A stretch of 64,000 nt of DNA. Source: Tsukamurella conjunctivitidis. GTDB lineage: Bacteria; Actinomycetota; Actinomycetes; Mycobacteriales; Mycobacteriaceae. This document shows, in pieces, positions 1-64,000 of the stretch. Below the pieces are notes generated by a model. It had not been told where the DNA came from and did no database searches. It saw only the letters and a program-made list of their open reading frames with translations. The DNA lies in contig NZ_VIGX01000006.1 of assembly GCF_007858475.1 (NCBI RefSeq), positions 62,001 through 126,000 of the forward strand, read 5' to 3'. Within the stretch, counting starts at the first letter, position 1; every line of letters begins with the position of its first letter. The position numbers and the translations under genes are program-made.

Positions 1-601
1 TCCCCGGCGTGGCCGCCCGCCGGGGGATCGCGCCGAGCGGCGCGCCGAACTGCTGCGTGCCGCGACGTCGATCATCGCGCGCGACGGTTACGGTGCCTGC
101 TCGTTGCGTAACGTCGCCGAGGCCGCCGGGTGCACCACCGGTGCGGTCACCTACTACTTCAAGAACAAGACCGATCTGATGGTGGCCATCGCCGAGCGCC
201 GATTCGACTCGTACGAGACCCTGCTCGATCCGGGAACGGAGCGGGCCGGTGTGCGTGCGATGCTCGAGCGCTGGCTGGAACTTACGGTGACGAACCGCGA
301 GCAGTGGCCCGTCATGAGCCAACTGGTGATGTCCGCGCGACAGGAGCCGGCGATCGCGGCGATCGTGCAGGAACGCTACGGGCAGTTCCGTGCGGACCTC
401 GCGGAGATGATCCGCGAAGGGCAGGGACACGGCACGATCCGCGCGGACATCCCCGCCGAGGTCCTGGCGGAGAACGTGACGGCGATGGGCGACGGCTGGG
501 CGATGCTCGCCCCGGTCGAGCCGGGCCGGTTCACGCCGGCGAAGGTCGAGCAACTGCTCGATGCCGTCGACACCTTGTTGCGTCCGCCCAACGCCGAGTA
601 G
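1..601 (+). CDS. TetR-family transcriptional regulator (5' end cut by window edge)
   Basis: The reading frame is open from base 2, so the start codon lies outside the window and probably only about ten residues are missing. The visible N-terminus is a TetR helix-turn-helix: an ERRAELLRAA-type first helix, then SLRNVAEAAGCTTGAVTYYF, with Thr/Ala in the turn and Tyr-Tyr-Phe at the end of the recognition helix. The remaining ~150 residues are a helical ligand-binding domain resembling the BetI-like TetR_C group. TetR proteins usually repress neighbouring genes and are released by a small ligand. It lies 263 bp upstream of, and co-directional with, the oxygenase/RidA/MFS run, which makes it a candidate local regulator; this is inference from position. 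Internal TTG or ATG codons further in would remove the DNA-binding helix and are rejected as starts. Confidence 0.88.
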   Translation, partial: PRRGRPPGDRAERRAELLRAATSIIARDGYGACSLRNVAEAAGCTTGAVTYYFKNKTDLMVAIAERRFDSYETLLDPGTERAGVRAMLERWLELTVTNREQWPVMSQLVMSARQEPAIAAIVQERYGQFRADLAEMIREGQGHGTIRADIPAEVLAENVTAMGDGWAMLAPVEPGRFTPAKVEQLLDAVDTLLRPPNAE

Positions 602-794
602 GTCTTCGCGCGGGAGGCGATCATCACTCGTCCTGAGTGGGTTCGCATCCGATCCTTCCGGTGTGCTGAGCGCGCCCTCCTTCGCGTGCGTTCCGTCCCT
701 TGTGGTCATCCGTCTTCGGTACGGGGCGCCGGACGCGGTGCCCGACATTGCATTTGCGCACTTCAACACGCTTCCACAATTTTCATAACAACTG

Positions 795-823
795 TTGCGT
801 AAACGGTGTCGGGCCGCTAGCGT
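795..823 (+). promoter_or_regulatory. Putative sigma-70-type promoter of the PhyH/RidA/MFS run
   Basis: TTGCGT (795-800) and TAGCGT (818-823) are separated by 17 bp, and the second box fits TANNNT. The predicted transcript would start near 830, about 35 bases before the dioxygenase ATG. The bases just upstream are AT-rich (ACAATTTTCATAACAACTG) and unusual for this genome, so a regulator could bind there. This is a by-eye prediction. Confidence 0.5.
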
Positions 824-864
824 GTCCTGCATCACATCGACGCGCACGAAGGAAGAGGACCTCG

Positions 865-1698
865 ATGATCGACCAGGAAGCCATCCGTCAGTTCCGTGAA
901 GACGGCATCACGGTGATCCGCAACTACCTCGACGAGAGCCAACTCGCGGCATGCCGTGAGGCCCTCGACTGGAACATGGCCAACCCCGGCCCGAACATCT
1001 TCCGCGCCCTGGACGGGACGTCGCTGGCGACGCACATCGACAACGCGAACCCGAACGCCAAGCCCAAGCTCGACGCGCTGGTGCAGGAGATCCCGTTCGC
1101 GGAGACCTTCCAACAGCTGTGGGGCTCCGAGCACGTGTGGTACTTCGCGGAGGAGATCTTCGTGAAGGAGGGAGGTAAGAGCGGGCGGGGTCCGTTCCAT
1201 CAGGACACGGCGAACCTGCCGTGGGCGGGCGCACATTGGGGCAACGCCTGGATCTCCTTCGAGCACCTTCCGGCGGCCAACTCTCTGCAGGTGGTGCGCG
1301 GCAGCTGGGACGGCATCGAATACGACGGCTCGACCTTCCGGAACCCCGACGACCCGACGGAGCCGCTGCACGACGACGGGATCCTGCCGCGGCTGCCCCA
1401 CATCGACAAGGATCTGGAAGAGGATCCGAACGCCTGGGACCTGGTCTCGTACGAGATCAACCCCGGCGACGTGGTCTTCCTGCATCCGCGGTCGCTGCAC
1501 GGCGGTGCGCACGTGGATGCGCGGACGCCCGACCGGCACACGCTGGTGCTGCGCTTCTTCGGGGACGACTCGACCTTCCGTGAGCTACCCCTCACCAACC
1601 CGGCCTACGCGCGCAACGGATTCCTCTTCCGCGACGAGATGGCGAAGTTGAACCAGGGCGATCCCTTCCGGTCGCCGATCTTCCAGCAGATCGCCTGA
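865..1698 (+). CDS. Phytanoyl-CoA dioxygenase (PhyH) family Fe(II)/2-oxoglutarate oxygenase
   Basis: A 277-residue member of the PhyH superfamily, whose enzymes couple 2-oxoglutarate decarboxylation to hydroxylation of an aliphatic substrate at a mononuclear iron. The HxD half of the facial triad is seen as FHQD (His112, Asp114). The distal His is probably His212 in SLHGGAH, followed by the 2OG-binding Arg near 224. The N-terminus (IDQEAIRQFREDGITVIRNYL) is the usual 'no escape' PhyH opening. The ATG at 865 has a purine-rich GGAAGAGGA ribosome site; longer upstream extensions lie in a non-coding-like region. It is first in a plus-strand run with RidA, an MFS transporter and a second PhyH protein, so a catabolic role on a transported small molecule is likely. 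The substrate cannot be read from sequence. Confidence 0.88.
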   Translation: MIDQEAIRQFREDGITVIRNYLDESQLAACREALDWNMANPGPNIFRALDGTSLATHIDNANPNAKPKLDALVQEIPFAETFQQLWGSEHVWYFAEEIFVKEGGKSGRGPFHQDTANLPWAGAHWGNAWISFEHLPAANSLQVVRGSWDGIEYDGSTFRNPDDPTEPLHDDGILPRLPHIDKDLEEDPNAWDLVSYEINPGDVVFLHPRSLHGGAHVDARTPDRHTLVLRFFGDDSTFRELPLTNPAYARNGFLFRDEMAKLNQGDPFRSPIFQQIA

Positions 1699-1727
1699 CG
1701 ACCCCGTACGGAGAGAGGACCACCACG

Positions 1728-2132
1728 ATGACGAGTCGTCGGATCTACAACCCCGGCGCCCGCGCGCAGCGTTACTACGACGCGATGCACTTCGCCACCG
1801 CCACCCGTGTCGGTGACCTGGTCTGGGTCTCGGGCCAGGTCGGGATCGACCCGGAGACGAGCCTGCCGGCCGAGGGGATCGAGGCGCAGGCGCGCTTCGC
1901 CTTCGAGGGGGTCAAGGCCGCACTCGAGGCCGCCGGGGCATCCATGAGCGACATCGTCGAGCTCATGACCTTCCACACCGAACTCGCCCGCGACTCCGCC
2001 GGATTCTCCGCCGTCAAGGACGAATTCATCCGCGAGCCCTACCCCTGCTGGAGCGCCGTCGGCGTCACCGAGCTCGCGCGTCCCGAGCTCCTCGTCGAGA
2101 TCCGGGCCGTCGCGCACGCCACCGCGCGCTGA
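1728..2132 (+). CDS. RidA/YjgF/UK114-family protein
   Basis: A 134-residue RidA-family protein, the normal length. These trimeric enzymes hydrolyse reactive enamine/imine intermediates to keto compounds and ammonia, or protect PLP enzymes from them. The fold signature is clear: VGDLVWVSGQVGID early on, a central helix with FEGVKAALEAAG, and the C-terminal strand LLVEIRAVA. That strand supplies the conserved Arg (Arg126), which binds the substrate carboxylate in active RidA. The ATG at 1728 follows GGAGAGAGG. It starts 29 bp after the PhyH gene, so the two are probably co-transcribed. Next to an amine oxidase and two oxygenases, an imine-clearing role in amine breakdown is plausible but inferred. 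Confidence 0.9.
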   Translation: MTSRRIYNPGARAQRYYDAMHFATATRVGDLVWVSGQVGIDPETSLPAEGIEAQARFAFEGVKAALEAAGASMSDIVELMTFHTELARDSAGFSAVKDEFIREPYPCWSAVGVTELARPELLVEIRAVAHATAR

Positions 2133-2281
2133 GCCGATCTACCGCACCGCCGCCACCACCTTCGGCGCCTCCGCAGCGCCGCCTCCGCCGCTTCTGCCCC
2201 CGCGGCGGCCGGCATTCACTCTTCACGGCCCCCGTCGTCGACGCCGGCCGCACCCACCACTCTCCGAAGTGAGTCTTCGTC

Positions 2282-3790
2282 ATGCCCGATTCCCTTGCGC
2301 AGACACAGCCCGACACCGGGCGGGGTCGCGAGATCCTGGCCCGCATGGACCGCCTGCCCGTCGTCCGGTCGCACATCGTGTGGATCGTGCTCATCGCGGT
2401 CAACATGATGATCGAGTACTACGACAACGGCCTGAACATCCCGCTCGCCACCGAGCTCCCGCGTGATCCGCAGACAGGAGTCGCGCCGGAGGCCGTGGGC
2501 AACGTGCTCTCGATCTTCTACGCGGGCATGATCGTCGGCGCCATCATCGGGGGCCGCCTGGCGGATCGATTCGGCAGGCGGCCGGTCCTCATCTGGGGAA
2601 CCGTGCTGTATTCGTGTGCGTCGTTGATGACCGCGGCCCTGCCGTACTACGAGAGCCTCCTCGTCTCGCGGTTCATCACCGGCATCGGCGTGCAGGCGGT
2701 GACCTCGGTGCTCGTGACCTACATGGCCGAGCTGTTCCCCGCCGCTCGCCGGGGACGGTTCGTCGCGGTCTCGACGATCTCGTTCACGGCCACCGCTCCG
2801 TTCCTCGCGGGCCTGGCCGCGTTCATCCTCCCCAACAACCCGCCCGGCGCCTGGCGGATCCTCGCGCTCGTCGGCGCCGCCGGCCTCTTCGTCGTCCCGG
2901 CGGTCCGCCTGCTCATGCCCGAGTCGCCCCGCTGGCTGATCGCCAACGGCCGCATCGACGAGGCCGAGCGCGTCGTCGATCGCCTGGAGGCGGAGGCGCT
3001 CGCGAGCGGTAAGACCCTCGCGCCGGTCGTGGTGACGGACGAGGCCCGCGAGGCGAAGATGACCTTCCGTGGCCTCATGTCGGACAGGGGTCTGCTGAAG
3101 ATCATCGCGGTAGTCGGATTCGGTTGGTTCGGCGCGACTCTGGGGCTGTACATGCACCAGAACTTCGTGGTCGACATCCTCTACGCGATGCACCTCGCCG
3201 AGGGACGCGACGAGGCCGCCGCCCTGAACAGCTCGTACATCTCGTACCTGGTCTGGTCCTGCCTCTACGTGGTGACGCCGATCCTCACCTTCCTCCTGAT
3301 CGGCCGGTTCGAACGGAAGACGGTGATCCTGCTGGGGTCGCTGGCCGGTGCGGCTGCGATCCTCGGCATGGCCTTCGGCGGGATCTCCGTCTACAACGTC
3401 GGCGCGACGCTCGCCTTCATCCTCACCGGCGTGGTGTTCTCCACGTACTACGCGTACATCCCCGAGGTCGTCCCCACTCAAGCCCGCGGGTTCGGGTCCG
3501 GGATCATCTTCGGGATCGGCCGCCTGGGTGCGATGGTCACGGGAATCCTCTACACGGCACTGTATTACCCGTCGCCGAAGGGCGTCTTCGGCTGGGACCG
3601 GGAGGGCGTCTACATCGTCGCCGCGGGGGCTTACGTCGTCTCCGCGCTCGTCGTCGTCGCCTTCGGCCCCAAGACCGCCAACCGCTCGCTGGAGGAGGTC
3701 GCGCACGACCAGGTGCTCAGTGCGGGCGCGCCCTCCCAGACCACGCCGACCGACCCCTCCAGCTCGAAGACCGTCCTCGACCGAGCGTGA
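2282..3790 (+). CDS. MFS transporter (metabolite:H+ symporter / sugar-porter-like)
   Basis: A 502-residue major facilitator with about 12 predicted membrane segments. The cytoplasmic loop 2-3 signature is intact as GGRLADRFGRRPV. A PESPRWL motif follows TM6, and RFERK occupies the equivalent loop in the second half; these features point to the metabolite/H+ symporter or sugar-porter branch. The N-terminal stretch NMMIEYYDNGLNIPLA contains the acidic/aromatic TM1 typical of that group. A 149-bp gap separates it from ridA, so it may have its own promoter, and it is followed 82 bp later by a second PhyH oxygenase. It is probably the importer of the compound handled by the cluster; the substrate is unknown. 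Confidence 0.88.
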   Translation: MPDSLAQTQPDTGRGREILARMDRLPVVRSHIVWIVLIAVNMMIEYYDNGLNIPLATELPRDPQTGVAPEAVGNVLSIFYAGMIVGAIIGGRLADRFGRRPVLIWGTVLYSCASLMTAALPYYESLLVSRFITGIGVQAVTSVLVTYMAELFPAARRGRFVAVSTISFTATAPFLAGLAAFILPNNPPGAWRILALVGAAGLFVVPAVRLLMPESPRWLIANGRIDEAERVVDRLEAEALASGKTLAPVVVTDEAREAKMTFRGLMSDRGLLKIIAVVGFGWFGATLGLYMHQNFVVDILYAMHLAEGRDEAAALNSSYISYLVWSCLYVVTPILTFLLIGRFERKTVILLGSLAGAAAILGMAFGGISVYNVGATLAFILTGVVFSTYYAYIPEVVPTQARGFGSGIIFGIGRLGAMVTGILYTALYYPSPKGVFGWDREGVYIVAAGAYVVSALVVVAFGPKTANRSLEEVAHDQVLSAGAPSQTTPTDPSSSKTVLDRA

Positions 3791-3872
3791 CCCCCACGAC
3801 GGACGGGACCGCTCCCGCCGAGCGACCCGCGACGTGCATCCCTGAATCCGGCGGAGAAGGAACAGCCACACC

Positions 3873-4733
3873 ATGACATCAGTCGACTCGACTCTCACCC
3901 GGATCAGCAGCGCCACGGACATCGCCGAGATCCTCGCCATCGTCGCACGGGACGGCGGCGTCATCATCGAAGGCTTCCTCGAGCCGGACCAGGTCGCGCG
4001 TTTCAACGCCGAGATCGAGGCACCGCTGCAGGCTCTCGCCGCCGGCAGCACGCACGAGCTCGCGGAGGTGCAGGAGTTCCACGGCGCCAACACCAAGCGC
4101 CTGACCAACCTGGTGACCCACAGCCCAGTGTTCCGGGAGGAGGTCATCGATCACGATCTGGTGCACGCCCTCTGCGACGCTACGTTCCTCGAGGAGTCCG
4201 GCACCTACTGGATGACCACCGCCCAGGTCATCGAGATCGGCCCCGGCAATGCTCCCCAGCGGCTGCATCGCGACCTCGGCAATTGGTATCCGTTCGTGGC
4301 CATGGGGCCGGCCGGGCCGGAAGTCACCCTCAACTTCCTCATCGCGCTCACCGACTTCACCGAGGAGAACGGCGCCACCCGGGTCATCCCCGGCAGCAAT
4401 CGGTGGCCCGACTTCACCGACTACGGCTCCCCGGAGCAGACGATCCCCGCGATCATGAACGCCGGCGATGCCCTGTTCATCAGCGGCAGGACCGTGCACA
4501 GCGGTGGCGCGAACGTGACTGAGAGCGAGTACCGTCGCGCGGTGTCCTTCGCCTTCAACCCCGGCTTCCTGACAGGGGAGGAGGCCTACCCCTTCCTCGT
4601 CGACCGCGAGATGGTCAAGACCCTTCCGGAGCGCGTGCAGCGCATCCTCGGCTTCCGCTCGCAGTACCCGACTGGCTCGCCGGGCCTCTGGCAGGTCGAC
4701 TACCGCGAACTCGCGGATCACCTCGACCTCTAG
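3873..4733 (+). CDS. Second phytanoyl-CoA dioxygenase (PhyH) family oxygenase
   Basis: A 286-residue Fe(II)/2OG oxygenase of the PhyH superfamily, related in fold to but clearly different from the one at 865. The iron ligands are LHRD (His132, Asp134) and the distal His209 in RTVHSGGAN, followed by a conserved Arg in the ESEYRRA segment. The core has the typical NFLIALTDFTEENGATRVIPGS strand-turn. The ATG at 3873 follows GGAGAAGGAA. Its TAG stop shares the palindrome CTAG with the stop of the converging PucR gene. Having two PhyH enzymes in one run suggests two successive hydroxylations, or two related substrates; this is inference. Confidence 0.88.
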   Translation: MTSVDSTLTRISSATDIAEILAIVARDGGVIIEGFLEPDQVARFNAEIEAPLQALAAGSTHELAEVQEFHGANTKRLTNLVTHSPVFREEVIDHDLVHALCDATFLEESGTYWMTTAQVIEIGPGNAPQRLHRDLGNWYPFVAMGPAGPEVTLNFLIALTDFTEENGATRVIPGSNRWPDFTDYGSPEQTIPAIMNAGDALFISGRTVHSGGANVTESEYRRAVSFAFNPGFLTGEEAYPFLVDREMVKTLPERVQRILGFRSQYPTGSPGLWQVDYRELADHLDL

Positions 4734-6064
4734 ACGGCCGGCGGGCTCGCGTCCCGAGTGATGTCGGGTGCGATGTCGAGCACCATCAGGGCCGCTGCGA
4801 CGTGAGTAGGATTGTCTTCGACCCTGGTGCTCGATACCTCGTTGGCGCGGGAGACCCGCCGTTCCACGGTGTTGCGGTGCGCGTAGAGGTTGGCCGCGGC
4901 CCGTGTGGCGCTGAAGCCGCACTGCACATAGGTCAGGAGCGACTGTCGGAGTGCAGGATCCGCGTCGGCGAGAGGCCCGAGCGTCGTGATGACGAAGCGC
5001 CGGGCACTCTCGCGATCCTTGGTGAGGGAGTCGACGAGTTCGACATCGGCGTACCGCGTGAAGCGGTGGGGCGATCCCAGGCGGACGATCAACGACTGCG
5101 CCGCGAGGGCGTCCTGGTGGCTCGTCCGGAATCCCGCGAGCCCGTCTCCTGGCCTTCCGATCGCCGCGCGGACGTGTTCCGTCTTCAGCAGGATCTTCTC
5201 GAGGTGGTGCTGGTCCGGGGTGTTCTCTCCGGAGAGCCAGATCCAGCGGGAGGTCGCGCTCGCCCGTACGGTGAGCGCATTGTTGGGGGTCGCAGCGGTC
5301 CGCAACGCGGCGACTACCTCGTCCATCGCTTCGGCGTGTTCGAGATCATCGACCCACACGGCGAGGCCGACGTGCTGCCGCTCGAGGCGGTACCGCAGCC
5401 GACTCTCCGCGAGGTCCGCGCTGATCGGCGCCCCGGTCGCGAGCAATTGGACCAGTGCGATCGCGTCGGCGTCAGCGTTTCCCATCGCTGCGGCGAGGCT
5501 CGCCTCGCGCAGTGCCGTCACCGAGTCCAACGCGTACTGGATCATCGACTTCGCCGAAACGTCGAGGACCTCCACCAGGAGCTCCGGGGTGCCCGCGAAC
5601 TCCATGCACTCCTGAAGCCACCGACGCCAGCCGATGGTCAGGGCGCTCCGCCAACCATCGGTGAAATCGGGTGCGATCCCACGGGCTACGAGGTCGTGGA
5701 TGAACGCTCTGGTTCGTGGGCCGATGTACACATCCACGCGTCGCCCTGGTCGCTGGATGTTCGAAGTGACCCACTGGGCTAGATCGGAACGGTTGAGTTC
5801 TCGATCCTCCTCGACCAGCGACGCATCGGGTAGCAGCGTGGAGGCGTACTGCGCCGGGAGAGAGGCGCGGGTGATCGCGTCGGCGAATGCGTCGGCGTCC
5901 GCCAGTAGCCGCTGGCACACGGACCTGATGGCGTCAGCGACGTCCGGCGGCGGGGCGGGCCACAATTCCTCCACTGCTTCATTCTCCACTGCCAGCGGCA
6001 GGAAGGGGCGGCTGAGGCCCGCGGCGTCGTCGATGGCGATATCTGGACCGTGTGAGCGAGTCAT
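4730..6064 (-). CDS. PucR/CdaR-type transcriptional regulator
   Basis: A 444-residue regulator. The C-terminal ~60 residues carry the PucR-type helix-turn-helix (LLTYVQCGFSATRAAANLYA then HRNTVERRV), in which HRNTV is the family hallmark. The middle region (residues ~170-290) resembles the GGDEF-like CdaR segment, and the N-terminus is a helical sensory domain of unknown ligand. Such proteins usually activate catabolic genes for purines, amino acids or sugars. The gene follows the amine oxidase by 63 bp on the same strand, so the two may be co-transcribed. The first ATG at 6064 gives the full-length form. It converges on the oxygenase gene with a 4-base CTAG overlap. Confidence 0.88.
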   Translation of the reverse strand: MTRSHGPDIAIDDAAGLSRPFLPLAVENEAVEELWPAPPPDVADAIRSVCQRLLADADAFADAITRASLPAQYASTLLPDASLVEEDRELNRSDLAQWVTSNIQRPGRRVDVYIGPRTRAFIHDLVARGIAPDFTDGWRSALTIGWRRWLQECMEFAGTPELLVEVLDVSAKSMIQYALDSVTALREASLAAAMGNADADAIALVQLLATGAPISADLAESRLRYRLERQHVGLAVWVDDLEHAEAMDEVVAALRTAATPNNALTVRASATSRWIWLSGENTPDQHHLEKILLKTEHVRAAIGRPGDGLAGFRTSHQDALAAQSLIVRLGSPHRFTRYADVELVDSLTKDRESARRFVITTLGPLADADPALRQSLLTYVQCGFSATRAAANLYAHRNTVERRVSRANEVSSTRVEDNPTHVAAALMVLDIAPDITRDASPPAV

Positions 6065-6127
6065 CGAGGGCAGCGACGCGCCCTTCTTCCTGTGGACAAT
6101 CCGCCCTGCCCCCGATGCTCTGTGGGA

Positions 6128-7534
6128 CTACGCGGAGCCTTCGGGGGCCACGCGGAGCAGGTCGGCGATCCGATCAGCCGTGTGCAGTCCCGTCAGAACC
6201 GCGCCGTTCATGGTTCCGACCCATTCGCCCGCGGTTTCGGTGCCGGCCCAGTGGATACGTCCGTGCGGCTCGGTGAGAGCTTCACCGTAGTTCACCGTTG
6301 CGTACGGCGGAGCGGCCGGATGCGGGCCGCCCGGGGCGAATGCTTCGGTGCCCCAGCAGTGGTCGATGTAGTCGATCGGGCTGTTCGCCTGCTCGCCGTA
6401 CAGGTCGACCAGCTGGTCGATAACCAGTCTGCGGCGAACGTCGGGGCCGAAGCCGTCGTACACCCGAGCGGTGCAGAAGACCATCAGGATCCCCGGCCCG
6501 TCATCGCTGGGTGACACGTCGAACGTGACGAATGCCGGCACGGTATCGGCCAGCAGGGCCTCACCCGACAGCCCTTCAGCCCGCCAGAAGGGCTTGTCGT
6601 ACGCGACGAACGCCTTGCTCAACGCGCCCATTCGGAAACTGGTCGTCAGCCCCTCGGTCTTGGCCGGCAGGGCCGGCTGGTACTCGATGTATGAGCGGTG
6701 CTCGGGAGCCGCGGTGACGATGGCGTACTTGGCATTGATCGTGGCCGAGTCCGTGTGGACCGCGATACCGTTCTCATCTTGAGAGATCCGGCGAACGGGG
6801 GTATCGAGGACGACGCTCTCACCGAGTCGCGCTGCGAGCCGCTTAGCGATCTCTTGCGTCGTCTCGGTGACGCGATACTCGTTCGACCCGCCCTTGACGG
6901 CCAACATGTGGTCGAGCCCGCCGACGGCCTGGATGTAGCGCAACACGTGCAGCAGCGACACGTCGAGCGGGCCACATCCCCACTGCACCCTGGTGATGAT
7001 GTACATCAGCGCACGTGTGCTGGGGGTGGCCTGGTGCTGGTCGAGCCACTCCCCGAACGAGGTTGCGTCGAGCGTTGCGGCATCGGGAGAATTCCATGCC
7101 GCATCGACGTCGATGGTCTCCAGCGCCCTGTTCAGCTCGATTTGGATGCGGCCCAGATCTTGGACGTCCACGGGTCCGACGAGGGGCATGGTGCCCGCGT
7201 ACGCCTGGCGTTGTCCGGCCATCCATAGCACGTTGGAGCCTTCATCGAACTGCGGATTCAGTGAGCAGCCCATTCGCGTGGCGAGATCGCGAATCGCGGT
7301 GTGTCGCTCGGAAACCCACGTTGCCCCGAGGTCGACCTCCGTGCCGGCGATTTCCCCGGTGAAGGACCGGCCGCCGACTCTGTCTCGTGCGTCCACAACC
7401 AGGACTGATACGCCCAGACCCGCGAGGCGTTCAGCCGCGCTCAATCCGGCGAAGCCGGCGCCGACGATCACGACATCGACTGAGGTGTCCCGCAGATCGC
7501 GTTGAGCCGGCTGCGCTGTGGTGTTCTCTTTCAT
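6128..7534 (-). CDS. Flavin monoamine oxidase family FAD enzyme
   Basis: A 468-residue FAD amine oxidase, expected to convert an amine to an imine with release of H2O2. The N-terminal Rossmann motif is VDVVIVGAGFAGLSAAERL (GAGFAG at residues 25-30), followed by DARDRVGGRSFTG, the RVGGR flavin loop. The C-terminal GRIHWAGTETAGEWVGTMNG is the conserved FAD-contacting end of the family. The ATG at 7534 has an excellent AGAGGAGA site. The frame stays open another 90 codons upstream, but that part is a separate relic (see the pseudogene entry). Codon use looks slightly less GC-extreme than in the flanking BVMO gene, a mild hint of separate acquisition. Beside RidA, whose family destroys imines, the pairing is biochemically sensible. 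Confidence 0.88.
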   Translation of the reverse strand: MKENTTAQPAQRDLRDTSVDVVIVGAGFAGLSAAERLAGLGVSVLVVDARDRVGGRSFTGEIAGTEVDLGATWVSERHTAIRDLATRMGCSLNPQFDEGSNVLWMAGQRQAYAGTMPLVGPVDVQDLGRIQIELNRALETIDVDAAWNSPDAATLDATSFGEWLDQHQATPSTRALMYIITRVQWGCGPLDVSLLHVLRYIQAVGGLDHMLAVKGGSNEYRVTETTQEIAKRLAARLGESVVLDTPVRRISQDENGIAVHTDSATINAKYAIVTAAPEHRSYIEYQPALPAKTEGLTTSFRMGALSKAFVAYDKPFWRAEGLSGEALLADTVPAFVTFDVSPSDDGPGILMVFCTARVYDGFGPDVRRRLVIDQLVDLYGEQANSPIDYIDHCWGTEAFAPGGPHPAAPPYATVNYGEALTEPHGRIHWAGTETAGEWVGTMNGAVLTGLHTADRIADLLRVAPEGSA

Positions 7535-8072
7535 GGTTGTTCTCCTCTTCTCGTCGGATTCACGGTCATCAGCAGCGCTCGCCGTTGGCGACCTCAGCGT
7601 GCACCGGCTTCTGTCGCCACAGCTGCACTTGTGCACCACCGTTCGGAGCACTCGTCGATGTGTTGTTCGGAGTTCGCGGGCGAAGTGAGTTGCTGCGCCG
7701 ACCCCGGAGATCTCTGCTCCGATGACGGCGACGTCGAGCTCTTGGATCGCAGGCAGTGCGTCCACGGAGGGCTGGTTCTTCTGTGGTTCTGCGCTGGACG
7801 TCATCCACTGTGCCGGGCCGGTTCCGCGGGTGCCACGACGTTACGCACCACGTTCTCCGAGAACTGGTGCGAATTGCTGTCGTGACTGCTGTCACTGCCG
7901 GGCGACAGTGCGGTCCGACCCGCTGAGTAGATCACCGGCAACGCATCCGCAGGGGTGCGAATTCCACCATGGAGGCCATCAAGACGCTGAGATTCGATGT
8001 GGTGCGCGACACACCTCCACCGGCAATCTGAGTCGCATCATGAAGCGCTCGGCGCAGGAAGGTAGCGACACC
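7535..8072. other. Intergenic region between divergent amine oxidase and BVMO
   Basis: These 538 bases hold the flavoprotein relic (7653-7804) next to the amine-oxidase start. About 270 bp of apparently non-coding sequence follows before the BVMO gene. The non-coding part is less GC-rich than the neighbours. No convincing hairpin or promoter box was found by eye, although promoters for both divergent genes should lie here. Confidence 0.5.
7653..7804 (-). pseudogene. Relic of a flavin monooxygenase N-terminus
   Basis: From an ATG at 7804, about 50 codons read like the beginning of a BVMO/FMO-type flavoprotein. They include a strand-turn-helix DVAVIGAEISGVGAATHFAR, the dinucleotide-binding motif with Glu replacing the second conserved Gly. 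It resembles VVVIGGGISGIGAAAYITQE of the intact BVMO at 8073. After FAREL the similarity stops and the sequence becomes Arg/Cys-rich. It reads through in frame into the amine oxidase without a stop. The altered GxGxxG motif and the missing remainder indicate a decayed fragment. An alternative is a real N-terminal extension of the amine oxidase, which I consider unlikely because of the strong internal ribosome site. Confidence 0.5.
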
Positions 8073-9605
8073 ATGAGCAACACAGCACAGGCCCCGGAGT
8101 ACTTCGACGTGGTCGTCATCGGTGGAGGGATCTCGGGGATCGGCGCCGCGGCGTACATCACCCAGGAGTTCCCGAACAAGTCGATCGCCATGCTGGAGGG
8201 CCGCGACTCGATCGGCGGCACGTGGGACCTGTTCAAGTATCCCGGCATCCGCTCCGACTCCGACCTGCACACCTTCGCGTACGAGTTCAAGAGCTGGAAG
8301 GACGAGAACGCGATCGCCGACGCCCCGCTGATCCTGAACTACCTCAAGGAGACCGCGGACGAGTACGGCCTCTCCGACCGCATCCGGTACCGCCACAAGG
8401 TGGTCTCCGCGGCGTGGTCGAGCGACGACGCGCAGTGGCTCCTGAACGTCGACGTGACCGAGGCCGACGGCAGCGTCCGGCGCGAGGTCATCAAGGCCGG
8501 CTGGGTGTTCGGGGCCACCGGCTACTACAACTACGAGGAGGGCTTCACCCCGGAGTTCGCGGGCCGCGGGGACTTCCAGGGCGACATCATCCACCCCCAG
8601 CACTGGCCCGAGGGGTACGACTACTCCGGCAAGAAGGTCGTGGTGATCGGCAGCGGTGCCACCGCGATCACCCTGATCCCGTCGATGCTCAAGGGCGAGG
8701 GCGCCGCGAAGCACGTGACCATGCTGCAGCGCACCCCGACCTACATCCTGACCCTGCCCCGCGTGGACAAGCTGAACCTCACGCTCACCCGCCTGCTCGG
8801 CGAGCGCGGCGGCTACCTCGCCACTCGGTGGAAGAACATCTTCATGGACGCCGCCGTGGTCGCGTTCCTCACTAAGCTGCCCAAGACCGCCCGCAAGTAC
8901 ATCCGCAGCGTCAACGTCAAGGAGCTGCCCGCCGGCTTCGACGTGGACAAGCACTTCAACCCGCCCTACAACCCGTGGGAGCAGCGCCTGTGCCTCGCCC
9001 CCGACGGCGACTTCTTCAAGTCCATCCGCGACGGCGGCGCCTCCGTGGTGACGGACAAGATCGTCCGATTCACGAAGACGGGCATCGAGCTCGAGTCCGG
9101 CGAGCACCTGGACGCCGATGTCATCGTCACGGCGACCGGCCTGAACCTGCGGCTCTTCGGGGGCATCGACCTGACCGTGGACGGGCGCCCCGTCGACCTG
9201 CCCAAGTCCGTGGTCTACCGCGGCATGATGCTCTCCGGCGTGCCGAACTGGATGAACGCGATCGGCTACACCAAGTCGTCGTGGACGCTGAAGATCGCCC
9301 TGCTCGGCAAGAGCGTCATCGAGATCCTGCGCCACATGGACACCCACGGCTACGACACCGCCGTCCCGCACGCCCCCGCCGGCGTGGGCACCCGCTCCAT
9401 GCTCGACCTCAACTCGGGCTACATGCAGCGCTCCAAGGACGACCTGCCGCGCCAGGGCGACGCCATGCCCTGGAAGATGGAGAACGTCTTCATGGACGAC
9501 CGGAAGATGTACCGCGGCTCGGTGATCGACGAGAACCTGAAGTTCAGCTCCCGCCTCGAGCGTGAGCTCGGCGGCCGTGCCGTCGTGGAGGAGGCGCGCT
9601 CGTGA
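8073..9605 (+). CDS. Baeyer-Villiger-type flavin monooxygenase (FMO/BVMO family)
   Basis: A 510-residue class B flavoprotein monooxygenase that would use NADPH, O2 and FAD to convert a ketone to an ester (or to oxidise a heteroatom). FAD motif GGGISG is at residues 17-22. The BVMO fingerprint FxGxxxHxxxW appears as FQGDIIHPQHW (168-178). The second Rossmann motif is KVVVIGSGATA. WDLFKYPGIRSDSDL is typical of the EtaA/EthA-like branch. The ATG at 8073 follows AGGAAGG; an in-frame ATG at 8040 is a weaker alternative. Codon use is strongly GC3-biased, suggesting good expression. The stop overlaps the start of the esterase gene by four bases, so the two are translationally coupled: ketone to ester, then ester hydrolysis. 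Confidence 0.9.
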   Translation: MSNTAQAPEYFDVVVIGGGISGIGAAAYITQEFPNKSIAMLEGRDSIGGTWDLFKYPGIRSDSDLHTFAYEFKSWKDENAIADAPLILNYLKETADEYGLSDRIRYRHKVVSAAWSSDDAQWLLNVDVTEADGSVRREVIKAGWVFGATGYYNYEEGFTPEFAGRGDFQGDIIHPQHWPEGYDYSGKKVVVIGSGATAITLIPSMLKGEGAAKHVTMLQRTPTYILTLPRVDKLNLTLTRLLGERGGYLATRWKNIFMDAAVVAFLTKLPKTARKYIRSVNVKELPAGFDVDKHFNPPYNPWEQRLCLAPDGDFFKSIRDGGASVVTDKIVRFTKTGIELESGEHLDADVIVTATGLNLRLFGGIDLTVDGRPVDLPKSVVYRGMMLSGVPNWMNAIGYTKSSWTLKIALLGKSVIEILRHMDTHGYDTAVPHAPAGVGTRSMLDLNSGYMQRSKDDLPRQGDAMPWKMENVFMDDRKMYRGSVIDENLKFSSRLERELGGRAVVEEARS

Positions 9606-10699
9606 CCGCCACCACGCAGGCGAGCGGATCCGCTCAGGCTCCCGCTCCCACCCAGGCGCCCGCCGCGCTGAGTCTCCCGGAGCGGCTGCAGCGCGACGCG
9701 TTCACGGCCCTCCTCGCAGGCCTGCCAGGTCGCCTGATGCGCCGGATCGCGCCGCGGGTCGTCAACGCCGACGGCGATGTGATGGCGCCCGAGATCGCCC
9801 TCCTGCTCAAGCTGACCGCCGACGCACCGGACTTCAGCGACGGCACGCCCGAGGAGGCACGGGTGATCGTCGCGAACGACTCGCGGGTGTTCGCCGACGA
9901 GGCGCCAGCAGGCGTGCGCGTCGAGCCGGAGATCGTCATGCCGGGCGGCGTGCGCGCCACCCTGTACCGGCCCGCGACACCGTCGAAGGCCCTGGTCCTG
10001 TTCCTGCACGGCGGCGGTTTCGTCCTCAGTAGCCGCCAGGACTACGACGTGCCCGTCCGTCTCATCGCGGACGGCGCGGGGGTCAACGTGCTCTCGGTCG
10101 AGTACGGCCTCGCGCCGGAGTCGCCGTTCCCCGGCCCCGTCGATGATGCCGTGACCGCCTGGCACTTCGCCGTGGAGCACGCCGCCCAGTGGGGGATCGA
10201 TCCCACCAGGATCGTGCTGCTCGGCGACAGCGCCGGCGGCAACCTCTGCGCGGTGCTGGCGAACGACCTGGCGGGCGAAGAGATCCGGCCCTACCTGCAG
10301 GTGCTCATGTACCCGGTGGTGGATGCGGTCGGCGAGTACTCGTCGCGGACCGAGTTCGCCGGGAACTCCGCGCTGTCGGCCAAGCAGATCGCCTGGCTGA
10401 CGGACCAGTACATTCCGGACCGCGTGGACGGCCTCAACCCGCGGGTCTCGCCGATGCTCGCCGAGGACCTGTCGGCGGCGCCGCCGACCCTGATCACCGT
10501 GGCCGGCTTCGATCCGCTCCGCGACGAGGCGCTCGCGTACGCCGAGCGGCTCGCCGAATCCGGTGTCCCGGTGCGCGTCTTCCGCGAGAGCGGACTCGTG
10601 CACGGCTACGTCTCGATGACCCGCATCAGCCCCGCGGCACGCGCCGCCGTCGACCGCGTCACCGGCGCGATCCGTGACGCACTCAAGGAGTCGCGATGA
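9602..10699 (+). CDS. Alpha/beta-hydrolase fold-3 esterase (HSL family)
   Basis: A 365-residue carboxylesterase of the hormone-sensitive-lipase family. The oxyanion-hole motif is HGGG at residues 136-139. The nucleophile Ser210 is in GDSAGG, and the likely triad partners are Asp304 (GFDPLRDE) and His334 (VHGY). The N-terminal ~100 residues form the cap region. The start is a GTG overlapping the BVMO stop (GTGA), and its own stop overlaps the next ATG (ATGA). Coupling to the BVMO suggests that it hydrolyses the ester made there. Soluble; no signal peptide is seen. Confidence 0.9.
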   Translation: MTATTQASGSAQAPAPTQAPAALSLPERLQRDAFTALLAGLPGRLMRRIAPRVVNADGDVMAPEIALLLKLTADAPDFSDGTPEEARVIVANDSRVFADEAPAGVRVEPEIVMPGGVRATLYRPATPSKALVLFLHGGGFVLSSRQDYDVPVRLIADGAGVNVLSVEYGLAPESPFPGPVDDAVTAWHFAVEHAAQWGIDPTRIVLLGDSAGGNLCAVLANDLAGEEIRPYLQVLMYPVVDAVGEYSSRTEFAGNSALSAKQIAWLTDQYIPDRVDGLNPRVSPMLAEDLSAAPPTLITVAGFDPLRDEALAYAERLAESGVPVRVFRESGLVHGYVSMTRISPAARAAVDRVTGAIRDALKESR

Positions 10700-11427
10700 G
10701 CACCACCCGCATGATCCTGATCCTCCTCGCGGACCTCGCGATGGTCGGGGCCGGCTTCTACTACGGCTGCAAGCTCCTCCGCGGCTTCCGCAACTTCCTG
10801 CTCGGCCTCGAATGGGTCGTGATGGCGGTCTCCGGGGTGAACGTGCTCCTCCTCGCCGGCCTCTTCGCGACGCCGGACGGTGCCCCGGACCACTCGAGCT
10901 TCAGCTACCACCTCATGGTGTTCTTCGACGCCTTCTCGAGGTCCTTCGGTATGACGGTGATCCTGGTGATCGGCATGATGGCCGTGACGCACCGCTACCG
11001 GCCGACCTGGGTCGTCGAGGCTGTGGCGATCCTCGCCGGCGTCGCGGTGGGCCTCAACCGCGCCCTCGACGTACGCGACGTGGAGCCGAGTTGGGCGATC
11101 TTCTACCTGATCATGAATCTCGGTGCGGCGCTGTTCATGTTCGTCTTCATGGTGCCCAAGCTGTGGCGCGCCGGCGACCGCGGCAACGCCATCTGGGTGG
11201 CGGTCGGCACGGCGCTCGGGGCGTTCGTCGCGATCATCTACGACTACGTCACCCTCCCGGGCGAGGATTCCGAGCACTCGATCTTCTACATCGTCTCGCT
11301 CTCGATCTGGGCCCTGATGATCGTGACCTTCTCGCGCGGTTACCTGGCGCTGGAACGGATCAATGCGGAGCAGGACGCGCGGACCGTGACCCCTGACGGC
11401 GTCAGTCCACGGGGATCAGTCGCTTGA
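10696..11427 (+). CDS. Seven-helix integral membrane protein of unknown function
   Basis: I do not recognise a named family. The 243 residues contain about seven hydrophobic segments (roughly residues 5-27, 32-60, 75-103, 108-126, 135-155, 164-187, 198-220) and a short charged C-terminal tail. Polar residues inside helices (HRYRPTW, LNRALDVRD, IYDYVTLPGED) could bind a ligand or haem. It overlaps the esterase stop by four bases, so it belongs to the BVMO-esterase transcript. Its end overlaps the converging acyl-CoA ligase by 26 bp. A transport or sensing role in the pathway is possible but unsupported by motif. Confidence 0.8.
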   Translation: MSTTRMILILLADLAMVGAGFYYGCKLLRGFRNFLLGLEWVVMAVSGVNVLLLAGLFATPDGAPDHSSFSYHLMVFFDAFSRSFGMTVILVIGMMAVTHRYRPTWVVEAVAILAGVAVGLNRALDVRDVEPSWAIFYLIMNLGAALFMFVFMVPKLWRAGDRGNAIWVAVGTALGAFVAIIYDYVTLPGEDSEHSIFYIVSLSIWALMIVTFSRGYLALERINAEQDARTVTPDGVSPRGSVA

Positions 11428-12931
11428 CCAGCTTGCCGGTGGGGGTCCGCGGCAGGCTGTCCACGAAGCGCACCGCGCGGGGCAGCTTGTAGCGGGCCAA
11501 CGCCTTTCCGGCGTAGGCGATCAGCTCCTGCGCCAGCTCGTCCGATGGGGTCGTGCCCGGGGCGAGCTGGACGCAGGCCAGCGCGGTCTCACCGAGGTCG
11601 TCGTGCGGCACTCCGATCACGGCCACGTCGGTCACGGCGGGATGCATGATGAGCGCGTTCTCGGACTCCTGCGGGTAGATGTTCACCCCGCCGCTGATGA
11701 TCATGAAGTCCTTGCGGTCGGTGAGGTAGAGGTAGCCGTCCTCGTCGAGGTAGCCGACATCACCTGTGGTGGCCCAGTTCTCGTGGTCCGGGTGCTGCGC
11801 GGAGCGCGTCTTCTCGGGGGCGTTGTGGTACGCGAAGGGCATCGCGTCCCGCTCGAAGTAGATCGTGCCCACCTCGCCGACGGGGAGGACGGCACCGTCG
11901 TCGCCGCAGATCCGGGCGATGCCCAGCCCGGCCCGACCCACCGAGCCCGGGCGCTCCAGGGCCTCCTGCGGCCCGATGAAGGTCGCGCCCGCGGCCTCGG
12001 TGGAGGCGTAGTACTCGTGGATCACCGGCCCCCACCAGGCGAGCATCGACTGCTTGACCTCCGCCGGGCACGGCGCGGCGGCGTGGATCGCAACCTTGAG
12101 GCTGCTGGTGTCGTAGCGGGACCGCGTCTGCGCCGGGAGTTTGAGCATCCGCACGAACATGGTGGGCACCCACTGGCTGTGCGTCACGCGGTACTTCGCG
12201 ATGAGCGCGAGCGCCTCCTCCGGGTCGAAGCGGTGCATCATGATGACGGTGCCGCCCACGGACATGGTGACGCCGCAGAAGCGCAGTGGCGCAGCGTGAT
12301 AGAGCGGCGCGGGGGAGAGGTAGACGGTGTCGGCGTCCATGCCGTACATCGGCGCGAAGATCGCGGTGTAGGCGTCCGGCACCTCGTCGACCGCGCCCTC
12401 CGGCAGCGGGATCCGGATGCCCTTCGGGCGGCCTGTCGTACCCGAGGAATAGAGCATGTCCGTGCCGCGGGGCTGCTCCGACAGTGGGGCGGCGTCGGCC
12501 TGCGCGAGTACGGTCTCGAAGTCGGCGAAGCCGGGAATCGATCCGCCCCAGGCGATCGCGTGTCCGGGATCCGCGAGCGCGGGGACCTGTAGCGCCGCGG
12601 AGACGGCGTCGGCCACGTCGGCTCCGGCGAACAGTGCGCGGGCCTCGCAGTCCTCCAGGATGTAGTTCACCTCGCCGGGCGTGAGGTGGAAGTTGACCAC
12701 CGTCACGTACAGACCGCTCCGGATGGCTGCCGCGTAGGCGGAGAAGATGCGCAGATCGTTGCCGGCGACGATCGCAACGGTGTCGCCGCGGCGCAGCCCC
12801 AGCGCCCACAGATGATGCGCGAGTCGCGTGGACTCGTCGTTCAGGCGGGCGTGGCTCAGGATGTCGCCGGTCGCGGCGTCGATCGCTGCGGGCTTGCCGG
12901 GGGTGAGCTCTGCGAAGGCTCCTGGATACAT
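11402..12931 (-). CDS. AMP-forming acyl-CoA synthetase / fatty-acid-CoA ligase
   Basis: A 509-residue member of the ANL superfamily that activates a carboxylic acid to an acyl-adenylate and then a CoA thioester. The P-loop-like A3 motif is YSSGTTGRPKG (about residues 167-177). YYASTEAAG corresponds to the A5 region, TTGDVGYLDEDGYLYLTDR to A7/A8 and the hinge, and PRTPTGKLVKR carries the catalytic Lys (A10). The ATG at 12931 is followed by a normal N-terminus. It converges with the BVMO-esterase-membrane gene run and could activate the acid released by that pair. The exact substrate is unknown; FadD-type ligases are numerous in this order. Confidence 0.9.
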   Translation of the reverse strand: MYPGAFAELTPGKPAAIDAATGDILSHARLNDESTRLAHHLWALGLRRGDTVAIVAGNDLRIFSAYAAAIRSGLYVTVVNFHLTPGEVNYILEDCEARALFAGADVADAVSAALQVPALADPGHAIAWGGSIPGFADFETVLAQADAAPLSEQPRGTDMLYSSGTTGRPKGIRIPLPEGAVDEVPDAYTAIFAPMYGMDADTVYLSPAPLYHAAPLRFCGVTMSVGGTVIMMHRFDPEEALALIAKYRVTHSQWVPTMFVRMLKLPAQTRSRYDTSSLKVAIHAAAPCPAEVKQSMLAWWGPVIHEYYASTEAAGATFIGPQEALERPGSVGRAGLGIARICGDDGAVLPVGEVGTIYFERDAMPFAYHNAPEKTRSAQHPDHENWATTGDVGYLDEDGYLYLTDRKDFMIISGGVNIYPQESENALIMHPAVTDVAVIGVPHDDLGETALACVQLAPGTTPSDELAQELIAYAGKALARYKLPRAVRFVDSLPRTPTGKLVKRLIPVD

Positions 12932-13040
12932 GGGAGAACCGCCTTTAACTTCGAGGTGACCTCACGGTAGCGCCGGGGTCGAGCGCCCGAAGGCGTTCAA
13001 ACGAAGTCGCAGGAATGCACCGTCGCCGCGATCCGGTGAA

Positions 13041-13637
13041 TCAGTCCGCGGCGGCGCCCGACAACCAGCCCGCGTAGTCGTTCAGAAGCGCGATCAGGGG
13101 CAGGGCGTCGACGCCGCCCACCGGCTCGCCCCGCAGGGCGGCGCGGATCCCCGGCACCCGCGCGGCGATGCGGGACCGCTCCGACAACTCGTGATGGCTC
13201 AGGCCCCGCTGCTCCCCGAGGACGATCCGCCGGGGGTGCTCGGCGCGCAGCGACTCCGCGAGCGCGGTGAACTCGTCCCTTCCCAGCGCCGGGAGGTGCA
13301 CCGAGAAGCTCATGATCGGGCCCGGGTCCGCGTCGTCGCGCTCCTGGGACTCCTCGAGCCAGTCCGCGTACTCCTGGCTCAGATCGTCGAGCGCCTCCTC
13401 GTCGTCGAAGGAGAGCCGCCGGCCTTCGACGACCGCCCGGAGCGCGGATACGAGAGCGCGGACCGTCTCGGGGTCCGACGACGCGGTGTACCAGCGGTGC
13501 GCCTCGTGCGGCACCACGATCCGGCCGGGGCCGCCCTGCACGAGGCGGGCGCGGACGCCGTCGAACTCGGCGGCCGACAGGTCGGGGAACTGGACGGAGA
13601 CGGTCACGACGGGGCGGGAGTCTGGCACACCCGCCAT
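13041..13637 (-). CDS. Hypothetical protein with an internal duplication
   Basis: I do not recognise the family. With the ATG at 13637 the protein is 198 residues and acidic. It contains two related halves: VTVSVQFPDLSAAEFDGVRA followed by a GGPGRIVVPHE strand near the start, and MSFSVHLPALGRDEFTALAE followed by HPRRIVLGEQ near residue 95. Each is a beta strand, a helix and a second strand, then a helical part (SFDDEEALDDLSQEYADWLE in the first; SERSRIAARVPGI and LIALLNDYAGWLS in the second). A duplication of one ~95-residue unit is the simplest reading. It is divergent from the nitroreductase-like gene at 13667, only 29 bp away. An upstream in-frame start at 13691 would overlap that gene and is disfavoured. 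Confidence 0.72.
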   Translation of the reverse strand: MAGVPDSRPVVTVSVQFPDLSAAEFDGVRARLVQGGPGRIVVPHEAHRWYTASSDPETVRALVSALRAVVEGRRLSFDDEEALDDLSQEYADWLEESQERDDADPGPIMSFSVHLPALGRDEFTALAESLRAEHPRRIVLGEQRGLSHHELSERSRIAARVPGIRAALRGEPVGGVDALPLIALLNDYAGWLSGAAAD

Positions 13638-13666
13638 TGTCCCGGAGATCGTTCTAGGGTGGTGGC

Positions 13667-14107
13667 ATGGCCCTCGAAGGTGAATACGCAACGGAGAAGG
13701 CCGGCTGGGTCTCGGACCAGCTGGCGAAGATCGACGAGACGGGAACCACCGCGTCGGTGGACGTCGCGGGGATGGCGGTGGTGGTCTTCACCTACCGCGG
13801 CCCCAAGTCCGGCAAGCTGTACCGCCGCCCGCTGATGCGGGTCGAGCACGACGGTGCGTACGCGGCGTTCGCGTCCAAGGGCGGAGCGCCCGACAACCCC
13901 GTCTGGTACTCGGCGCTGCTGTCGAACGACGAGGTCGAGGTCCAGGACGGCACGACCGTGGTGTCCGGGCCGGTGCGCGAGATCCACGGCGCGGAGCGCG
14001 AGGAGTGGTGGGCGCGCGGCGTCGCCGCGTACCCGCCGTACGCCGATTACCAGGAGAAGACGGACCGCCTGATCCCGATCCTCCTCGTCGAGCCGGGCCG
14101 CGCCTAG
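13667..14107 (+). CDS. Deazaflavin (F420)-dependent nitroreductase-family protein (Ddn-like)
   Basis: A 146-residue split-barrel protein of the family that includes mycobacterial Ddn and binds coenzyme F420. Family features are the FTYRGPKSGKLYRRPLMRVEHDG strand pair, then the ASKGGAPDNPVWYSAL segment with the NPxWY motif, and EEWWARGVAAYPPYADYQ near the end. These usually reduce enones, quinones or other electrophiles using F420H2; the physiological substrate here is unknown. The ATG at 13667 lies close behind the divergent gene at 13637. It is a single gene, not obviously in an operon. Confidence 0.87.
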   Translation: MALEGEYATEKAGWVSDQLAKIDETGTTASVDVAGMAVVVFTYRGPKSGKLYRRPLMRVEHDGAYAAFASKGGAPDNPVWYSALLSNDEVEVQDGTTVVSGPVREIHGAEREEWWARGVAAYPPYADYQEKTDRLIPILLVEPGRA

Positions 14108-14143
14108 CGGCCTCAGCGCGCGCACGCGGGTAGATTTCACAGG

Positions 14144-14998
14144 GTGAGCCCCGTCGAGCCCCCCGCGCACGTCCTGTCCACCTTCGGCCTGGACGAGACC
14201 GAGCCCATCGCACTCGGTGCGGAATGGGACGGCGGATGGCGCTGTGGCGAGGTCGTGCTCTCGCTCATCGCGGACCACGCCCGGGCGGCGTGGTCCGCGC
14301 AGGTGCGTGAGGACCTCTACGTCGAGGGCATGCGGCTCGCCCGTCCGTTCCGCGCCACCGACGGCCGCTACGTGGTCTCGGGCTGGCGCGCCGACACCTT
14401 CATCGCCGGCTCGGCCGAGCCGCGGTTCGACGAGATCATCTCCATGGCGAACCGCCTGCACGAAGTGACGGCGAAGCTGGAGCGGCCGCGTTTCCTCGCC
14501 TCGCCCGTCGTCGCGCCGTTCACCGACGTCGACTACTTCGGCTTCGCCGACCGTGCCGCGTGGGAGGACAAGCCCCTCGCGATGGCCCGCAAGCTGGGAG
14601 CCCTGGACGAGACGGAGGAGCACCGGCAGCGCGCGGTCGAGTTGGTCACCGAGCTCGCGGCCCTGCGGACGCCGGTGGAGTCCACCCCCCAGCTCGTCCA
14701 CGGCGACCTGGCGAGCTCGGTGCTGTTCGCCGGTGCCGCCGCCCCCGGCATCACCGACTTCACGCCGTACTGGCGCCCCGCGGCGTGGGCGGCCGCGGTC
14801 GTCGCGGTCGACGGCCTGTCCTGGGGCGGCGCCGACGACAACCTGCTCATGCGGTGGAGCGACCTGCCCGAGTGGCCGCAGATGGTGCTGCGCGCACTGA
14901 TCTTCCGGCTGGCCGTGCACGCGGTGCACCCCCGCTCCGAGGCCGAGGCACTGCCCGGACTCGAGCACATCGTCGAGATCGGCCGGTGGCTGCTCTGA
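14144..14998 (+). CDS. TIGR02569-family protein (Rv3205c type)
   Basis: A 284-residue protein matching, from memory, the actinobacterial TIGR02569 family, which has a faint aminoglycoside-phosphotransferase-like layout. Seen here are VLSTFGLDETEPIALGAEW at the start, a central TPQLVHGDLASSVLFAG resembling the HGDLxxxNxL catalytic loop of such kinases (Asn is replaced), and ITDFTPYWRPAAWAAA resembling the following Asp-containing strand. Kinase activity is therefore possible but not proven. The start is GTG at 14144 with GGG upstream. Its end overlaps the chelatase-like gene. Nearby lipV and the alkyltransferase-like gene are also neighbours in M. tuberculosis. Confidence 0.78.
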   Translation: MSPVEPPAHVLSTFGLDETEPIALGAEWDGGWRCGEVVLSLIADHARAAWSAQVREDLYVEGMRLARPFRATDGRYVVSGWRADTFIAGSAEPRFDEIISMANRLHEVTAKLERPRFLASPVVAPFTDVDYFGFADRAAWEDKPLAMARKLGALDETEEHRQRAVELVTELAALRTPVESTPQLVHGDLASSVLFAGAAAPGITDFTPYWRPAAWAAAVVAVDGLSWGGADDNLLMRWSDLPEWPQMVLRALIFRLAVHAVHPRSEAEALPGLEHIVEIGRWLL

Positions 14999-15672
14999 GT
15001 GGAGGCCCCGCGGAGCGGCGCGTCCTCGTCGCCCACGGCACCCGCTCGAACACCGGCATCGCAACGGTCCGCGCCATCGCGGACGCCGTTGCCCTCCGGA
15101 CCGGCCCGGTCGAGGTGGCCTTCGTCGACGTGCGGGGGCCGTCACCGTCGGACCTGCTTCGCGGGGACGACCGCCCGACGGTGCTCGTGCCCGCCTTCCT
15201 CGCCGCCGGGTACCACGTGCGTACCGACGTGCCCCGGCACGTAGCAGTGAGCGGCCGTACCGCCGTCTCCGTCACCGCGGCGTTGGGGCCGGACCGCGCG
15301 CTGGTCGGCGCGCTCCTGCGGCGCCTGCGCGAGGCCGGGTGGCGGCCCGGTGACGACGTGGTGCTCGGCGCGACCGGCTCGTCGGACCCGGATGCCCGTG
15401 CCGATGTGCGGGCGATGGCCCGCCACTTGGCCGATGCGCTCGGTCGGCCGGTTCCGGTCGGTTTCCTCGCCGCGGGCACCCCGACGGTGGCCGACGCGCT
15501 CGCGGCCACCCGCGTCCCGGGGCGGCGGGTGTTCCTCGCCGCGTACCAGCTGGCCGAGGGGCTGTTCCACACCCGTCTCGTCGAGGCCGGAGCGGACGGC
15601 GCAGCGGCCCCGCTCGGCACCGCGCCCGAGGTGATCGACCTGCTCGTCGAAAGGTTCGCTCAGAGCCGGTAA
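14986..15672 (+). CDS. Sirohydrochlorin chelatase / CbiX-type protein
   Basis: A ~228-residue chelatase-superfamily protein built of two CbiX-like halves. The first opens with RRVLVAHGTRSNTG, whose His is the usual metal ligand. The second has the strand VVLGATGSSDPDARADV and a later FHTR. Such enzymes insert iron, cobalt or nickel into sirohydrochlorin for sirohaem or cobalamin. The start is not obvious: the GTG at 14986 is the nearest in-frame start giving a full N-terminal strand, and it overlaps the preceding stop by 13 bp. A much earlier ATG at 14560 is in frame, but the sequence there is a shadow of the preceding gene. It converges on the alkyltransferase-like gene (13-bp overlap). Confidence 0.75.
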   Translation: MAALSGGPAERRVLVAHGTRSNTGIATVRAIADAVALRTGPVEVAFVDVRGPSPSDLLRGDDRPTVLVPAFLAAGYHVRTDVPRHVAVSGRTAVSVTAALGPDRALVGALLRRLREAGWRPGDDVVLGATGSSDPDARADVRAMARHLADALGRPVPVGFLAAGTPTVADALAATRVPGRRVFLAAYQLAEGLFHTRLVEAGADGAAAPLGTAPEVIDLLVERFAQSR

Positions 15673-15950
15673 TCGCGCAACGGGATCCGATCGCCGTCGG
15701 CGAGCACGCCCTCGGTGCGCAGCCGGGCGAGCTGCTCCGTCACGATGTGCGCCGCGGGCCGCCCGGTGGCGGGGACGACCCGGTGCCACGGCAGGTCGGA
15801 GGCATCGGTGCGCATCACCCAGCCGACGATCCGCGGCGAGCTCAGGCCCACCTCGTCGGCGATGTCGCCGTACGTGCGCACCCGCCCGGGCGGGATCGCC
15901 GCGATCAGCGCCCGCACGGCCTCCACCTGCTCCTCCGTGACCTTGGCCAT
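15660..15950 (-). CDS. Alkyltransferase-like protein (ATL), MGMT fold without the reactive Cys
   Basis: A 96-residue protein equal to the DNA-binding half of O6-alkylguanine-DNA alkyltransferases. The PCHRV active-site motif is replaced by PWHRVV, so the alkyl-accepting Cys is Trp. That is the hallmark of ATL proteins, which bind O6-alkylguanine and hand it to nucleotide excision repair rather than repairing it directly. The helix-turn-helix part reads RTYGDIADEVGLSSPRIVGW, where the Arg finger is conserved. The ATG at 15950 is 2 bp after the stop of lipV, so the two form an operon as with Rv3203-Rv3204 in M. tuberculosis (recalled). Confidence 0.88.
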   Translation of the reverse strand: MAKVTEEQVEAVRALIAAIPPGRVRTYGDIADEVGLSSPRIVGWVMRTDASDLPWHRVVPATGRPAAHIVTEQLARLRTEGVLADGDRIPLRDYRL

Positions 15951-15952
15951 CG

Positions 15953-16714
15953 CTATCCGATCAGTCGCCGTGCGTACTCGCCGACCACGGCCGGGATCTC
16001 CTGCGCGACCATGTGATCGGACGGGACCGTGACCACCTCGACCCCGTCCGGCATCGCCGCGAGCTGTGCATCGGTGACGAAGTGCGCGCGCTCGGCGCGC
16101 AGCAGAACCGTCGGGATGGACGACGGTGCGCCCACGGCGGCGCGGGCCAGTTCGCCCCACAGCGCCGCGACCGCGGCGCAGCTGATGTCCCACTCCCAGC
16201 GACCGGAGTCGCGGCGTACAAGGTGCTCGGCGATCTCGTCGTCGATGACCTGCTCCGGAACCTGCGCCCACGCCCCGGACCGCTTCTCCTGTTTCGCTTC
16301 CTCGGGCGAGGTGAAGTCGAAGAACTCGATGGTCTGCGCCGCGATCGTCCCGCACATCTCGGGATCCAGCTCCTGCGCGGGATCCAGCAGCAGGAGCGCG
16401 CTCACCAGGTCCGGGCGGGCGGTCGCCAACCGGCACGCGAGCGCGCCGCCCAGGGAGTGCCCGATCACCGCGACCGGGCCACCACCGTGCCCCTCGATCA
16501 CCTCGACCAGATCGGCGACGTGCTGTTCGAGGTGCCACGGCGGCGCCCACGCCGAGCGGGCGTGGCCGCGCAGATCCGGGGCGAGCACGCGCACGCCGGG
16601 CAGCTCGTCGTCGGCGAACCGCCGCCAGCGGGCGCCGTGGCCGGTGACGCCGTGGATCGCGAGAACGACGGGTGCGCCGGGGGCGTCCGGTCCGTAGACG
16701 TGAGTGTTGAGCAT
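15953..16714 (-). CDS. lipV: Alpha/beta hydrolase (LipV-like)
   Basis: A 253-residue single-domain alpha/beta hydrolase. The nucleophile elbow is GHSLGG (Ser about residue 100). The oxyanion region is AIHGVTGHG, and the probable catalytic His is in the C-terminal SDHMVAQE. The ATG at 16714 (MLNTHVYGP...) gives the canonical first strand; the open frame upstream is not protein-like. The gene symbol rests on synteny with the alkyltransferase-like gene downstream and the adnA gene diverging upstream. The substrate is unknown, probably an acyl ester. Confidence 0.8.
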   Translation of the reverse strand: MLNTHVYGPDAPGAPVVLAIHGVTGHGARWRRFADDELPGVRVLAPDLRGHARSAWAPPWHLEQHVADLVEVIEGHGGGPVAVIGHSLGGALACRLATARPDLVSALLLLDPAQELDPEMCGTIAAQTIEFFDFTSPEEAKQEKRSGAWAQVPEQVIDDEIAEHLVRRDSGRWEWDISCAAVAALWGELARAAVGAPSSIPTVLLRAERAHFVTDAQLAAMPDGVEVVTVPSDHMVAQEIPAVVGEYARRLIG

Positions 16715-16802
16715 GTCCCGATCATGCCCTGTGCGGTGCCGTCGCGAGACTGTCAGTGGGCTGTGATGTGATCGTCGGACATCGGTCGGAGAGGGGGTGT
16801 GC

Positions 16803-19800
16803 GTGAACGCCGGAACCGGGAATCGAGGGGCCGACGGTGCGGGGAAGCACCGTCGGCCACGGCTGCGCCTGCAGTACACGCCCCCGCAACCGCCCCCCGT
16901 CCGCGAATGGGTGGGCCCGATCGCCGCGCTCGCGGCGCCCGCCACCGGCGAGCTCCCGCTCGACGTGGGCGGCTGGGCGCCCTACCGGATCCGCGGCGGG
17001 CCCGGCACCGGCAAGACCTCGGCGCTCGTGGACATCGCGGTCGCGAAGCTCACCGACCCCTTCGTCGAGCCGGAGTCCGTCCTGATCCTCACGGGGAACA
17101 AGCGCGCCGCGGCCACCCTCCGCCGCGAGCTCTCGGCCCGCGTGCTCGCCGGCACCGAGGGCGTGCACGCCTCCGGCGAGCCGCTGGTGCGCACCGTGCA
17201 CTCGCTCGCCTTCGCGGTCCTGCGGTTGCAGGCGTCCAGGACCGGCAGCCCGCCGCCGCGTCTCATCACCGGCTCGGAGCAGGACGCCGTCGTCCGCGAA
17301 CTGCTCCGCGGCAATCTCGACGACGGCGGCGCGTTCTGGCCGGAGCGGCTGCGACCCGCGCTCGTCACCCACGGCTTCGCCGGCGCGCTGCGCGATCTCT
17401 TCGCGCAGGCGGCGCAGCGCGGCGCCGGACCGGACGAGATCGAGGAGCTCGCGCGCCGGCACAACCGCGGGGAGTGGCTGGCCGCGGCCGATGCACTGCG
17501 CGAGTACCAGGAGACCACGCTGCTGCGCGGCTCCGTCGGCCTCGCCGGACCGCAGGCCGTGGCCCCGGCGGTGGACGCGGCCGAGCTCATCGACGCCGCC
17601 GTCACGGCCCTGGCCTCCGACGATGCGCTGTTGGCCCAGCAGCGCGAGCGCATCCGGTTCCTGCTCGTCGACGACGCGCACAACCTCGATCCGCTGGCGT
17701 CGGCACTGATCCGGCTGCTCGGCACCGGTACCGAACTCACCGTGATCGCGGGCGATCCCGATCAGGCCGTCAACTCCTTCCGCGGCGCGAGCACGCGCTT
17801 CCTGCAGAACCTGGACGTGACCGCCGAGCGCGACGTGCTGCTCGAGCGCAGCTTCCGCTTCGGGGACGAGATCGCGGGCGCCGTGAACCGGGTCTCCGCG
17901 CGGCTGCCCCACCGGTTCGGCGCCGTCGCGCCCGAGCGGCCGCGTCCCGGCAGCGCCGCGGTGCGGCTGTTCTCCACCGCGGCGAAGGAGGCGGACGCGA
18001 TCGCGGCGATGCTGCGCCGCGAGCACGTCCTCGGGGGCGTGCCGTGGGAGGACATGGCCGTCGTCGTGCGCTCGGTCTCCGCGTCGATCGCGCCGTTGCG
18101 CCGCGCGCTGGCCTACGCGGGCGTCCCCGTCACCGTCCCCGCCGACGATGTGCCGCTCGCCCGGCAGCGCGCCGTGCACGCGCTCCTCCTCGTGCTCCGC
18201 GCCGCCGTCGCGCCCGAGGGGATCGATCCCGCGGAGGCGGTCGCCCTGCTCTCCGGCCCCGTCGGCGGGGGAGACCCGCTGACGCTGCGCCGGGTGCGGC
18301 GCGCGGTGCGTCGCGCCGACCCCGCCGAGGACCGCGGGTCGGCGGAGATCCTCACCGCCGTCCTCACCGGCGCCGCGGAGTTCGCGCCGTACAAGGCGGT
18401 GCTCACGGAGCTGGAGGCCGAGCCCGTGGAGCGGGTGCTCGCCGCCGTGCGAGCGGCGCGTACCGCGGCGGAGCACGGCACCGTCGAGGAGGTCCTCTGG
18501 GCCGCCTGGGCCGCCACCGGCCTCGCCGCCCGCTGGGGCGCGCTCGCGCTGCGCGGCGGCACGCTGGGGGACCAGGCGGACCGCGATCTGGACGCGGTGA
18601 TGGGGCTGTTCGATTCGGCGGCCGACTTCACCGACACCCTCCCCACCGCCTCCGTGAGCGCCTTCGTCGAATACCTGGAACAACTGCAGATCCCGCGGTC
18701 GGATCGCGCCCGCGGGCGCAGCGGGCAGGCCACCGTGCCGGGAGTCACGCTCCTGTCGGCGCACAGCACCGTCGGGCGGGAGTGGGAGGTCGTCGCGGTC
18801 GCGGGCGTGCAGGAGGGGCGCTGGCCCAACCTCCGGCGCCGCGGCGGCCTGCTGGGGACGGACGAGCTGCTCGACGCACTCGACGGGATGGATCCGTCGG
18901 CGCTGCCCACGGTGTCGCGGTCCCTGCCGCTGCTCGCGGAGGAACGCCGGCTCCTGTTCGTCGCCTGCTCGCGCGCGCGGCGCACGCTGCTCATCACGGC
19001 CGTCGACACCGCGGACGGCGACGGTGATCTCGTGCCCTCACGGTTCCTCCAGGGAATCGCGCCGTCGGGCGACGAGGACCCGGAGACCTACACGCCCGCG
19101 GTCGAGAGCGCACCGTCGACCTCGCTGGACCTGCGCACCCTGGTGGCCGTGCTCCGCGCCGCCGCCTGCGATCCCGACCGCGAGCCGCAGGAGCGCGCGC
19201 ACGCGGCGCGGCAGCTCGCGCGACTGGCCGCCGACCGTGTCCCGGGCGCGCACCCGGACAGCTGGTACGGCCTGGCGGGCGCGAGCACCGACGCTCCGCT
19301 GTGGACGCCCGAGGACGGGCCGGTGGCGCTGTCGCCGTCGAACGTGGAGTCGCTGTCGGCGTGCGCACTGCGGTGGATGCTCGAGCGCTTCGGCGGCAGC
19401 GATGGGGACTCCGCCAAGCAGGCCACCGGCAACCTGGTGCACACGCTGGTGCAGGCCGTCGCGGGGCGCATCCCGAAGGAGGAGGTGACCCGCTCGCTCG
19501 AGAAGGTCTGGGACCGCGTGGACCTCGAGGCCGACTGGTTCGCGCAGCGGGAGCTCGTGCGTACGGAGGAGATGCTGGAGTCCTTCCGCGCCTGGCTCGC
19601 GGGCACGCGCGGCGAGCTCACCGAGGCGGGGGTGGAGATCGGCGTCGACGCCGTGATCGAGGGCGGTGGCGAGGAGCCGGACGTGCGGATCCGTGGCCGG
19701 ATCGACCGGCTCGAACGCGACGCACTGGGGCGAGCCGTCGTGGTGGACGTGAAGACCGGGCGCACCCTGCCCACGCAGGCGGAGGGCCAGGCCCAGGCGC

Positions 19801-20099
19801 AGCTGCGCACCTACCAGGTGGCGCTCGCGCACGGCGGCATAGACGGGGTGCCCGAGACCCCGGGCGGCGGCAAGCTGGTGTACGTCGCCAAGGCGCACAA
19901 CAAGACCGGGGCGACCGTCCGCGAGCAGGACGCGCTGACCCCCGGAGACGTCGACGAGTGGCTCGGCGTGATCCGCGAGGCGGCGCGCCGTACCCGCGGC
20001 CCGCAGTTCGCCGCGACGCTCAACGCCTCGTGCCAGTACTGCGCGGTGGCGTCCTGCTGCCCGGTGGGAGACAAGGGGAGGGCGGTGACCGATGACTGA
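16803..20099 (+). CDS. adnA: AdnA subunit of the AdnAB helicase-nuclease
   Basis: About 1098 residues: an N-terminal UvrD-like motor and a C-terminal RecB-type nuclease. AdnAB resects double-strand breaks for recombination in mycobacteria, in the manner of RecBCD/AddAB. Walker A is GGPGTGKTSAL near residue 65. Motif II is degenerate (VDDAHN), as expected for the weaker AdnA motor. The nuclease Asp-Lys motif is VVDVKTG near 980. Cys854 together with CQYC and the following Cys pair (1077, 1080, 1085) form an iron-sulfur-type staple around the nuclease. The GTG at 16803 is chosen because GGAGAGG sits 8 bases upstream; the in-frame GTG at 16797 is too close to that site. It overlaps adnB by 8 bp. 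Confidence 0.92.
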   Translation: MNAGTGNRGADGAGKHRRPRLRLQYTPPQPPPVREWVGPIAALAAPATGELPLDVGGWAPYRIRGGPGTGKTSALVDIAVAKLTDPFVEPESVLILTGNKRAAATLRRELSARVLAGTEGVHASGEPLVRTVHSLAFAVLRLQASRTGSPPPRLITGSEQDAVVRELLRGNLDDGGAFWPERLRPALVTHGFAGALRDLFAQAAQRGAGPDEIEELARRHNRGEWLAAADALREYQETTLLRGSVGLAGPQAVAPAVDAAELIDAAVTALASDDALLAQQRERIRFLLVDDAHNLDPLASALIRLLGTGTELTVIAGDPDQAVNSFRGASTRFLQNLDVTAERDVLLERSFRFGDEIAGAVNRVSARLPHRFGAVAPERPRPGSAAVRLFSTAAKEADAIAAMLRREHVLGGVPWEDMAVVVRSVSASIAPLRRALAYAGVPVTVPADDVPLARQRAVHALLLVLRAAVAPEGIDPAEAVALLSGPVGGGDPLTLRRVRRAVRRADPAEDRGSAEILTAVLTGAAEFAPYKAVLTELEAEPVERVLAAVRAARTAAEHGTVEEVLWAAWAATGLAARWGALALRGGTLGDQADRDLDAVMGLFDSAADFTDTLPTASVSAFVEYLEQLQIPRSDRARGRSGQATVPGVTLLSAHSTVGREWEVVAVAGVQEGRWPNLRRRGGLLGTDELLDALDGMDPSALPTVSRSLPLLAEERRLLFVACSRARRTLLITAVDTADGDGDLVPSRFLQGIAPSGDEDPETYTPAVESAPSTSLDLRTLVAVLRAAACDPDREPQERAHAARQLARLAADRVPGAHPDSWYGLAGASTDAPLWTPEDGPVALSPSNVESLSACALRWMLERFGGSDGDSAKQATGNLVHTLVQAVAGRIPKEEVTRSLEKVWDRVDLEADWFAQRELVRTEEMLESFRAWLAGTRGELTEAGVEIGVDAVIEGGGEEPDVRIRGRIDRLERDALGRAVVVDVKTGRTLPTQAEGQAQAQLRTYQVALAHGGIDGVPETPGGGKLVYVAKAHNKTGATVREQDALTPGDVDEWLGVIREAARRTRGPQFAATLNASCQYCAVASCCPVGDKGRAVTDD

Positions 20100-23000
20100 G
20101 GGATTCCCGCACGCCCCGCTGATCTCCGCGGTCGACCTCGCGCACGAGCTGGGGCAGGCGTTCGCGCCGACCGAGGAGCAGCGCGCCGTGATCGAGGCGC
20201 CGCTGGGACCGTGCCTCGTCGTGGCCGGCGCGGGAGCCGGCAAGACGGAGACGATGGCGGGCCGCGTCGTCTGGCTCATCGCCAACCGCTACGTCACGCC
20301 GGATCAGGTGCTGGGTCTGACCTTCACCCGTAAGGCCGCGCAGCAACTGATGATCCGCGTGCGCAAGCGGCTCGCTCGCCTCGCCGGGGCGCCGGTGGTC
20401 GACCGGATCGACCCGACGGGCGAGCTCCGGGCGTCGTTGCGCACCATCGAGCCCGAGATCAGTACGTACCACGCGTACGCGGGCAGGCTGCTCGGGGACT
20501 ACGGCATGCTCCTGCCCGTGGAGCCCTCGGTGCGGCTGGTCTCCGAGACGGAGCGGTGGCAGATCGCCTACGACGTGGTCACCGGCTGGGACGAGGCGCT
20601 GGAGCTGGACCGGAACCCGGCGAACCTCACCGAGTGGGTGCTGGGCCTGTCGGGGGCGCTCGCCGATCACCTCGTCACGCCCGATCAGCTGGAGGCCGAC
20701 GACGACGAACTCGAGCGGCTCATCGGCCTGCTGCCGCCCGGGCCGCGGCAGCGCGCGGCGCCCAACGCGGCCCTGCTCAAGGCGGCCGAGGTGCAGGAGC
20801 AGCGCCGCCGGTTGATTCCGCTGGTGCGGGCCGTCGCGGCGGAGATGCGCGCCCGCGAGGTGCTCGACTTCGGTAGTCAGATGGGCCTCGCGGCCCAGCT
20901 CGCCCTCGCGAACCCGGATGTGGCGGGCCTCGAGCGGGCCCGATTCGGGGCGGTGCTCCTCGATGAGTACCAGGACACCGGGCACGCGCAGCGCATGCTG
21001 CTGGCGTCGCTGTTCGGCGGCCCCGCGGGTGCCGCCGCCGTCACCGCGGTGGGGGATCCGATCCAGTCGATCTACGGCTGGCGCGGGGCATCGGCGGCGA
21101 ACCTGCCGCGCTTCGCGACGGACTTTCCGCAGGCGGACGGCCACCCGGCCCCGCGGCGCGAGCTGCTCACCAGCTGGCGCAACCCGACCAGCGCGCTGAG
21201 CCTCGCCAACGCCGTCTCGGAGGACCTGCGCAGCCGCGGCGTCCCCGTCTCCGAGCTGAAGGCGAGACCCGACGCGCCGCCCGGCGACCTGCGGATCTCG
21301 CTGCACTCCACGGTGATCGACGAGCGCGACTGGGTCGCCGACGCGATCGCCGAGCAGTGGCGCGGCCGGATCGACGCGGGCGAGGAGCCGCCGACCGTGG
21401 CGGTGCTCGTACGCCGCAACGCCGACTCCGCGGGCATCGCCGCCGCGCTCGGCGAGCGCGGCGTGCCCGTCGAAGTGGTGGGCCTCGGCGGCCTGCTGCA
21501 CACGCCCGAGGTGCAGGACGTCGTCGCGCTGCTGCGCCTCGCCGTCGAGCCGCTCGCCGGTACCGCCGCGATGCGCCTGCTCACCGGGCCGCGCTGGCAG
21601 CTGGGCGCCGCCGACCTGCGGGCCCTGTGGAACCGGGCGCGACGGATCGCCCACACCACCGGCCGCGCCGCGGCGGGCGCCGTCGCCACCGCCGAACAAC
21701 TCGACGCCGCCCTCGACGCGACGTTGCCGTCGGAGAGCCTCGACGCGGCGGGACTCGGCGACGCGATCGCCGACCCGGGTCCCGAGGCGGACTACTCCGC
21801 CGCCGGACTGGCGAAGATCCGCTCCCTCGATCGCGAGGTGCGGCACGTCCGGGAACGCCTCGGCCATCCGCTGCCGGAGATCGTCGCCGAGGCCGAGCGG
21901 GTGCTCGGCGTGAGCATCGAAACCCGCATTCGCGCGTCCCGCCAGCTCGGAGGCCGGGCGACCGGCCGCGAGCACCTCGACGCCTTCGCCGATGTGGTCG
22001 TCTCGTACGCCGAGCGGCCCACGGCGACGCTTCCCGGGCTGCTCGCCTTCCTCGCGGCCGCCGAGAAGGTGGAGGGCGGCCTGACCCCGGGCGATGTGGA
22101 GGTCGCCACCGACCGGGTCCAGGTGCTCACCGTGCACTCGGCGAAGGGCCTCGAATGGGACGTGGTGGCGGTGCCGCACCTGTCGGAGGGCATCTTCCCC
22201 TCGAACCGGGCGCTCCCCACCTGGCTATCGACGCCCGCCGAGCTGCAGCCGAACCTGCGCGGCGACCTCGCGGAGCCTGTCGAGAGCAGTGGCGACGGGC
22301 CCGCTCGCTTCGCTCCCGGCGCCGAGGGCGTTCCCCGCCTCGACCTCGACGGGTGCAACAACCGCAAGGACCTCGAGGACGCGCTCGACGCGCACCGCAA
22401 GGCCCTCAAGGGCATGAACATGCACGAGGACGAGCGCCTGTTCTACGTCGCCGTCACGCGCACCCAGTCGGTGCTCCTGCTGTCCGGCCATTATTGGAGC
22501 GAGGACGTGAAGACGCCGAAGGCACCGTCGCGGTTCCTGGTGGCGGCCCGCGACCACGCCCCGGACGCCGTGACCGCGTGGGCCGGCGAGCCGCTCGAGG
22601 ACGCGCCCAACCCGCTGGAGACCGAGCCGATCCGCCTGCCGTGGCCGCGCGACTTCCTCGGCGCGCACCGTGCCGACGCCGACGCCGGGGCCGAGCTGGT
22701 CCTCGCCGAACTCCGGGGCGGCGTGGCCGAACCGGATCCCGGGGAGCCCGACCCGTACGGCTGGGCCTCCGAGGTCACCGCGCTGCTCGCCGAACGCGCC
22801 CGGCAGGCGGAGGCCGAGCTGGAGGTCGCCGTTCCCCGCGAGGTCTCCGTGAGCCAATTGGTGGAGCTGCGCCGTAGCCCCGCCACGTTCGCGAGCAGGC
22901 TCCGCCGACCCGTTCCGTTCAAACCGAATCCGTACGCGCGGCGCGGTACCGCTTTCCACGCCTGGCTCGAGCGGCGGTACGGCGCGTCCCGGTTGCTGGA

Positions 23001-23430
23001 CCTCGACGAGCTGCCCGGCGCGGCCGACGGCGACGCCGGCGCCGATGAGAACCTCGCGCTCCTGCAGGCCCGGTTCGAGGAGAGCGAGTGGGCGGCACGG
23101 ACGCCCGTCGACATCGAGATCCCGTTCGAGATCGCGGCGGCCGGCACCGTCGTGCGCGGCCGCATGGACGCGGTCTTCCGCGATCCGGGCGGCGGCTTCA
23201 CCGTGGTCGACTGGAAGACGGGCGTGCGGCCCACCGAGCCCGCGGACGAGCGGGCGGCCGCGGTGCAGCTCGCGGCGTACCGGCTCGCGTGGGCGCGGCT
23301 GCGCGACGTTCCCGTCGACGACGTCCGGGCCGCGTTCTTCTACGTACGCTCGGGGGAGACGGTGGCACCGTCGGACCTGCTCGACCACGCGGGCCTGGGC
23401 GCCCTGATCACGAGCGCCGGCGGGGACTAG
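20092..23430 (+). CDS. adnB: AdnB subunit of the AdnAB helicase-nuclease
   Basis: A 1112-residue superfamily 1A helicase fused to a RecB-type nuclease; it is the main motor of AdnAB. Walker A is VAGAGAGKTETM near residue 45. Motif Ia follows as LTFTRKAAQQL, and intact motif II is DEYQDTGHAQ near 290. Later helicase motifs include GDPIQSIYGWRGA, TVHSAKGLEWD and FYVAVTRTQ. The nuclease domain has FHAWLERRYG and the catalytic VVDWKTG near 1040. The ATG at 20092 lies inside the end of adnA, so the subunits are translationally coupled. Its stop shares CTAG with the converging DoxX gene. Confidence 0.93.
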   Translation: MTEGFPHAPLISAVDLAHELGQAFAPTEEQRAVIEAPLGPCLVVAGAGAGKTETMAGRVVWLIANRYVTPDQVLGLTFTRKAAQQLMIRVRKRLARLAGAPVVDRIDPTGELRASLRTIEPEISTYHAYAGRLLGDYGMLLPVEPSVRLVSETERWQIAYDVVTGWDEALELDRNPANLTEWVLGLSGALADHLVTPDQLEADDDELERLIGLLPPGPRQRAAPNAALLKAAEVQEQRRRLIPLVRAVAAEMRAREVLDFGSQMGLAAQLALANPDVAGLERARFGAVLLDEYQDTGHAQRMLLASLFGGPAGAAAVTAVGDPIQSIYGWRGASAANLPRFATDFPQADGHPAPRRELLTSWRNPTSALSLANAVSEDLRSRGVPVSELKARPDAPPGDLRISLHSTVIDERDWVADAIAEQWRGRIDAGEEPPTVAVLVRRNADSAGIAAALGERGVPVEVVGLGGLLHTPEVQDVVALLRLAVEPLAGTAAMRLLTGPRWQLGAADLRALWNRARRIAHTTGRAAAGAVATAEQLDAALDATLPSESLDAAGLGDAIADPGPEADYSAAGLAKIRSLDREVRHVRERLGHPLPEIVAEAERVLGVSIETRIRASRQLGGRATGREHLDAFADVVVSYAERPTATLPGLLAFLAAAEKVEGGLTPGDVEVATDRVQVLTVHSAKGLEWDVVAVPHLSEGIFPSNRALPTWLSTPAELQPNLRGDLAEPVESSGDGPARFAPGAEGVPRLDLDGCNNRKDLEDALDAHRKALKGMNMHEDERLFYVAVTRTQSVLLLSGHYWSEDVKTPKAPSRFLVAARDHAPDAVTAWAGEPLEDAPNPLETEPIRLPWPRDFLGAHRADADAGAELVLAELRGGVAEPDPGEPDPYGWASEVTALLAERARQAEAELEVAVPREVSVSQLVELRRSPATFASRLRRPVPFKPNPYARRGTAFHAWLERRYGASRLLDLDELPGAADGDAGADENLALLQARFEESEWAARTPVDIEIPFEIAAAGTVVRGRMDAVFRDPGGGFTVVDWKTGVRPTEPADERAAAVQLAAYRLAWARLRDVPVDDVRAAFFYVRSGETVAPSDLLDHAGLGALITSAGGD

Positions 23431-23834
23431 TCCGCGTCGCCCTTGTCGCGGGCGATCCGCACGGCCGAAACGATCATCGGCAGCTGCAGGGGCAGGCGGG
23501 CGTACGCACCCAGCTTCAGCGGCAGCGGCTTGTCCGACCACTGCTGCGCCATGTGCACGTTCGCGGGGAAGACCGCGGCGAACAGGGCGGTCGCGGCGAC
23601 ACCGCCCAGGCGGCGCGTCGTCGGCGACGCCAGCAGTGCGGCGGTGGTGAGCTCGGCCACGCCCGAGAGCTGCGTGGCGCGGCGGGGCGTGAGCCCCAAC
23701 GGGAGGTTCGGAGGCACGATCGCATCGAAGGGCTTCGGCGCGACGAAGTGCAGCGCCCCCATTCCGGCGAGGGACAGCGCCATGCCGCGGGCGAGCTTGT
23801 CGGTACGGCGGGCGGAGCGGTCTGTGGACACCAT
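23427..23834 (-). CDS. DoxX-family small membrane protein
   Basis: A 135-residue protein with three to four hydrophobic segments. It has a typical DoxX core: MALSLAGMGALHFVAPKPFDAIVP, then a GVAELTTAALL helix, then VFPANVHMAQQ. DoxX proteins are linked to thiol/redox homeostasis or quinone-dependent oxidation, but the role of most is unknown. It converges on adnB with a shared CTAG stop and is transcribed away from the potassium-channel gene at 23931. Confidence 0.82.
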   Translation of the reverse strand: MVSTDRSARRTDKLARGMALSLAGMGALHFVAPKPFDAIVPPNLPLGLTPRRATQLSGVAELTTAALLASPTTRRLGGVAATALFAAVFPANVHMAQQWSDKPLPLKLGAYARLPLQLPMIVSAVRIARDKGDAD

Positions 23835-23930
23835 CTGAAGATTGTGGCAGATTGCACGTCGGCTCCGCCGGACGTGCTACACCGGACGGGTAACGACCAG
23901 CACTCCTCGCGCCGAATCGTCCAGGTAGGT

Positions 23931-25034
23931 ATGTCCGCACGCACCACGTTCCGCAGACGGAGCAAGTCCGAATTGACGGATCTCCCCGACCACGCGCTGG
24001 TCAGCGTCCTGCGCATCCCCGCGGGCGACTCCACCAACCCGTGGCGCGCCATCGGCGCCCGCGTCCTGGTGGCCCTGGGCGCCCTGTTCCTCGCGGTGTT
24101 CATCGTCTACCTCGAGCGCGACGGCTACCGGGACTCCGCCATCGAGGCGGGACTCGACGGCAAGAAGACACTGACCTTCCTGGACTGTCTGTACTACGCC
24201 ACCGTCTCCCTCTCGACCACCGGTTACGGCGACATCACGCCGGTCACCCAATCCGCGCGCCTGATCAACGTCCTGCTGATCACCCCGCTGCGGATCCTGT
24301 TCCTCATCGTCTTGGTCGGCACCACGCTCCAGGTCCTCACGGAGCGGTCCCGCCAGGCGTTCAAGATCCAACGTTGGAGGTCTGCTGTGCACAACCACAC
24401 GATCGTCGTGGGCTACGGCACGAAGGGCCGCACCGCGGTGAGCGCGATGATCAACGACGGCATCGAGCCGAGCAAGATCGTCGTCGTCGATACCGATCAG
24501 GCCGCGCTGGAGGTCGCCGAGATCGACGGGCTGGTCACGGTCCGCGGCGACGCCACGAAGGCCGACGTGCTGCGGCTCGCCGGCGCCCCGCGCGCGGCGT
24601 CGATCATCATCGGCGCCAACCGCGACGACGCCGCAGTGATGGTCACGCTCACGGCGCGCGAACTCGCGCCGCGCGCCAAGATCGTCGCCTCGATCCGCGA
24701 GTCCGAGAACACGCACCTGCTGCGCCAGTCCGGCGCCGACTCCGTGGTCGTCTCGTCGGAGACGGCGGGCCGCCTACTCGGCATGGCGACCACCACCCCG
24801 TCGGTGGTGGAGATGATCGAGGACCTGCTCTCGCCCGGCGACGGCTTCAACATCGCCGAGCGCGAGGTCACCCGCGTCGAGGTGGGGCGCTCGCCGCGGC
24901 ACCTGCCGAACATCGTGCTGGGCGTGGTCCGCAAGGGCAATCTGTACCGCGTCGACTCGCCCGCGGTGTCGGTCGTCGAGGCCGGCGACCGGCTGCTGTT
25001 CGTCCGCAACGCCGACGTGAAGGCCTCCGGCTAG
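23931..25034 (+). CDS. Two-TM potassium channel with RCK/TrkA-N domain (Rv3200c type)
   Basis: A 367-residue protein. Two membrane helices (about residues 40-60 and 118-140) flank a pore loop with the selectivity filter TTGYGDITP near residue 97. Beyond the pore is a cytoplasmic RCK module that opens with a Rossmann motif IVVGYGTKGRTAVSAM near residue 158, and a second RCK/TrkA-C part follows. Such channels gate K+ flux in response to NAD(H), nucleotides or Ca2+. The ATG at 23931 follows AGGTAGGT; an open frame from further upstream belongs to the converging gene. Position next to adnAB and nudC matches M. tuberculosis. Its stop shares CTAG with the converging oxidoreductase. Confidence 0.9.
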   Translation: MSARTTFRRRSKSELTDLPDHALVSVLRIPAGDSTNPWRAIGARVLVALGALFLAVFIVYLERDGYRDSAIEAGLDGKKTLTFLDCLYYATVSLSTTGYGDITPVTQSARLINVLLITPLRILFLIVLVGTTLQVLTERSRQAFKIQRWRSAVHNHTIVVGYGTKGRTAVSAMINDGIEPSKIVVVDTDQAALEVAEIDGLVTVRGDATKADVLRLAGAPRAASIIIGANRDDAAVMVTLTARELAPRAKIVASIRESENTHLLRQSGADSVVVSSETAGRLLGMATTTPSVVEMIEDLLSPGDGFNIAEREVTRVEVGRSPRHLPNIVLGVVRKGNLYRVDSPAVSVVEAGDRLLFVRNADVKASG

Positions 25035-25900
25035 CCGCGCAGCAGCGCGATGACGGGGGCCATCGCCTCCAGATTGTGGTCCAGCACGGTGAAGTAGCCG
25101 ACGCCGTACCGAGCACGGAGTTCCAGGAGGCGATCCGCCATGTCCCGCGGGGTGCCCACCAACACGCTGATGTAGTCCTCCGGTGCCTCCTCGTCCCACA
25201 CGACGCGCGCGGTGAGCCGTTCCGGCCGGCCCCTGCCGGAGGGGAGCAGGGCCTGGATCACGGTGTTGATCTCGACGGTGCCCGCACGCTCTCCCCACAG
25301 GTCGTTCAGGAGTGCGACACGCCCCGCGGCGTCGGCCTCGGTGGTGAGTCGAAGGCGTCCGGCGTCGTCCGTGCGCGCGCCCGTGAGGCCGACGATGTCG
25401 GCGTGGCGCGCCGCGACGCGCAGCAGCCGGTCGCCCCAACCGGCGATGAACAGCGGCGGCCCGCCGGGCCGGGCGGGCCGCGGAGTGTGCTGCGCGTCGT
25501 CGAAGGCCGCCCGTAGCGCTGCCGCAGTGGCGCCGACCCGGTCCACCCGGTCGCGCGCCGACGGAAACGGGATCCCGGCCCGCTCGAACTCGGCGGCGGC
25601 GTAGCCCGCGCCGAGACCGAGCTCGACCCGTCCGTCGGTGAGCAGGTCGACGGTGGCGGCCTCGCGCGCGAGGAGCGCCGGGCTGTAGAAGGGAGCGTTC
25701 AGCACGAAGGTGTTGAGGCGGACCCGCTCGGTGGCCTCGGCCGCGAGCATCATCGCGGGGAAGGGAGCGAGCATGCCGAGATGGTCGGGGACCCCGATCA
25801 CGTCGAAGCCGAGCGTCTCCGCGTAACGACAGCGCTCCACCCAGGCCGAGCGCGAGGTCGCGGCGCCGAGCGCAACGCCGAAGCGGAGGTCCTCGCTCAT
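25031..25900 (-). CDS. LLM-class F420-dependent oxidoreductase
   Basis: A 289-residue luciferase-like monooxygenase-fold (TIM barrel) protein of the TIGR03621-like, F420-dependent group. Diagnostic stretches are LGFDVIGVPDHLGMLAPFPA, LLTDGRVELGLGAGYAAAEF and PLFIAGWGDRLL. These proteins reduce or oxidise small molecules with coenzyme F420 rather than FMN; the substrate is not predictable. The ATG at 25900 gives the expected N-terminal strand DLRFGVALG. It is co-directional with the sulfurtransferase 36 bp upstream, so the two may be co-transcribed. Confidence 0.87.
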   Translation of the reverse strand: MSEDLRFGVALGAATSRSAWVERCRYAETLGFDVIGVPDHLGMLAPFPAMMLAAEATERVRLNTFVLNAPFYSPALLAREAATVDLLTDGRVELGLGAGYAAAEFERAGIPFPSARDRVDRVGATAAALRAAFDDAQHTPRPARPGGPPLFIAGWGDRLLRVAARHADIVGLTGARTDDAGRLRLTTEADAAGRVALLNDLWGERAGTVEINTVIQALLPSGRGRPERLTARVVWDEEAPEDYISVLVGTPRDMADRLLELRARYGVGYFTVLDHNLEAMAPVIALLRG

Positions 25901-25936
25901 ACGGCCATTGAACCAGCGGGAGTGTCCCGCCGGGCG

Positions 25937-26731
25937 TCAGGACCCGGTCGCGGCGGGCCGGTCGGTGGCCGCGTACTGCGACCAGCTTCCGGGGTAGAGG
26001 CGGCCGCCGGTGAACCCCGCGTGCTCGGAGGTGAGCAGGTCGTGGCAGGCGGTGACGCCGGAGCCGCAGTAGGCGATGAAGTCCTCGCCCGGCCGCAGGC
26101 CCGCCTTCTCGAACCGGGCGCGGAGCTCCTCGCGGGGGAGCAGCGCACCGTCGACCACGTTCTCCCGGCACGGCACGCTGACCGCGCCCGGGATGTGTCC
26201 CGCCCGCGGGTCGACGGTCTCGTTCTCGCCGCGGAACCGATCCGCGGGGCGCGCGTCGATCACGGGGACCGCGCCGGCGGCCGCCTCGTCGATGGAGGCC
26301 AGACGGTCCGCGGGCCACGGCCGCGGGGTGAAGGTGGCGGGGGCGGGCTCGACGGCGCCGGTATCGTCGAGCGGGCCGAGCGGACCGTCGAGCAGCGCCG
26401 CCGATTCACCGAGCGCCCGCAGCAGCCAGACGAGCCGCGCCGCCATCACGCCGCCTGCGTCGTCGTAGGCGACGACCGTCGCGCCGTCGCCGATCCCGGC
26501 GGCGGACAGTCCCGCGGCGAAGTCCTCCGGCGTCGGCAACGGGTGGCGCCCCTCAGCGGGCGAGGCGGCCGCGGCGAGGTACCCGTCGAGGTCGACGTAG
26601 ACGGCGCCGGGCAGGTGACCGGCGTCGTAGGCCTCGCGCGTGGAACGCCCGTCGAGGTAGCAGCGGGTGTCGGCGACGATCACGCCGGGGTTGGCCCGCA
26701 CCCAGGCGGCGTCCACGAACGGTTCGATCAT
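25937..26731 (-). CDS. Two-domain rhodanese-type sulfurtransferase
   Basis: A 264-residue tandem rhodanese with a catalytic Cys222 in AYCGSGVTACHD. Thiosulfate or 3-mercaptopyruvate is the usual sulfur donor. The N-terminal half (VIVADTRCYLDGRSTREAYD ... HLPGAVYVDLD) is the inactive rhodanese copy and the C-terminal half (VPVIDARPADRFRG ... GHIPGAVSVP) the active one. The loop CGSGVT fits the mercaptopyruvate/thiosulfate SseA group. The ATG at 26731 is 14 bp from the divergent nudC start, a very tight divergent pair. Confidence 0.9.
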   Translation of the reverse strand: MIEPFVDAAWVRANPGVIVADTRCYLDGRSTREAYDAGHLPGAVYVDLDGYLAAAASPAEGRHPLPTPEDFAAGLSAAGIGDGATVVAYDDAGGVMAARLVWLLRALGESAALLDGPLGPLDDTGAVEPAPATFTPRPWPADRLASIDEAAAGAVPVIDARPADRFRGENETVDPRAGHIPGAVSVPCRENVVDGALLPREELRARFEKAGLRPGEDFIAYCGSGVTACHDLLTSEHAGFTGGRLYPGSWSQYAATDRPAATGS

Positions 26732-26745
26732 GCGGTCAGCCTACG

Positions 26746-27648
26746 ATGATGAGCGTGGCGAAGCTCAGTCTGACCGTGCCCCCGCTCCTCTCGCGCTACC
26801 ACGTCGACCGCGCCGACGAACTGCGCGCCGACGACTCCGCGCTGGACGCGGCGTGGGCCACCGCGAAAGTGCTGCGCATCGACCCGCGCGGCCGGTTCGA
26901 TCTCGACGACACCGACCTCGTCTTCGCCCGCGGGCACGAGGTCGCGCCGTCCCGGCCCGCGGAAGCCGTCCTCCTCGGGCGCGTCGACGGGGCGATCGTC
27001 TTCGCGCTGCGCGTCGACACGTTCGACGGCGCCGATCTGCGGATGCGCGGCCACCTGCTCTCCGCGGTCGACTCCGCGCTTCTCGGCGAAGCCCTCGGCA
27101 TCCTCAACTGGCACGCCGCGGCGGCGTTCGCGCCGGTCGACGGTGCGCCGACGGTGCCGGGGCGCGCCGGCTGGGTGCGGGCCACCGCCGACGGGCGCGA
27201 GGAGTTCCCGCGCACCGACGCGGCGATGATCACCCTGGTGCACGACGGTGGCGATCACGTCCTACTCGGGCGTCAGCAGCAGTGGCCGGAGCGGTTGTTC
27301 TCCCTGTTCGCCGGGTTCGTGGAGCCGGGCGAATCGCTGGAGCAGTGCGTCGCGCGGGAGCTGCGCGAGGAGGCGGGCATCGAGGTCGATGAGATCACCT
27401 ACGTCGCGAGCCAGCCGTGGCCCTTCCCGCGATCGCTGATGTTGGGCTTCACCGCCCGCGCGTCGCGGGACGCGGCCCTGGACTTCCGCGACGGCGAGAT
27501 CGCCGAGGCGCAGTGGTTCAGCCGAACTCAGGTGCGCGACGCGCTCGCCGCCGGCGACTGGAGCACCGACGCCCCCGATGCGCCGCTGCTGCTGCCGAAT
27601 TCCATCTCCATCGCCCGCGCGATCACCGAGGCGTGGGCGGCGCAGTAG
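26746..27648 (+). CDS. nudC: NudC-type NAD(H) diphosphatase (Nudix), zinc-ribbon Cys absent
   Basis: A 300-residue Nudix hydrolase that splits NADH/NAD+ into NMN and AMP and may remove NAD caps from RNA. The Nudix box begins at Gly190: GFVEPGESLEQCVARELREE continuing with AG. The NudC-specific tail SQPWPFPRSLMLGF follows the box. The central zinc ribbon, normally two CxxC pairs, is degenerate: the segment around FAPVDGAPTVPGRAGW has no cysteines. The fold and following EFPRTDAAMI strand are conserved, so the enzyme may still be active. The start ATGATG at 26746 is 14 bp from the divergent sulfurtransferase. Confidence 0.9.
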   Translation: MMSVAKLSLTVPPLLSRYHVDRADELRADDSALDAAWATAKVLRIDPRGRFDLDDTDLVFARGHEVAPSRPAEAVLLGRVDGAIVFALRVDTFDGADLRMRGHLLSAVDSALLGEALGILNWHAAAAFAPVDGAPTVPGRAGWVRATADGREEFPRTDAAMITLVHDGGDHVLLGRQQQWPERLFSLFAGFVEPGESLEQCVARELREEAGIEVDEITYVASQPWPFPRSLMLGFTARASRDAALDFRDGEIAEAQWFSRTQVRDALAAGDWSTDAPDAPLLLPNSISIARAITEAWAAQ

Positions 27649-28051
27649 GTCATGAGCGCGCTGTGCGTCGAATTCGCCCCGCACTGGATCAACGGATGGT
27701 TCGTGGGGCGGGCGCGTCCCGCTGCACGCAGAGTCTCCGTACGTTCGGTGCGGCTCACGGTGGCGCCGGATACTGCGGTCGTGATGCGGGTCGGCAATGG
27801 TCTCCTCAACAGCGATCCCTGCATTCCGTCGGTGGTCGCCGGGCCGGTGTGACATCGGCTGATTCCGGATCGGCGACGCCCCAGGGGAGCGCGGAGCGAG
27901 AATCCGCTGATTCCCCGACGGATCGTCCTGGTGATCGCGTCGTCAGCCCGCGGCCGTCGCGCGGCGGTGTGCGGGTCGAGACGGGAAAGTCCGGTCATCC
28001 GTCTCACTGATCGGTGAGACGGATGACCGGACATTCGTCGGGTCGGAGGCG
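27649..28051. other. Intergenic region between converging nudC and mrx1
   Basis: About 400 bp without a convincing gene. A 66-codon open frame at 27652-27852 (plus strand) has no ribosome site, atypical codon use and no recognisable motif, so it is not called. The right end carries a long perfect hairpin (27991-28030), listed separately as a terminator. Confidence 0.55.
27991..28030. terminator. 40-bp perfect palindrome, likely bidirectional terminator
   Basis: Two 17-base arms, CCGGTCATCCGTCTCAC and its exact complement, surround a 6-base TGATCG loop. It lies between the converging nudC and mrx1 genes, 21 bp from the mrx1 stop. There is no T-run, as is common for actinobacterial hairpin terminators. 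Confidence 0.7.
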
Positions 28052-28291
28052 TCAGACGCCGAGCTTGCGCTTCACGTCGGCGAGCGACGGGTTGGTGGCG
28101 GTGGAGCCGTCCTCGTACTTCACGGTGGGCACCGTCTGGTTGCCGCCGTTGACGCCCTCCACGAACTGCGCGGCCGCGGGATCCTCCTCGATATTGATCT
28201 CGGTCCAGGAGATCCCGTTGGCCTTGAGGCCGGTCTTGAGGCGGTTGCAGTAACCGCACCACGTGGTGGTGTACATCGTCAGCTGGCTCAT
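28052..28291 (-). CDS. mrx1: Mycoredoxin (glutaredoxin-like, mycothiol-dependent)
   Basis: A 79-residue glutaredoxin-fold protein with active-site WCGYC (Cys12, Cys15), cis-Pro motif [11 protein letters not shown], and C-terminal ADVKRKLG. Mycoredoxin-1 reduces mycothiol-mixed disulfides with mycothiol. The ATG at 28291 gives the canonical [11 protein letters not shown] start. Longer in-frame starts would extend into the divergent uvrD2 promoter region and are disfavoured. Position beside uvrD2 and nudC matches Rv3198A in M. tuberculosis. Confidence 0.92.
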
Positions 28292-28368
28292 GCCATGACT
28301 CAACCACGCCGCGCCCGGAGTTCTTCCCCGACCCGGACCTGTCGGACCCGGCTGGAATACTCGACGGT

Positions 28369-30459
28369 GTGATCGAAGCACTGGACCCGGAGCAGCAGGA
28401 GGCGGTTCTCGCGCCGCGCGGACCGGTGTGCGTGCTGGCGGGAGCGGGCACGGGTAAGACCCGCACCATCACGCACCGCATCGCGCACCAGGTGACCACG
28501 GGGCACGTCGCCGCAGGTCAGGTCCTCGCCGTCACGTTCACCTCCCGCGCCGCGGGGGAGATGCGCGCGCGGCTGCGCGGGCTAGGCATCGGCGGGGGCG
28601 ACGGGCAGCCGGGCGTGCAGGCCGTCACCTTCCACGCGGCCGCGATGCGGCAGTTGCGCTACTTCTGGCCTCGCGCCATCGGCGACACCCGCTGGGAGCT
28701 GCTCGACAACAAGTTCCCCGTCATCGGCCGCGCCGCCCGCGACTGCGACCTGCGGCCCGAGACGGACACCATCCGCGACCTGCTCAGCGAGATCGACTGG
28801 GCGAAGGCCTCGCTGGTCACCCCGGAGACCTACGCGAAGGCGGTCGAGGACGCGGGGCGCACCGCCCCGATGGCACCGGGCACCGTCGCCGACGTCTACG
28901 CGGCCTACGAGCGGCGCAAGACCGACCAGGACGGCAACCGCCTGCTCGACTTCGACGACCTGATCCTGGTCACGGCCGCAATCCTCGAGGACAACCATGT
29001 GGTGGCCGAGGAGTTCCGGGACCGCTACCGCAGCTTCGTGGTCGACGAGTACCAGGACGTCACGCCCCTGCAGCAACAACTCCTCAACGCCTGGCTCGGC
29101 GACCGCGACGACCTCACGGTGGTGGGCGATGCGAACCAGACCATCTACTCCTTCACCGGCGCCACCCCGAACTACCTGCTCGACTTCACCCGCCGCTTCG
29201 AGGACGCCACGATCGTCCGGCTGCAGCGCGACTACCGCTCCACGCCGCAGGTCGTGGCGCTCGCCAACTCGGTGATCGGCGCGGCGCAGGGCCGCGTCGC
29301 CGGCACCCGCCTCGAACTCATCGGCCAGCGACCGGACGGGCCCGCCCCGATCTACGCCGAGGTCGACGACGAGCCGGGGGAGGCCAAGCTCGTCGCCAAG
29401 CGCATCAAGGAACTGCTGGTGCAGGGCGTCCCCGCCAGTGAGATCGCCATCCTCTACCGGATCAACGCGCAGTCGGCCGTGCACGAAGCCGCGCTCACCG
29501 AGGCCGGCATCCCGTACCAGGTGCGCGGCGGCAGCGCCTTCTTCGAGCGTCCCGAGATCGGTCAGGCCGTCCGCGCGCTGATGGATCGCGCGGGCCAGTT
29601 CGGCGGTGTCGCCGGGGACGAGCTGCTCTCGCTGGTCAAGGGCGCGTTGGAACCGCTGGGCCTCACCACCGAGGCGCCCGACGGTGCCCGCGCCCTCGAG
29701 CGCTGGCAGGCGCTCGGCGCGCTGGTCGAGCTCACCGCCGACCTCGCGAAGGAGCGGACGGGCCTCACGCTGGCCGAGCTGATCGGCGAGCTCCGCGCCC
29801 GCGCCGAGGCCAAGCACCCGCCCACCATGCAGGGCGTGACGCTGTCGTCGCTGCACGCGGCGAAGGGCCTCGAATGGGACGCGGTCTTCCTCGTCGGCCT
29901 CACCGAGGGCTCCGTGCCGATCTCGCAGGCCATCGCGAAGGGCGATCCCGAGCCGATCGAGGAGGAACGTCGACTGCTCTATGTGGGCGTCACCCGCGCC
30001 CGCGAGCATCTGCACCTGTCGTGGGCGCTCGCCCGCAACGAGGGCGGCCGAAAGACGCGCAAGCGCACCCGCTTCCTCGACGTCGTCGCCGGACAGGCGG
30101 ATGCCGGTAGGCCGCGGCTCGACGCCGGACCCAGCAGGGGAAAGCGCCGCAGCTCGGACGTCTGCCGCGTCTGCGGCGGCATCCTCGACACCCGTGAGGA
30201 GAAACTGCGTTCGCGGTGCGAGGACTGCCCGTCGGACCTCAACGACGATCTCGTGGAGGCGCTGAAGATCTGGCGCACCGGACAGGCCCGCGATCAGCAG
30301 GTGCCGCCGTACACGATCTTCTCCAACGCCACCCTGTTCGCGATCGCCGAGCACCTGCCGCGCACCCGCGCCCAACTGGTCCGGATCAACGGCATCGGGT
30401 CCACGAAGATCGACAAGTACGGCGACGACGTCCTCGCCCTCGTCGCCGAGCACGCCTGA
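28369..30459 (+). CDS. uvrD2: UvrD2 superfamily 1 DNA helicase with tetracysteine and HRDC domains
   Basis: A 696-residue 3'-5' helicase. Walker A is [11 protein letters not shown] near residue 25; [11 protein letters not shown] is motif II near 225; [10 protein letters not shown] and [10 protein letters not shown] are motifs V and VI. Beyond the motor is a zinc-type tetracysteine module (Cys599-x2-Cys602-x14-Cys617-x2-Cys620) and a C-terminal HRDC domain ending in [20 protein letters not shown]. This architecture is typical of mycobacterial UvrD2, which is essential there and aids DNA repair or replication. GTG start at 28369. It is divergent from mrx1 (77 bp) and precedes whiB7. Confidence 0.94.
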
Positions 30460-30522
30460 CGCACGAGGAGGCGTCCCGGCACGGACCTCGCCGAGACCGA
30501 AGAAAATCGGAAAAGCGCAGGT

Positions 30523-30561
30523 CAAAAATAACTTGTGCGAATACTTTCGCACGCATACTGT
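30523..30561 (+). promoter_or_regulatory. whiB7 promoter with AT-rich WhiB7 box
   Basis: A -35 TTGTGC (30533-30538) and -10 TACTGT (30556-30561) are 17 bp apart. Directly upstream of the -35 is the AT-rich run CAAAAATAA (30523-30531), which stands out in a ~70% GC genome. WhiB7 is known to activate its own promoter by binding an AT-rich stretch just upstream of the -35 through its AT-hook, in partnership with SigA. The arrangement therefore predicts autoactivation. Confidence 0.8.
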
Positions 30562-30567
30562 GGAACA

Positions 30568-31050
30568 CGACCGCACGGGATGACGCGCGAGGTACTGCCT
30601 CGCCGCCGGAACGTGATTGACCAGCGCGCGAAAGGAGGCAAACGAAATGAACAACGCAATCATCAACGCAGGCAAGCAGTTCACCGCAGCAGAGGGTGGA
30701 GTGTTCGCAGCCGTAGCGGTTCGTATCGAGGCCTCCCACGCCCTGCCCGGCACGTCGCCCCGCTTGTGGCGACTGCGCCAGGAGCCGGCGACGCCCGCCG
30801 TCGATCACGAACCGCTGACGCGCCCCGTGTGTTCCCTGCGACGAGGTTAGGTCCCAGGACCCTCCTCTTCACATTCACCACGGGACCCGCCGCCGCGCGG
30901 AACCCGTGGATTCGCGGTCTCTCGTCCCCCTCGCACCGTCGGGGATCGAGGACCGCCACACGGTTCGCGCACTCACCACAGAACATCCCGTGCGCCTGAC
31001 CGGGCGCCGCTACCGAGGCCACCTGAACGCAGGTGGAAAGGTGACCAGAA
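30568..31050 (+). promoter_or_regulatory. Long whiB7 5' leader (attenuation region)
   Basis: About 480 nt lie between the predicted start point and the whiB7 GTG. The leader carries a 67-codon upstream ORF with a near-perfect ribosome site. Beyond it is a GC-rich stretch containing an inverted repeat, CCACGGG (30878-30884) with CCCGTGG (30903-30909), that could form part of a terminator/antiterminator switch. In mycobacteria, ribosome stalling on a whiB7 upstream ORF relieves premature termination when translation is inhibited. I infer the same logic here; the exact competing structures were not resolved. Confidence 0.65.
30647..30850 (+). CDS. Regulatory upstream ORF of whiB7
   Basis: A 67-codon ORF starting MNNAIINAGKQFTAAEGG and ending at a TAG at 30850. 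The ATG is preceded by AAAGGAGG (30631-30638) at 8-base spacing, the strongest ribosome site noticed in the window. An in-frame ATG further upstream (30617) would bury this site. The peptide has no family resemblance, and its C-terminal half is Arg/Pro-rich. By analogy with other actinobacterial whiB7 leaders, its translation probably senses ribosome inhibition and controls read-through into whiB7. Confidence 0.75.
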   Translation: MNNAIINAGKQFTAAEGGVFAAVAVRIEASHALPGTSPRLWRLRQEPATPAVDHEPLTRPVCSLRRG

Positions 31051-31359
31051 GTGCCGACCATCCTGGACGAACGACCCGTCGTCCGCACCATCGATTCCAT
31101 CAGTATCACCCGTACGACCAGCGTCGAGAGCCGCGTGCCCTGCCGGGCCGGGGATCCCGACCTGTGGTTCGCCGAGGCCCCGTCGGACCTCGAGCGGGCC
31201 AAGACCCTCTGCGAGACCTGCCCCCTCCAGCGCGCCTGCCTGGCCGCCGCCCTCGAGCGCGGCGAGCCCTGGGGCGTGTGGGGCGGCCAGATCTTCGAGC
31301 AGGGCGTCGTGATCGCGCGAAAGCGCCCGCGCGGCCGGCCGCGGAAGAATGCGGCCTGA
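31051..31359 (+). CDS. whiB7: WhiB7 iron-sulfur transcription activator of antibiotic resistance
   Basis: A 102-residue Wbl protein. Four cysteines bind the [4Fe-4S] cluster: Cys31, Cys54, Cys57 and Cys63 (CETCPLQRAC). The G-rich turn is EPWGVWGG (72-79), which contacts SigA. The C-terminal AT-hook RGRPRK (94-99), unique to WhiB7 among Wbl proteins, identifies the subclass. WhiB7 activates ribosome-targeting-drug resistance and redox genes together with SigA. GTG start at 31051 after AGGTGGAAAGG. A strong hairpin follows the stop. Confidence 0.95.
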   Translation: MPTILDERPVVRTIDSISITRTTSVESRVPCRAGDPDLWFAEAPSDLERAKTLCETCPLQRACLAAALERGEPWGVWGGQIFEQGVVIARKRPRGRPRKNAA

Positions 31360-31363
31360 GCGC

Positions 31364-31397
31364 AGTGAGCCCCGATCCGAGTGGATCGGGGCTCACT
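31364..31397 (+). terminator. Terminator of whiB7
   Basis: A perfect 15-bp stem (AGTGAGCCCCGATCC and its complement) with a GAGT loop, 5 bp after the whiB7 stop and followed by CGTTTCC. Good hairpin terminator geometry with a weak T-tract. Confidence 0.8.
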
Positions 31398-31573
31398 CGT
31401 TTCCGGGGGTGGCCCGGACCGCGCGGCCGCGATGATCGCCGCGCGGCCGCTCTCCCGCGATGGGACGGGCGAGTGGAAAGTCGCCGCGGCGTTGTTCGCG
31501 AAAACATTGCGACCGCACAGTGACGCGGCGCACAGTTGATCCACGCCGAATCGACAGAGAGTAAGGACGCCCG

Positions 31574-32782
31574 ATGACGGACCAGACCACCGAGTCCTTG
31601 GCGGAGGGCATCGCCCGCTCCCGCGACACCGACTACCTGGACATGGAGGCGCTGCTCTCCGACGAGGAGAAGGCGCTGCTGGTCAAGGTCCGCAGGTTCG
31701 GCGACAAGGAGCTGCTGCCGATCGTCAACGACTACTGGGAGCGCGGCGAGTTCCCCTTCGAGATCCTGCCGAAACTGCGCGAGCTGAAGATCGTGGGCGA
31801 CACCATGACCGGCTACGGCATCACGCCGATGACCGCCGTCGGGCAGGGCCTGGTCTCCTACGAGCTGGGCCGCATCGACGGCAGCATCGCCACCTTCCTC
31901 GGCGTGCACGTCGGCCTCGCCATGCAGTCGATCTACATCCTCGGCTCCGAGGAGCAGCGGCAGCGCTGGCTGCCGGCGATGGCGAACCTCGACAAGGTCG
32001 GCGCGTTCGCGCTCACCGAACCCGACCACGGCTCCGACTCGGTCGCGCTGGAGGCCACCGCCACCCGGGACGGGAGCGACTGGATCCTCAACGGGCTCAA
32101 GCGCTGGCCCGGCAACGCGACGTGGTGCGACGTGATCGTGGTCTTCGCGCGCGACACCGGCGACGGCAAGGTCAAGGCGTTCGTCGTGGAGAAGGGGGAT
32201 CCCGGATACAGCGCCACCAAGATCGGCGGCAAGGTCTCGCTGCGCATGGTGCAGAACGCCGACATCGTGCTCGATGACGTACGACTCCCCGACGATCGCC
32301 GGCTCGTGAACTGCAACGGCTTCCCCGACGTCTCCAAGGTCCTCATGGGCACCCGCAACGCGGTCGCCTGGTCGTCGACGGGGCACGCGGTCGCCGCCTA
32401 CGAGATCGCGTTGACCTACGCGCAGCGCCGCACGCAGTTCGGCAAGCCGATCGCCGCCACGCAGAGCGTGCAGAGCAAGCTCGTCGAGATGCTCGGCGAT
32501 GTCACGGCGATGCAGCTCTACTGCATCCGGCTGGGTCGCCTGCTCGACCAGGGAGCGGTCACCGACACCATGGCCGCCCTCGCCAAGTACTACTGCAGCG
32601 TCACGGCGCGGCACGTCTGCCGCATGGCCCGCGATGTACTGGGCGGCAACGGGATCACCCTCGACTTCCATGTCATGCGGCACCTCTGCGACATGGAGGC
32701 CCTCGTCACCTACGAGGGCACCGCGGAGATCCAGTCGCTGCTCGTGGGCCGGGAGGTCACGGGCAAGAGCGCGTTCGTCTGA
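31574..32782 (+). CDS. Acyl-CoA dehydrogenase, glutaryl-CoA-dehydrogenase-like
   Basis: A 402-residue FAD acyl-CoA dehydrogenase with FALTEPDHGSDS at the flavin/substrate site, WILNGLKRWPGN, and the C-terminal VTYEGTAEIQ whose Glu is the catalytic base position of this class. The NGxKRWxGN block and overall spacing resemble the glutaryl-CoA / short-chain group more than long-chain FadE enzymes. It would oxidise an acyl-CoA to the enoyl-CoA in the cytosol. A CoA transferase follows 113 bp later on the same strand, so the pair could activate and oxidise a short or dicarboxylic acid. The ATG at 31574 follows GAGAGTAAGGA. Confidence 0.87.
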   Translation: MTDQTTESLAEGIARSRDTDYLDMEALLSDEEKALLVKVRRFGDKELLPIVNDYWERGEFPFEILPKLRELKIVGDTMTGYGITPMTAVGQGLVSYELGRIDGSIATFLGVHVGLAMQSIYILGSEEQRQRWLPAMANLDKVGAFALTEPDHGSDSVALEATATRDGSDWILNGLKRWPGNATWCDVIVVFARDTGDGKVKAFVVEKGDPGYSATKIGGKVSLRMVQNADIVLDDVRLPDDRRLVNCNGFPDVSKVLMGTRNAVAWSSTGHAVAAYEIALTYAQRRTQFGKPIAATQSVQSKLVEMLGDVTAMQLYCIRLGRLLDQGAVTDTMAALAKYYCSVTARHVCRMARDVLGGNGITLDFHVMRHLCDMEALVTYEGTAEIQSLLVGREVTGKSAFV

Positions 32783-32895
32783 CCGCTGTCGCGGAATCCC
32801 GCGAACGGCGCCTCCCGGCGTGATACACCTCTCAATGCGATCGCACACCGCGGTCGCGGCCCCGCCGCGCGGGGGCGAGCGAGAGGCGGAATCCG

Positions 32896-34875
32896 ATGCC
32901 CATCGATCCCATCCTGATGCCCACGTCGACGTCCCCGATCCGCGACAAGGTCGTCACCGCGAAGGAGGCCGTGCGCCTGATCCGCGACGGCGACCATCTG
33001 GTGCTCGAGGGTTTCGCGGGGCAGGGCTTCGCCGAGGAGCTCGTGCTGGCGCTGGAGGAGCGCTTCCTCGCCTCGGGCTCGCCCAAGGATCTGTCGCTCG
33101 TGTTCACGGTGGCCCAGGGCGATCGGGGCGAGCGCGGCACCGTGCACCTCTGCCACGACGGCATGATCAAGCGGGCGCTGGGTGGTCATTACGGGATGGC
33201 CCCGGCGCTGCAGAAGCTCGCCCTCTCCGGAGAGATCGAGGCCTACAACCTGCCGCAGGGCGTGATCGCGCAGCTGTTGCGCGACACCGGTGCCGGGAAG
33301 CCGGGCCTGATCACTCACGTCGGGTTGGGCACCTTCGCCGATCCCCGCCAGGGCGGCGGGAAGGTCAACGACTCCACGACCGAGGACCGCGTGCGGCTGA
33401 TGGAGATCGATGGCCGCGAGTACCTCTTCTACAAGGCCTTCGACCGGCTCGACGTCGCCTTCCTGCGCGGTACCACCGCCGATCCGAGCGGCAACGTGAC
33501 CATGGAGAAGGAGGCGCTCACGCTCGAGGCGCTGGAGACGGCGATCGCGGTGCACAACAAGGGCGGTCTGGTGATCGTGCAGGTCGAGCGGATCGCGGAG
33601 CGGGGCTCGCTGAACCCGCGCGACGTGAAGATCCCCGGCGCTCTCGTCGACTGCGTGGTCGTGGCGACCAGTCCCGCGCACCACACCCAGTCGTGGGGAT
33701 CGCAGTACAACCCGGCGATGAGCGGCGAGATCCGCCAGCCGATGGGCTGGACGGACCCCATCCCGCTCGACCCCCGGAAGGTGATCGCGCGGCGCGCCGC
33801 GCTCGAACTGCGCCCGAATTCGGTGGTGAACCTCGGCATCGGCGTCCCGGAGGGGGTCTCCGCCGTCGCCGCGGAGGAGGGGGTCCTCGAGTACCTCACG
33901 CTCACCGCGGAGCCCGGAGTGATCGGCGGCATGCCCGCCGGCGGCACGGATTTCGGCTCGGCCGTCAACGCCGACGCGATCCTCGCACAGCCCTCCCAGT
34001 TCGACTTCTACGACGGTGGCGGCCTCGACGCGGCCTTCCTCGGCATGGCCCAGGCCGACGGCGACGGCAACGTGAACGTGAGCCGGTTCGGGCCGCGGCT
34101 CGCGGGTGCCGGCGGCTTCATCAACATCAGCCAGAACGCGAAGGCGGTGTACTTCCTGGGCACGTTCCTCGCCCCGTCGCGCACCGAGGTCTCCGACGGG
34201 GCCGTCCACACCTCCGACGGTCCGGCGGCCCCCAAGTTCGTCGCGTCCGTCGACCAGCGCACGTTCTCCGGCGAGTACGCCCTGCGGTCCGGGCAGCCCG
34301 TCATGTACATCACCGAGCGGTGCGTCTTCCGCCTCACCGAGCGCGGAATGGAACTCGCGGAGATCGCGCCGGGCGTCGACCTGCAGCGCGACGTCCTGGA
34401 TCTGCTGGGCTTCGAGCCCGTCATGGACGCCCCGCCGACCGTCATGGACGCGCGGATCTTCCGCGACGAGCCGATGGGGCTGCGCGAGGACCTGCTGTCC
34501 GTGCCGCTCGAGGCCCGCTTCAGCTACGACGAGAAGCGGAACCTCTTCTTCATGAACTTCGAGGGCGTCGCGGTGCGCACCGAGGAGGAGGTGGCGCGCG
34601 CCGCGGACGAGATCGAACGGCGTCTCGCCGAGATCGGGCGGGAGGTCAACGTGGTGATCAACTACGACAACTTCGTGCTCGGCCCCGACCTGGTGGACGA
34701 GTACGCCACCGCGGTGCGGCGGGTCAGCAAGTACTACGCGTCGGTGACCCGGTACACCACGTCGGCCTTCCTGCGGCTCAAGCTCGCCGACCACCTCGCC
34801 GACCGCGGCCTCCCGCCGCACCTGTACGAGAGCCGGACCGAGGCCGTCGCCCACTCGACGCCGACCGACGGTTAG
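32896..34875 (+). CDS. Acyl-CoA:acetate/3-ketoacid CoA transferase, fused alpha-beta, with C-terminal extension
   Basis: A 659-residue family I CoA transferase in which both halves are one chain. The alpha half opens VVTAKEAVRLIRDGDHLVLEG. The beta half has the catalytic Glu319 in LGIGVPEGVS, the residue that forms the glutamyl-CoA thioester. Typical fused members of this family are near 520 residues. Here about 130 residues follow (from around ARFSYDEKRNLFFMNFEGVA to the end), predicted alpha/beta and highly charged, of unknown role. It probably moves CoA between acetyl-CoA/propionyl-CoA and an organic acid. The ATG at 32896 follows GAGAGGCGG. It converges on the VOC gene. Confidence 0.87.
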   Translation: MPIDPILMPTSTSPIRDKVVTAKEAVRLIRDGDHLVLEGFAGQGFAEELVLALEERFLASGSPKDLSLVFTVAQGDRGERGTVHLCHDGMIKRALGGHYGMAPALQKLALSGEIEAYNLPQGVIAQLLRDTGAGKPGLITHVGLGTFADPRQGGGKVNDSTTEDRVRLMEIDGREYLFYKAFDRLDVAFLRGTTADPSGNVTMEKEALTLEALETAIAVHNKGGLVIVQVERIAERGSLNPRDVKIPGALVDCVVVATSPAHHTQSWGSQYNPAMSGEIRQPMGWTDPIPLDPRKVIARRAALELRPNSVVNLGIGVPEGVSAVAAEEGVLEYLTLTAEPGVIGGMPAGGTDFGSAVNADAILAQPSQFDFYDGGGLDAAFLGMAQADGDGNVNVSRFGPRLAGAGGFINISQNAKAVYFLGTFLAPSRTEVSDGAVHTSDGPAAPKFVASVDQRTFSGEYALRSGQPVMYITERCVFRLTERGMELAEIAPGVDLQRDVLDLLGFEPVMDAPPTVMDARIFRDEPMGLREDLLSVPLEARFSYDEKRNLFFMNFEGVAVRTEEEVARAADEIERRLAEIGREVNVVINYDNFVLGPDLVDEYATAVRRVSKYYASVTRYTTSAFLRLKLADHLADRGLPPHLYESRTEAVAHSTPTDG

Positions 34876-35226
34876 TCAGTCGACGGCCTGCGTCACGCAC
34901 ACGAGGTGCCCGTCGGGATCGCGGACGACGGCCATCCGCTCGCCCCAGGGGCGTTCCTCGGGCGGATCCACGACGGCACCGCCGCGCGAGGTCCACGTCC
35001 CGATCACGGTGTCCAGGTCCGGGACGGCGAAGCCCAGCGCGACCGACGAGTCGCTGGGCGTCGCCGGGCGCTCGTGCAGCATGACCTCGACACCGTCCGC
35101 CGTGACGAGCCACGCCAGGTCCCCGGCGGACCGTGTGAGTCGGAGCCCGAGGAGTCCCTCGTAGAAGGCGAGCGCGGGGCCCAGGGCGGAGACGGAGACG
35201 ACGAGGCGGGAGATCGACGCGGTCAT
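34876..35226 (-). CDS. VOC-superfamily (glyoxalase/dioxygenase fold) protein
   Basis: A 116-residue single VOC module pair. The first half is ISRLVVSVSALGPALAFYEG and the second ends WGERMAVVRDPDGHLVCVTQ, the usual beta-alpha-beta-beta-beta pattern with the ExxPxG/DPDGH turn. Members include glyoxalase I, extradiol dioxygenases and antibiotic-binding proteins; few metal ligands can be assigned here, so a binding protein is possible. It is divergent from a MarR regulator across a clear operator, so its expression is probably controlled by that repressor. Confidence 0.85.
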   Translation of the reverse strand: MTASISRLVVSVSALGPALAFYEGLLGLRLTRSAGDLAWLVTADGVEVMLHERPATPSDSSVALGFAVPDLDTVIGTWTSRGGAVVDPPEERPWGERMAVVRDPDGHLVCVTQAVD

Positions 35227-35242
35227 GCATGCGACGCTACGA

Positions 35243-35266
35243 TTATTGACAGATGCCTGTCAATAA
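35243..35266. promoter_or_regulatory. Palindromic operator between VOC and MarR genes
   Basis: Perfect 10-bp arms TTATTGACAG and CTGTCAATAA around an ATGC centre. It sits in the 50-bp gap between the divergent VOC and marR starts, ending 10 bp before the MarR ATG. The half-site also contains a TTGACA-like -35 hexamer, so a bound dimer would block transcription. Size and shape fit a MarR dimer site, implying autorepression. Confidence 0.8.
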
Positions 35267-35276
35267 GGAGGAGTGC

Positions 35277-35711
35277 ATGGACCGCCCGCACCTGCTCACG
35301 GAACTGGTCGACGAGGTCTTCCGGCTCAACGCCGTCCTCCTCGCCGAGGGCGATGGGCTCGCCGCGGGGATCGGCACGACCGCCGCCGGATGGCGCGTGC
35401 TGGGCCTGCTGGCCGACGGTGCCGCCACCGTCGCCGACATCGCGCGGCGCCGGGGGCTGCGCAGGCAGAGCGTGCGGGAGACCGTCGAACGGCTCGAGCG
35501 CGACGGACTCGTGGCCAGGTCGGCGAACGCCGCGGACCGCCGGGCACCGCTGGTGGCGCTCACCGACCGGGGGCGTGCCGCCCTGCGTGACATCGAGCCC
35601 GCGCGGGCGGAGTGGGCCGCACGGCGGTCCGAGGCCGTCGACGGCGAGCCGCTCGCTGCCGCGCTGGACGTGCTGCGGCGCCTGCGCGAGGCGAGCCCGC
35701 TCGACGGGTGA
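35277..35711 (+). CDS. MarR-family transcriptional regulator
   Basis: A 144-residue winged-helix repressor. The recognition part is TVADIARRRGLRRQSVRETVERLERDGLV, followed by the wing RSANAADRRAPLVALTDRGR, where the DRR-xxxxLTxxG pattern is a MarR signature. The ATG at 35277 has AAGGAGG six bases upstream. An earlier in-frame ATG at 35253 lies inside the operator palindrome and is rejected. It probably represses itself and the divergent VOC gene until an aromatic or electrophilic ligand binds. Confidence 0.88.
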   Translation: MDRPHLLTELVDEVFRLNAVLLAEGDGLAAGIGTTAAGWRVLGLLADGAATVADIARRRGLRRQSVRETVERLERDGLVARSANAADRRAPLVALTDRGRAALRDIEPARAEWAARRSEAVDGEPLAAALDVLRRLREASPLDG

Positions 35712-35723
35712 GTGCGGCGACGC

Positions 35724-37040
35724 TCAGTCGTCGCCGTCGAGGAGCGGGACCCAGTGCTCGACGATGGCGCGGTACGGCGCCTCCGCCTCCATCTGCGAGC
35801 AGATGCCGACCATGCCGAGCAGGACGCGGAAGAGCATCACGTACTCGGGCGGCAGTGCCAGCTTGCGTCCGGTCTGGAACTGCTCTCCGCGCACGTCGGT
35901 CGCGGTGTACGCGGCCTTCATGAGCCACTTGCGGGTGAAGTGGAAGCTCTCGGAGCGCAGCGGATCGACGTAGGGTGCGAGGTAGCTGCGGATCTCCTCG
36001 GGCGTGATCTCCAGCCGCGGCGGGATGAAGCCCTGGCTGCGGAGCAGCGGGAAGAGGGCCTCGTAGTCCTCGTCGCGCGCGAGTCGCAGGATCTTGCCCA
36101 CCGCCGGTGGTATGCCACCCGGGTACTCGGCGACGGCGCCGAAATCGAGGGCGATGAGCCGGCCGTCGGGCGCGATCATGAAGTTCCCGGGGTGCGGGTC
36201 GCCGTGCAGCAGGCCGGTGCGCGCCGGCGCACTCACCTCGAACTCGGTCAGCTTGGACGCGGCGGCGTTCCGCTCCTCCTGGGTGCCGCTCGCGATGACC
36301 TCGCGCAGCGGCCGGCCGGTGACCCACTCACTGATGATCACGGTGGGCGCGCTCGCGAAGACCTTCGGCACCCGGATGTTCGGGTCGCCGTCGAAGGCCT
36401 TGGCGAACTTGCGCTGGTTCGTGGCCTCGTACCGGTAGTCGAGCTCGGCCTCCGTGCGGTCGGTGAGCTCCTGGACCAGCGATTTCACGTCGGCGCCGGG
36501 GGTGAGCGGCTTGAGGACCGAGCTGAGCCGGCCCAGCGCCTTGAGGTCGGCGCGCAGGGCCTCGTCGGCGCCGGGGTACTGGACCTTGACCGCGACCTCG
36601 CGGCCGTCCGACCACACGCCGCGGTGCACCTGGCCGATCGACGCGGATGCCGCCGCCTCGTCGTCGAAGGAGCTGAACCGGTCGCGCCAGCCCGTACCGA
36701 GCTGCTGGTCGAGCACCTTGTGCACGGTGGCGGCGGGCATCGGCGGCGCCTCGTTCTGCAGCTTGGCGAGGGCGTCGCGGTAGGGCGCCGCGTACTCGGG
36801 CGGCACGGCCGCCTCCATCACGCTCATGGCCTGGCCGAGCTTCATCGCGCCGCCTTTGAGCTGGCCGAGGACCTCGAAGAGCTGCTCCGCCGCCTTGGCC
36901 TGCAGCTCCGCGTTCACCTCGTCCTTGTCGGCACCGGCGAGACGCTTACCCCAGCCCACCGCGGTACGGCTGGCCATCCCCAGCGGCAGCCCCGCCAGTT
37001 TGGCCGTGCGCTTGGCGCTGCCACGGGTGATCTCGGACAC
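35724..37040 (-). CDS. ABC1/UbiB-family atypical kinase (Rv3197 type)
   Basis: A 438-residue ABC1 (ADCK/UbiB) protein. The family-defining KxGQ motif is MKLGQAMS near residue 66. The Ala-rich nucleotide loop is AAASASIGQVHRG, the Lys strand is VAVKVQYPG, and catalytic HGDPHPGNFM is near 277 with DFGAV after it. ABC1 proteins are ATPases/kinases tied to quinone and lipid metabolism. In M. tuberculosis the homologue next to whiB7 is linked to macrolide resistance. The GTG at 37040 (VSEITRGSAKRTAKLAG...) is chosen because the upstream open frame is not protein-like. It is 14 bp from the upstream cyclodehydratase-like gene. Confidence 0.9.
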   Translation of the reverse strand: MSEITRGSAKRTAKLAGLPLGMASRTAVGWGKRLAGADKDEVNAELQAKAAEQLFEVLGQLKGGAMKLGQAMSVMEAAVPPEYAAPYRDALAKLQNEAPPMPAATVHKVLDQQLGTGWRDRFSSFDDEAAASASIGQVHRGVWSDGREVAVKVQYPGADEALRADLKALGRLSSVLKPLTPGADVKSLVQELTDRTEAELDYRYEATNQRKFAKAFDGDPNIRVPKVFASAPTVIISEWVTGRPLREVIASGTQEERNAAASKLTEFEVSAPARTGLLHGDPHPGNFMIAPDGRLIALDFGAVAEYPGGIPPAVGKILRLARDEDYEALFPLLRSQGFIPPRLEITPEEIRSYLAPYVDPLRSESFHFTRKWLMKAAYTATDVRGEQFQTGRKLALPPEYVMLFRVLLGMVGICSQMEAEAPYRAIVEHWVPLLDGDD

Positions 37041-37054
37041 CTGGCCCCCTGAAG

Positions 37055-37900
37055 TCAACCTGCAGCCTCGGAGGCGGGGGCGGTGACCCCGCATCCGCAC
37101 CCGGGGTGCATGAACCATCGTCGGACGGCGATCGCGCTGCCCTCGACCTCCAACGTACAGCCGAGGACGTCCGGCGGGTCCGCCGAGTCCCATCGTCCTG
37201 CCGCGACGGCGGCCACCTGCTGCGCCGCCACCGCCGCGGTCATCCGCAGGATCTGCGCGGAAGCCCGCCCCGCGCGACCGAACAGCTGGCAGGCCAGCGT
37301 CGGCCAGCCGGGATCGGCGTCGGCCCGGGTGCGGTCGAGGCAGCGCAGGCACGGTCCGGCGCCGGGGAGCACGAGCGGACCGACGATGCCGCTGCCGTCG
37401 CGCAGGACCACCGGCAGGTGCGGCACCCGCTCCCGCATCAGGCGCGCCACCAGCACGGGATCGGGGGAGAGGGCGTCCGAGAGCACGACGAGGTCCACGC
37501 CGCGGTCGGCCGGTGTCCAGCTCCGCGCCGTCCCGGCGGTCACCCGGACGGCGTCGAGCGAGGCCAGTTCGCCGAGCAGGGCGTCCGAGACCGGCCCGGC
37601 GCCGTGCAAGTGCACCTGCAGCGGCGAGCCGGGTGGCTCGTCCTCGAGGAGGCGGTGACCGCGCAGGGCTTCGAGCAGCTCGGCGACGTCGGCCGCGGTC
37701 ATCCCGAGGTCGGCGGCGCGGCGCTCCAGCTCGCGCGGGGTGCGGAAGGACTGCAACCATCGGAGCAGCCCCGCGGTCGCGTCCGGAGCGAGCCACGGCG
37801 GCGGCTGCAGGACGGGAGCGCCGGTCGCCGCGGCGCCCAACTGCACGAGCGTGGGCGGGCGCACGACCACGGTGAGATACGGGTTCAGACGGTGCCGCAT
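37055..37900 (-). CDS. Cyclodehydratase-like protein (Ocin-ThiF/TOMM E1-like, Rv3196 type)
   Basis: A 281-residue protein resembling the E1-like leader-binding/cyclodehydratase component of thiazole/oxazole-modified peptide (TOMM) systems. It has the paired zinc motifs of that family: GPCLRCLDRTR near residue 178 and HPGCGCGV at the C-terminus. The middle part (LHGAGPVSDALLGELASLD) is the remnant Rossmann entry without an intact GxGxxG. The N-terminus PYLTVVVRPPTLVQLG may correspond to the RiPP-recognition part. No YcaO partner or precursor peptide was found nearby, so it is an orphan. The ATG at 37900 is favoured over one 19 codons upstream. It lies in a minus-strand run between the diiron protein and the ABC1 kinase gene. 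Confidence 0.75.
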   Translation of the reverse strand: MRHRLNPYLTVVVRPPTLVQLGAAATGAPVLQPPPWLAPDATAGLLRWLQSFRTPRELERRAADLGMTAADVAELLEALRGHRLLEDEPPGSPLQVHLHGAGPVSDALLGELASLDAVRVTAGTARSWTPADRGVDLVVLSDALSPDPVLVARLMRERVPHLPVVLRDGSGIVGPLVLPGAGPCLRCLDRTRADADPGWPTLACQLFGRAGRASAQILRMTAAVAAQQVAAVAAGRWDSADPPDVLGCTLEVEGSAIAVRRWFMHPGCGCGVTAPASEAAG

Positions 37901-37976
37901 CGGCTCAGCCAAGCACGTCCGCGTGTCGTGGACCGCCCCGATGCACCGGTTATCCACAGGCCGAAACAGCCTCTGG

Positions 37977-38699
37977 TCAGGCGCGATGCCCTGCTTCGGC
38001 GATCGCTCGCGTACGCGGATGCGCGGGGGCGAAGACGTCCCGCCGGAAGCGGCCGAACAGCGCGGCGCTCTCCTGCACCAGCGCCCTGCGGGACCCGCCG
38101 ACGGCCACCAGCGCGGGGCCGTGGTCGGCGGCGACGACGATCGACACGGCGCAGGCGAAGCCTTGCCAGAGCATTCCGATCGCGCGGCGACGGGCGGCCG
38201 GGGTGGCGGCGAAGCCCTCGGAGAGCCGGTCGCGCTGGAACCGGATGTGGTACTGCTCGTCGTCCAGGATGCGGCGGCTGACCTCGGCGAGCAGCGGATC
38301 GGGGGACTGCGCGAGCGCCCCGTAGTAGCTCACCGCGATGAGCTCCGCGACGGTGAGCACGAGGAGCTCGCAGCGGAGGCCGAGGGCGCGGCGGGCGCGC
38401 ACGAAGACGGTGTCCGACCAGTGCCCGTCGAGAAGCTCGCCCCCGCCGGCACGGATCAGCTCGGCGAGCAGCCGCGCGTGCTCGTTCTCCTCGGCGACGA
38501 ACAGGCGGACCGCTGCGGCGTAGTGCGGATCACCCGCGGCCTCGGCGTGGGCCGACAGCGTGGCGCCGTCGCCGCTCTCGCCGACCTGGAAGCGCTGCAG
38601 GCTCGCGATCACCGCCGGGGGCAGCGCCGCCCCGTCGGACCACACCGGGTCCGGTCGGCGCCGTCGCGCTCGGTCTTCGAAGTGCTCGACCCATTCCAT
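37977..38699 (-). CDS. Ferritin-like diiron protein
   Basis: A 240-residue, mostly helical protein with two carboxylate-bridged diiron motifs: AEENEHARLL (ExxH) and DDEQYHIRF (ExxH). Further Glu candidates lie in LVLTVAELIAVSYYG. This is the ferritin-like/ribonucleotide-reductase-like fold used by oxygenases and peroxidases. I cannot assign a substrate. It is next to the cyclodehydratase-like gene, with which it could work on a peptide or lipid; this is speculative. The start ATG at 38699 is the only good one. Confidence 0.78.
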   Translation of the reverse strand: MEWVEHFEDRARRRRPDPVWSDGAALPPAVIASLQRFQVGESGDGATLSAHAEAAGDPHYAAAVRLFVAEENEHARLLAELIRAGGGELLDGHWSDTVFVRARRALGLRCELLVLTVAELIAVSYYGALAQSPDPLLAEVSRRILDDEQYHIRFQRDRLSEGFAATPAARRRAIGMLWQGFACAVSIVVAADHGPALVAVGGSRRALVQESAALFGRFRRDVFAPAHPRTRAIAEAGHRA

Positions 38700-38747
38700 C
38701 CCTCCTTCATAGCCCAGTGAACCTGAGATGAAGGTGAGTGGATTCGA

Positions 38748-40109
38748 TCAGTTCTCGTCGGAATCGGTGCCGGACTCGCGCCGCATCTGCCGCTCGATCG
38801 CGGCGATCGGATCGTCGAGATCCGACGGATCCGCGCCGGACGCGTCGCCCAGGATGCGGTCGATGAAGGCGGCCGGTGCATCCAGGTCGGAGGCGTCGGG
38901 CATCAGGTCGGGGTGCGCCCAGATGCCGTCGCGCTGCTCCATCGAGGTGGCGGTCAGGGTCCGCTCCCACAGATCGGCGGCCTCGCGCACCTTGCGGGGG
39001 CGCAGTTCCAGGCCGACGAGAGTGGCGAAGGTCTGCTCCGCCGGGCCGCCCGACGCACGCCGTCGGCGCATCGTCTCGCGCAGCGCGGCGGCGCTCGGCA
39101 GCCGGTCGGCGATCGCCGCGTGCACGACGGTCTCCACCCAGCCCTCGATGAGGGCCAGCAGCGCCTCCAGTCGCTCGAGCGCCGCGGTCTGCTCCGGCGT
39201 GGCCTTGGGCTGCAGGGCGGCGCCCTGCGCGGCCATCAGTTCCTCGAGCTTGGCCGGGTCCTGCAGCGCGGTCGGGTCGAGGTTGCGGGAGAGCTCCTCG
39301 ATGCCCGACATGTCGATGCTGATGCCGCGCGCGTACTGCTCGACGGTGTCGAGTACCCGGGCGCGCAGCCACGGCACGTGGGAGAACAGCCGCTGATGCG
39401 CGGCCTCGCGCGCGGCCAGGAAGACCAGGATCTCCTGGTCCTTGACGTCGAGGTCCTTGCTGAAGGTCTCGATCGCCTCGGGCAGCAGTGCCGCGGTGTC
39501 CTCGGGGCCCAGCGGCAGGCCGATGTCGGTGCTGGTGAGGACCTCCTTCGACAGCGAGCCCAACGCCTGGCCGAGCTGCGTGCCGAAGGACATCGAGCCG
39601 ATCTGCGAGAACATGCCCATCATCGGGGCCGCCATCTCGCGCGCCTCCTCGGGCATGCTCTGCATCCAGGAGCCGGAGATCTTCTCGGCGACGGGATTCA
39701 CCAGCCGCTTCCACGTGGGCAGGGTCTTCTCCTGCCAGTCGACGGGGCTCCACGCGGCCGTCTTCTGCAGGCCGGCCGGGAGCACGGTCGCGCCGTCGAG
39801 CCAGAGCTGCGCGAGGTGCATCGACTCCTCGATCGCGGTGCGCTGGGCCTCGGTGACCGGCTCGTGCTTGCCGAGCGTCTGCCGCGCGAGTTGCGCCGCG
39901 ACCGTGTAGTTGACGGGCTCGCCGGTGCCGGCGCCCGGCCCGGTCATGCCCGAGCCCATGCCGGAGATCATCTGGCCGAGCTGGCTCAGCATGTCTCCCA
40001 GCTGCGACATGTCGAAGGGCTGACCGGCGCCGAAGGGCTGGTCCCGTCGGCCTTTGCCGTCGTCACCGCCGTCGTCGCCGGAGGAGAATCCGAAGGGCAG
40101 GTCATTCAT
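38748..40109 (-). CDS. DUF2342/TIGR03624-family zinc-dependent metalloprotease-like protein (Rv3195 type)
   Basis: A 453-residue actinobacterial protein. The N-terminal ~60 residues are Gly/Asp/Met-rich low complexity (FSSGDDGGDDGKG, MLSQLGQMISGMG). The helical core contains the conserved EILVFLAAREAAHQRLFSHV helix and the VEQYARGISIDMSGIEEL and LIEGWVETVVHAAI helices, typical of this family, which is often annotated as a metalloprotease or coenzyme F420-associated. No classical HExxH is present, so the protease label is uncertain. The ATG at 40109 is the proper start; the longer open frame upstream overlaps the divergent PDZ-protease gene. Probably soluble and cytoplasmic. Confidence 0.85.
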   Translation of the reverse strand: MNDLPFGFSSGDDGGDDGKGRRDQPFGAGQPFDMSQLGDMLSQLGQMISGMGSGMTGPGAGTGEPVNYTVAAQLARQTLGKHEPVTEAQRTAIEESMHLAQLWLDGATVLPAGLQKTAAWSPVDWQEKTLPTWKRLVNPVAEKISGSWMQSMPEEAREMAAPMMGMFSQIGSMSFGTQLGQALGSLSKEVLTSTDIGLPLGPEDTAALLPEAIETFSKDLDVKDQEILVFLAAREAAHQRLFSHVPWLRARVLDTVEQYARGISIDMSGIEELSRNLDPTALQDPAKLEELMAAQGAALQPKATPEQTAALERLEALLALIEGWVETVVHAAIADRLPSAAALRETMRRRRASGGPAEQTFATLVGLELRPRKVREAADLWERTLTATSMEQRDGIWAHPDLMPDASDLDAPAAFIDRILGDASGADPSDLDDPIAAIERQMRRESGTDSDEN

Positions 40110-40196
40110 GACTCCACGGTACTGCCCCGGGCCGGTGCGGGCCGCTCCGTCCGTCACGCTCTGCGCGAACAGGCGGCGGCTACGCTGTGGCCCGTG

Positions 40197-41237
40197 ATGG
40201 AACGCAGGATCACGACAGCTCTCGCGGCCCTGGTGCCCCTCCTGGTGCTCGTCGTGCTGGGGATGGTCGTGACGGTGCCCTACGTCGCGGTCGGCCCGGG
40301 CGACACCGCCGACACGCTGACCACGTACGCCGAACGCGATGCCGACGGCAAGGTCGAGAACCGCAAGGTCATCACCATCGACGGGCTCCCCGTGCACCAG
40401 CCCGCCGGACAGCTGCGGTTCACCACCATCGCCGTGACCGATGGCCTCAACCTCTACGGCGCCCTCGCCAAGTGGATCAGTGGCGAGCAGATCGCTCCCC
40501 GCGACGCCTATTACCCTCCCGGGGCGACCCGCCAGCAGATCGAGCAGGGCAACCGCGAGCAGTTCACCGGCTCCGAGTCCTCCGCCACGGTCGCCGCACT
40601 GCGGCACCTGAAGATCCCGACCGCCACGGGCGTCGTCGGCCTGAGCGAGGGCGGCCCGGCGCAGGGCAAGCTGCGCGAGGGTGATGTCCTCGAGGCCGTC
40701 GACGGTGCGCCCGTCACCGCGCCCGACCAGGTCGCGAAGAGTCTCGAGGGCAAGAAGAAGGGCGACGTGGTCACCGTCGCGGTCCGACGGGCCGACGGTG
40801 TCGCGCAGGTCCCCGTCACGCTCGGCGAGTCCGAGGGCAAGCCGCGCTTGGGGATCGTCGTGGGACAGGTTCCCGCGGACCCGAAGATCCGCATCGGATT
40901 CGGGGTGCAGCAGGTCGGGGGCCCCTCGGCGGGGCTGATGCTGTCCCTCGGCATCGTCGACCTCATCGAGCCGGGCGATCTCACGGGCGGGCGGAACGTC
41001 GCCGGTACGGGCGAGATCGCCTCCGACGGCAGGGTGGGGCCCATCGGCGGCATCGAGCACAAGCTCCAGGGCGCCAAGCGCGACGGTGCCTCCGTCTTCC
41101 TGGTGCCGGCCGCCAACTGCGACGCCGCGAAGTCCTCGCCGCCCGCGGGCCTGCAATTGGTCAAGGTCGACACGCTCGAGGGCGCGCTCACGGCGCTCGC
41201 CGACGTCCGCGAGGGGCGCCCCGCGCCGTCCTGCTGA
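40197..41237 (+). CDS. Membrane-anchored PDZ / Lon-like (S16) serine protease (Rv3194c type)
   Basis: A 346-residue protein with one N-terminal membrane anchor (residues 5-27). It carries a PDZ domain around VVGLSEGGPAQGKLREGDVL and a C-terminal Lon-type S16 protease. The catalytic Ser is in GGPSAGLMLSLG and the Lys in GGIEHKLQGAKRDGAS, a Ser-Lys dyad. The domain faces the outside of the membrane. An adjacent in-frame GTG (40194) could also be the start. It is divergent from the DUF2342 gene, and their neighbourhood is conserved in mycobacteria. It may process an envelope protein; the substrate is unknown. Confidence 0.9.
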   Translation: MERRITTALAALVPLLVLVVLGMVVTVPYVAVGPGDTADTLTTYAERDADGKVENRKVITIDGLPVHQPAGQLRFTTIAVTDGLNLYGALAKWISGEQIAPRDAYYPPGATRQQIEQGNREQFTGSESSATVAALRHLKIPTATGVVGLSEGGPAQGKLREGDVLEAVDGAPVTAPDQVAKSLEGKKKGDVVTVAVRRADGVAQVPVTLGESEGKPRLGIVVGQVPADPKIRIGFGVQQVGGPSAGLMLSLGIVDLIEPGDLTGGRNVAGTGEIASDGRVGPIGGIEHKLQGAKRDGASVFLVPAANCDAAKSSPPAGLQLVKVDTLEGALTALADVREGRPAPSC

Positions 41238-41265
41238 ACCTGTCCCGGAGCCCCGGGGGTGCGGT

Positions 41266-41862
41266 TCAGTCCTCGTCGAAGGTGGCGAGCAGGCCCTGGA
41301 TCAGGCCGGGCGCGAGCTGGTCGGCGCGCAGGAGCTCGGCGTCCGCGAACGGATCGTCGTCGTCGGGCTGCAGCATGAGCAGCGTGATCCGGTGCCCGTC
41401 GCGCAGAACCGCGGCGACCATTCGTGCGGTGCGTCGTTCGGGGTGGTTCTCGGCGGCGGCCCGTCCAGCGCGGTCCGCGGCGTCGACGTCGGCGAGGTGC
41501 GGCTCGAGCGCCCCGTCGAGGTCCGCCTCCGCGTTCGGGGGCAGCACGATGATCTCCTGCACGAGGGCGCACCCGACGACCTCGTCGGGCCACGTGGTGG
41601 TCGCGAGAACATGGTTGAGCTCCGTGCTGCCGCCCTGCGGGTCGCCGGGGAGCGGCTCCTGCTCGATGACGGTGAGCGACGCGCCGTCGTCGAGGATGTC
41701 GGCCCACTCCGGCTGGCTCGTGGCGAGCAACGAGGTCGGGACGAGGCCGAAGAGCTGCGGCGGCTGTCCCCACCCCTGCGGCTCCACGAACTCGATGGCC
41801 TCGCGGGCCGCGCGGCCGAGGGCCGCCTCGTCGAATACCTGCTCCGGCTCGTCGTAGCTCAC
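41266..41862 (-). CDS. PPA1309-family conserved protein
   Basis: A 198-residue acidic soluble protein of the actinobacterial PPA1309 family (recalled), of unknown function. Conserved-looking stretches are PPQLFGLVPTSLL, WPDEVVGCALVQEIIVLPP and HRITLLMLQPDDDD. The GTG at 41862 gives VSYDEPEQVFD, a natural start; the frame is open further upstream but overlaps the divergent UPF0182 promoter. It is usually found beside the UPF0182 membrane gene, as here, suggesting a functional link. Confidence 0.8.
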   Translation of the reverse strand: MSYDEPEQVFDEAALGRAAREAIEFVEPQGWGQPPQLFGLVPTSLLATSQPEWADILDDGASLTVIEQEPLPGDPQGGSTELNHVLATTTWPDEVVGCALVQEIIVLPPNAEADLDGALEPHLADVDAADRAGRAAAENHPERRTARMVAAVLRDGHRITLLMLQPDDDDPFADAELLRADQLAPGLIQGLLATFDED

Positions 41863-41942
41863 GCGCCCATGATCGCATCCCTCGGCGCGCTCCGTACCAC
41901 GCCGGTGAGCACGCGCGAGTCCCATCTCGGGCAATCCGTACA

Positions 41943-44918
41943 GTGGTTGTCGTGACGACACCTCGTGCCGCGGGCATCCCCTCGCTGTCCCGCCGGGCAA
42001 AGATCCTCATCGCGTTGGCCGTGGTCCTGCTGGCGCTGCTGCTCATCGGTCCGCGGGTGGTGGACGTGATCACCGCCTTCCTCTGGTACGGCTCGCTGGG
42101 CCACGCCGGGGTGCTGCGGACGGTGCTGCTCTCGCGGCTCGGCCTGTTCGTGATCACCGGCGTGGTCCTGGCGCTGTTCACCTTCGCCGGGATGTGGCTG
42201 GCGTACCGGGTGCGGCCGGCGTTCCTGCCCTCGCCCACGGACGACCCGGTGGTCCGCTACCGCGCCGTGGTCACCAGCAAGCTGAAGACCTTCGCGATCG
42301 TGCCCGCGCTGCTCATCGGCCTCATCGCCGGCATCTTCGGGCAGGCGTCGTGGCAGCAGGTGCTCCTGTTCTTCAACCGGCAGCCGTTCGGTGAGACCGA
42401 CGCCGAGTTCGGCATGGACATCGGCTTCTACGCCTTCACACTGCCCTTCATCGAGTTCGTCCTCGGCTTCCTGTTCGCCGGCCTCATCGTCATGTTCCTG
42501 GCGAACCTCGTGGCGCACTACGTCTTCGGCGGCATCCGCCTCGCAGGCCGGGAGGGCTCCCTGTCGCGGGGTGCGCGCATCCAACTCGCGGCGATCGCCG
42601 GCGTCTTCCTGCTGACGAAGGCCGTGGCGTACTGGTTCGACCGGTACGCGCTCGTGTACTCGAACCGCTCGCCCATGTTCACGGGCGCCAACTACACCGA
42701 CATCCACGCCATGCTGCCGGCGAAGGCGATCCTCACCGGCATCGCGATCATCTGCGCGGCCGCCTTCTTCTTCGGCATCGTGCTGCGGGATCTGCGGGTC
42801 CCCGCGATCGCGACGGTGCTCATGCTGTTCTCCTCGCTGGTGGTCGGCGTCGGCTGGCCCACCGCGGTCCAGACCTTCTCGGTCGGCCCCAACGCGGAGA
42901 AGGAGCTGCCGTACATCGCCCGCAACATCGCGGCCACCCAGGAGGCCTACGGCCTCGCGAGTGCCAAGTACGAGAAATCGGACCCGAAGGCGTCCCCGGA
43001 TGCGCTGCAGACGCTCACCGCGAAGGACGCTCCGTCGCTGCAGAACGTGCGCCTGCTCGACCCGAACGTCGTCTCGCAGGCCTTCTCGAACTTCGGCGGG
43101 CTCAAGGACTACTACCGCCTCACCGGCAAGCTCTCGGTCGACCGCTACGAGGTGGACGGCAACCTCACCAACGTGCTCCTCGCGCCGATCGAGCTCGACC
43201 CGAGCAAGACCCCGTCCGACTGGACCTCGCGGCACATGGTCTACACCCACGGCAACGGGCTGATCACCGCGCCCGCCGGCCAGGTGGACCAGGTGGTCAG
43301 CGAGAGCGGCCGCGATGCCGTGAACAACAACAACGCGGGCGGCCAGCCCGTGTTCACGCGCAACGGCGTGGCCGGCAGCAAGCCCGTCACGCAGCCGCGG
43401 ATCTACTACGGCGAGATCATCGGCTCCGACCCCGGCTTCTACTCCGTCGTGGGCAGCACGGGCGATCCGCGCGAGCTCGACAGCGACACCGAGCGCTCGC
43501 GCTACGAGGGCGAGGGCGGTGTGGGCATCGGCAACTGGTTCACCCGCCTCGCCTACGCGATCAAGTTCACCGAGCGGAACATCCTGCTCAACGGGAACAT
43601 CGGGCCGGACTCGAAGATCATCTACCAGCGCGATCCGCGCGACCGGGTCAAGCAGCTCGCGCCCTTCCTCACCGTCGACACGAAGACCTACCCGATGGTC
43701 GATTCGCGCACCGGTCGGATCCTGTGGGTGGTCGACGGCTACACGACGCTGCCGAAGTACCCGTACGCGCAGCAGACCTCGCTGTCGGACGCCACGGGTT
43801 CGCGCCAGCAGAACACCCCCGGCCAGCAGGCGCAGCGCCGTCAGGTGGACGAGAAGGTGGGCTACATCCGCAACTCGGTGAAGGCCACCGTCGACGCCTA
43901 CGACGGCTCGGTACACCTGTACCAGGTGGACGACGACGACCCGGTCCTCAACGCCTGGAAGAACGTCTTCCCCGGTGTGATCGAGCCGCAGAGCTCCGTG
44001 CCCGCGGAGGTCGCGCAGCACTTCCGCTACCCGCAGGACCTGTTCGAGGTGCAGCGCTTCCTGCTGCAGAAGTACCACACGTCGGACCCCGACACCTTCC
44101 GCCGGCAGAACGACGTCTGGCAGGCCGCCGCGGCTCCGAACGAGACGCCCGACAAGGACGGCCTGCAGTCGCCGTACTACTCCGTGGGTGCGGCCCCCGG
44201 TGGCGGCCCCGCGCAGTTCCAGCTGTCGTCGATCCTGCAGGCGAAGGACCAGCCCTACCTGGCGGGCCTCGTCTCGGTCGCCGCGGAGGGCGAGGACGCG
44301 GGCCGGCTGCTGGTGCGCGACATGCGCGAGCTGCCCGGCCGCCGGACGCCCGGGCCGATGCAGGCGGCCGACCTGATCAAGGGCGCACCGCCCGTGGTGG
44401 CGGACAACGCCAACATCCAGGCGCTGAACCCGCGCTTCGGCAACCTCCAGGCGATCGCGCTCGCGAACGGCGGCCTCACCTACGTCTGGCCCATGTACGC
44501 GCAGTCGACCGGGGAGAAGGCCGCGCCCAAGCTGATCAAGGTGCTCAGCCTCAACCCGGTCACCGGCGGAGCGGGCTACCGTCCGACGGTGGCGGCCTCG
44601 CTCAGCGACGCCGGCTACAAGGGCGTCGACGCGGCGCTCGCGACGGCCGCCACGGGCGTCTCGGGCCCCACTCAGGGGCAGACGGTGCCCGGCGGGCAGC
44701 AGCCCGGCCCGAGCGAGCCGCCCGCGCAGGCGACGGTGCCCGGGGGCGACACCCCGGAGGTGCAGGCCGCGGTGAAGGCCGTCTCCGACGCCTGGGGGTC
44801 GGTGCTCTCCGCACAGCGCTCCGGCGATCAGGTCGCCGTCGGCCAGGCCATGAAGCAGCTCGGTGACGCGATCACCAAGCTGCAGGCGGCCGAGTCGAAG
44901 GCGCGGGGCGGCAACTGA
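41943..44918 (+). CDS. UPF0182-family large membrane protein (Rv3193c type)
   Basis: A 991-residue protein with seven predicted membrane helices in the first ~330 residues, then a large extracytoplasmic domain (~600 residues) and a Pro/Gly/Gln-rich tail before a final helix. Family stretches include ITAFLWYGSLGHAGVLRTVL, DIGFYAFTLPF, and VDGYTTLPKYPYAQQ. The function is unknown; the family is nearly universal in Actinobacteria. The first start is GTG 41943, but GTG 41952 (reading TTPRAAGIPSLSRRAK) is an equally good choice, and neither has a strong ribosome site. Followed by a strong hairpin. Confidence 0.9.
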   Translation: MVVVTTPRAAGIPSLSRRAKILIALAVVLLALLLIGPRVVDVITAFLWYGSLGHAGVLRTVLLSRLGLFVITGVVLALFTFAGMWLAYRVRPAFLPSPTDDPVVRYRAVVTSKLKTFAIVPALLIGLIAGIFGQASWQQVLLFFNRQPFGETDAEFGMDIGFYAFTLPFIEFVLGFLFAGLIVMFLANLVAHYVFGGIRLAGREGSLSRGARIQLAAIAGVFLLTKAVAYWFDRYALVYSNRSPMFTGANYTDIHAMLPAKAILTGIAIICAAAFFFGIVLRDLRVPAIATVLMLFSSLVVGVGWPTAVQTFSVGPNAEKELPYIARNIAATQEAYGLASAKYEKSDPKASPDALQTLTAKDAPSLQNVRLLDPNVVSQAFSNFGGLKDYYRLTGKLSVDRYEVDGNLTNVLLAPIELDPSKTPSDWTSRHMVYTHGNGLITAPAGQVDQVVSESGRDAVNNNNAGGQPVFTRNGVAGSKPVTQPRIYYGEIIGSDPGFYSVVGSTGDPRELDSDTERSRYEGEGGVGIGNWFTRLAYAIKFTERNILLNGNIGPDSKIIYQRDPRDRVKQLAPFLTVDTKTYPMVDSRTGRILWVVDGYTTLPKYPYAQQTSLSDATGSRQQNTPGQQAQRRQVDEKVGYIRNSVKATVDAYDGSVHLYQVDDDDPVLNAWKNVFPGVIEPQSSVPAEVAQHFRYPQDLFEVQRFLLQKYHTSDPDTFRRQNDVWQAAAAPNETPDKDGLQSPYYSVGAAPGGGPAQFQLSSILQAKDQPYLAGLVSVAAEGEDAGRLLVRDMRELPGRRTPGPMQAADLIKGAPPVVADNANIQALNPRFGNLQAIALANGGLTYVWPMYAQSTGEKAAPKLIKVLSLNPVTGGAGYRPTVAASLSDAGYKGVDAALATAATGVSGPTQGQTVPGGQQPGPSEPPAQATVPGGDTPEVQAAVKAVSDAWGSVLSAQRSGDQVAVGQAMKQLGDAITKLQAAESKARGGN

Positions 44919-44924
44919 TCCCGG

Positions 44925-44965
44925 CTCCCGGGCCGGGGCCGACGATGTCGAGACCGGCCCGGGAG
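44925..44965 (+). terminator. Terminator of the UPF0182 gene
   Basis: A perfect 12-bp stem, CTCCCGGGCCGG (44925-44936) with CCGGCCCGGGAG (44954-44965), 17-nt loop, immediately after the stop. No T-run follows, typical of GC-rich actinobacteria. Confidence 0.7.
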
Positions 44966-44987
44966 ACGAGCGTCACGTTCAACTGAT

Positions 44988-45017
44988 TTGCACATCGTGA
45001 GCGCATTCCAGTAACGT
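44988..45017 (+). promoter_or_regulatory. Promoter of tRNA-fMet
   Basis: TTGCAC (44988-44993) and TAACGT (45012-45017), 18-bp spacing, lie 14 bp upstream of the tRNA. Both boxes match the sigma-70-type consensus well. Confidence 0.65.
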
Positions 45018-45030
45018 GGTGTTCACCCGA

Positions 45031-45104
45031 CGCGGGGTGGAGCAGCTCGGTAGCTCGCTGGGCTCATAACCCAGAGGTCGCAGGTTCAAATCCTGTCCCC
45101 GCTA
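45031..45104 (+). tRNA. Initiator tRNA-fMet (CAT anticodon)
   Basis: The 74-nt sequence folds as a tRNA: acceptor CGCGGGG with CCCCGCT, D-arm AGCAGCTCGGTAGCTC, anticodon arm CTGGG-CTCATAA-CCCAG, and T-arm GCAGG-TTCAAAT-CCTGT. It has an unpaired first position (C1 opposite T72) and three consecutive G-C pairs in the anticodon stem (GGG/CCC), the two marks of initiator tRNA. The discriminator is A at 45104. CCA is not encoded (CTA follows). A strong terminator comes after. Confidence 0.95.
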
Positions 45105-45112
45105 CTAGGTCG

Positions 45113-45140
45113 AAGGCCCCCGGAGAAATCCGGGGGCCTT
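45113..45140 (+). terminator. Terminator of tRNA-fMet
   Basis: A perfect 12-bp stem (AAGGCCCCCGGA with its complement) capped by a GAAA tetraloop and followed by TTTCGC. The most classical intrinsic terminator in the window. Confidence 0.9.
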
Positions 45141-45224
45141 TCGCATTCCCGGGCCTGTGCGCGTCGCCGAGATCGATCCGCAGCAGCTCGCCGGTTCAAC
45201 ACTGCCGCCGCGGATGACGACGCG

Positions 45225-45659
45225 GTGCGCTCTCAGATCCTTCAGGAGCTCCTCGGCGGCATCGGCGAGGGTTCCTGGGTGATGCCGCGGTTCCAGTGCG
45301 ACTACGGGGCGCACATCGCCATCGGAGCCAACAGCTTCCTCAACTACGACGCGATCCTCATGGACTGCGCGCCGATCACCATCGGCGACGACTGCTCGAT
45401 CGGCCCGCGGGTGCAACTGCTCACCGCGCTGCACCCCGTCGACGACCACGCCGCGCGGCGGGCGCGGTGGGAGACCGCCGAACCGATCACGATCGGTGAC
45501 AACGTGTGGTTCGGCGGCGGCGTGATCGTCTGTCCGGGGGTCACGATCGGCCGGAACACCGTGATCGGCGCCGGCAGCGTCGTGACGCGGGACATCCCGG
45601 ATCACGTCGCGGCCGTCGGTAATCCTTGTCGGGTGGTACGGGAGCTCTCGGGCGAGTGA
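45225..45659 (+). CDS. 5'-truncated maltose/galactoside O-acetyltransferase-type hexapeptide protein
   Basis: The 144 residues from the GTG at 45225 form a left-handed beta-helix acetyltransferase of the NodL/LacA/Maa type: GAHIAIGANSFLNYDAILMD, CAPITIGDDCSIGPRVQLLT with the catalytic His in ALHPVDDH, then ITIGDNVWFGGGVIVCPGVT. The full-length family is about 185-200 residues. The missing N-terminal helical domain is recognisable in frame upstream (RRFNTAAADDDAV, 45189-45227), but no start codon exists before the frame runs into the tRNA terminator. The gene has therefore lost its start and ~40 residues, or now starts internally without a clear ribosome site. Probably a recent pseudogene or a shortened enzyme. 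Confidence 0.7.
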   Translation: MRSQILQELLGGIGEGSWVMPRFQCDYGAHIAIGANSFLNYDAILMDCAPITIGDDCSIGPRVQLLTALHPVDDHAARRARWETAEPITIGDNVWFGGGVIVCPGVTIGRNTVIGAGSVVTRDIPDHVAAVGNPCRVVRELSGE

Positions 45660-45675
45660 ATCCGGGTGGGCCTGC

Positions 45676-46065
45676 TCAGCAGCGGTAGGAGTTGTCCGCC
45701 CCGACCGACTTCACGGTGGGCTTCTTCGGTCCGGAGCAGGTGATCGTGTTGTCGTGGCCGCTCACGTCCACCGACGCCGCGGAGCCGAGCGTGATCGAAT
45801 TGCCGCTACCGATCACCCGGAGCGCGGTGACGTCGCGCAGTGTGAGGGTGTTGTCGTGGCCGTTCACCTCGACACGCTTGCACGCGGAGGTGAAGACGAT
45901 CGCGTTGTCGGAGCCGATCAGCTTCACGTCGTCGTTGCAGGCCAGCGTGCGCACCTGGTCGTGACCGCTCAGGTCGATCCGGGCGGTGGCCATGGGCGCG
46001 GCGACGGTGCCGGCGAGCACGGCGGCGGCCGCGGCGGCGGCGAAGCGGGCGAGGGATGTGCGCAT
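45676..46065 (-). CDS. Secreted DUF3060-type repeat protein
   Basis: A 129-residue exported protein. A signal peptide (TSLARFAAAAAAAVLAGTVA) is followed by cleavage near ATA-RI. The mature part is a run of four short repeats: LIGSDNAIVF, VNGHDNTLTL, VIGSGNSITL, VSGHDNTITC. Each is a strand ending in a D/G-N turn, like the rungs of a small beta-solenoid. Four cysteines could form disulfides. The family (DUF3060) is common in mycobacteria and uncharacterised. Monocistronic, converging on the acetyltransferase remnant. Confidence 0.85.
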   Translation of the reverse strand: MRTSLARFAAAAAAAVLAGTVAAPMATARIDLSGHDQVRTLACNDDVKLIGSDNAIVFTSACKRVEVNGHDNTLTLRDVTALRVIGSGNSITLGSAASVDVSGHDNTITCSGPKKPTVKSVGADNSYRC

Positions 46066-46224
46066 GTCAGTCGTCCTTCTGCAACGTGCGATCGGGGCGA
46101 AACGGACACTACCGGGTTCCGATCACGCTGATCGGGACGGTTCCGATCGTGTGACGCGTTCGGCAGAGTCTCCAGGCATGCCCGGACGAGTACCCTCGTC
46201 CGACTTCAGCCGCAGGAGAGACAC

Positions 46225-47178
46225 ATGCCCACCCTCGTCATCGTCGCGTTCGTCGGGCTGCTCGGACAGCTCGTCGACGGGAGCCTCGGCATGGCCTTCG
46301 GCGTCACCGCCACGACCTTCCTCGTCGCGCTGACGACGCTCTCTCCGGCCGCCATCAGCGCGACCATCCACCTCGCCGAGATCGGCACGAGCGCCGTCTC
46401 CGGTGCCTCGCACTGGCGCTTCGGCAACGTCGACTGGAAGGTCGTGCGCCGCATCGGCATCCCCGGCGCGATCGGCGCCTTCGCCGGTGCGACGGTGCTG
46501 TCGAACCTCTCCACCGAGGTCGCCAAGCCCCTGATGTCCACCATCCTGCTGCTGCTCGGCCTGTACGTGCTGCTGCGCTTCACCTTCCGCGGCATCGACA
46601 CCAAGAACCTGGGCAAGCCGCTCAAGTCGCGGTTCCTGGCGCCGCTGGGCCTCTTCGGTGGGTTCGTCGACGCCACCGGCGGCGGCGGGTGGGGCCCGGT
46701 CGGCACGCCGGCGCTGCTGGCCTCCGGCCGGATGGAGCCGCGCAAGGTGGTCGGCACCATCGACACCAGTGAGTTCCTCATCGCGCTCGCCGCTTCGCTC
46801 GGCTTCCTGGCGAACCTCGGCGGCGAGGGCGTGAACTTCGCCTACGCCGGCGCGATCCTGCTCGGCGGCGTCATCGCCGCTCCCTTCGCCGCGTGGCTCG
46901 TGCGTCACTTCCCGCCCCGCCTCCTGGGCGCTTCCGTCGGCGGCCTGATCATCCTGACCAATGCCAGGACGCTCATGGGCAAGAGTGCTCTCGCCCTCGA
47001 TCCCGGTGTCCAGCGCGTGGTCTACATCCTGATCGTCGCGGGCTGGATCGCAGCCTTCGCGTACTCCTTCATCCAGTACCGCCGCGACGCGGTGCTCGAG
47101 TCCGCCGATTCCATCAGCGATCTCGCGGCCCGCAACGCGAGCATCGCCGAGGACCCGAAGGAACCGGTCCCCGCCTGA
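46225..47178 (+). CDS. TauE/SafE-family sulfite/sulfoacetate exporter-like permease
   Basis: A 317-residue permease with eight or so membrane helices. The N-terminal half (VGLLGQLVDGSLGMAFGVTA) and the mid-protein GGFVDATGGGGWGPVGTPAL loop are the duplicated family motif. TauE/SafE proteins move sulfite, sulfonates or other organic anions. The C-terminal ~30 residues are an acidic cytoplasmic tail. The ATG at 46225 follows GGAGAGA. Monocistronic with a strong terminator. Confidence 0.88.
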   Translation: MPTLVIVAFVGLLGQLVDGSLGMAFGVTATTFLVALTTLSPAAISATIHLAEIGTSAVSGASHWRFGNVDWKVVRRIGIPGAIGAFAGATVLSNLSTEVAKPLMSTILLLLGLYVLLRFTFRGIDTKNLGKPLKSRFLAPLGLFGGFVDATGGGGWGPVGTPALLASGRMEPRKVVGTIDTSEFLIALAASLGFLANLGGEGVNFAYAGAILLGGVIAAPFAAWLVRHFPPRLLGASVGGLIILTNARTLMGKSALALDPGVQRVVYILIVAGWIAAFAYSFIQYRRDAVLESADSISDLAARNASIAEDPKEPVPA

Positions 47179-47190
47179 TTCCGGATTCCC

Positions 47191-47235
47191 AGCGCGGTGG
47201 ATGGTGCTCGCTCAGCGGGCACGATCCACCGCGCT
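47191..47235 (+). terminator. Terminator of the TauE/SafE gene
   Basis: AGCGCGGTGGAT (47191-47202) pairs perfectly with ATCCACCGCGCT (47224-47235); GTGC/GCAC inside extends the stem. It lies 12 bp after the stop. Confidence 0.75.
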
Positions 47236-47265
47236 GCGTCGTGCGCGGCTCCGTAGGCTGACGAC

Positions 47266-47736
47266 ATGGCTGTCTGGATCGCCGACCCGGCGCGCGATGC
47301 GGCGCTCGTCGCCGCCCTGCGCACGACCTGGGCCGTCACCGCGGGCCACGACCCGGCCCCCGATGACGACGATCTCGTCGACCGGATCCGGGACTGGTGG
47401 GAATTCGACCGGCGCACGGTGCTCCTGTCGGGTGACAGGGGACATCGCGGGGCCGCGGGAATGGTGACGCTGCACGAGTACCGCCGGATGCCCATGCCCG
47501 GTGCGGATTCGACGGCGTGGGGTTACGTCGGCCACCTCTTCGTCCTGCCCACTGCGCGCCGGGAGGGCCACGGACGCGCGCTCGTCGAGGCGGTCCAGCG
47601 GGCCGCGCATGACCGCGGCTACCGGAGGCTCGTGCTCTCGCCCAGCGAGGAATCGGTCCCGCTCTACCGCCGCAGCGGTTTCCGCGCGGCGGACGAGCTC
47701 ATGGTGTGGGAGCCGGACCCCGGTTCCACGTCGTGA
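47266..47736 (+). CDS. GNAT-family N-acetyltransferase
   Basis: A 156-residue GNAT acetyltransferase. The acetyl-CoA-binding motif A is GHLFVLPTARREGHGRALVE, a Q/RxxGxG/A variant with RREGHG. Motif B (RRLVLSPSEESVPLYRRSGF) completes the fold. The acceptor is unknown. It starts 30 bp after the terminator hairpin. It overlaps the converging MFS gene by 38 bp at the 3' ends, which may couple their expression antagonistically. Confidence 0.88.
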   Translation: MAVWIADPARDAALVAALRTTWAVTAGHDPAPDDDDLVDRIRDWWEFDRRTVLLSGDRGHRGAAGMVTLHEYRRMPMPGADSTAWGYVGHLFVLPTARREGHGRALVEAVQRAAHDRGYRRLVLSPSEESVPLYRRSGFRAADELMVWEPDPGSTS

Positions 47737-48937
47737 GCGATCGCGGCCCCGCACCCACATCCAACGCGCGGATCAGTACGGCGCAGCCGATCCCGGAGAG
47801 CACCATCCCGATCGTGAAGGTCGGCGCGTACCCCAGCAGGTCGCCCGAGACCCCGCCCGCGAAGCCCGCCGCACCCTGCGCCGCCACCACGGCGCACGCC
47901 AGCAGCGTGTAGTCCGCCCCGGCGTGATCGCGCTCGCTGGCGTCCATCATGAGCGTGAACAGCGCGACGGTGGCCGCACCGCCGAAGACGTGCTCGGTGA
48001 GGTTGGCGGCCACGACCATGGGGAAGCCGCCGACGCCGAGTGCGGCGACGACGTACAGCGCGATGGTGACCGTCTGCGCGACGCCACCGACCAGCAGGGC
48101 GGAGCGGCGACCCCGCCGGAACGCCCACCAGCCGCCGAGCGCCGAGCCCACGAGCGCGCCCGCCGAACTGAGCGCGCCGCTCACGAGGGCGATCTCCGTG
48201 AGCGTGAGGCCCGCGTCGTGCAGGAACGGGCCGGCGATCGACGAGACCATCGCGTTGCCGAACTTGTAGGCCGCCAGGAGGCCGATCAGGGCGATCACCC
48301 CCGGCCGGCGTAGACGGTGCCACCACGCCCTGCTGAGGCCCTCGCGCCCGTGGGACTCGGCGGGGTCGCGCACGCCGTCGGAAGGCTCGTCCCGGGCCAG
48401 CAGGACGACGGGGACCGTGCACACGAGGATCAGGCCGCCCAAGGTGAGCAGGAGGACGCGCCAGCCGCCCTCGGCGTAGATCCACAGCAGCCCGCCGCCA
48501 CCGGCGATCATGCCGAGCCGGTAGGCGCCGGTCTGGATGCCGTTGCCGAGACCTCGTTCGCGAGGGCCCAGGAGGCGCACGGCGAGGCCGTCGGTCGCGA
48601 CGTCCTGTGTCGCCGCGAGCAGGTTGACGGCCGCGATGGCGACGAACAGCCACCGCAGCGATCCGGCCAGGTCCGTGGCGGCGAGCGCGAAGACCACCCC
48701 GGCGGAGCCGAGCTGCGTCGCCAGGAGCCATTGTCGGCGAGTGCCGATCCGGTCGACCGCGGGCGCCCACAGGAACTTCAGGCCCCACGGCAGGTAGAGG
48801 AGGGAGGTGAGGCTGATCGCGGTGAGTGAGAGGCCCGCATCTCGCAGCAGGACGGGGATCGCCTGGGTGAAGAAGCCGAACGGCAGCCCCTGGGCGAAGT
48901 ACAGCCCCGTCAGGAGGAGGAAGACGCGTAATCGCAC
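47699..48937 (-). CDS. MFS transporter, AmpG/PAT-like
   Basis: A 412-residue major facilitator with 12 helices. The N-terminus (FLLLTGLYFAQGLPFGFFTQ, AIPVLLRDAGLSLTAISLTS) strongly resembles the PAT/AmpG (muropeptide or acetyl-CoA) family: the Y-F-A-Q-G-L-P-x-G motif is diagnostic. WAPAVDRIGTRRQWL is the loop 2-3 motif, and DVATDGLAVRLL is another family mark. AmpG-type carriers import peptidoglycan fragments, and a cell-wall hydrolase gene lies next to it. The start is a GTG at 48937; the open frame continues upstream but loses protein character. Confidence 0.85.
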   Translation of the reverse strand: MRLRVFLLLTGLYFAQGLPFGFFTQAIPVLLRDAGLSLTAISLTSLLYLPWGLKFLWAPAVDRIGTRRQWLLATQLGSAGVVFALAATDLAGSLRWLFVAIAAVNLLAATQDVATDGLAVRLLGPRERGLGNGIQTGAYRLGMIAGGGGLLWIYAEGGWRVLLLTLGGLILVCTVPVVLLARDEPSDGVRDPAESHGREGLSRAWWHRLRRPGVIALIGLLAAYKFGNAMVSSIAGPFLHDAGLTLTEIALVSGALSSAGALVGSALGGWWAFRRGRRSALLVGGVAQTVTIALYVVAALGVGGFPMVVAANLTEHVFGGAATVALFTLMMDASERDHAGADYTLLACAVVAAQGAAGFAGGVSGDLLGYAPTFTIGMVLSGIGCAVLIRALDVGAGPRSLTTWNRGPAPTP

Positions 48938-49000
48938 TCCGCGATTCTGGCAGTCGGCGGCGGGGGAGGGGCGGCCAGGTCTCAGCGAGCGGGACACGAA

Positions 49001-49047
49001 AACGCCTGTGGCGGCCGATTCACGGGGAATCGACCGCCACAGGCGTT
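49001..49047 (-). terminator. Terminator of the rpf-like gene
   Basis: A perfect 14-bp stem, AACGCCTGTGGCGG (49001-49014) with CCGCCACAGGCGTT (49034-49047), and an inner CGATTC/GAATCG stem. Read on the minus strand it ends in GGCGTTTTCG, a short T-run, 23 bp after the rpf stop. Confidence 0.85.
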
Positions 49048-49070
49048 GATCGGAGATCGGTGGGTGCGGC

Positions 49071-49511
<441 letters not shown>

Positions 49512-49649
49512 TCAACGGCTCCGGCGACGTGGTGCGTCACGCTAGGAGCGGTCCGGCGCCCGAGGAAGATGCTCTCGTTGTGGCGGCGGGCCCACACATA
49601 CGCGGTGGTTCGTGGATTCAGTTTTGTTCCCGTGACCGGGTCGAGATGA

Positions 49650-49678
49650 ACACTAGGGGCCTATCGGCGCGGTGTCAT
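49650..49678 (-). promoter_or_regulatory. Putative promoter of the rpf-like gene
   Basis: On the minus strand, ATGACA (49678-49673) and TAGTGT (49655-49650) are 17 bp apart. This places transcription start near 49643, about 250 nt before the rpf TTG. A by-eye prediction. Confidence 0.5.
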
Positions 49679-49910
49679 CCTCGCCGCGAGAGGGTCGCGG
49701 TTTGATAACGCTTCGGTCACGATCGGCTGTGAGGACCGTAAGGCCAGGTCATCCGCGCGATCGCTAGCAATAGCTCGCATAGGCAATGACCTGCAGGAAG
49801 TGACGGCAATCACAGGCGGAATGTGGCTCGGGTCACCCGAGTGAAGGTTACGGAACGGTGTACGCGATGTCGGCCCGTAGCACCGGACCGGACGACGAAC
49901 GCGGCGGCGA

Positions 49911-49944
49911 CGGCTGCGCTGCCGTCGCCGCCGCCGTTCTGCGG
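49911..49944 (-). terminator. Probable terminator of the mmpL-TGT gene
   Basis: Perfect 14-bp arms GCGGCGGCGACGGC and GCCGTCGCCGCCGC around TGCGCT, 17 bp after the stop on the minus strand. Confidence 0.6.
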
Positions 49945-49960
49945 GGCTCTCGTGGGGCTC

Positions 49961-52900
49961 CTAGACGGGACTCCCCACCGCGTCCTCGTCGCGCGGCTGC
50001 GCGACCACGCGATCGGGGCGCGCGGTGTCCCCTCCGGCCCCCTCCGCGAAGCGCTCCAGCACCGCGTCGCGGTACGCCGGGAAGCGGCCGTCGGCGATCG
50101 CCTGCCGCGCGCCCGCGGTCACGGCGGCCAGGAACCGCAGGTTGTGCCGGGTCACCGCCTGGACGGCCGACGGGGTGTCGGTGCGGTACAGGTGATGGAC
50201 GAAGGCCCGGTTCGGCGACGTCGCCGCACCGTCGCCGTCGAGCGGGCGCACATCGTCCCGGAAGGCCTGCGTCGACAGGGCGAGCGGCCCGTCCGGCGTG
50301 AACGCGATGCCCCGTGCCGCAGCCTCCTGCGGCGCGGCCGACTCGATGAGGTCGATACCCGCGTCGACGGCGTGCAGCAGATCCTCCGGCCCGCGGACAC
50401 CGGCCATGTAGCGCGGGCGGGTCTCATCCAGCGTGGCGACGATCGTCGGCAGCGCCTCCCCGCTCCGCGGATCGGTGGCGTCGCCGAGGATCCGCACGCC
50501 GCCGAACCCGAGACCGCCGGAGCGCACGTCCTCCTCGTGGCGGGCGAGCAACTCGCGCAACGCGGTCCGGTCGTGCGCGAGGCGGATCGGCACGCTGGCC
50601 CACAAGGAGACCTCGCCGCGGCGCAGCGCGGTGAGCCAGTTGTGCTCCGCCAGGGCGCGCCGCGCGCCGTTCGCCGCCGTCGGGGCGAAGACGATGTCGC
50701 CGCCCAGCCGGTACGCGGCGGTCACCGCGGCCGCGGGATCGGACGACGGTGCCGAGACGTCCACAAACAGAGGCAGTCTCCAACCGGCGAAGGCCGCGAG
50801 GCCGCCCGCCTCCTCGATCGTCTCGGTGCCGGGGTGCACGGCCAACCGGGCGCCGTCCACGGAGACGGCGCCCGCGCCGAGCGCGGCCGCGGACGCGGGG
50901 TCGACGCCGGGGATCGCGCTGAGTGGCGCGGATGCCACGAACGCGGGAGTGGCTACCGTGCGGTGCGCCGTGCGCAGCGTTCCCGTACGCGCGCCGCCCG
51001 ACGCCGCGCCGACCTCGAATCGCACCGGATCGGTGACGGATTCGGCCTGCAACCGCGCGTGCGCGGACAGGGATCGGTAGTCGGAGCGCAGTTCGGAGAG
51101 CTCCTCCGCGAGCGCGCGGTTGCTCGCCCGCAGCTCGGCGATCTCCGTCGTGCCGCCGGGGACGCCTCGGGATGCCCGGGCGTCGACGGCGGTCGTGATC
51201 CGGACCGGTGTGCTGGGCGTCCGCGGGGCGGACGGCCGCGCGGGTGGGTGCGGGGCGGCCGGTACCGCGCGGGGCACGGCGGGCACCTGTGCGGGGGTAC
51301 CCGTCTCCGCGATCGCGCCGGCCGTCACCGGCGCGGGGACGTGCGCCACCGGCGCGGTGTCCGCCTCGGCGCCCTCACTCTTCGCGCGCAGACCGTCGCC
51401 CTCGACGTCGATGCGGGGGAGCACCTTGTCGAGCCAGCGCGGGATCCACCACGCGCGCTCGCCGAGCACGGCCATCGCGGTGGGCATGATGATCATCCGG
51501 ACGAGGAAGGCGTCGAAGACGATGGCCGCCGCCATCGAGAAGCCCATCAACTTGAGGAAGGTCATGGAGGAGAGGGTGAAGCCGGCGAAGACGGAGATCA
51601 TGATGATCGCCGCGGCGGTCACCACGCGCGCACCGGACCGGTAGCCGATGCGGATCGCCTCCAGTGCCGGCGCCCCGTGATGGTGCTCCTCACGCATCCG
51701 GCTCACCAGGAAGACCTGATAGTCCATCGCGAGGCCGAAGACGATGCCGATGAGGAAGATCGGCATGAACACGAGGATGGGCCCGCGCTCCTCGGGCGCG
51801 ATCCAGCCGAGCCACCCGTCCTGGAAGAATCCGACGGTGACGCCGAAGGTCGCCGCGATCGAGAGCAGGAAGCCCAGCGCCGCGATCACGGGGATGATCA
51901 CCGAGCGGAAGACGATCATCAGCAACAGGATCGCCAGTCCCACCACCACGACGAGGTAGAGCGGCAGCTTCGAGGTGAGCGTCTCGGAGAAGTCGGCGTT
52001 GATCGCGGCCGCGCCGCCGATGCCGATGTAGGTCGACGTCGCGCCGCCCACGGACTCCGCGCGGTCGCGCAGCTCGTCGAGCAGCGTCGCGGTCTGCTTC
52101 GTCGACGGGCCCGATTCGGGGACGATGACGAACTGCGCGGCATCACCGGTCGCGTTGGGCACGGGGCCGATCACGCCGTCGTGCGCGATCCCGGGCAGCG
52201 TGCGCGCCTCGTCCGCGAAGCGCTGGGTCGCGGCCTTGAGGTCGCCCCGCCCCTGTGTGTCGACGACGGCGACCAGCGGCGACGACTTGCCCGCACCGAA
52301 GGCCTCGCTCTGCATCTGCACGGCCGCCTTGTCCGACGGTGCCGCGAAGTCCAGCCCGAGCTCGATCTTCCCGATCGGGATCGCCGCGACCGCGAGGATC
52401 GCGACGGCGCCCACCAGGAAGGGGAGCGGCTTGCTCGTGAGCAGGTCACCGATGCGCTGCCCCATGGGGCGCCTCTCGGTCTGTTCCGGCGTCCACAGCA
52501 GCGGCAGCCGGGGCTTGAAGACCGTCGACTTGAACAGGCCCAGCAGGGCGGGCAGCACCGTCAGGGCGACGAGAACGGCCAGGGCGACGGTGATCGCGGC
52601 ACCGAGGCCCATCTGGGACAGGAAGGACATGCCCGTGATCGACAGGCCACAGAGCGCGATGATCACGGTGGCGCCCGCGAAGACCACAGCGCTGCCCGCG
52701 GTGCCGACCGCGAGGCCGGCCGCGTGCGCCCGGTCCGTGGTGGTCATCAGCTCCTGCCGGTACCGGGATATCACGAACAGGGAGTAGTCGATGCCCACCG
52801 CGAGCCCGATCATCATCGACAGGCCGGTGGTGGAGGTGCCGAGCGTGAGGAACGAGGTGCCGATCGCGATGATCGACGTCGAGAGCCCGATACCGATCAG

Positions 52901-53542
52901 CGCGGCACCCAGCGGCATCAACGCGGCGAGCAGCGCCGCGAACGTGATGATCATGACGATCACGGCCACCACGATGCCGATCATCTCGGCCGGTGGCTCG
53001 GCCTCGGTCTCGTTCGCGGACCCGGCACTCTCCACGCGCAGGCCCGCATCGGTGCCGGCCTTCTTCGCGGCCGTCACCGCCTCGATCGACTCGTCGGAGA
53101 CCTCCTTGACGTCGCCGAAGGAGAAGTGGATCTGCGCCGTTCGGCCGTCGCTGCTGAGGTTCTCGGCCGCGGCGGCTCCCACGGTGGGGTTGACGATGGC
53201 GCCCTTCTCCGCGGCGGTCAGTTGCGGAACCTCGCGCAGCTTGCTCACCACCGCGTTCACCGCCGCTGCGTTGCCGCCCTGGTCCAGCCGCTGCCCGTCG
53301 GTGGACTGCAGGACGACGGTCGCGGTGGGCGCCTGGGTCTTCGCGGTCTCGGGGAACTTCTCCTGCAGCACGTTCTGCGCCTCGACGGCGCGGCTGCCGG
53401 GGAGGTTGAAGTCGTCCTTGAAGGGCTTCGACAGGGACGAGCCGGCCGCACCGATCGCGAGGAAGGCGACGATCCAGAGCACGAGGACGAGCCACCACTT
53501 CCGGTAGCAGAATCGTCCGAGCTTGTAGAGGAGGGATGCCAT
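49961..53542 (-). CDS. MmpL-family RND transporter fused to a degenerate tRNA-guanine transglycosylase (TGT)-like domain
   Basis: A 1193-residue protein in one uninterrupted frame. Residues ~1-710 are an MMPL transporter: 12 membrane helices, two periplasmic loops, and the proton-relay helices GLAVGIDYSLFVISRYR (~250) and GLAMDYQVFLVSRMREE (~602). A Pro/Ala-rich linker (~720-790) and a coiled coil (IAELRASNRALAEELSELRS, ~798-832) follow. Residues ~836-1166 resemble a queuine/TGT barrel: ARTGTLRTAHRTVATPAF at the start, then RPRYMAGVRGPEDLLHAVDA, GIDLIE, and NRAFVHHLYRT ... ITxxHN-like TRHN. The TGT nucleophile Asp (GIDxFD) is Glu. The zinc site CxCxxC is absent (DGDGAATSPNR), leaving only the His of RHN. 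A base-exchange enzyme is therefore unlikely. The ATG at 53542 begins the typical MASLLYKLGRFCYRKWW. It lies 140 bp downstream of a two-component system. Confidence 0.82.
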   Translation of the reverse strand: MASLLYKLGRFCYRKWWLVLVLWIVAFLAIGAAGSSLSKPFKDDFNLPGSRAVEAQNVLQEKFPETAKTQAPTATVVLQSTDGQRLDQGGNAAAVNAVVSKLREVPQLTAAEKGAIVNPTVGAAAAENLSSDGRTAQIHFSFGDVKEVSDESIEAVTAAKKAGTDAGLRVESAGSANETEAEPPAEMIGIVVAVIVMIITFAALLAALMPLGAALIGIGLSTSIIAIGTSFLTLGTSTTGLSMMIGLAVGIDYSLFVISRYRQELMTTTDRAHAAGLAVGTAGSAVVFAGATVIIALCGLSITGMSFLSQMGLGAAITVALAVLVALTVLPALLGLFKSTVFKPRLPLLWTPEQTERRPMGQRIGDLLTSKPLPFLVGAVAILAVAAIPIGKIELGLDFAAPSDKAAVQMQSEAFGAGKSSPLVAVVDTQGRGDLKAATQRFADEARTLPGIAHDGVIGPVPNATGDAAQFVIVPESGPSTKQTATLLDELRDRAESVGGATSTYIGIGGAAAINADFSETLTSKLPLYLVVVVGLAILLLMIVFRSVIIPVIAALGFLLSIAATFGVTVGFFQDGWLGWIAPEERGPILVFMPIFLIGIVFGLAMDYQVFLVSRMREEHHHGAPALEAIRIGYRSGARVVTAAAIIMISVFAGFTLSSMTFLKLMGFSMAAAIVFDAFLVRMIIMPTAMAVLGERAWWIPRWLDKVLPRIDVEGDGLRAKSEGAEADTAPVAHVPAPVTAGAIAETGTPAQVPAVPRAVPAAPHPPARPSAPRTPSTPVRITTAVDARASRGVPGGTTEIAELRASNRALAEELSELRSDYRSLSAHARLQAESVTDPVRFEVGAASGGARTGTLRTAHRTVATPAFVASAPLSAIPGVDPASAAALGAGAVSVDGARLAVHPGTETIEEAGGLAAFAGWRLPLFVDVSAPSSDPAAAVTAAYRLGGDIVFAPTAANGARRALAEHNWLTALRRGEVSLWASVPIRLAHDRTALRELLARHEEDVRSGGLGFGGVRILGDATDPRSGEALPTIVATLDETRPRYMAGVRGPEDLLHAVDAGIDLIESAAPQEAAARGIAFTPDGPLALSTQAFRDDVRPLDGDGAATSPNRAFVHHLYRTDTPSAVQAVTRHNLRFLAAVTAGARQAIADGRFPAYRDAVLERFAEGAGGDTARPDRVVAQPRDEDAVGSPV

Positions 53543-53651
53543 GCTCCCAGTCTGGCCGCCGGTTACCGTGCACGGTAGGTCTCGAAAGCCCTTGGGGACG
53601 ACCGATGCCCGCTTCCTAGACGATGGTCGCACCGCGCCGCGGAACACCCCC

Positions 53652-53664
53652 TACGAAAGTCGTA
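53652..53664. promoter_or_regulatory. Palindromic site upstream of mmpL-TGT
   Basis: TACGA-AAG-TCGTA, a perfect 5-bp-arm palindrome 110 bp upstream of the mmpL ATG, directly followed by CGGTCGT. The same pieces recur before the histidine kinase (55616-55655), so this is a candidate binding site for the response regulator encoded between them. Confidence 0.6.
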
Positions 53665-53682
53665 CGGTCGTCGCCGAGGGGC

Positions 53683-54339
53683 CTAGCCGTGGGTGAGCCC
53701 GGCGTCGTGCGCGAGAATCGCCAACTGCACGCGGTTCGCGGCGTCGAGCTTGTCCAGCAGGCGCGAGACGTGGGTCTTCACGGTGGCCTCGCTCATGAAG
53801 AGGTCGCGGCCGATCTGCGCGTTCGAGCCGCCCGCGGCGACGCCGAGGAAGACCTCGTGCTCCCGGTCGGTGAGCACGGCGACGCGGGCGAGGGCCTCGC
53901 GGCGGCGATCCTCCCGGGGGTCCGTGGCGAACCGTTCGATGAGCTTGCGCGTCACACTCGGTGACAGCATCGCCTCGCCCGAGGCGACCACCCGGACACC
54001 GTCGAGCAACTGCCGGGGTGGGGTGTCCTTGAGCATGAACCCGGCGGCGCCCGCCTGGAGCGCGCGCATCACGTAGTCGTCGAGGTCGAAGGTGGTGAGC
54101 ACGACGACCTGCGGCGGCTCCGGCTCCGACCGCACGAGCGCGGTCGCCGTGAGCCCGTCGACCGAGGGCATCCGGATGTCCATGAGCACCACGTCGGGCC
54201 GGTGCTCGCGGACCAGTCCCACCGCCTCCGCGCCGTCGCCGCCCTCGCCGACGATCGTCAGGTCCGCGGCGGACTCGATGATCATGCGCAGGCCGGACCG
54301 CACCAACGGGTCGTCGTCGATGATGACGATGCGGGTCAC
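53683..54339 (-). CDS. NarL/LuxR-family response regulator
   Basis: A 218-residue two-component regulator. The receiver domain has the acidic pocket IIDDDP and phospho-acceptor Asp in VVLMDIRMPS (near residue 54), Thr in VVLTTF, and Lys in FMLKDTPP (near 102). The C-terminal LuxR helix-turn-helix is VLTDREHEVFLGVAAGGSNA then IGRDLFMSEATVKTHVSRLL. The GTG at 54339 has AGGAGG at ideal spacing; an in-frame ATG 8 codons earlier is less likely. It follows the histidine kinase by 44 bp and precedes the mmpL-TGT gene, its likely target. Confidence 0.92.
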   Translation of the reverse strand: MTRIVIIDDDPLVRSGLRMIIESAADLTIVGEGGDGAEAVGLVREHRPDVVLMDIRMPSVDGLTATALVRSEPEPPQVVVLTTFDLDDYVMRALQAGAAGFMLKDTPPRQLLDGVRVVASGEAMLSPSVTRKLIERFATDPREDRRREALARVAVLTDREHEVFLGVAAGGSNAQIGRDLFMSEATVKTHVSRLLDKLDAANRVQLAILAHDAGLTHG

Positions 54340-54383
54340 GGAGCCTCCTGGGGTCGTGACCATCCTGCCACGGCGCCGGCGGA

Positions 54384-55547
54384 TCAGGCCCGTTCGGCGG
54401 GGACGGGGAGCTCGGCGAACACCCGCCAGCCGCCCGTACCGGTGGGGCCGGAGGTGATCTCGCCGCCCGCGAGCTGCACGCGCTCGGCCAGGCCGATCAA
54501 GCCGGAGCCGGACCCGGGCAGCGGAGGCGCCGCCGACCGCGGCCGATCGTTGACCACCTCGATCGAGAGGCGGTGCTCGCGCAGCCGCACCGCGACTCGT
54601 ACCGCCGCGGGACCGGCGTGCTTGCGCACGTTGGTCAGGCTCTCCTGGACGATGCGGTACGCCGTGCGGCCCAACGCCTCCGGCACGGCGTGCGGTGCGG
54701 CGGCGCACTCGTCGATCTCGAGATCGACGGTGGTGCCGCCCACCCGGGAGTCCGCCGCCAGGCGCGCGAGGTCCCGCAGGTCCGGCTGCGGTGCGAGCGG
54801 TTCCGCGTCGGACCCGCGCAGCACACCGAGCACGCCGCGCAGGTCCTCCAGGGTCTCGTGCGCGGTGGAGCGGATCTCGGCCGCCGCCCGCTCCACGGCG
54901 TCGGACGCCGCGCCCGCGTTCACCTCGAGCGCCCCCGCCTGCAAGGCGATGAGCGAGACCCGGTGCGCGAGAACGTCGTGCATTTCGCGGGCGATGCGCG
55001 AACGCTCGGCGGTCCGTGCCTGGGTGGCGCGCAGCTCGCGTTCGGCCTCGGCGCGCACCGCGCGCTCGCGCAGTGACTCGATCAGGTCGCGGCGCGCGCC
55101 CACGTACGAGCCCCAGAGCGCGAAGGCGGCGGTGAGCGCGACACTGGTGAGGGTGTCCGCGAGCCGCCACGGGGTGCTCGACCACGGGTGCGGCAGCGCG
55201 AGGCAGGCCGCGGTGACGACGGTCGCGATCACCAGTACGCGGTCGCGCCGCCGCACCGCCAGCGTGAACAGGCCGAGCAGGGCGACGCCCGGGAATCCGA
55301 CGGCGAGCATGAGGATCCCACCGACCACGGTGACCTCGAGCGGCCACCGCCGCCGCCACCACAGGACCAGGGAGCCGCCGAGACCCACGGTGAGCACGAG
55401 GTTGCCGTAGCCGATGGAGCCGCTCTGCCACTCCACCGCCGCGGTGGCGACTGCGAGCAGCGCGGACAACAGCACGCACGCGCAATCCCGCAGGCGCGGT
55501 GCGGTCCACCACCGCTGCCACCGCGGGACCGCCGCGCTCGAATCCAT
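54384..55547 (-). CDS. NarL-type sensor histidine kinase (HisKA_3)
   Basis: A 387-residue membrane kinase. About five hydrophobic helices occupy residues 20-150, with very short external loops, so it probably senses inside the membrane (intramembrane-sensing, LiaS/DesK-like). The dimerisation helix carries the phospho-His in IAREMHDVLAHRVSLIALQA (near residue 187). The ATPase domain shows YRIVQESLTNVRKHA (N-box) and GSGSGLIGLAERVQLAGGEI (G-box). It would phosphorylate the adjacent response regulator. The ATG at 55547 is preceded by the shared palindromic site, suggesting autoregulation. Confidence 0.92.
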   Translation of the reverse strand: MDSSAAVPRWQRWWTAPRLRDCACVLLSALLAVATAAVEWQSGSIGYGNLVLTVGLGGSLVLWWRRRWPLEVTVVGGILMLAVGFPGVALLGLFTLAVRRRDRVLVIATVVTAACLALPHPWSSTPWRLADTLTSVALTAAFALWGSYVGARRDLIESLRERAVRAEAERELRATQARTAERSRIAREMHDVLAHRVSLIALQAGALEVNAGAASDAVERAAAEIRSTAHETLEDLRGVLGVLRGSDAEPLAPQPDLRDLARLAADSRVGGTTVDLEIDECAAAPHAVPEALGRTAYRIVQESLTNVRKHAGPAAVRVAVRLREHRLSIEVVNDRPRSAAPPLPGSGSGLIGLAERVQLAGGEITSGPTGTGGWRVFAELPVPAERA

Positions 55548-55615
55548 GGGTTCACGGTACTGGGGCGCTCCGCCGCGGGGGAGCGGCCGAAGGTCGCGGC
55601 CCCGTCGGGTGCCGC

Positions 55616-55655
55616 TACGACTTTCGTCGGACGGCACCGGCGGAAGTACGACCGT
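55616..55655. promoter_or_regulatory. Palindromic sites upstream of the histidine kinase
   Basis: TACGACTTTCGT (55616-55627) is the complement-form of the mmpL site TACGAAAGTCGTA (one mismatch in the outer arm). AGTACGACCGT (55645-55655) corresponds to the ACGGTCGT that flanks that site. They lie 69-108 bp upstream of the kinase ATG. Confidence 0.55.
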
Positions 55656-55681
55656 GCGGACCGTCGGGCCCGCGCACGCGA

Positions 55682-55723
55682 ACGGGGCGCCGTCGTGGAT
55701 CGCGATCCGCGCCGACGCCCCGT
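55682..55723 (-). terminator. Probable terminator of the fadE24-fadE23 run
   Basis: ACGGGGCG (55682-55689) pairs with CGCCCCGT (55716-55723); a perfect inner palindrome GGATCGCGATCC lies in the loop. It begins 16 bp after the fadE23 stop on the minus strand. Confidence 0.45.
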
Positions 55724-55738
55724 CGTACCTCCCCTGGT

Positions 55739-56974
55739 CTACTTGAGCTGCGAGCTCGTGAGGTCCAGGTGGCGACGCGCGATGATCAGCTGCTGGATCT
55801 GCTGTGTGCCCTCGAAGATGTCGAGGATCTTCGAGTCGCGGGCCCACTTCTCCAGCAGCGTCCGCTCCGAGTAACCGAGCGCGCCGGCGAGCTCCACCGC
55901 CTTGAGGGTCACGTCCGAGCCCACCCGGCCGGCCTTCGCCTTCGCCATCGACGCGTTCATCGAGTTCGGCAGCTTGTTATCGGCCATCCAACCCGACTTC
56001 AGCGTCAGCTGGTAGGCCGCCTCCCAGTCGGACTCGAGGCGGATGAACTCCGCCGCGGCGTGCGGCAGGGTGTTCACGGGCGCGTCGTAGTCGATGACGA
56101 TGCCCGCGTCCTCGAGCACGGTGCGGAGCTCCTCGAGCGAGGCCCGCGCGCAGCCGATGGCCATGGCGGCCACCAGCGGACGGGTGTTGTCGAAGGTCTG
56201 CATGACCCCGGCGAAGCCCTTCTCCACGTTCACCTCGGGGCTGCCGAGGATGTTCTCGAACGGGATCCGGCAGTCCTCGAAGCGGATCTCCGCCGTATCG
56301 GAGGCGCGGATGCCGAGCTTGTGCTCGAGCCGGGCGACGGTGACGCCAGGGTGCTCACGGGGCACCACGAAGGACTTGATCGCGGCACGGCCGGCGCTCT
56401 TGTCCACGGTCGCCCAGACCACGATGTGGTCGGCGCGCGAGCCCGAGGTGACGAAGATCTTGGTGCCGTTGAGGACCCACTCGTCGCCGTCGCGGACGGC
56501 GGTCGCGGTGACGGCCGCCGAGTCCGAGCCGAAGGACGGCTCGGTGATCGCCATCGATGCCCACACCTTGCCGAAGCGCTCGAGCTGCTCGTCGGTGGCG
56601 ACCGCGGCGATCGCGGCGTTGCCCAGGCCCTGGTAGGGGAACGCGAGCATGAGACCGGTATCGCCCCAGCACATCTCGATCGCGTTGATGATCGACTCCA
56701 TGGTGCCGCCGTTGCGGCTGCCGGCGGTGACGTCGACGGGCTTGGGCTTCTCCTCGCCCTCGCCCTTCTTGCGGTCGCCCGAGGCGGCCGACGGCGCCTG
56801 GCCGGCATCGGCCAGGCCGTCGTAGAGCGCGGCGATGGTGTCGAGTTCCTTGGGGTACTCGTGCTCGGCCAGATCGTACTTGCGCGAGATGGGGCGGAAG
56901 ATCTCGGCCGCACCCTGGTGCGACATCTCGGCCGACGCCTTCAGCTTCTTGGGAAGTTCCAGATTGATTGCCAT
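55739..56974 (-). CDS. fadE23: Acyl-CoA dehydrogenase, FadE23-like
   Basis: A 411-residue FAD acyl-CoA dehydrogenase. Flavin/substrate motifs are MAITEPSFGSDSAAV and WVLNGTKIFVTSGSRAD, and the C-terminal EGTQQIQQLIIARR replaces the usual EGTNEIQ. The N-terminus MAINLELPKKLKASAEMSHQ matches the FadE23 pattern I recall. A charged loop near residues 65-85 (GDRKKGEGEEKPK) is an insertion typical of this branch. It probably forms a heteromeric enzyme with the FadE24-like protein encoded 29 bp upstream, as many mycobacterial FadE pairs do. Function in beta-oxidation of an unknown acyl-CoA. Confidence 0.85.
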   Translation of the reverse strand: MAINLELPKKLKASAEMSHQGAAEIFRPISRKYDLAEHEYPKELDTIAALYDGLADAGQAPSAASGDRKKGEGEEKPKPVDVTAGSRNGGTMESIINAIEMCWGDTGLMLAFPYQGLGNAAIAAVATDEQLERFGKVWASMAITEPSFGSDSAAVTATAVRDGDEWVLNGTKIFVTSGSRADHIVVWATVDKSAGRAAIKSFVVPREHPGVTVARLEHKLGIRASDTAEIRFEDCRIPFENILGSPEVNVEKGFAGVMQTFDNTRPLVAAMAIGCARASLEELRTVLEDAGIVIDYDAPVNTLPHAAAEFIRLESDWEAAYQLTLKSGWMADNKLPNSMNASMAKAKAGRVGSDVTLKAVELAGALGYSERTLLEKWARDSKILDIFEGTQQIQQLIIARRHLDLTSSQLK

Positions 56975-57003
56975 GATGGTTCTTTCGGTCTCAGAAGGTC
57001 GGT

Positions 57004-58371
57004 CTAGAGGACGACGACGCCCTCGGCGATGCCCACGGCGCGCAGATCGCGATACCAGCGCTCCACCGGGTGCTCCTTGGTGAAGCCGTGGCCGCCGAGC
57101 AGCTGCACGCCGTCCAGGCCGATCCGCATGCCCTTGTCCGTCGCGAACTTCCGCGCGAGCGCGGCCTCGCGGCCGAAGGACAGGCCCTGCTCGGCGCGCG
57201 AGGCGCCCCGCCAGACCAGCAACTCCAGGCCCTCGATCTCGGTCGCCATGTCGGCCACGGCGAACGCGACGGCCTGGCGGTGGGCGATCGGCTCGCCGAA
57301 GGCCTCGCGCTCCTTGACGTACGGGGTGACGTAATCGAGGACGGCGCGGGAGGTGCCGAGCGCCAGCGCCGACCAGCCCAGCCGGGCAAGGCGCACGACG
57401 TCGGTGTAGTTCTGCGCCGCGGTGTCCAGGTCCACCTCGCCGAGCAGTGCGGTCGCCGGGACCTTGACGTTGTTGAGGTTCAGGCGGCCCAGCGATGCGG
57501 CGCGCAGGCCCATGCTCGGGTCGCCCTCCACGATCACACCGTCGGTGCCGGACTCCACGATGAACAGCGCGGGCTTGCCGTCCAGCTCGGCGCCGACCAC
57601 GAAGAGCTCGGCCGAACCGGCCTGCGGCACCATCGACTTCACGCCGCTGAGCACATAGCCGCCCGAGGTGCGGGTCGCCTTGGTGGCGAGCGCGAACGGG
57701 TTGAACAGGGCGCCGGGCTCGGCGATCACGACGGAGGACTGCGGCACGGACTCGCCCGCGTACTCCGTGAGATAGGTCTGCTGCTGGCCGTCGGAGCCGA
57801 ACTGCGCGAGCGTCACCGCGACGCCGCTGGGGGCGAGGATGGGCAGCGCGAGGCCCATGTCGCCGTGGGCGAGGGCCGAGGCCACGAGGGCGTTGGTCAC
57901 GGTGCCGCGGTCGCTGCCGGCGCCGTCGAGCTCCTCGGGCACGTTGATCATCGTGATGCCGAGCTCGGTGGCGCGGCCGAGGAGCGACTCGGGCGCCTCG
58001 GTCGCGGCGTCCGCGTCGAAGGCCGCCGGTCGGACGATCTCGGCGGCGAAGTCCTTCACCGTGTCGACGATCATCTGCTGCTCGTCATCCGGGGTCAGGT
58101 CGTAGTTCGACTTCGTGCTCGAGGCCAGCCGCTTCGGCTTACCGGTGCCGGCGACGACCTTGAAGGTGCGGTTCGCCGCGCCGAGCGCCTTGAAACCGGT
58201 CTTCGTGCCCTCGTACGCGACGCGGTTCACGAGGTCCTGCAGGCCGCGGTTCTGTACGAAGGGCGTCTGCACTACGGCCATCAGGGCGCGGATCAGCTGG
58301 CCCGTGGGGTTCCGCCGGATCGGGTTCTTCCCGATGGCGCTGGTGTCCCGGGGATCGGTTGACGTGCTCAT
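57004..58371 (-). CDS. fadE24: Acyl-CoA dehydrogenase, FadE24-like
   Basis: A 455-residue acyl-CoA dehydrogenase homologue with an N-terminal extension of ~85 residues rich in basic segments (GFKALGAANRTFKVV). The substrate region is SSVVIAEPGALFNPFALATK, and the C-terminus lacks the EGTxEIQ catalytic Glu (it ends RWYRDLRAVGIAEGVVVL). It therefore looks like the non-catalytic half of an alpha2beta2 FadE pair with FadE23; this is inference. Start: ATG at 58371, or the in-frame ATG at 58380; a farther ATG (58443) lies inside an operator-like palindrome and is disfavoured. Confidence 0.83.
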   Translation of the reverse strand: MSTSTDPRDTSAIGKNPIRRNPTGQLIRALMAVVQTPFVQNRGLQDLVNRVAYEGTKTGFKALGAANRTFKVVAGTGKPKRLASSTKSNYDLTPDDEQQMIVDTVKDFAAEIVRPAAFDADAATEAPESLLGRATELGITMINVPEELDGAGSDRGTVTNALVASALAHGDMGLALPILAPSGVAVTLAQFGSDGQQQTYLTEYAGESVPQSSVVIAEPGALFNPFALATKATRTSGGYVLSGVKSMVPQAGSAELFVVGAELDGKPALFIVESGTDGVIVEGDPSMGLRAASLGRLNLNNVKVPATALLGEVDLDTAAQNYTDVVRLARLGWSALALGTSRAVLDYVTPYVKEREAFGEPIAHRQAVAFAVADMATEIEGLELLVWRGASRAEQGLSFGREAALARKFATDKGMRIGLDGVQLLGGHGFTKEHPVERWYRDLRAVGIAEGVVVL

Positions 58372-58431
58372 CTCCACCATCTCGTCGTCGTGGCGACGCA
58401 GGTCGAGGGCTGTTCCCGACGTCCTCGCCGC

Positions 58432-58476
58432 CAACTTACTCATCAGTCAGATGAGACCTTACTCCTCGGTAAGTTG
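58432..58476. promoter_or_regulatory. Operator-like inverted repeats upstream of fadE24
   Basis: Outer arms CAACTTAC (58432-58439) and GTAAGTTG (58469-58476) are perfect complements. Inside them CTCATC/GATGAG and a second CTTAC-N6-GTAAG (58458-58473) overlap. The AT-content is high for this genome. It fits a TetR-type site controlling the fadE24-fadE23 transcript. Confidence 0.5.
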
Positions 58477-58512
58477 CGTGCCAAGAGGTGGGACGAAAGA
58501 CGTGTCGCCGTG

Positions 58513-59313
58513 TCAGCGGGTGAGACGGCGCAGGACCTGGGGATGCAGCACGGGGTTCGCGGCGACGGCGGAGCCCGCGTGCGGTCCCGGCGTCCCGTCG
58601 GTGCCCGTGAAGACACCGCCGGCCTCGCGGACCACGATCTCGACCGCTGCCAGGTCCCACAGCGAGACCTCCGGTTCCACCGCGATGTCGACGGCCCCCT
58701 CGGCGACCAGGCAGTAGCTCCAGAAGTCCCCGTAGCCGCGCAGGCGCCAGGCGTCGGCGGCCAGGGAGAGGAAGCGCTCGCGCGAGCCGGAGTCGGGGAA
58801 GTAGGACAGGTCGGAGAAGGAGATCGACGAGTCCGCGATCTCCCGGACGCCCGAGACCGAGATCCGGCGGGGCTCGGCACCGTCGAACGCGACGAACGCG
58901 CCGAGGCCCGCGCCGGCGAACCAGCGGCGCTTGAGCGCGGGGGCGGAGACCACCCCGACCACGGGCACGCCGTCCTCCAACAGGGCGATCAGGGTGGACC
59001 ACACCGGGACCGCGCGCACGTAGTTCTTCGTGCCGTCGATCGGGTCGACCACCCACTGCCGCCCGGAGAAGGCGGGTTCGCCGCCGAACTCCTCGCCGAG
59101 CACGGCGTCGCCGGGGCGCTCCGCGGCGAGCCGCTCCCGGATGAGGGTCTCGGTCGCGAGGTCCGCGTCCGAGACCGGCGTCAGGTCGGGTTTGGCGTCG
59201 ACCCGCAGATCCAGGGCGCCGAATCGGGCCATGGTCAGTTCGTCGGCGGCGTCCGCGAGGGAGAGGGCCAGGGCCAGATCGGGGTGCGAAGTATTCGACG
59301 ATGCGCTCGACAT
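58513..59313 (-). CDS. hisN: Histidinol-phosphatase / inositol-monophosphatase-family enzyme (HisN)
   Basis: A 266-residue Mg2+-dependent phosphatase of the IMPase fold. Metal-binding motifs are VLGEEFGG (Glu), [14 protein letters not shown] (the DPxDGTxN signature) and [16 protein letters not shown] (WD). This is the actinobacterial HisN, which dephosphorylates L-histidinol phosphate in histidine synthesis, and it lies next to fadE24/fadE23 as Rv3137 does. The ATG at 59313 is the likely start. It is divergent from the small membrane-protein gene at 59376. Confidence 0.88.
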
Positions 59314-59375
59314 GCGAGAACGGTAGCGGAGGTGGAGTACGGGCGCGGGGCCGTCCCCGTCGGTAATCTGGACAT

Positions 59376-59768
59376 ATGGAATGGATCTGGGTGCTCATGC
59401 TCGCGGCGATGGTGGGTGCGCTGGTGGTGATGTGGCAGCGCTCCAAGCGCGGCACGCTCGGCACCGCGCCCGCGGGCCCCGGGATGGAGGACGGCACGCT
59501 CACGCTCAGCGGTGTGAGCCCGCGGCCGGTCGAGCCCGATCAGAAGGGGCAGGCCTTCGTCACGGTGTCGGGCACCGTCGAGGGCCCGAGCACGCCGCCG
59601 ACGCACGTCTACCGGCGGCTCGTGATCGACTTCGCCGAGCGCTGGCCGGAGGTCGGGGACCGGCTGCCCGTGTTCTACAAGGTCGGCAAGATCGACAGCT
59701 CGTGGCAGCTCGGCAGCCTTACCCCGCCACCGGACTCGTACGGCGGCCCGGGCCAGTATCCTGAGTGA
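59376..59768 (+). CDS. Small membrane-anchored hypothetical protein
   Basis: A 130-residue protein with one N-terminal helix ([18 protein letters not shown]) and a ~105-residue predicted beta-rich extracytoplasmic or cytoplasmic part ([43 protein letters not shown]). I recognise no family. Its stop overlaps the prfB start (GTGA), so it is translationally coupled to peptide-release factor 2, a close arrangement worth noting. Orientation of the soluble part is unknown. Confidence 0.82.
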
Positions 59769-60886
59769 CTGTGCAACCTGACGTAGCCGCAGACATCGAG
59801 AGCCTCGACACCACCCTGCAGACGGTGGAGAAGGTGATCGACCTCGACGAGCTGCGCCGGCGCGTCGACGAGCTGGAACACAAGGCGTCCGACCCCGAGC
59901 TCTGGAACGATCAGGCCAACGCGCAGCAGGTCACCAGCCAGCTCTCGCACGCCCAGGCCGAGCTCCGCCGCGTCACCGACCTGCGGCAGCGGCTCGACGA
60001 CCTGCCGGTGCTCTACGAGCTGGCCGACGCCGAGGAGGGCGACGACCGCGCCGCCGCGCTCGAGGACGCCGACGGCGACCGCGCCCAGCTGCGCACCGAG
60101 ATCGAGGCCATGGAGGTCAAGACCATGCTCTCGGGCGAGTACGACGCCCGCGATGCGCTGGTCAACATCCGCGCGGGCGCCGGCGGCGTCGACGCCGCGG
60201 ACTGGGCGGAGATGCTCATGCGCATGTACGTGCGGTGGGCCGAGAAACACGGCTACGGCGTCGAGGTCTACGACACCAGCTACGCCGAGGAGGCGGGCCT
60301 GAAGTCGGCCACCTTCGCCGTCAAGACCGACTACGCCTACGGCACGCTCTCCGTCGAGATGGGCACGCACCGGCTGGTGCGGATCAGCCCCTTCGACAAC
60401 CAGGGGCGCCGTCAGACCTCCTTCGCCGAGGTCGAGGTGCTGCCCGTGGTGGAGACCACCGACCACATCGACATCGACGAGAACGAGGTCCGCGTGGACG
60501 TCTACCGCTCGTCGGGTCCGGGCGGCCAGTCGGTCAACACCACCGACTCCGCCGTGCGCCTCACACACATCCCGACCGGCATCGTCGTGACCTGCCAGAA
60601 CGAGAAGAGCCAGCTGCAGAACAAGGTCTCGGCCATGAAGGTGCTGCAGGCCAAGCTGCTCGAGCGCAAGCGGCAGGAGGAGCGCGCGCAGATGGACGCG
60701 CTCAAGACCAACGAGGGCGCCTCGTGGGGCAACCAGATGCGCTCCTACGTGCTGCACCCGTACCAGATGGTCAAGGACCTGCGCACCGAGTACGAGGTGA
60801 ACAACCCGTCGGCCGTGCTCGACGGTGACCTGGACGGTTTCGTCGAGGCCGGCATCCGCTGGCGGATGCGTGGCGATGACGAGTAG
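59765..60886 (+). CDS. prfB: Peptide chain release factor 2
   Basis: A 373-residue class I release factor that reads UAA and UGA stop codons. The peptidyl-tRNA hydrolysis motif is [15 protein letters not shown] (the GGQ loop). The stop-codon-recognition motif is [15 protein letters not shown] (SPF, diagnostic of RF2 versus PxT of RF1). No programmed frameshift is needed: the frame is continuous from the start. The GTG at 59765 overlaps the preceding stop; GTG 59771 is an alternative. It is followed by an overlapping MscS-type gene, as in M. tuberculosis. Confidence 0.97.
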
Positions 60887-61787
60887 CACGCTGCTCGCGA
60901 ACTCGATCCTCCCCGATCTCACGGGGTGGCGGTACCTCATGTTCGAGCGGGTGTTGCCGGTATCGCTGTGGGTGCTCGCGGCGGTGCTGGCGAACCGGTT
61001 CGTCAACTGGGCGTCCGCCCGCGTCACCATGCGCATCGACGCCCAGTTCAAGAACAGTGATTCGCTCGTCCGCTCGGAGTCGGCGAAGCATCAGCACGCG
61101 CTGATCCAGGTGATCAGCTGGGTCGCGATCGCCGCGATCTACCTGTTCGCCGCGTACCAGATCGTCAAGGCGCTCGGCGTGCCGATCAACGCGCTCGTCG
61201 CCCCCGCGACCGTCATCGGCGCCGCCCTCGGCTTCGGCGCGCAACGCGTCGTGCAGGACCTGCTCGCCGGCTTCTTCCTCATCACCGAGCGGCAGTACGG
61301 CTTCGGCGACGTGGTGAACCTGTCGCTCACCGGCGGATCGATCGCCGAGGGCACCGTCTCCGACGTGACCCTGCGGGTCACCAAGCTGCGCAACACGGAC
61401 GGCGAGGTCATCACCGTGCCGAACGGCCAGATCGTCAAGGCCACGAACCTGTCCAAGGACTGGGCGCGCGCGGTGGTCGACATCCCGCTCCCGAAGACGG
61501 TCGACATGGGCAAGGTCAACGCGTTGCTGCACCGCGTCGGGGAGCGGGCCTACCACGACCCCAAGATGTCCACGCTGCTCCTCGACGAGCCCACACTCAT
61601 GGGCATCGAGTCCATCGACCTGGATCAGGTGAACCTGCGGATGGTCGCGCGCACGCTCCCCGGTAAGCAGTTCGAGGTGGGACGCAACCTGCGCGAGCGC
61701 ATCGTCCGCAGCCTCGCGACCGCAGGCATCGACGTCACCCCCGTCACCGACACCGTCGAGGACGAGGAGGAGGTGAAGCCCCAGTGA
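60876..61787 (+). CDS. MscS-type mechanosensitive channel (Rv3104c type)
   Basis: A 303-residue small-conductance mechanosensitive-channel protein. There are three membrane helices: residues ~20-45, ~70-95 ([20 protein letters not shown]) and ~105-130. The pore helix is [20 protein letters not shown] with its Gly/Ala-rich packing faces. The beta domain follows ([20 protein letters not shown]). It releases solutes on hypo-osmotic shock. The ATG at 60876 overlaps the prfB end by 11 bp; a GTG two codons upstream is possible. Confidence 0.88.
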
Positions 61788-62329
61788 CCGAGAATCCGAA
61801 CCCTCCGGAGGACCGGACGGTCACCGAGCCGGCCGAGCCCGCCGAACCCACGCGGATCCTCCCGGCCGCCTGGGAGCGGATCCCGAAGACGATCCCGCAC
61901 ACCCGGGCGCGTACCAGCACCGTCGTCCTACTGCTGCTCTTCGTCGGGCTGCTGTGGTGGTATCTCGACCTGTACGCGCAGTTCGTCCCGAAGGAACAGC
62001 GCGAAACCCTGGGGCCGCGGCCGGGCGCCACGGCGCCTCCCGCGACTCCGGAGCCCACCTACGACGCGCCGGTGACCACGACCCCGCGGGCGCCGTCGAG
62101 CACCGTTCGCCCGTCCGGCGCGCCGGGGGAGTCCGGCGCACCGTCGTCGACGGTGCCGGGCCGCTCGGGCGAACCGGGCTCCTCCGCGCCGGCGGGGGCG
62201 ACGACGACCACCACGTCACCGGGCGGGATCGTGCTGCCGGGCGGGGTGCCGGTGCCCGGCCTTCCGGGGGCGAGCACGGAGCCGCCGGCCTCGGGCGGCG
62301 CACCGACGACGACGGTTCCGGCGGGCTAG
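61784..62329 (+). CDS. Proline-rich single-pass membrane protein (Rv3103c type)
   Basis: A 181-residue protein. An N-terminal cytoplasmic part of ~40 residues (Glu/Pro-rich) leads to one membrane helix TVVLLLLFVGLLWWYLDLYA (residues ~46-65) and then a 115-residue outer region almost wholly Pro/Gly/Ser/Thr/Ala (e.g. GGIVLPGGVPVPGLPGAS), presumably disordered. The start GTG overlaps the MscS stop. It lies between mscS and ftsE in the conserved order of M. tuberculosis; its role in the divisome or envelope is unknown. Confidence 0.85.
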   Translation: MTENPNPPEDRTVTEPAEPAEPTRILPAAWERIPKTIPHTRARTSTVVLLLLFVGLLWWYLDLYAQFVPKEQRETLGPRPGATAPPATPEPTYDAPVTTTPRAPSSTVRPSGAPGESGAPSSTVPGRSGEPGSSAPAGATTTTTSPGGIVLPGGVPVPGLPGASTEPPASGGAPTTTVPAG

Positions 62330-62356
62330 TCGGCGGCGTCAGTAGACTGGGCGCTC

Positions 62357-63046
62357 GTGATCACGCTCCAGAACGTCACGATGATGTACAAGGCGTCGGC
62401 CAGGCCGGCGCTCCACGACCTGTCGCTCGAGATCGGCAAGGGGGAGTTCGCCTTCCTGATCGGGCCCTCGGGTTCCGGGAAGTCGACGTTCTTCCGGCTG
62501 CTGCTCAAGGAGGACAAGCCGACCAACGGCGACGTCTACGTGGGCGATTACCACGTGAACAAGCTGTCCGGCCGGCGCGTCCCGCAGCTGCGGCAGTCGC
62601 TCGGATGCGTCTTCCAGGACTTCCGGCTGCTGCAGCAGAAGACGGTGGCCGAGAACGTCGCGTTCGCCCTGGAGGTGATCGGGAAGCCGCGCAACGTCAT
62701 CGACCGGACGGTGCCGCAGGTGCTCGACTACGTCGGTCTCGGGGGCAAGGCGAGCCGGATGCCGAGCGAGCTCTCGGGCGGCGAGAAGCAGCGCGTCGCG
62801 ATCGCCCGCGCCATCGCGAACCGGCCGCTGCTGCTCCTGGCCGACGAGCCCACCGGCAACCTGGATCCCGATACCTCTGCCGAGATCGTGGACGTGCTGG
62901 ACCGGATCAACCGGGCCGGCACCACCGTGGTCATGGCCACGCACGACCGTCACATCGTCGACTCGATGCGCCGCCGCGTCATCGAGTTCCGCATGGGTGA
63001 GATGGTGCGCGACGACGCGACCGGCGTGTACGGGCTGGGCCGCTGA
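62357..63046 (+). CDS. ftsE: Cell-division ATP-binding protein FtsE
   Basis: A 229-residue ABC ATPase that works with FtsX to activate periplasmic peptidoglycan hydrolases (RipC in mycobacteria) at the division site. Walker A is [11 protein letters not shown] (36-46), the Q-loop is [10 protein letters not shown], the signature [14 protein letters not shown], Walker [13 protein letters not shown], and the switch His in MATHDRH. The C-terminus is [16 protein letters not shown] start at 62357, 28 bp after the Pro-rich gene. Followed by ftsX after 55 bp. Confidence 0.96.
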
Positions 63047-63101
63047 CGGCCGCGGCCGCAGCCCCGCCCACCGACGACGAACCGAAGGACTGAATTCCCA
63101 G

Positions 63102-64000
63102 TGCGTGCCAGTTTCATCACCAGCGAGGTCGTCACCGGCCTGCGCCGGAACGTGAGCATGACGATCGCCATGATCCTGACCACCGCGATCTCGCTCGGCC
63201 TGTTCGGCGGCGGCCTGCTCGTGGTGCGGATGGCCGACAAGAGCCAGGACATCTTCCTGCAGCGCGTCGAGATCCAGGTCTTCGTGGACGACAAGGTCGC
63301 CGCAGACGATCCGGACTGCCAGAAGTCCGTGTGCCAGGCGCTCGAGTCGAAGATCAAGTCGCAGCCCGGTGTCGACTCGATCGACTACATCTCGAAGGAC
63401 AAGGCCTACGAGATCGCCAAGACCAAGACCTTCGCGAACCAGCCCGACCTCGCGGACCTGGTGCGTCCCGGCGTGCTGCCCGCGTCCTTCAAGGTGCGGA
63501 TCAACGACGACAAGCAGTTCGGCGGTGTCATCGACGCCATCAAGAACGAGCCGGGCGTCTCGAGCGTGCTCGACCAGCGCGAGGTGGTCAAGCGCATGTT
63601 CTCCGTGCTCGACGGTGCGCGCAACGCCGCGTTCTTCGTGGCGCTGATCCAGGCGATCGCGGCCGTCCTGCTGATCGCGAACATGGTCCAGGTCGCCGCC
63701 TACACGCGGCGCACAGAGGTCTCGATCATGCGGCTCGTGGGCGCCACGCGCTGGTACACGCAGCTCCCGTTCCTGCTCGAAGCCGTCCTCTCCGCGGTGA
63801 TCGGCGCGACGCTCGCCGTCGTGGGCCTGTTCGTCGGCAACAAGCTCGTCTTCGACTGGGCGATGAGCGAGTTCTATTCGAAGAACCTCCTCGCCCGTGT
63901 GACCGTGACGGACGTCCTGCTGGTCTCGCCGTGGCTGTACGTGGTGGGCGCGGGCTTCGCGGCGGTCACGGCCTACGTGACCCTCCGTTTCTACGTGCGC
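63102..64000 (+). CDS. ftsX: Cell-division protein FtsX (3' end cut by window edge)
   Basis: About 299 codons are visible and the frame is still open at the last base; the usual length is ~297-300 residues, so only the last residue or two and the stop are outside. N-terminal [20 protein letters not shown] leads into TM1, then an extracellular domain ([20 protein letters not shown], with two Cys that could bond; [20 protein letters not shown]), then three more helices starting near [20 protein letters not shown]. The GTG at 63102 has a weak ribosome site (GAAGGACTG). FtsX is the membrane partner of FtsE. Confidence 0.95.

Follow-up and report, generated by a model that had tools for sequence, protein, structure and literature searches.

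Bacterial Tgt is described as requiring homodimerization to function; its dimer hot spot sets Phe92 against Trp326, Tyr330, and His333 of the mate (excerpted text of PMC5395182). In Tsukamurella, the MMPL-bTGT protein Tpau_4044 and the MFS-bTGT protein Tpau_0550 have been listed as queuosine-precursor transporter candidates (Quaiyum 2024, excerpted text of PMC11130926). The original prediction that no system of this kind had been described is therefore not supported. The two proteins probably correspond to the gene types called A and B below, and they share both genus and architecture with the gene analyzed here, type C. Active-site loss, a coiled coil, and a further type of MMPL go unmentioned in the excerpted text of that paper. 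The open-licence PMC literature searched, supplements aside, yielded no description of a dead Tgt cassette, of the coil belonging to it, of its occurrence on at least five exporters, or of type C. Measured against the excerpted text, these appear to be the new elements, whereas the fusion architecture was already known from two Tsukamurella proteins.

The window, a 64,000-nucleotide stretch of the Tsukamurella conjunctivitidis genome, contains the type C gene and a two-component system upstream of it (Table 1). The prediction that an MMPL exporter, a coiled coil, and a Tgt-like domain share one frame was confirmed by profiles and by conservation across genomes. The exporter part matches PF03176 (MMPL) in two stretches at 289.5 bits against a cut-off of 20.5. 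It belongs to the same family as the MmpL3-type exporters, but its match to the MmpL3 equivalog model is partial and, at 218.6 bits, lies far under the cut-off of 1400. Its median omega is 0.09 (6 orthologs). In a full-length AlphaFold model, which has low confidence (pTM 0.39) and serves as a hint only, residues 699-798 fall below pLDDT 50. The coil helix (coil residues 2-34) is predicted at pLDDT 89-95. For the NarL-type regulator, the frame 53683-55521 contains Pfam matches to Response_reg (3.7e-26) and to GerE (3.4e-17).

Table 1. Type C gene, its parts, and its upstream neighbors, in window positions.
Feature	Position	Strand	Detail
Whole fusion gene, type C	49961..53542	(-)	1193 aa plus stop; ATG = 53540-53542
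MMPL-family RND exporter part, residues 1-707	51422..53542	(-)	Pfam MMPL 3.7e-86
Pro/Ala-rich linker, residues 708-799, weakly conserved	51146..51421	(-)	mean identity 0.49, omega 0.47
38-residue coiled coil	51032..51145	(-)	core I2 L5 N9 L12 L16 L19 Y23
Degenerate domain of Tgt fold with a short tail, residues 838-1193	49964..51031	(-)	fold match ~50042-51034
Glu at catalytic nucleophile Asp280 position	50342..50344	(-)	Z. mobilis numbering, alignment counting
RAFVHHL, retained dimer hot-spot segment	50189..50209	(-)	Tyr330 -> Phe, His333 kept
Histidine kinase, upstream of type C gene	54384..55847	(-)	Pfam HisKA_3 1.5e-16
NarL-type response regulator, just upstream of type C gene	53683..54339, start approximate	(-)	

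This T. conjunctivitidis genome has three Tgt-bearing genes, A, B, and C, and no free-standing Tgt was found in it. A couples an MMPL exporter to the sole complete Tgt of the genome, which passes the TIGR00430 equivalog cut-off of 306.75 with 379.8 bits. The Tgt domains of B (189.4) and type C (118.8) fail it. B carries its degenerate Tgt on a DHA2-family drug-efflux MFS that passes the DHA2 efflux model. As to whether the genome also has a standard tgt, a question raised at the outset, a catalytic-type gene is present, but it is fused to another MMPL rather than free-standing. The A-type tgt of T. tyrosinosolvens lies near gluQRS.

Fusions of MMPL with Tgt, sought beyond this genome, recur in the genus. 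The Tgt of A occurs in 16/16 Tsukamurella genomes and lies in a single long fused frame in 14; the exceptions are G009, where its frame lacks the MMPL, and G011, a contig-end fragment. B-clade cassettes were found in 14/16 genomes, at 15 loci; that of G009 has no MFS in the same frame, and one of the two in G006 sits on a different MFS. Type C is present in 8/16 genomes and was not found in the other 8. G010 has two further MFS fusions with a Tgt cassette, and relatives of the tail were matched in T. ocularis, T. pseudospumae, and two other Tsukamurella species. G003 has a 4.38 Mb contig with B at 0.58 Mb and A at 4.17 Mb, and the Tgt search of the 16 genomes found no type C there. Of 186 non-Tsukamurella genomes in the wider family, 175 gave a Tgt match, which among the matches listed is single except in two genomes with two; frame lengths cover the higher-ranking outside matches, and a transporter-fused Tgt may occur among the lowest-ranking ones.

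The MMPL of C is 91-96% identical to its counterparts in G002, G004, G005, G006, and G008 and 83% to that of G014. Its identity falls to 67% with a tail-less MMPL of G012 and to 47-49% with the MMPL of A. The MFS parts of B and of loci L088 and L097 share 24-30% mutual identity, and that of L082 is 75% identical to B's. Because the MMPL of C is unlike that of A and the MFS parts differ, the exporters that bear the coil-Tgt cassette number at least five. The divergent tail-less MMPL of G012 has flanks 88-93% identical to those of G005, which indicates that not every such exporter needs the tail. The type C copy in G015 is interrupted, and no stops were found inside the Tgt match in the 8 C copies.

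The type C tail exceeds the cut-offs of PF01702 (143.5 vs 26.3) and TIGR00449 (113.3 vs 47.6), and structure prediction gives an intact TIM barrel, as had been anticipated. Residues were numbered as in Z. mobilis Tgt by counting along alignments; outside the dimer hot spot, the residue roles are those generally assigned in Tgt. The window tail has E, T, and P at the Asp280, Asp156, and Gln203 positions, respectively, and its Cys triad (CxCxxC) is gone, although the zinc-ligand His349 is kept. It thus differs from bacterial Tgts such as that of Z. mobilis (PDB 2z1x, 1p0e) in nucleophile, pocket, and zinc ligands, in a shortened active-site stretch, and in its fusion to an exporter. Asp102, Asp156, Gln203, and Asp280 are all kept in 15 A rows. 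D156 is lost in 15/15 B and 8/8 C copies and, with L097, in 24 of 40 aligned fused tails. The predicted exchange of the nucleophile Asp for Glu is seen in 7/8 C copies. All 8 C copies have also lost Q203 and the 286 arginine, and 7 of them the 289 arginine; the D102-D156 stretch of type C is ~53 residues shorter than that of A. Among the cassettes, A is intact, L082 partly changed, and B and C changed more, so that an in-between stage can still be seen. D102 is kept in every B and C copy and Asp280 in 15/15 B copies, so loss of activity is something that we infer; by its residues, the type C tail would not modify tRNA. Profiles, alignment, and predicted fold together bear out an MMPL joined to a Tgt fold with catalytic residues lost. 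The missing Cys triad had also been read as a sign of repurposing. The loss itself is real, but the triad is likewise missing in A copies and in 6/19 free-standing relatives whose tgt locus was fetched, including L115, the free-standing Tgt scoring closest to A. The triad is therefore no guide here to which copies are enzymes and which are dead, and its loss was rejected as a mark of repurposing.

Within the C and B tails, constraint is strongest on the coiled coil. Its length is fixed at 38 residues in the A, B, and C sets, and its core residues, at 3-4 spacing, are I L N I/L L L Y; N9 is invariant in 10 aligned examples. A core Asn in a coiled coil favors parallel dimers, as in GCN4. A model of the coil has 41 matches in the 16 Tsukamurella genomes, equal to the number of Tgt cassettes; 40 directly precede a Tgt domain, and the other (G011:C358) lies at a contig end. 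Among the candidates scored in the 16 genomes and in family and order searches, strong matches to the coil came only with these Tgt tails or at that contig end. The median omega of the coil is 0.12 in C, 0.08 in B, and 0.09 in A, and that of the barrel is 0.37 in C (mean identity 0.62), 0.20 in B, and 0.09 in A. These values are from 6/8 C genes (G008 and G015 left out), 12/15 B-clade loci (G009, L088, and L093 left out), and 12/14 fused A genes (G005 and G013 left out).

Retention in the barrel is uneven. It was scored over 172 columns conserved at ≥ 95% in 34 catalytic-type rows, with region borders chosen in this analysis rather than given in advance. The active-site stretch is retained on average at 0.16 in C, where it is the least retained region, and at 0.35 in B. 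For the last 17 columns, which start at the zinc/dimer helix, the averages are 0.68 in C and 0.87 in B. The C-terminal excess over all other columns has p 0.002 in C, weakening to p 0.016 with deleted columns removed, and p 0.0002 in B; sliding blocks reach as high as the C-terminal one at 7/172 positions in C and 2/172 in B. At the hot spot, C copies keep F92 (7/8), an aromatic at 330 (8/8), and His333 (8/8), but an aromatic at 326 in only 1/8. B copies keep an aromatic at 326, Y330, and H333 (15/15) and have lost F92 (15/15).

From these patterns, we tentatively propose that the tail, which we take to be cytosolic from general MMPL topology, clusters exporters as a dimerization or docking module, a reading we consider the likeliest of those weighed but far from secure. 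The coiled coil and the Tgt dimer surface would pair exporters with themselves or with each other, and the partners of C would include the live MMPL-Tgt protein A. Functionally, the closest parallel is found in eukaryotes, where catalytic QTRT1 pairs with non-catalytic QTRT2; in Tsukamurella the subunits would be tied to exporters. Like QTRT2, the window domain is a Tgt-fold relative that appears to lack catalysis, and it matches PDB accessory subunit 2 chains (E 4e-8). In contrast to QTRT2, it is nearer bacterial Tgt in sequence (E 4e-35) and is covalently exporter-bound, and its partner A is putative. The step from a retained dimer surface and coil to exporter clustering, perhaps with A, is one that we infer. 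Several observations count against it: the barrel evolves fast, the hot spot is imperfect (the 326 position in C, F92 in B), the C-terminal excess weakens once deleted columns are removed, G012 has a tail-less allele, and 8/16 genomes lack type C.

The dead barrel could instead be a ligand sensor, gating the exporter through continued binding of tRNA or of a small molecule (a deazapurine or nucleoside drug). The D102 and G230 positions are kept in 8/8 C copies, Glu stands at 280 in most, and an upstream two-component system is what a regulated exporter would be expected to have. This explanation nevertheless seems unlikely, given the shortened D102-D156 stretch, the loss of Q203, D156, and the arginines, and an active site that is the least retained part of the domain. 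Judged from sequence patterns, the data favor dimerization or docking over substrate sensing. It is also improbable that the tail is a mere passenger, a decaying fusion remnant tolerated by the exporter. The fast-evolving C barrel, the tail-less allele, and the interrupted copy in G015 would fit such decay, but the Tgt match is free of stops in all C copies, omega indicates constraint on the barrel and especially on the coil, the barrel is still intact by prediction, and cassettes persist on several distinct exporters.

A further explanation, that preQ1 or queuine is carried by the exporter-like part for use by the fused Tgt, agrees with the apparent physiology of the genus. QueA was found in 0/16 Tsukamurella genomes. 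QueC matches of 20.7-22.4 bits occur in 15/16, 14 of them just above the Pfam cut-off of 22, but were set aside because, in frames 656-1255 aa long, they span only 53-56 of 210 positions. A free-standing QPTR is present in 16/16. Tsukamurella thus appears to salvage queuosine precursors. The equivalog-grade Tgt of A, an A-like MMPL near tgt in related genomes, and the candidate listing by Quaiyum 2024 (excerpted text of PMC11130926) point the same way. Against it, the known precursor importer QPTR is already in every genome, the MFS of B passes an efflux model, much of the pocket is lost in the B and C tails, and, in the excerpted text of the same paper, an MMPL of Corynebacterium propinquum moved no preQ1 in E. 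coli, possibly through poor expression. Precursor transport is therefore quite improbable as a general account; it could apply to A, but B and C are hard to reconcile with it. Both the ubiquitous QPTR and the D156 losses bear on the published idea that fusion to Tgt marks a transporter as one for queuosine precursors.

Finally, it is hardly credible that the frame arose by chance or that assembly joined an mmpL to a separate tgt-like gene: long chance frames do stay open in G+C-rich DNA (a 1251-aa frame lies opposite the type C gene), but the one-frame fusion recurs in 5 further genomes, the linker is in frame with coding-type third positions (G+C 0.90 vs 0.92-0.95 in other parts), and no internal start is both conserved and accompanied by a Shine-Dalgarno-like sequence. 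That the tail is translated on its own was also rejected. In 12 A genes, an ATG column in the coil segment and a GTG column inside the barrel are each kept in 11/12, but start-codon columns conserved at ≥ 90% were sought in B and C and none were found, and no row shows a Shine-Dalgarno-like sequence at such a column.

A fully supported branch of the Tgt tree splits all 40 cassettes from 19 free-standing Tgts. Among the cassettes, some branches are long, and the sequence in which the types diverged is not secure. The fragment L077 was dropped from this tree and from A1, and L082 and L097 were counted apart from B. The best genome-wide match to the MMPL of A lies ≤ 4 kb from tgt in 6/8 related genomes (not in G023 and G052), which makes A look like a fusion of neighbors; A probably arose from adjacent mmpL and tgt genes. 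In a quick MMPL tree, A groups with the tgt-linked MMPL of G025 (SH-aLRT 90), and the exact place of C is not firm. Whole-gene duplication of A is not favored as the source of C, since the MMPL parts are only distantly identical and are not sisters. The coil-Tgt cassette probably spread from A to other exporters and decayed there. With 35 (family) and 24 (order) first-look candidates scored per genome, so that absence is incomplete, an origin of the coil outside the genus was rejected: the coil model matches strongly in 15/15 Tsukamurella, whereas its matches in 3/186 further genomes of the family reach just E 2.1e-4 to 8.0e-4. At E 1e-5, 298 genomes of the order gave 3 matches, all Tsukamurella.

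A wider possibility, though an unlikely one, is that the only queuosine enzyme of Tsukamurella is now a membrane-bound heteromer, in which a live Tgt on an MMPL pairs with dead exporter-tied Tgts via coil and dimer face.

For annotation, these fusions call for caution, as fused or degenerate tails carry Tgt enzyme labels in records: one piece of type C and one copy of A are entered as 'tRNA-guanine transglycosylase' and 'tRNA guanosine(34) transglycosylase Tgt'. For evolution, they suggest that a housekeeping tRNA enzyme was joined to an exporter and then copied in decaying form onto others within one genus, and they suggest a bacterial parallel to the eukaryotic Tgt pairs with a dead subunit. 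If the heteromer exists, tRNA modification and lipid or drug export would share one physical complex, and tRNA binding or queuine supply could choose which exporters are clustered or active.

A same-strand MMPL gene immediately precedes tgt at 3 of the 19 loci fetched from related genomes outside Tsukamurella for their free-standing Tgts. Within the genus, the type C gene, in which an MMPL exporter, a coiled coil, and a degenerate Tgt-fold tail share one frame, is broken up in T. tyrosinosolvens NCTC13231 and in a second genome. In the former (NZ_LR134451), the two pieces are annotated as an MMPL transporter and a tRNA-guanine transglycosylase and are separated by HTH, monooxygenase, and ISL3-like transposase genes. 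NZ_LR134451 and NZ_LR134445, labeled T. tyrosinosolvens plasmids 9 and 3, carry tgt, gluQRS, and similar housekeeping-type genes, and may be mislabeled chromosome contigs. In G012, another Tsukamurella genome, the orthologous locus encodes a divergent MMPL without a tail, adjoined by a MerR-type regulator; BLASTN at this locus gave no match for most of the stretch containing the window's histidine kinase and response regulator.

Features discussed in this section
Feature	Position	Strand	Source
Open frame, 1251 aa, opposite fusion gene	window:49823-53578	+	
tRNA-Met gene, CAT anticodon	window:45031-45105	+	ARAGORN
MMPL directly ahead of tgt, outgroup	L122:5904-9690	same as tgt	
MMPL directly ahead of tgt, outgroup	L119:8347-12096	same as tgt	
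MMPL directly ahead of tgt, outgroup	L108:5790-9550	same as tgt	
Broken type C gene, NCTC13231	L065:3257-10520		
Second broken type C copy	G015:C3:3866369-3872252		
Tail-less MMPL, G012	L166:6932-9229		
MFS-Tgt fusion, G010	L082:6959-10309		

In the window itself, the long frame opposite the fusion gene is likely to be a shadow frame arising from G+C-rich coding sequence, and ARAGORN finds a single tRNA.

The Tgt portion of an MFS-Tgt fusion in G010, also a Tsukamurella genome, has Glu at D102 and Gly at Q203 (Z. mobilis numbering), with D156 and D280 retained. This active site is intermediate and would represent a halfway stage of decay. Six free-standing Tgts from several related genera (L108, L109, L110, L113, L115, and L126) keep the catalytic residues and lack the CxCxxC zinc triad, possibly marking a zinc-free Tgt branch in Mycobacteriales.
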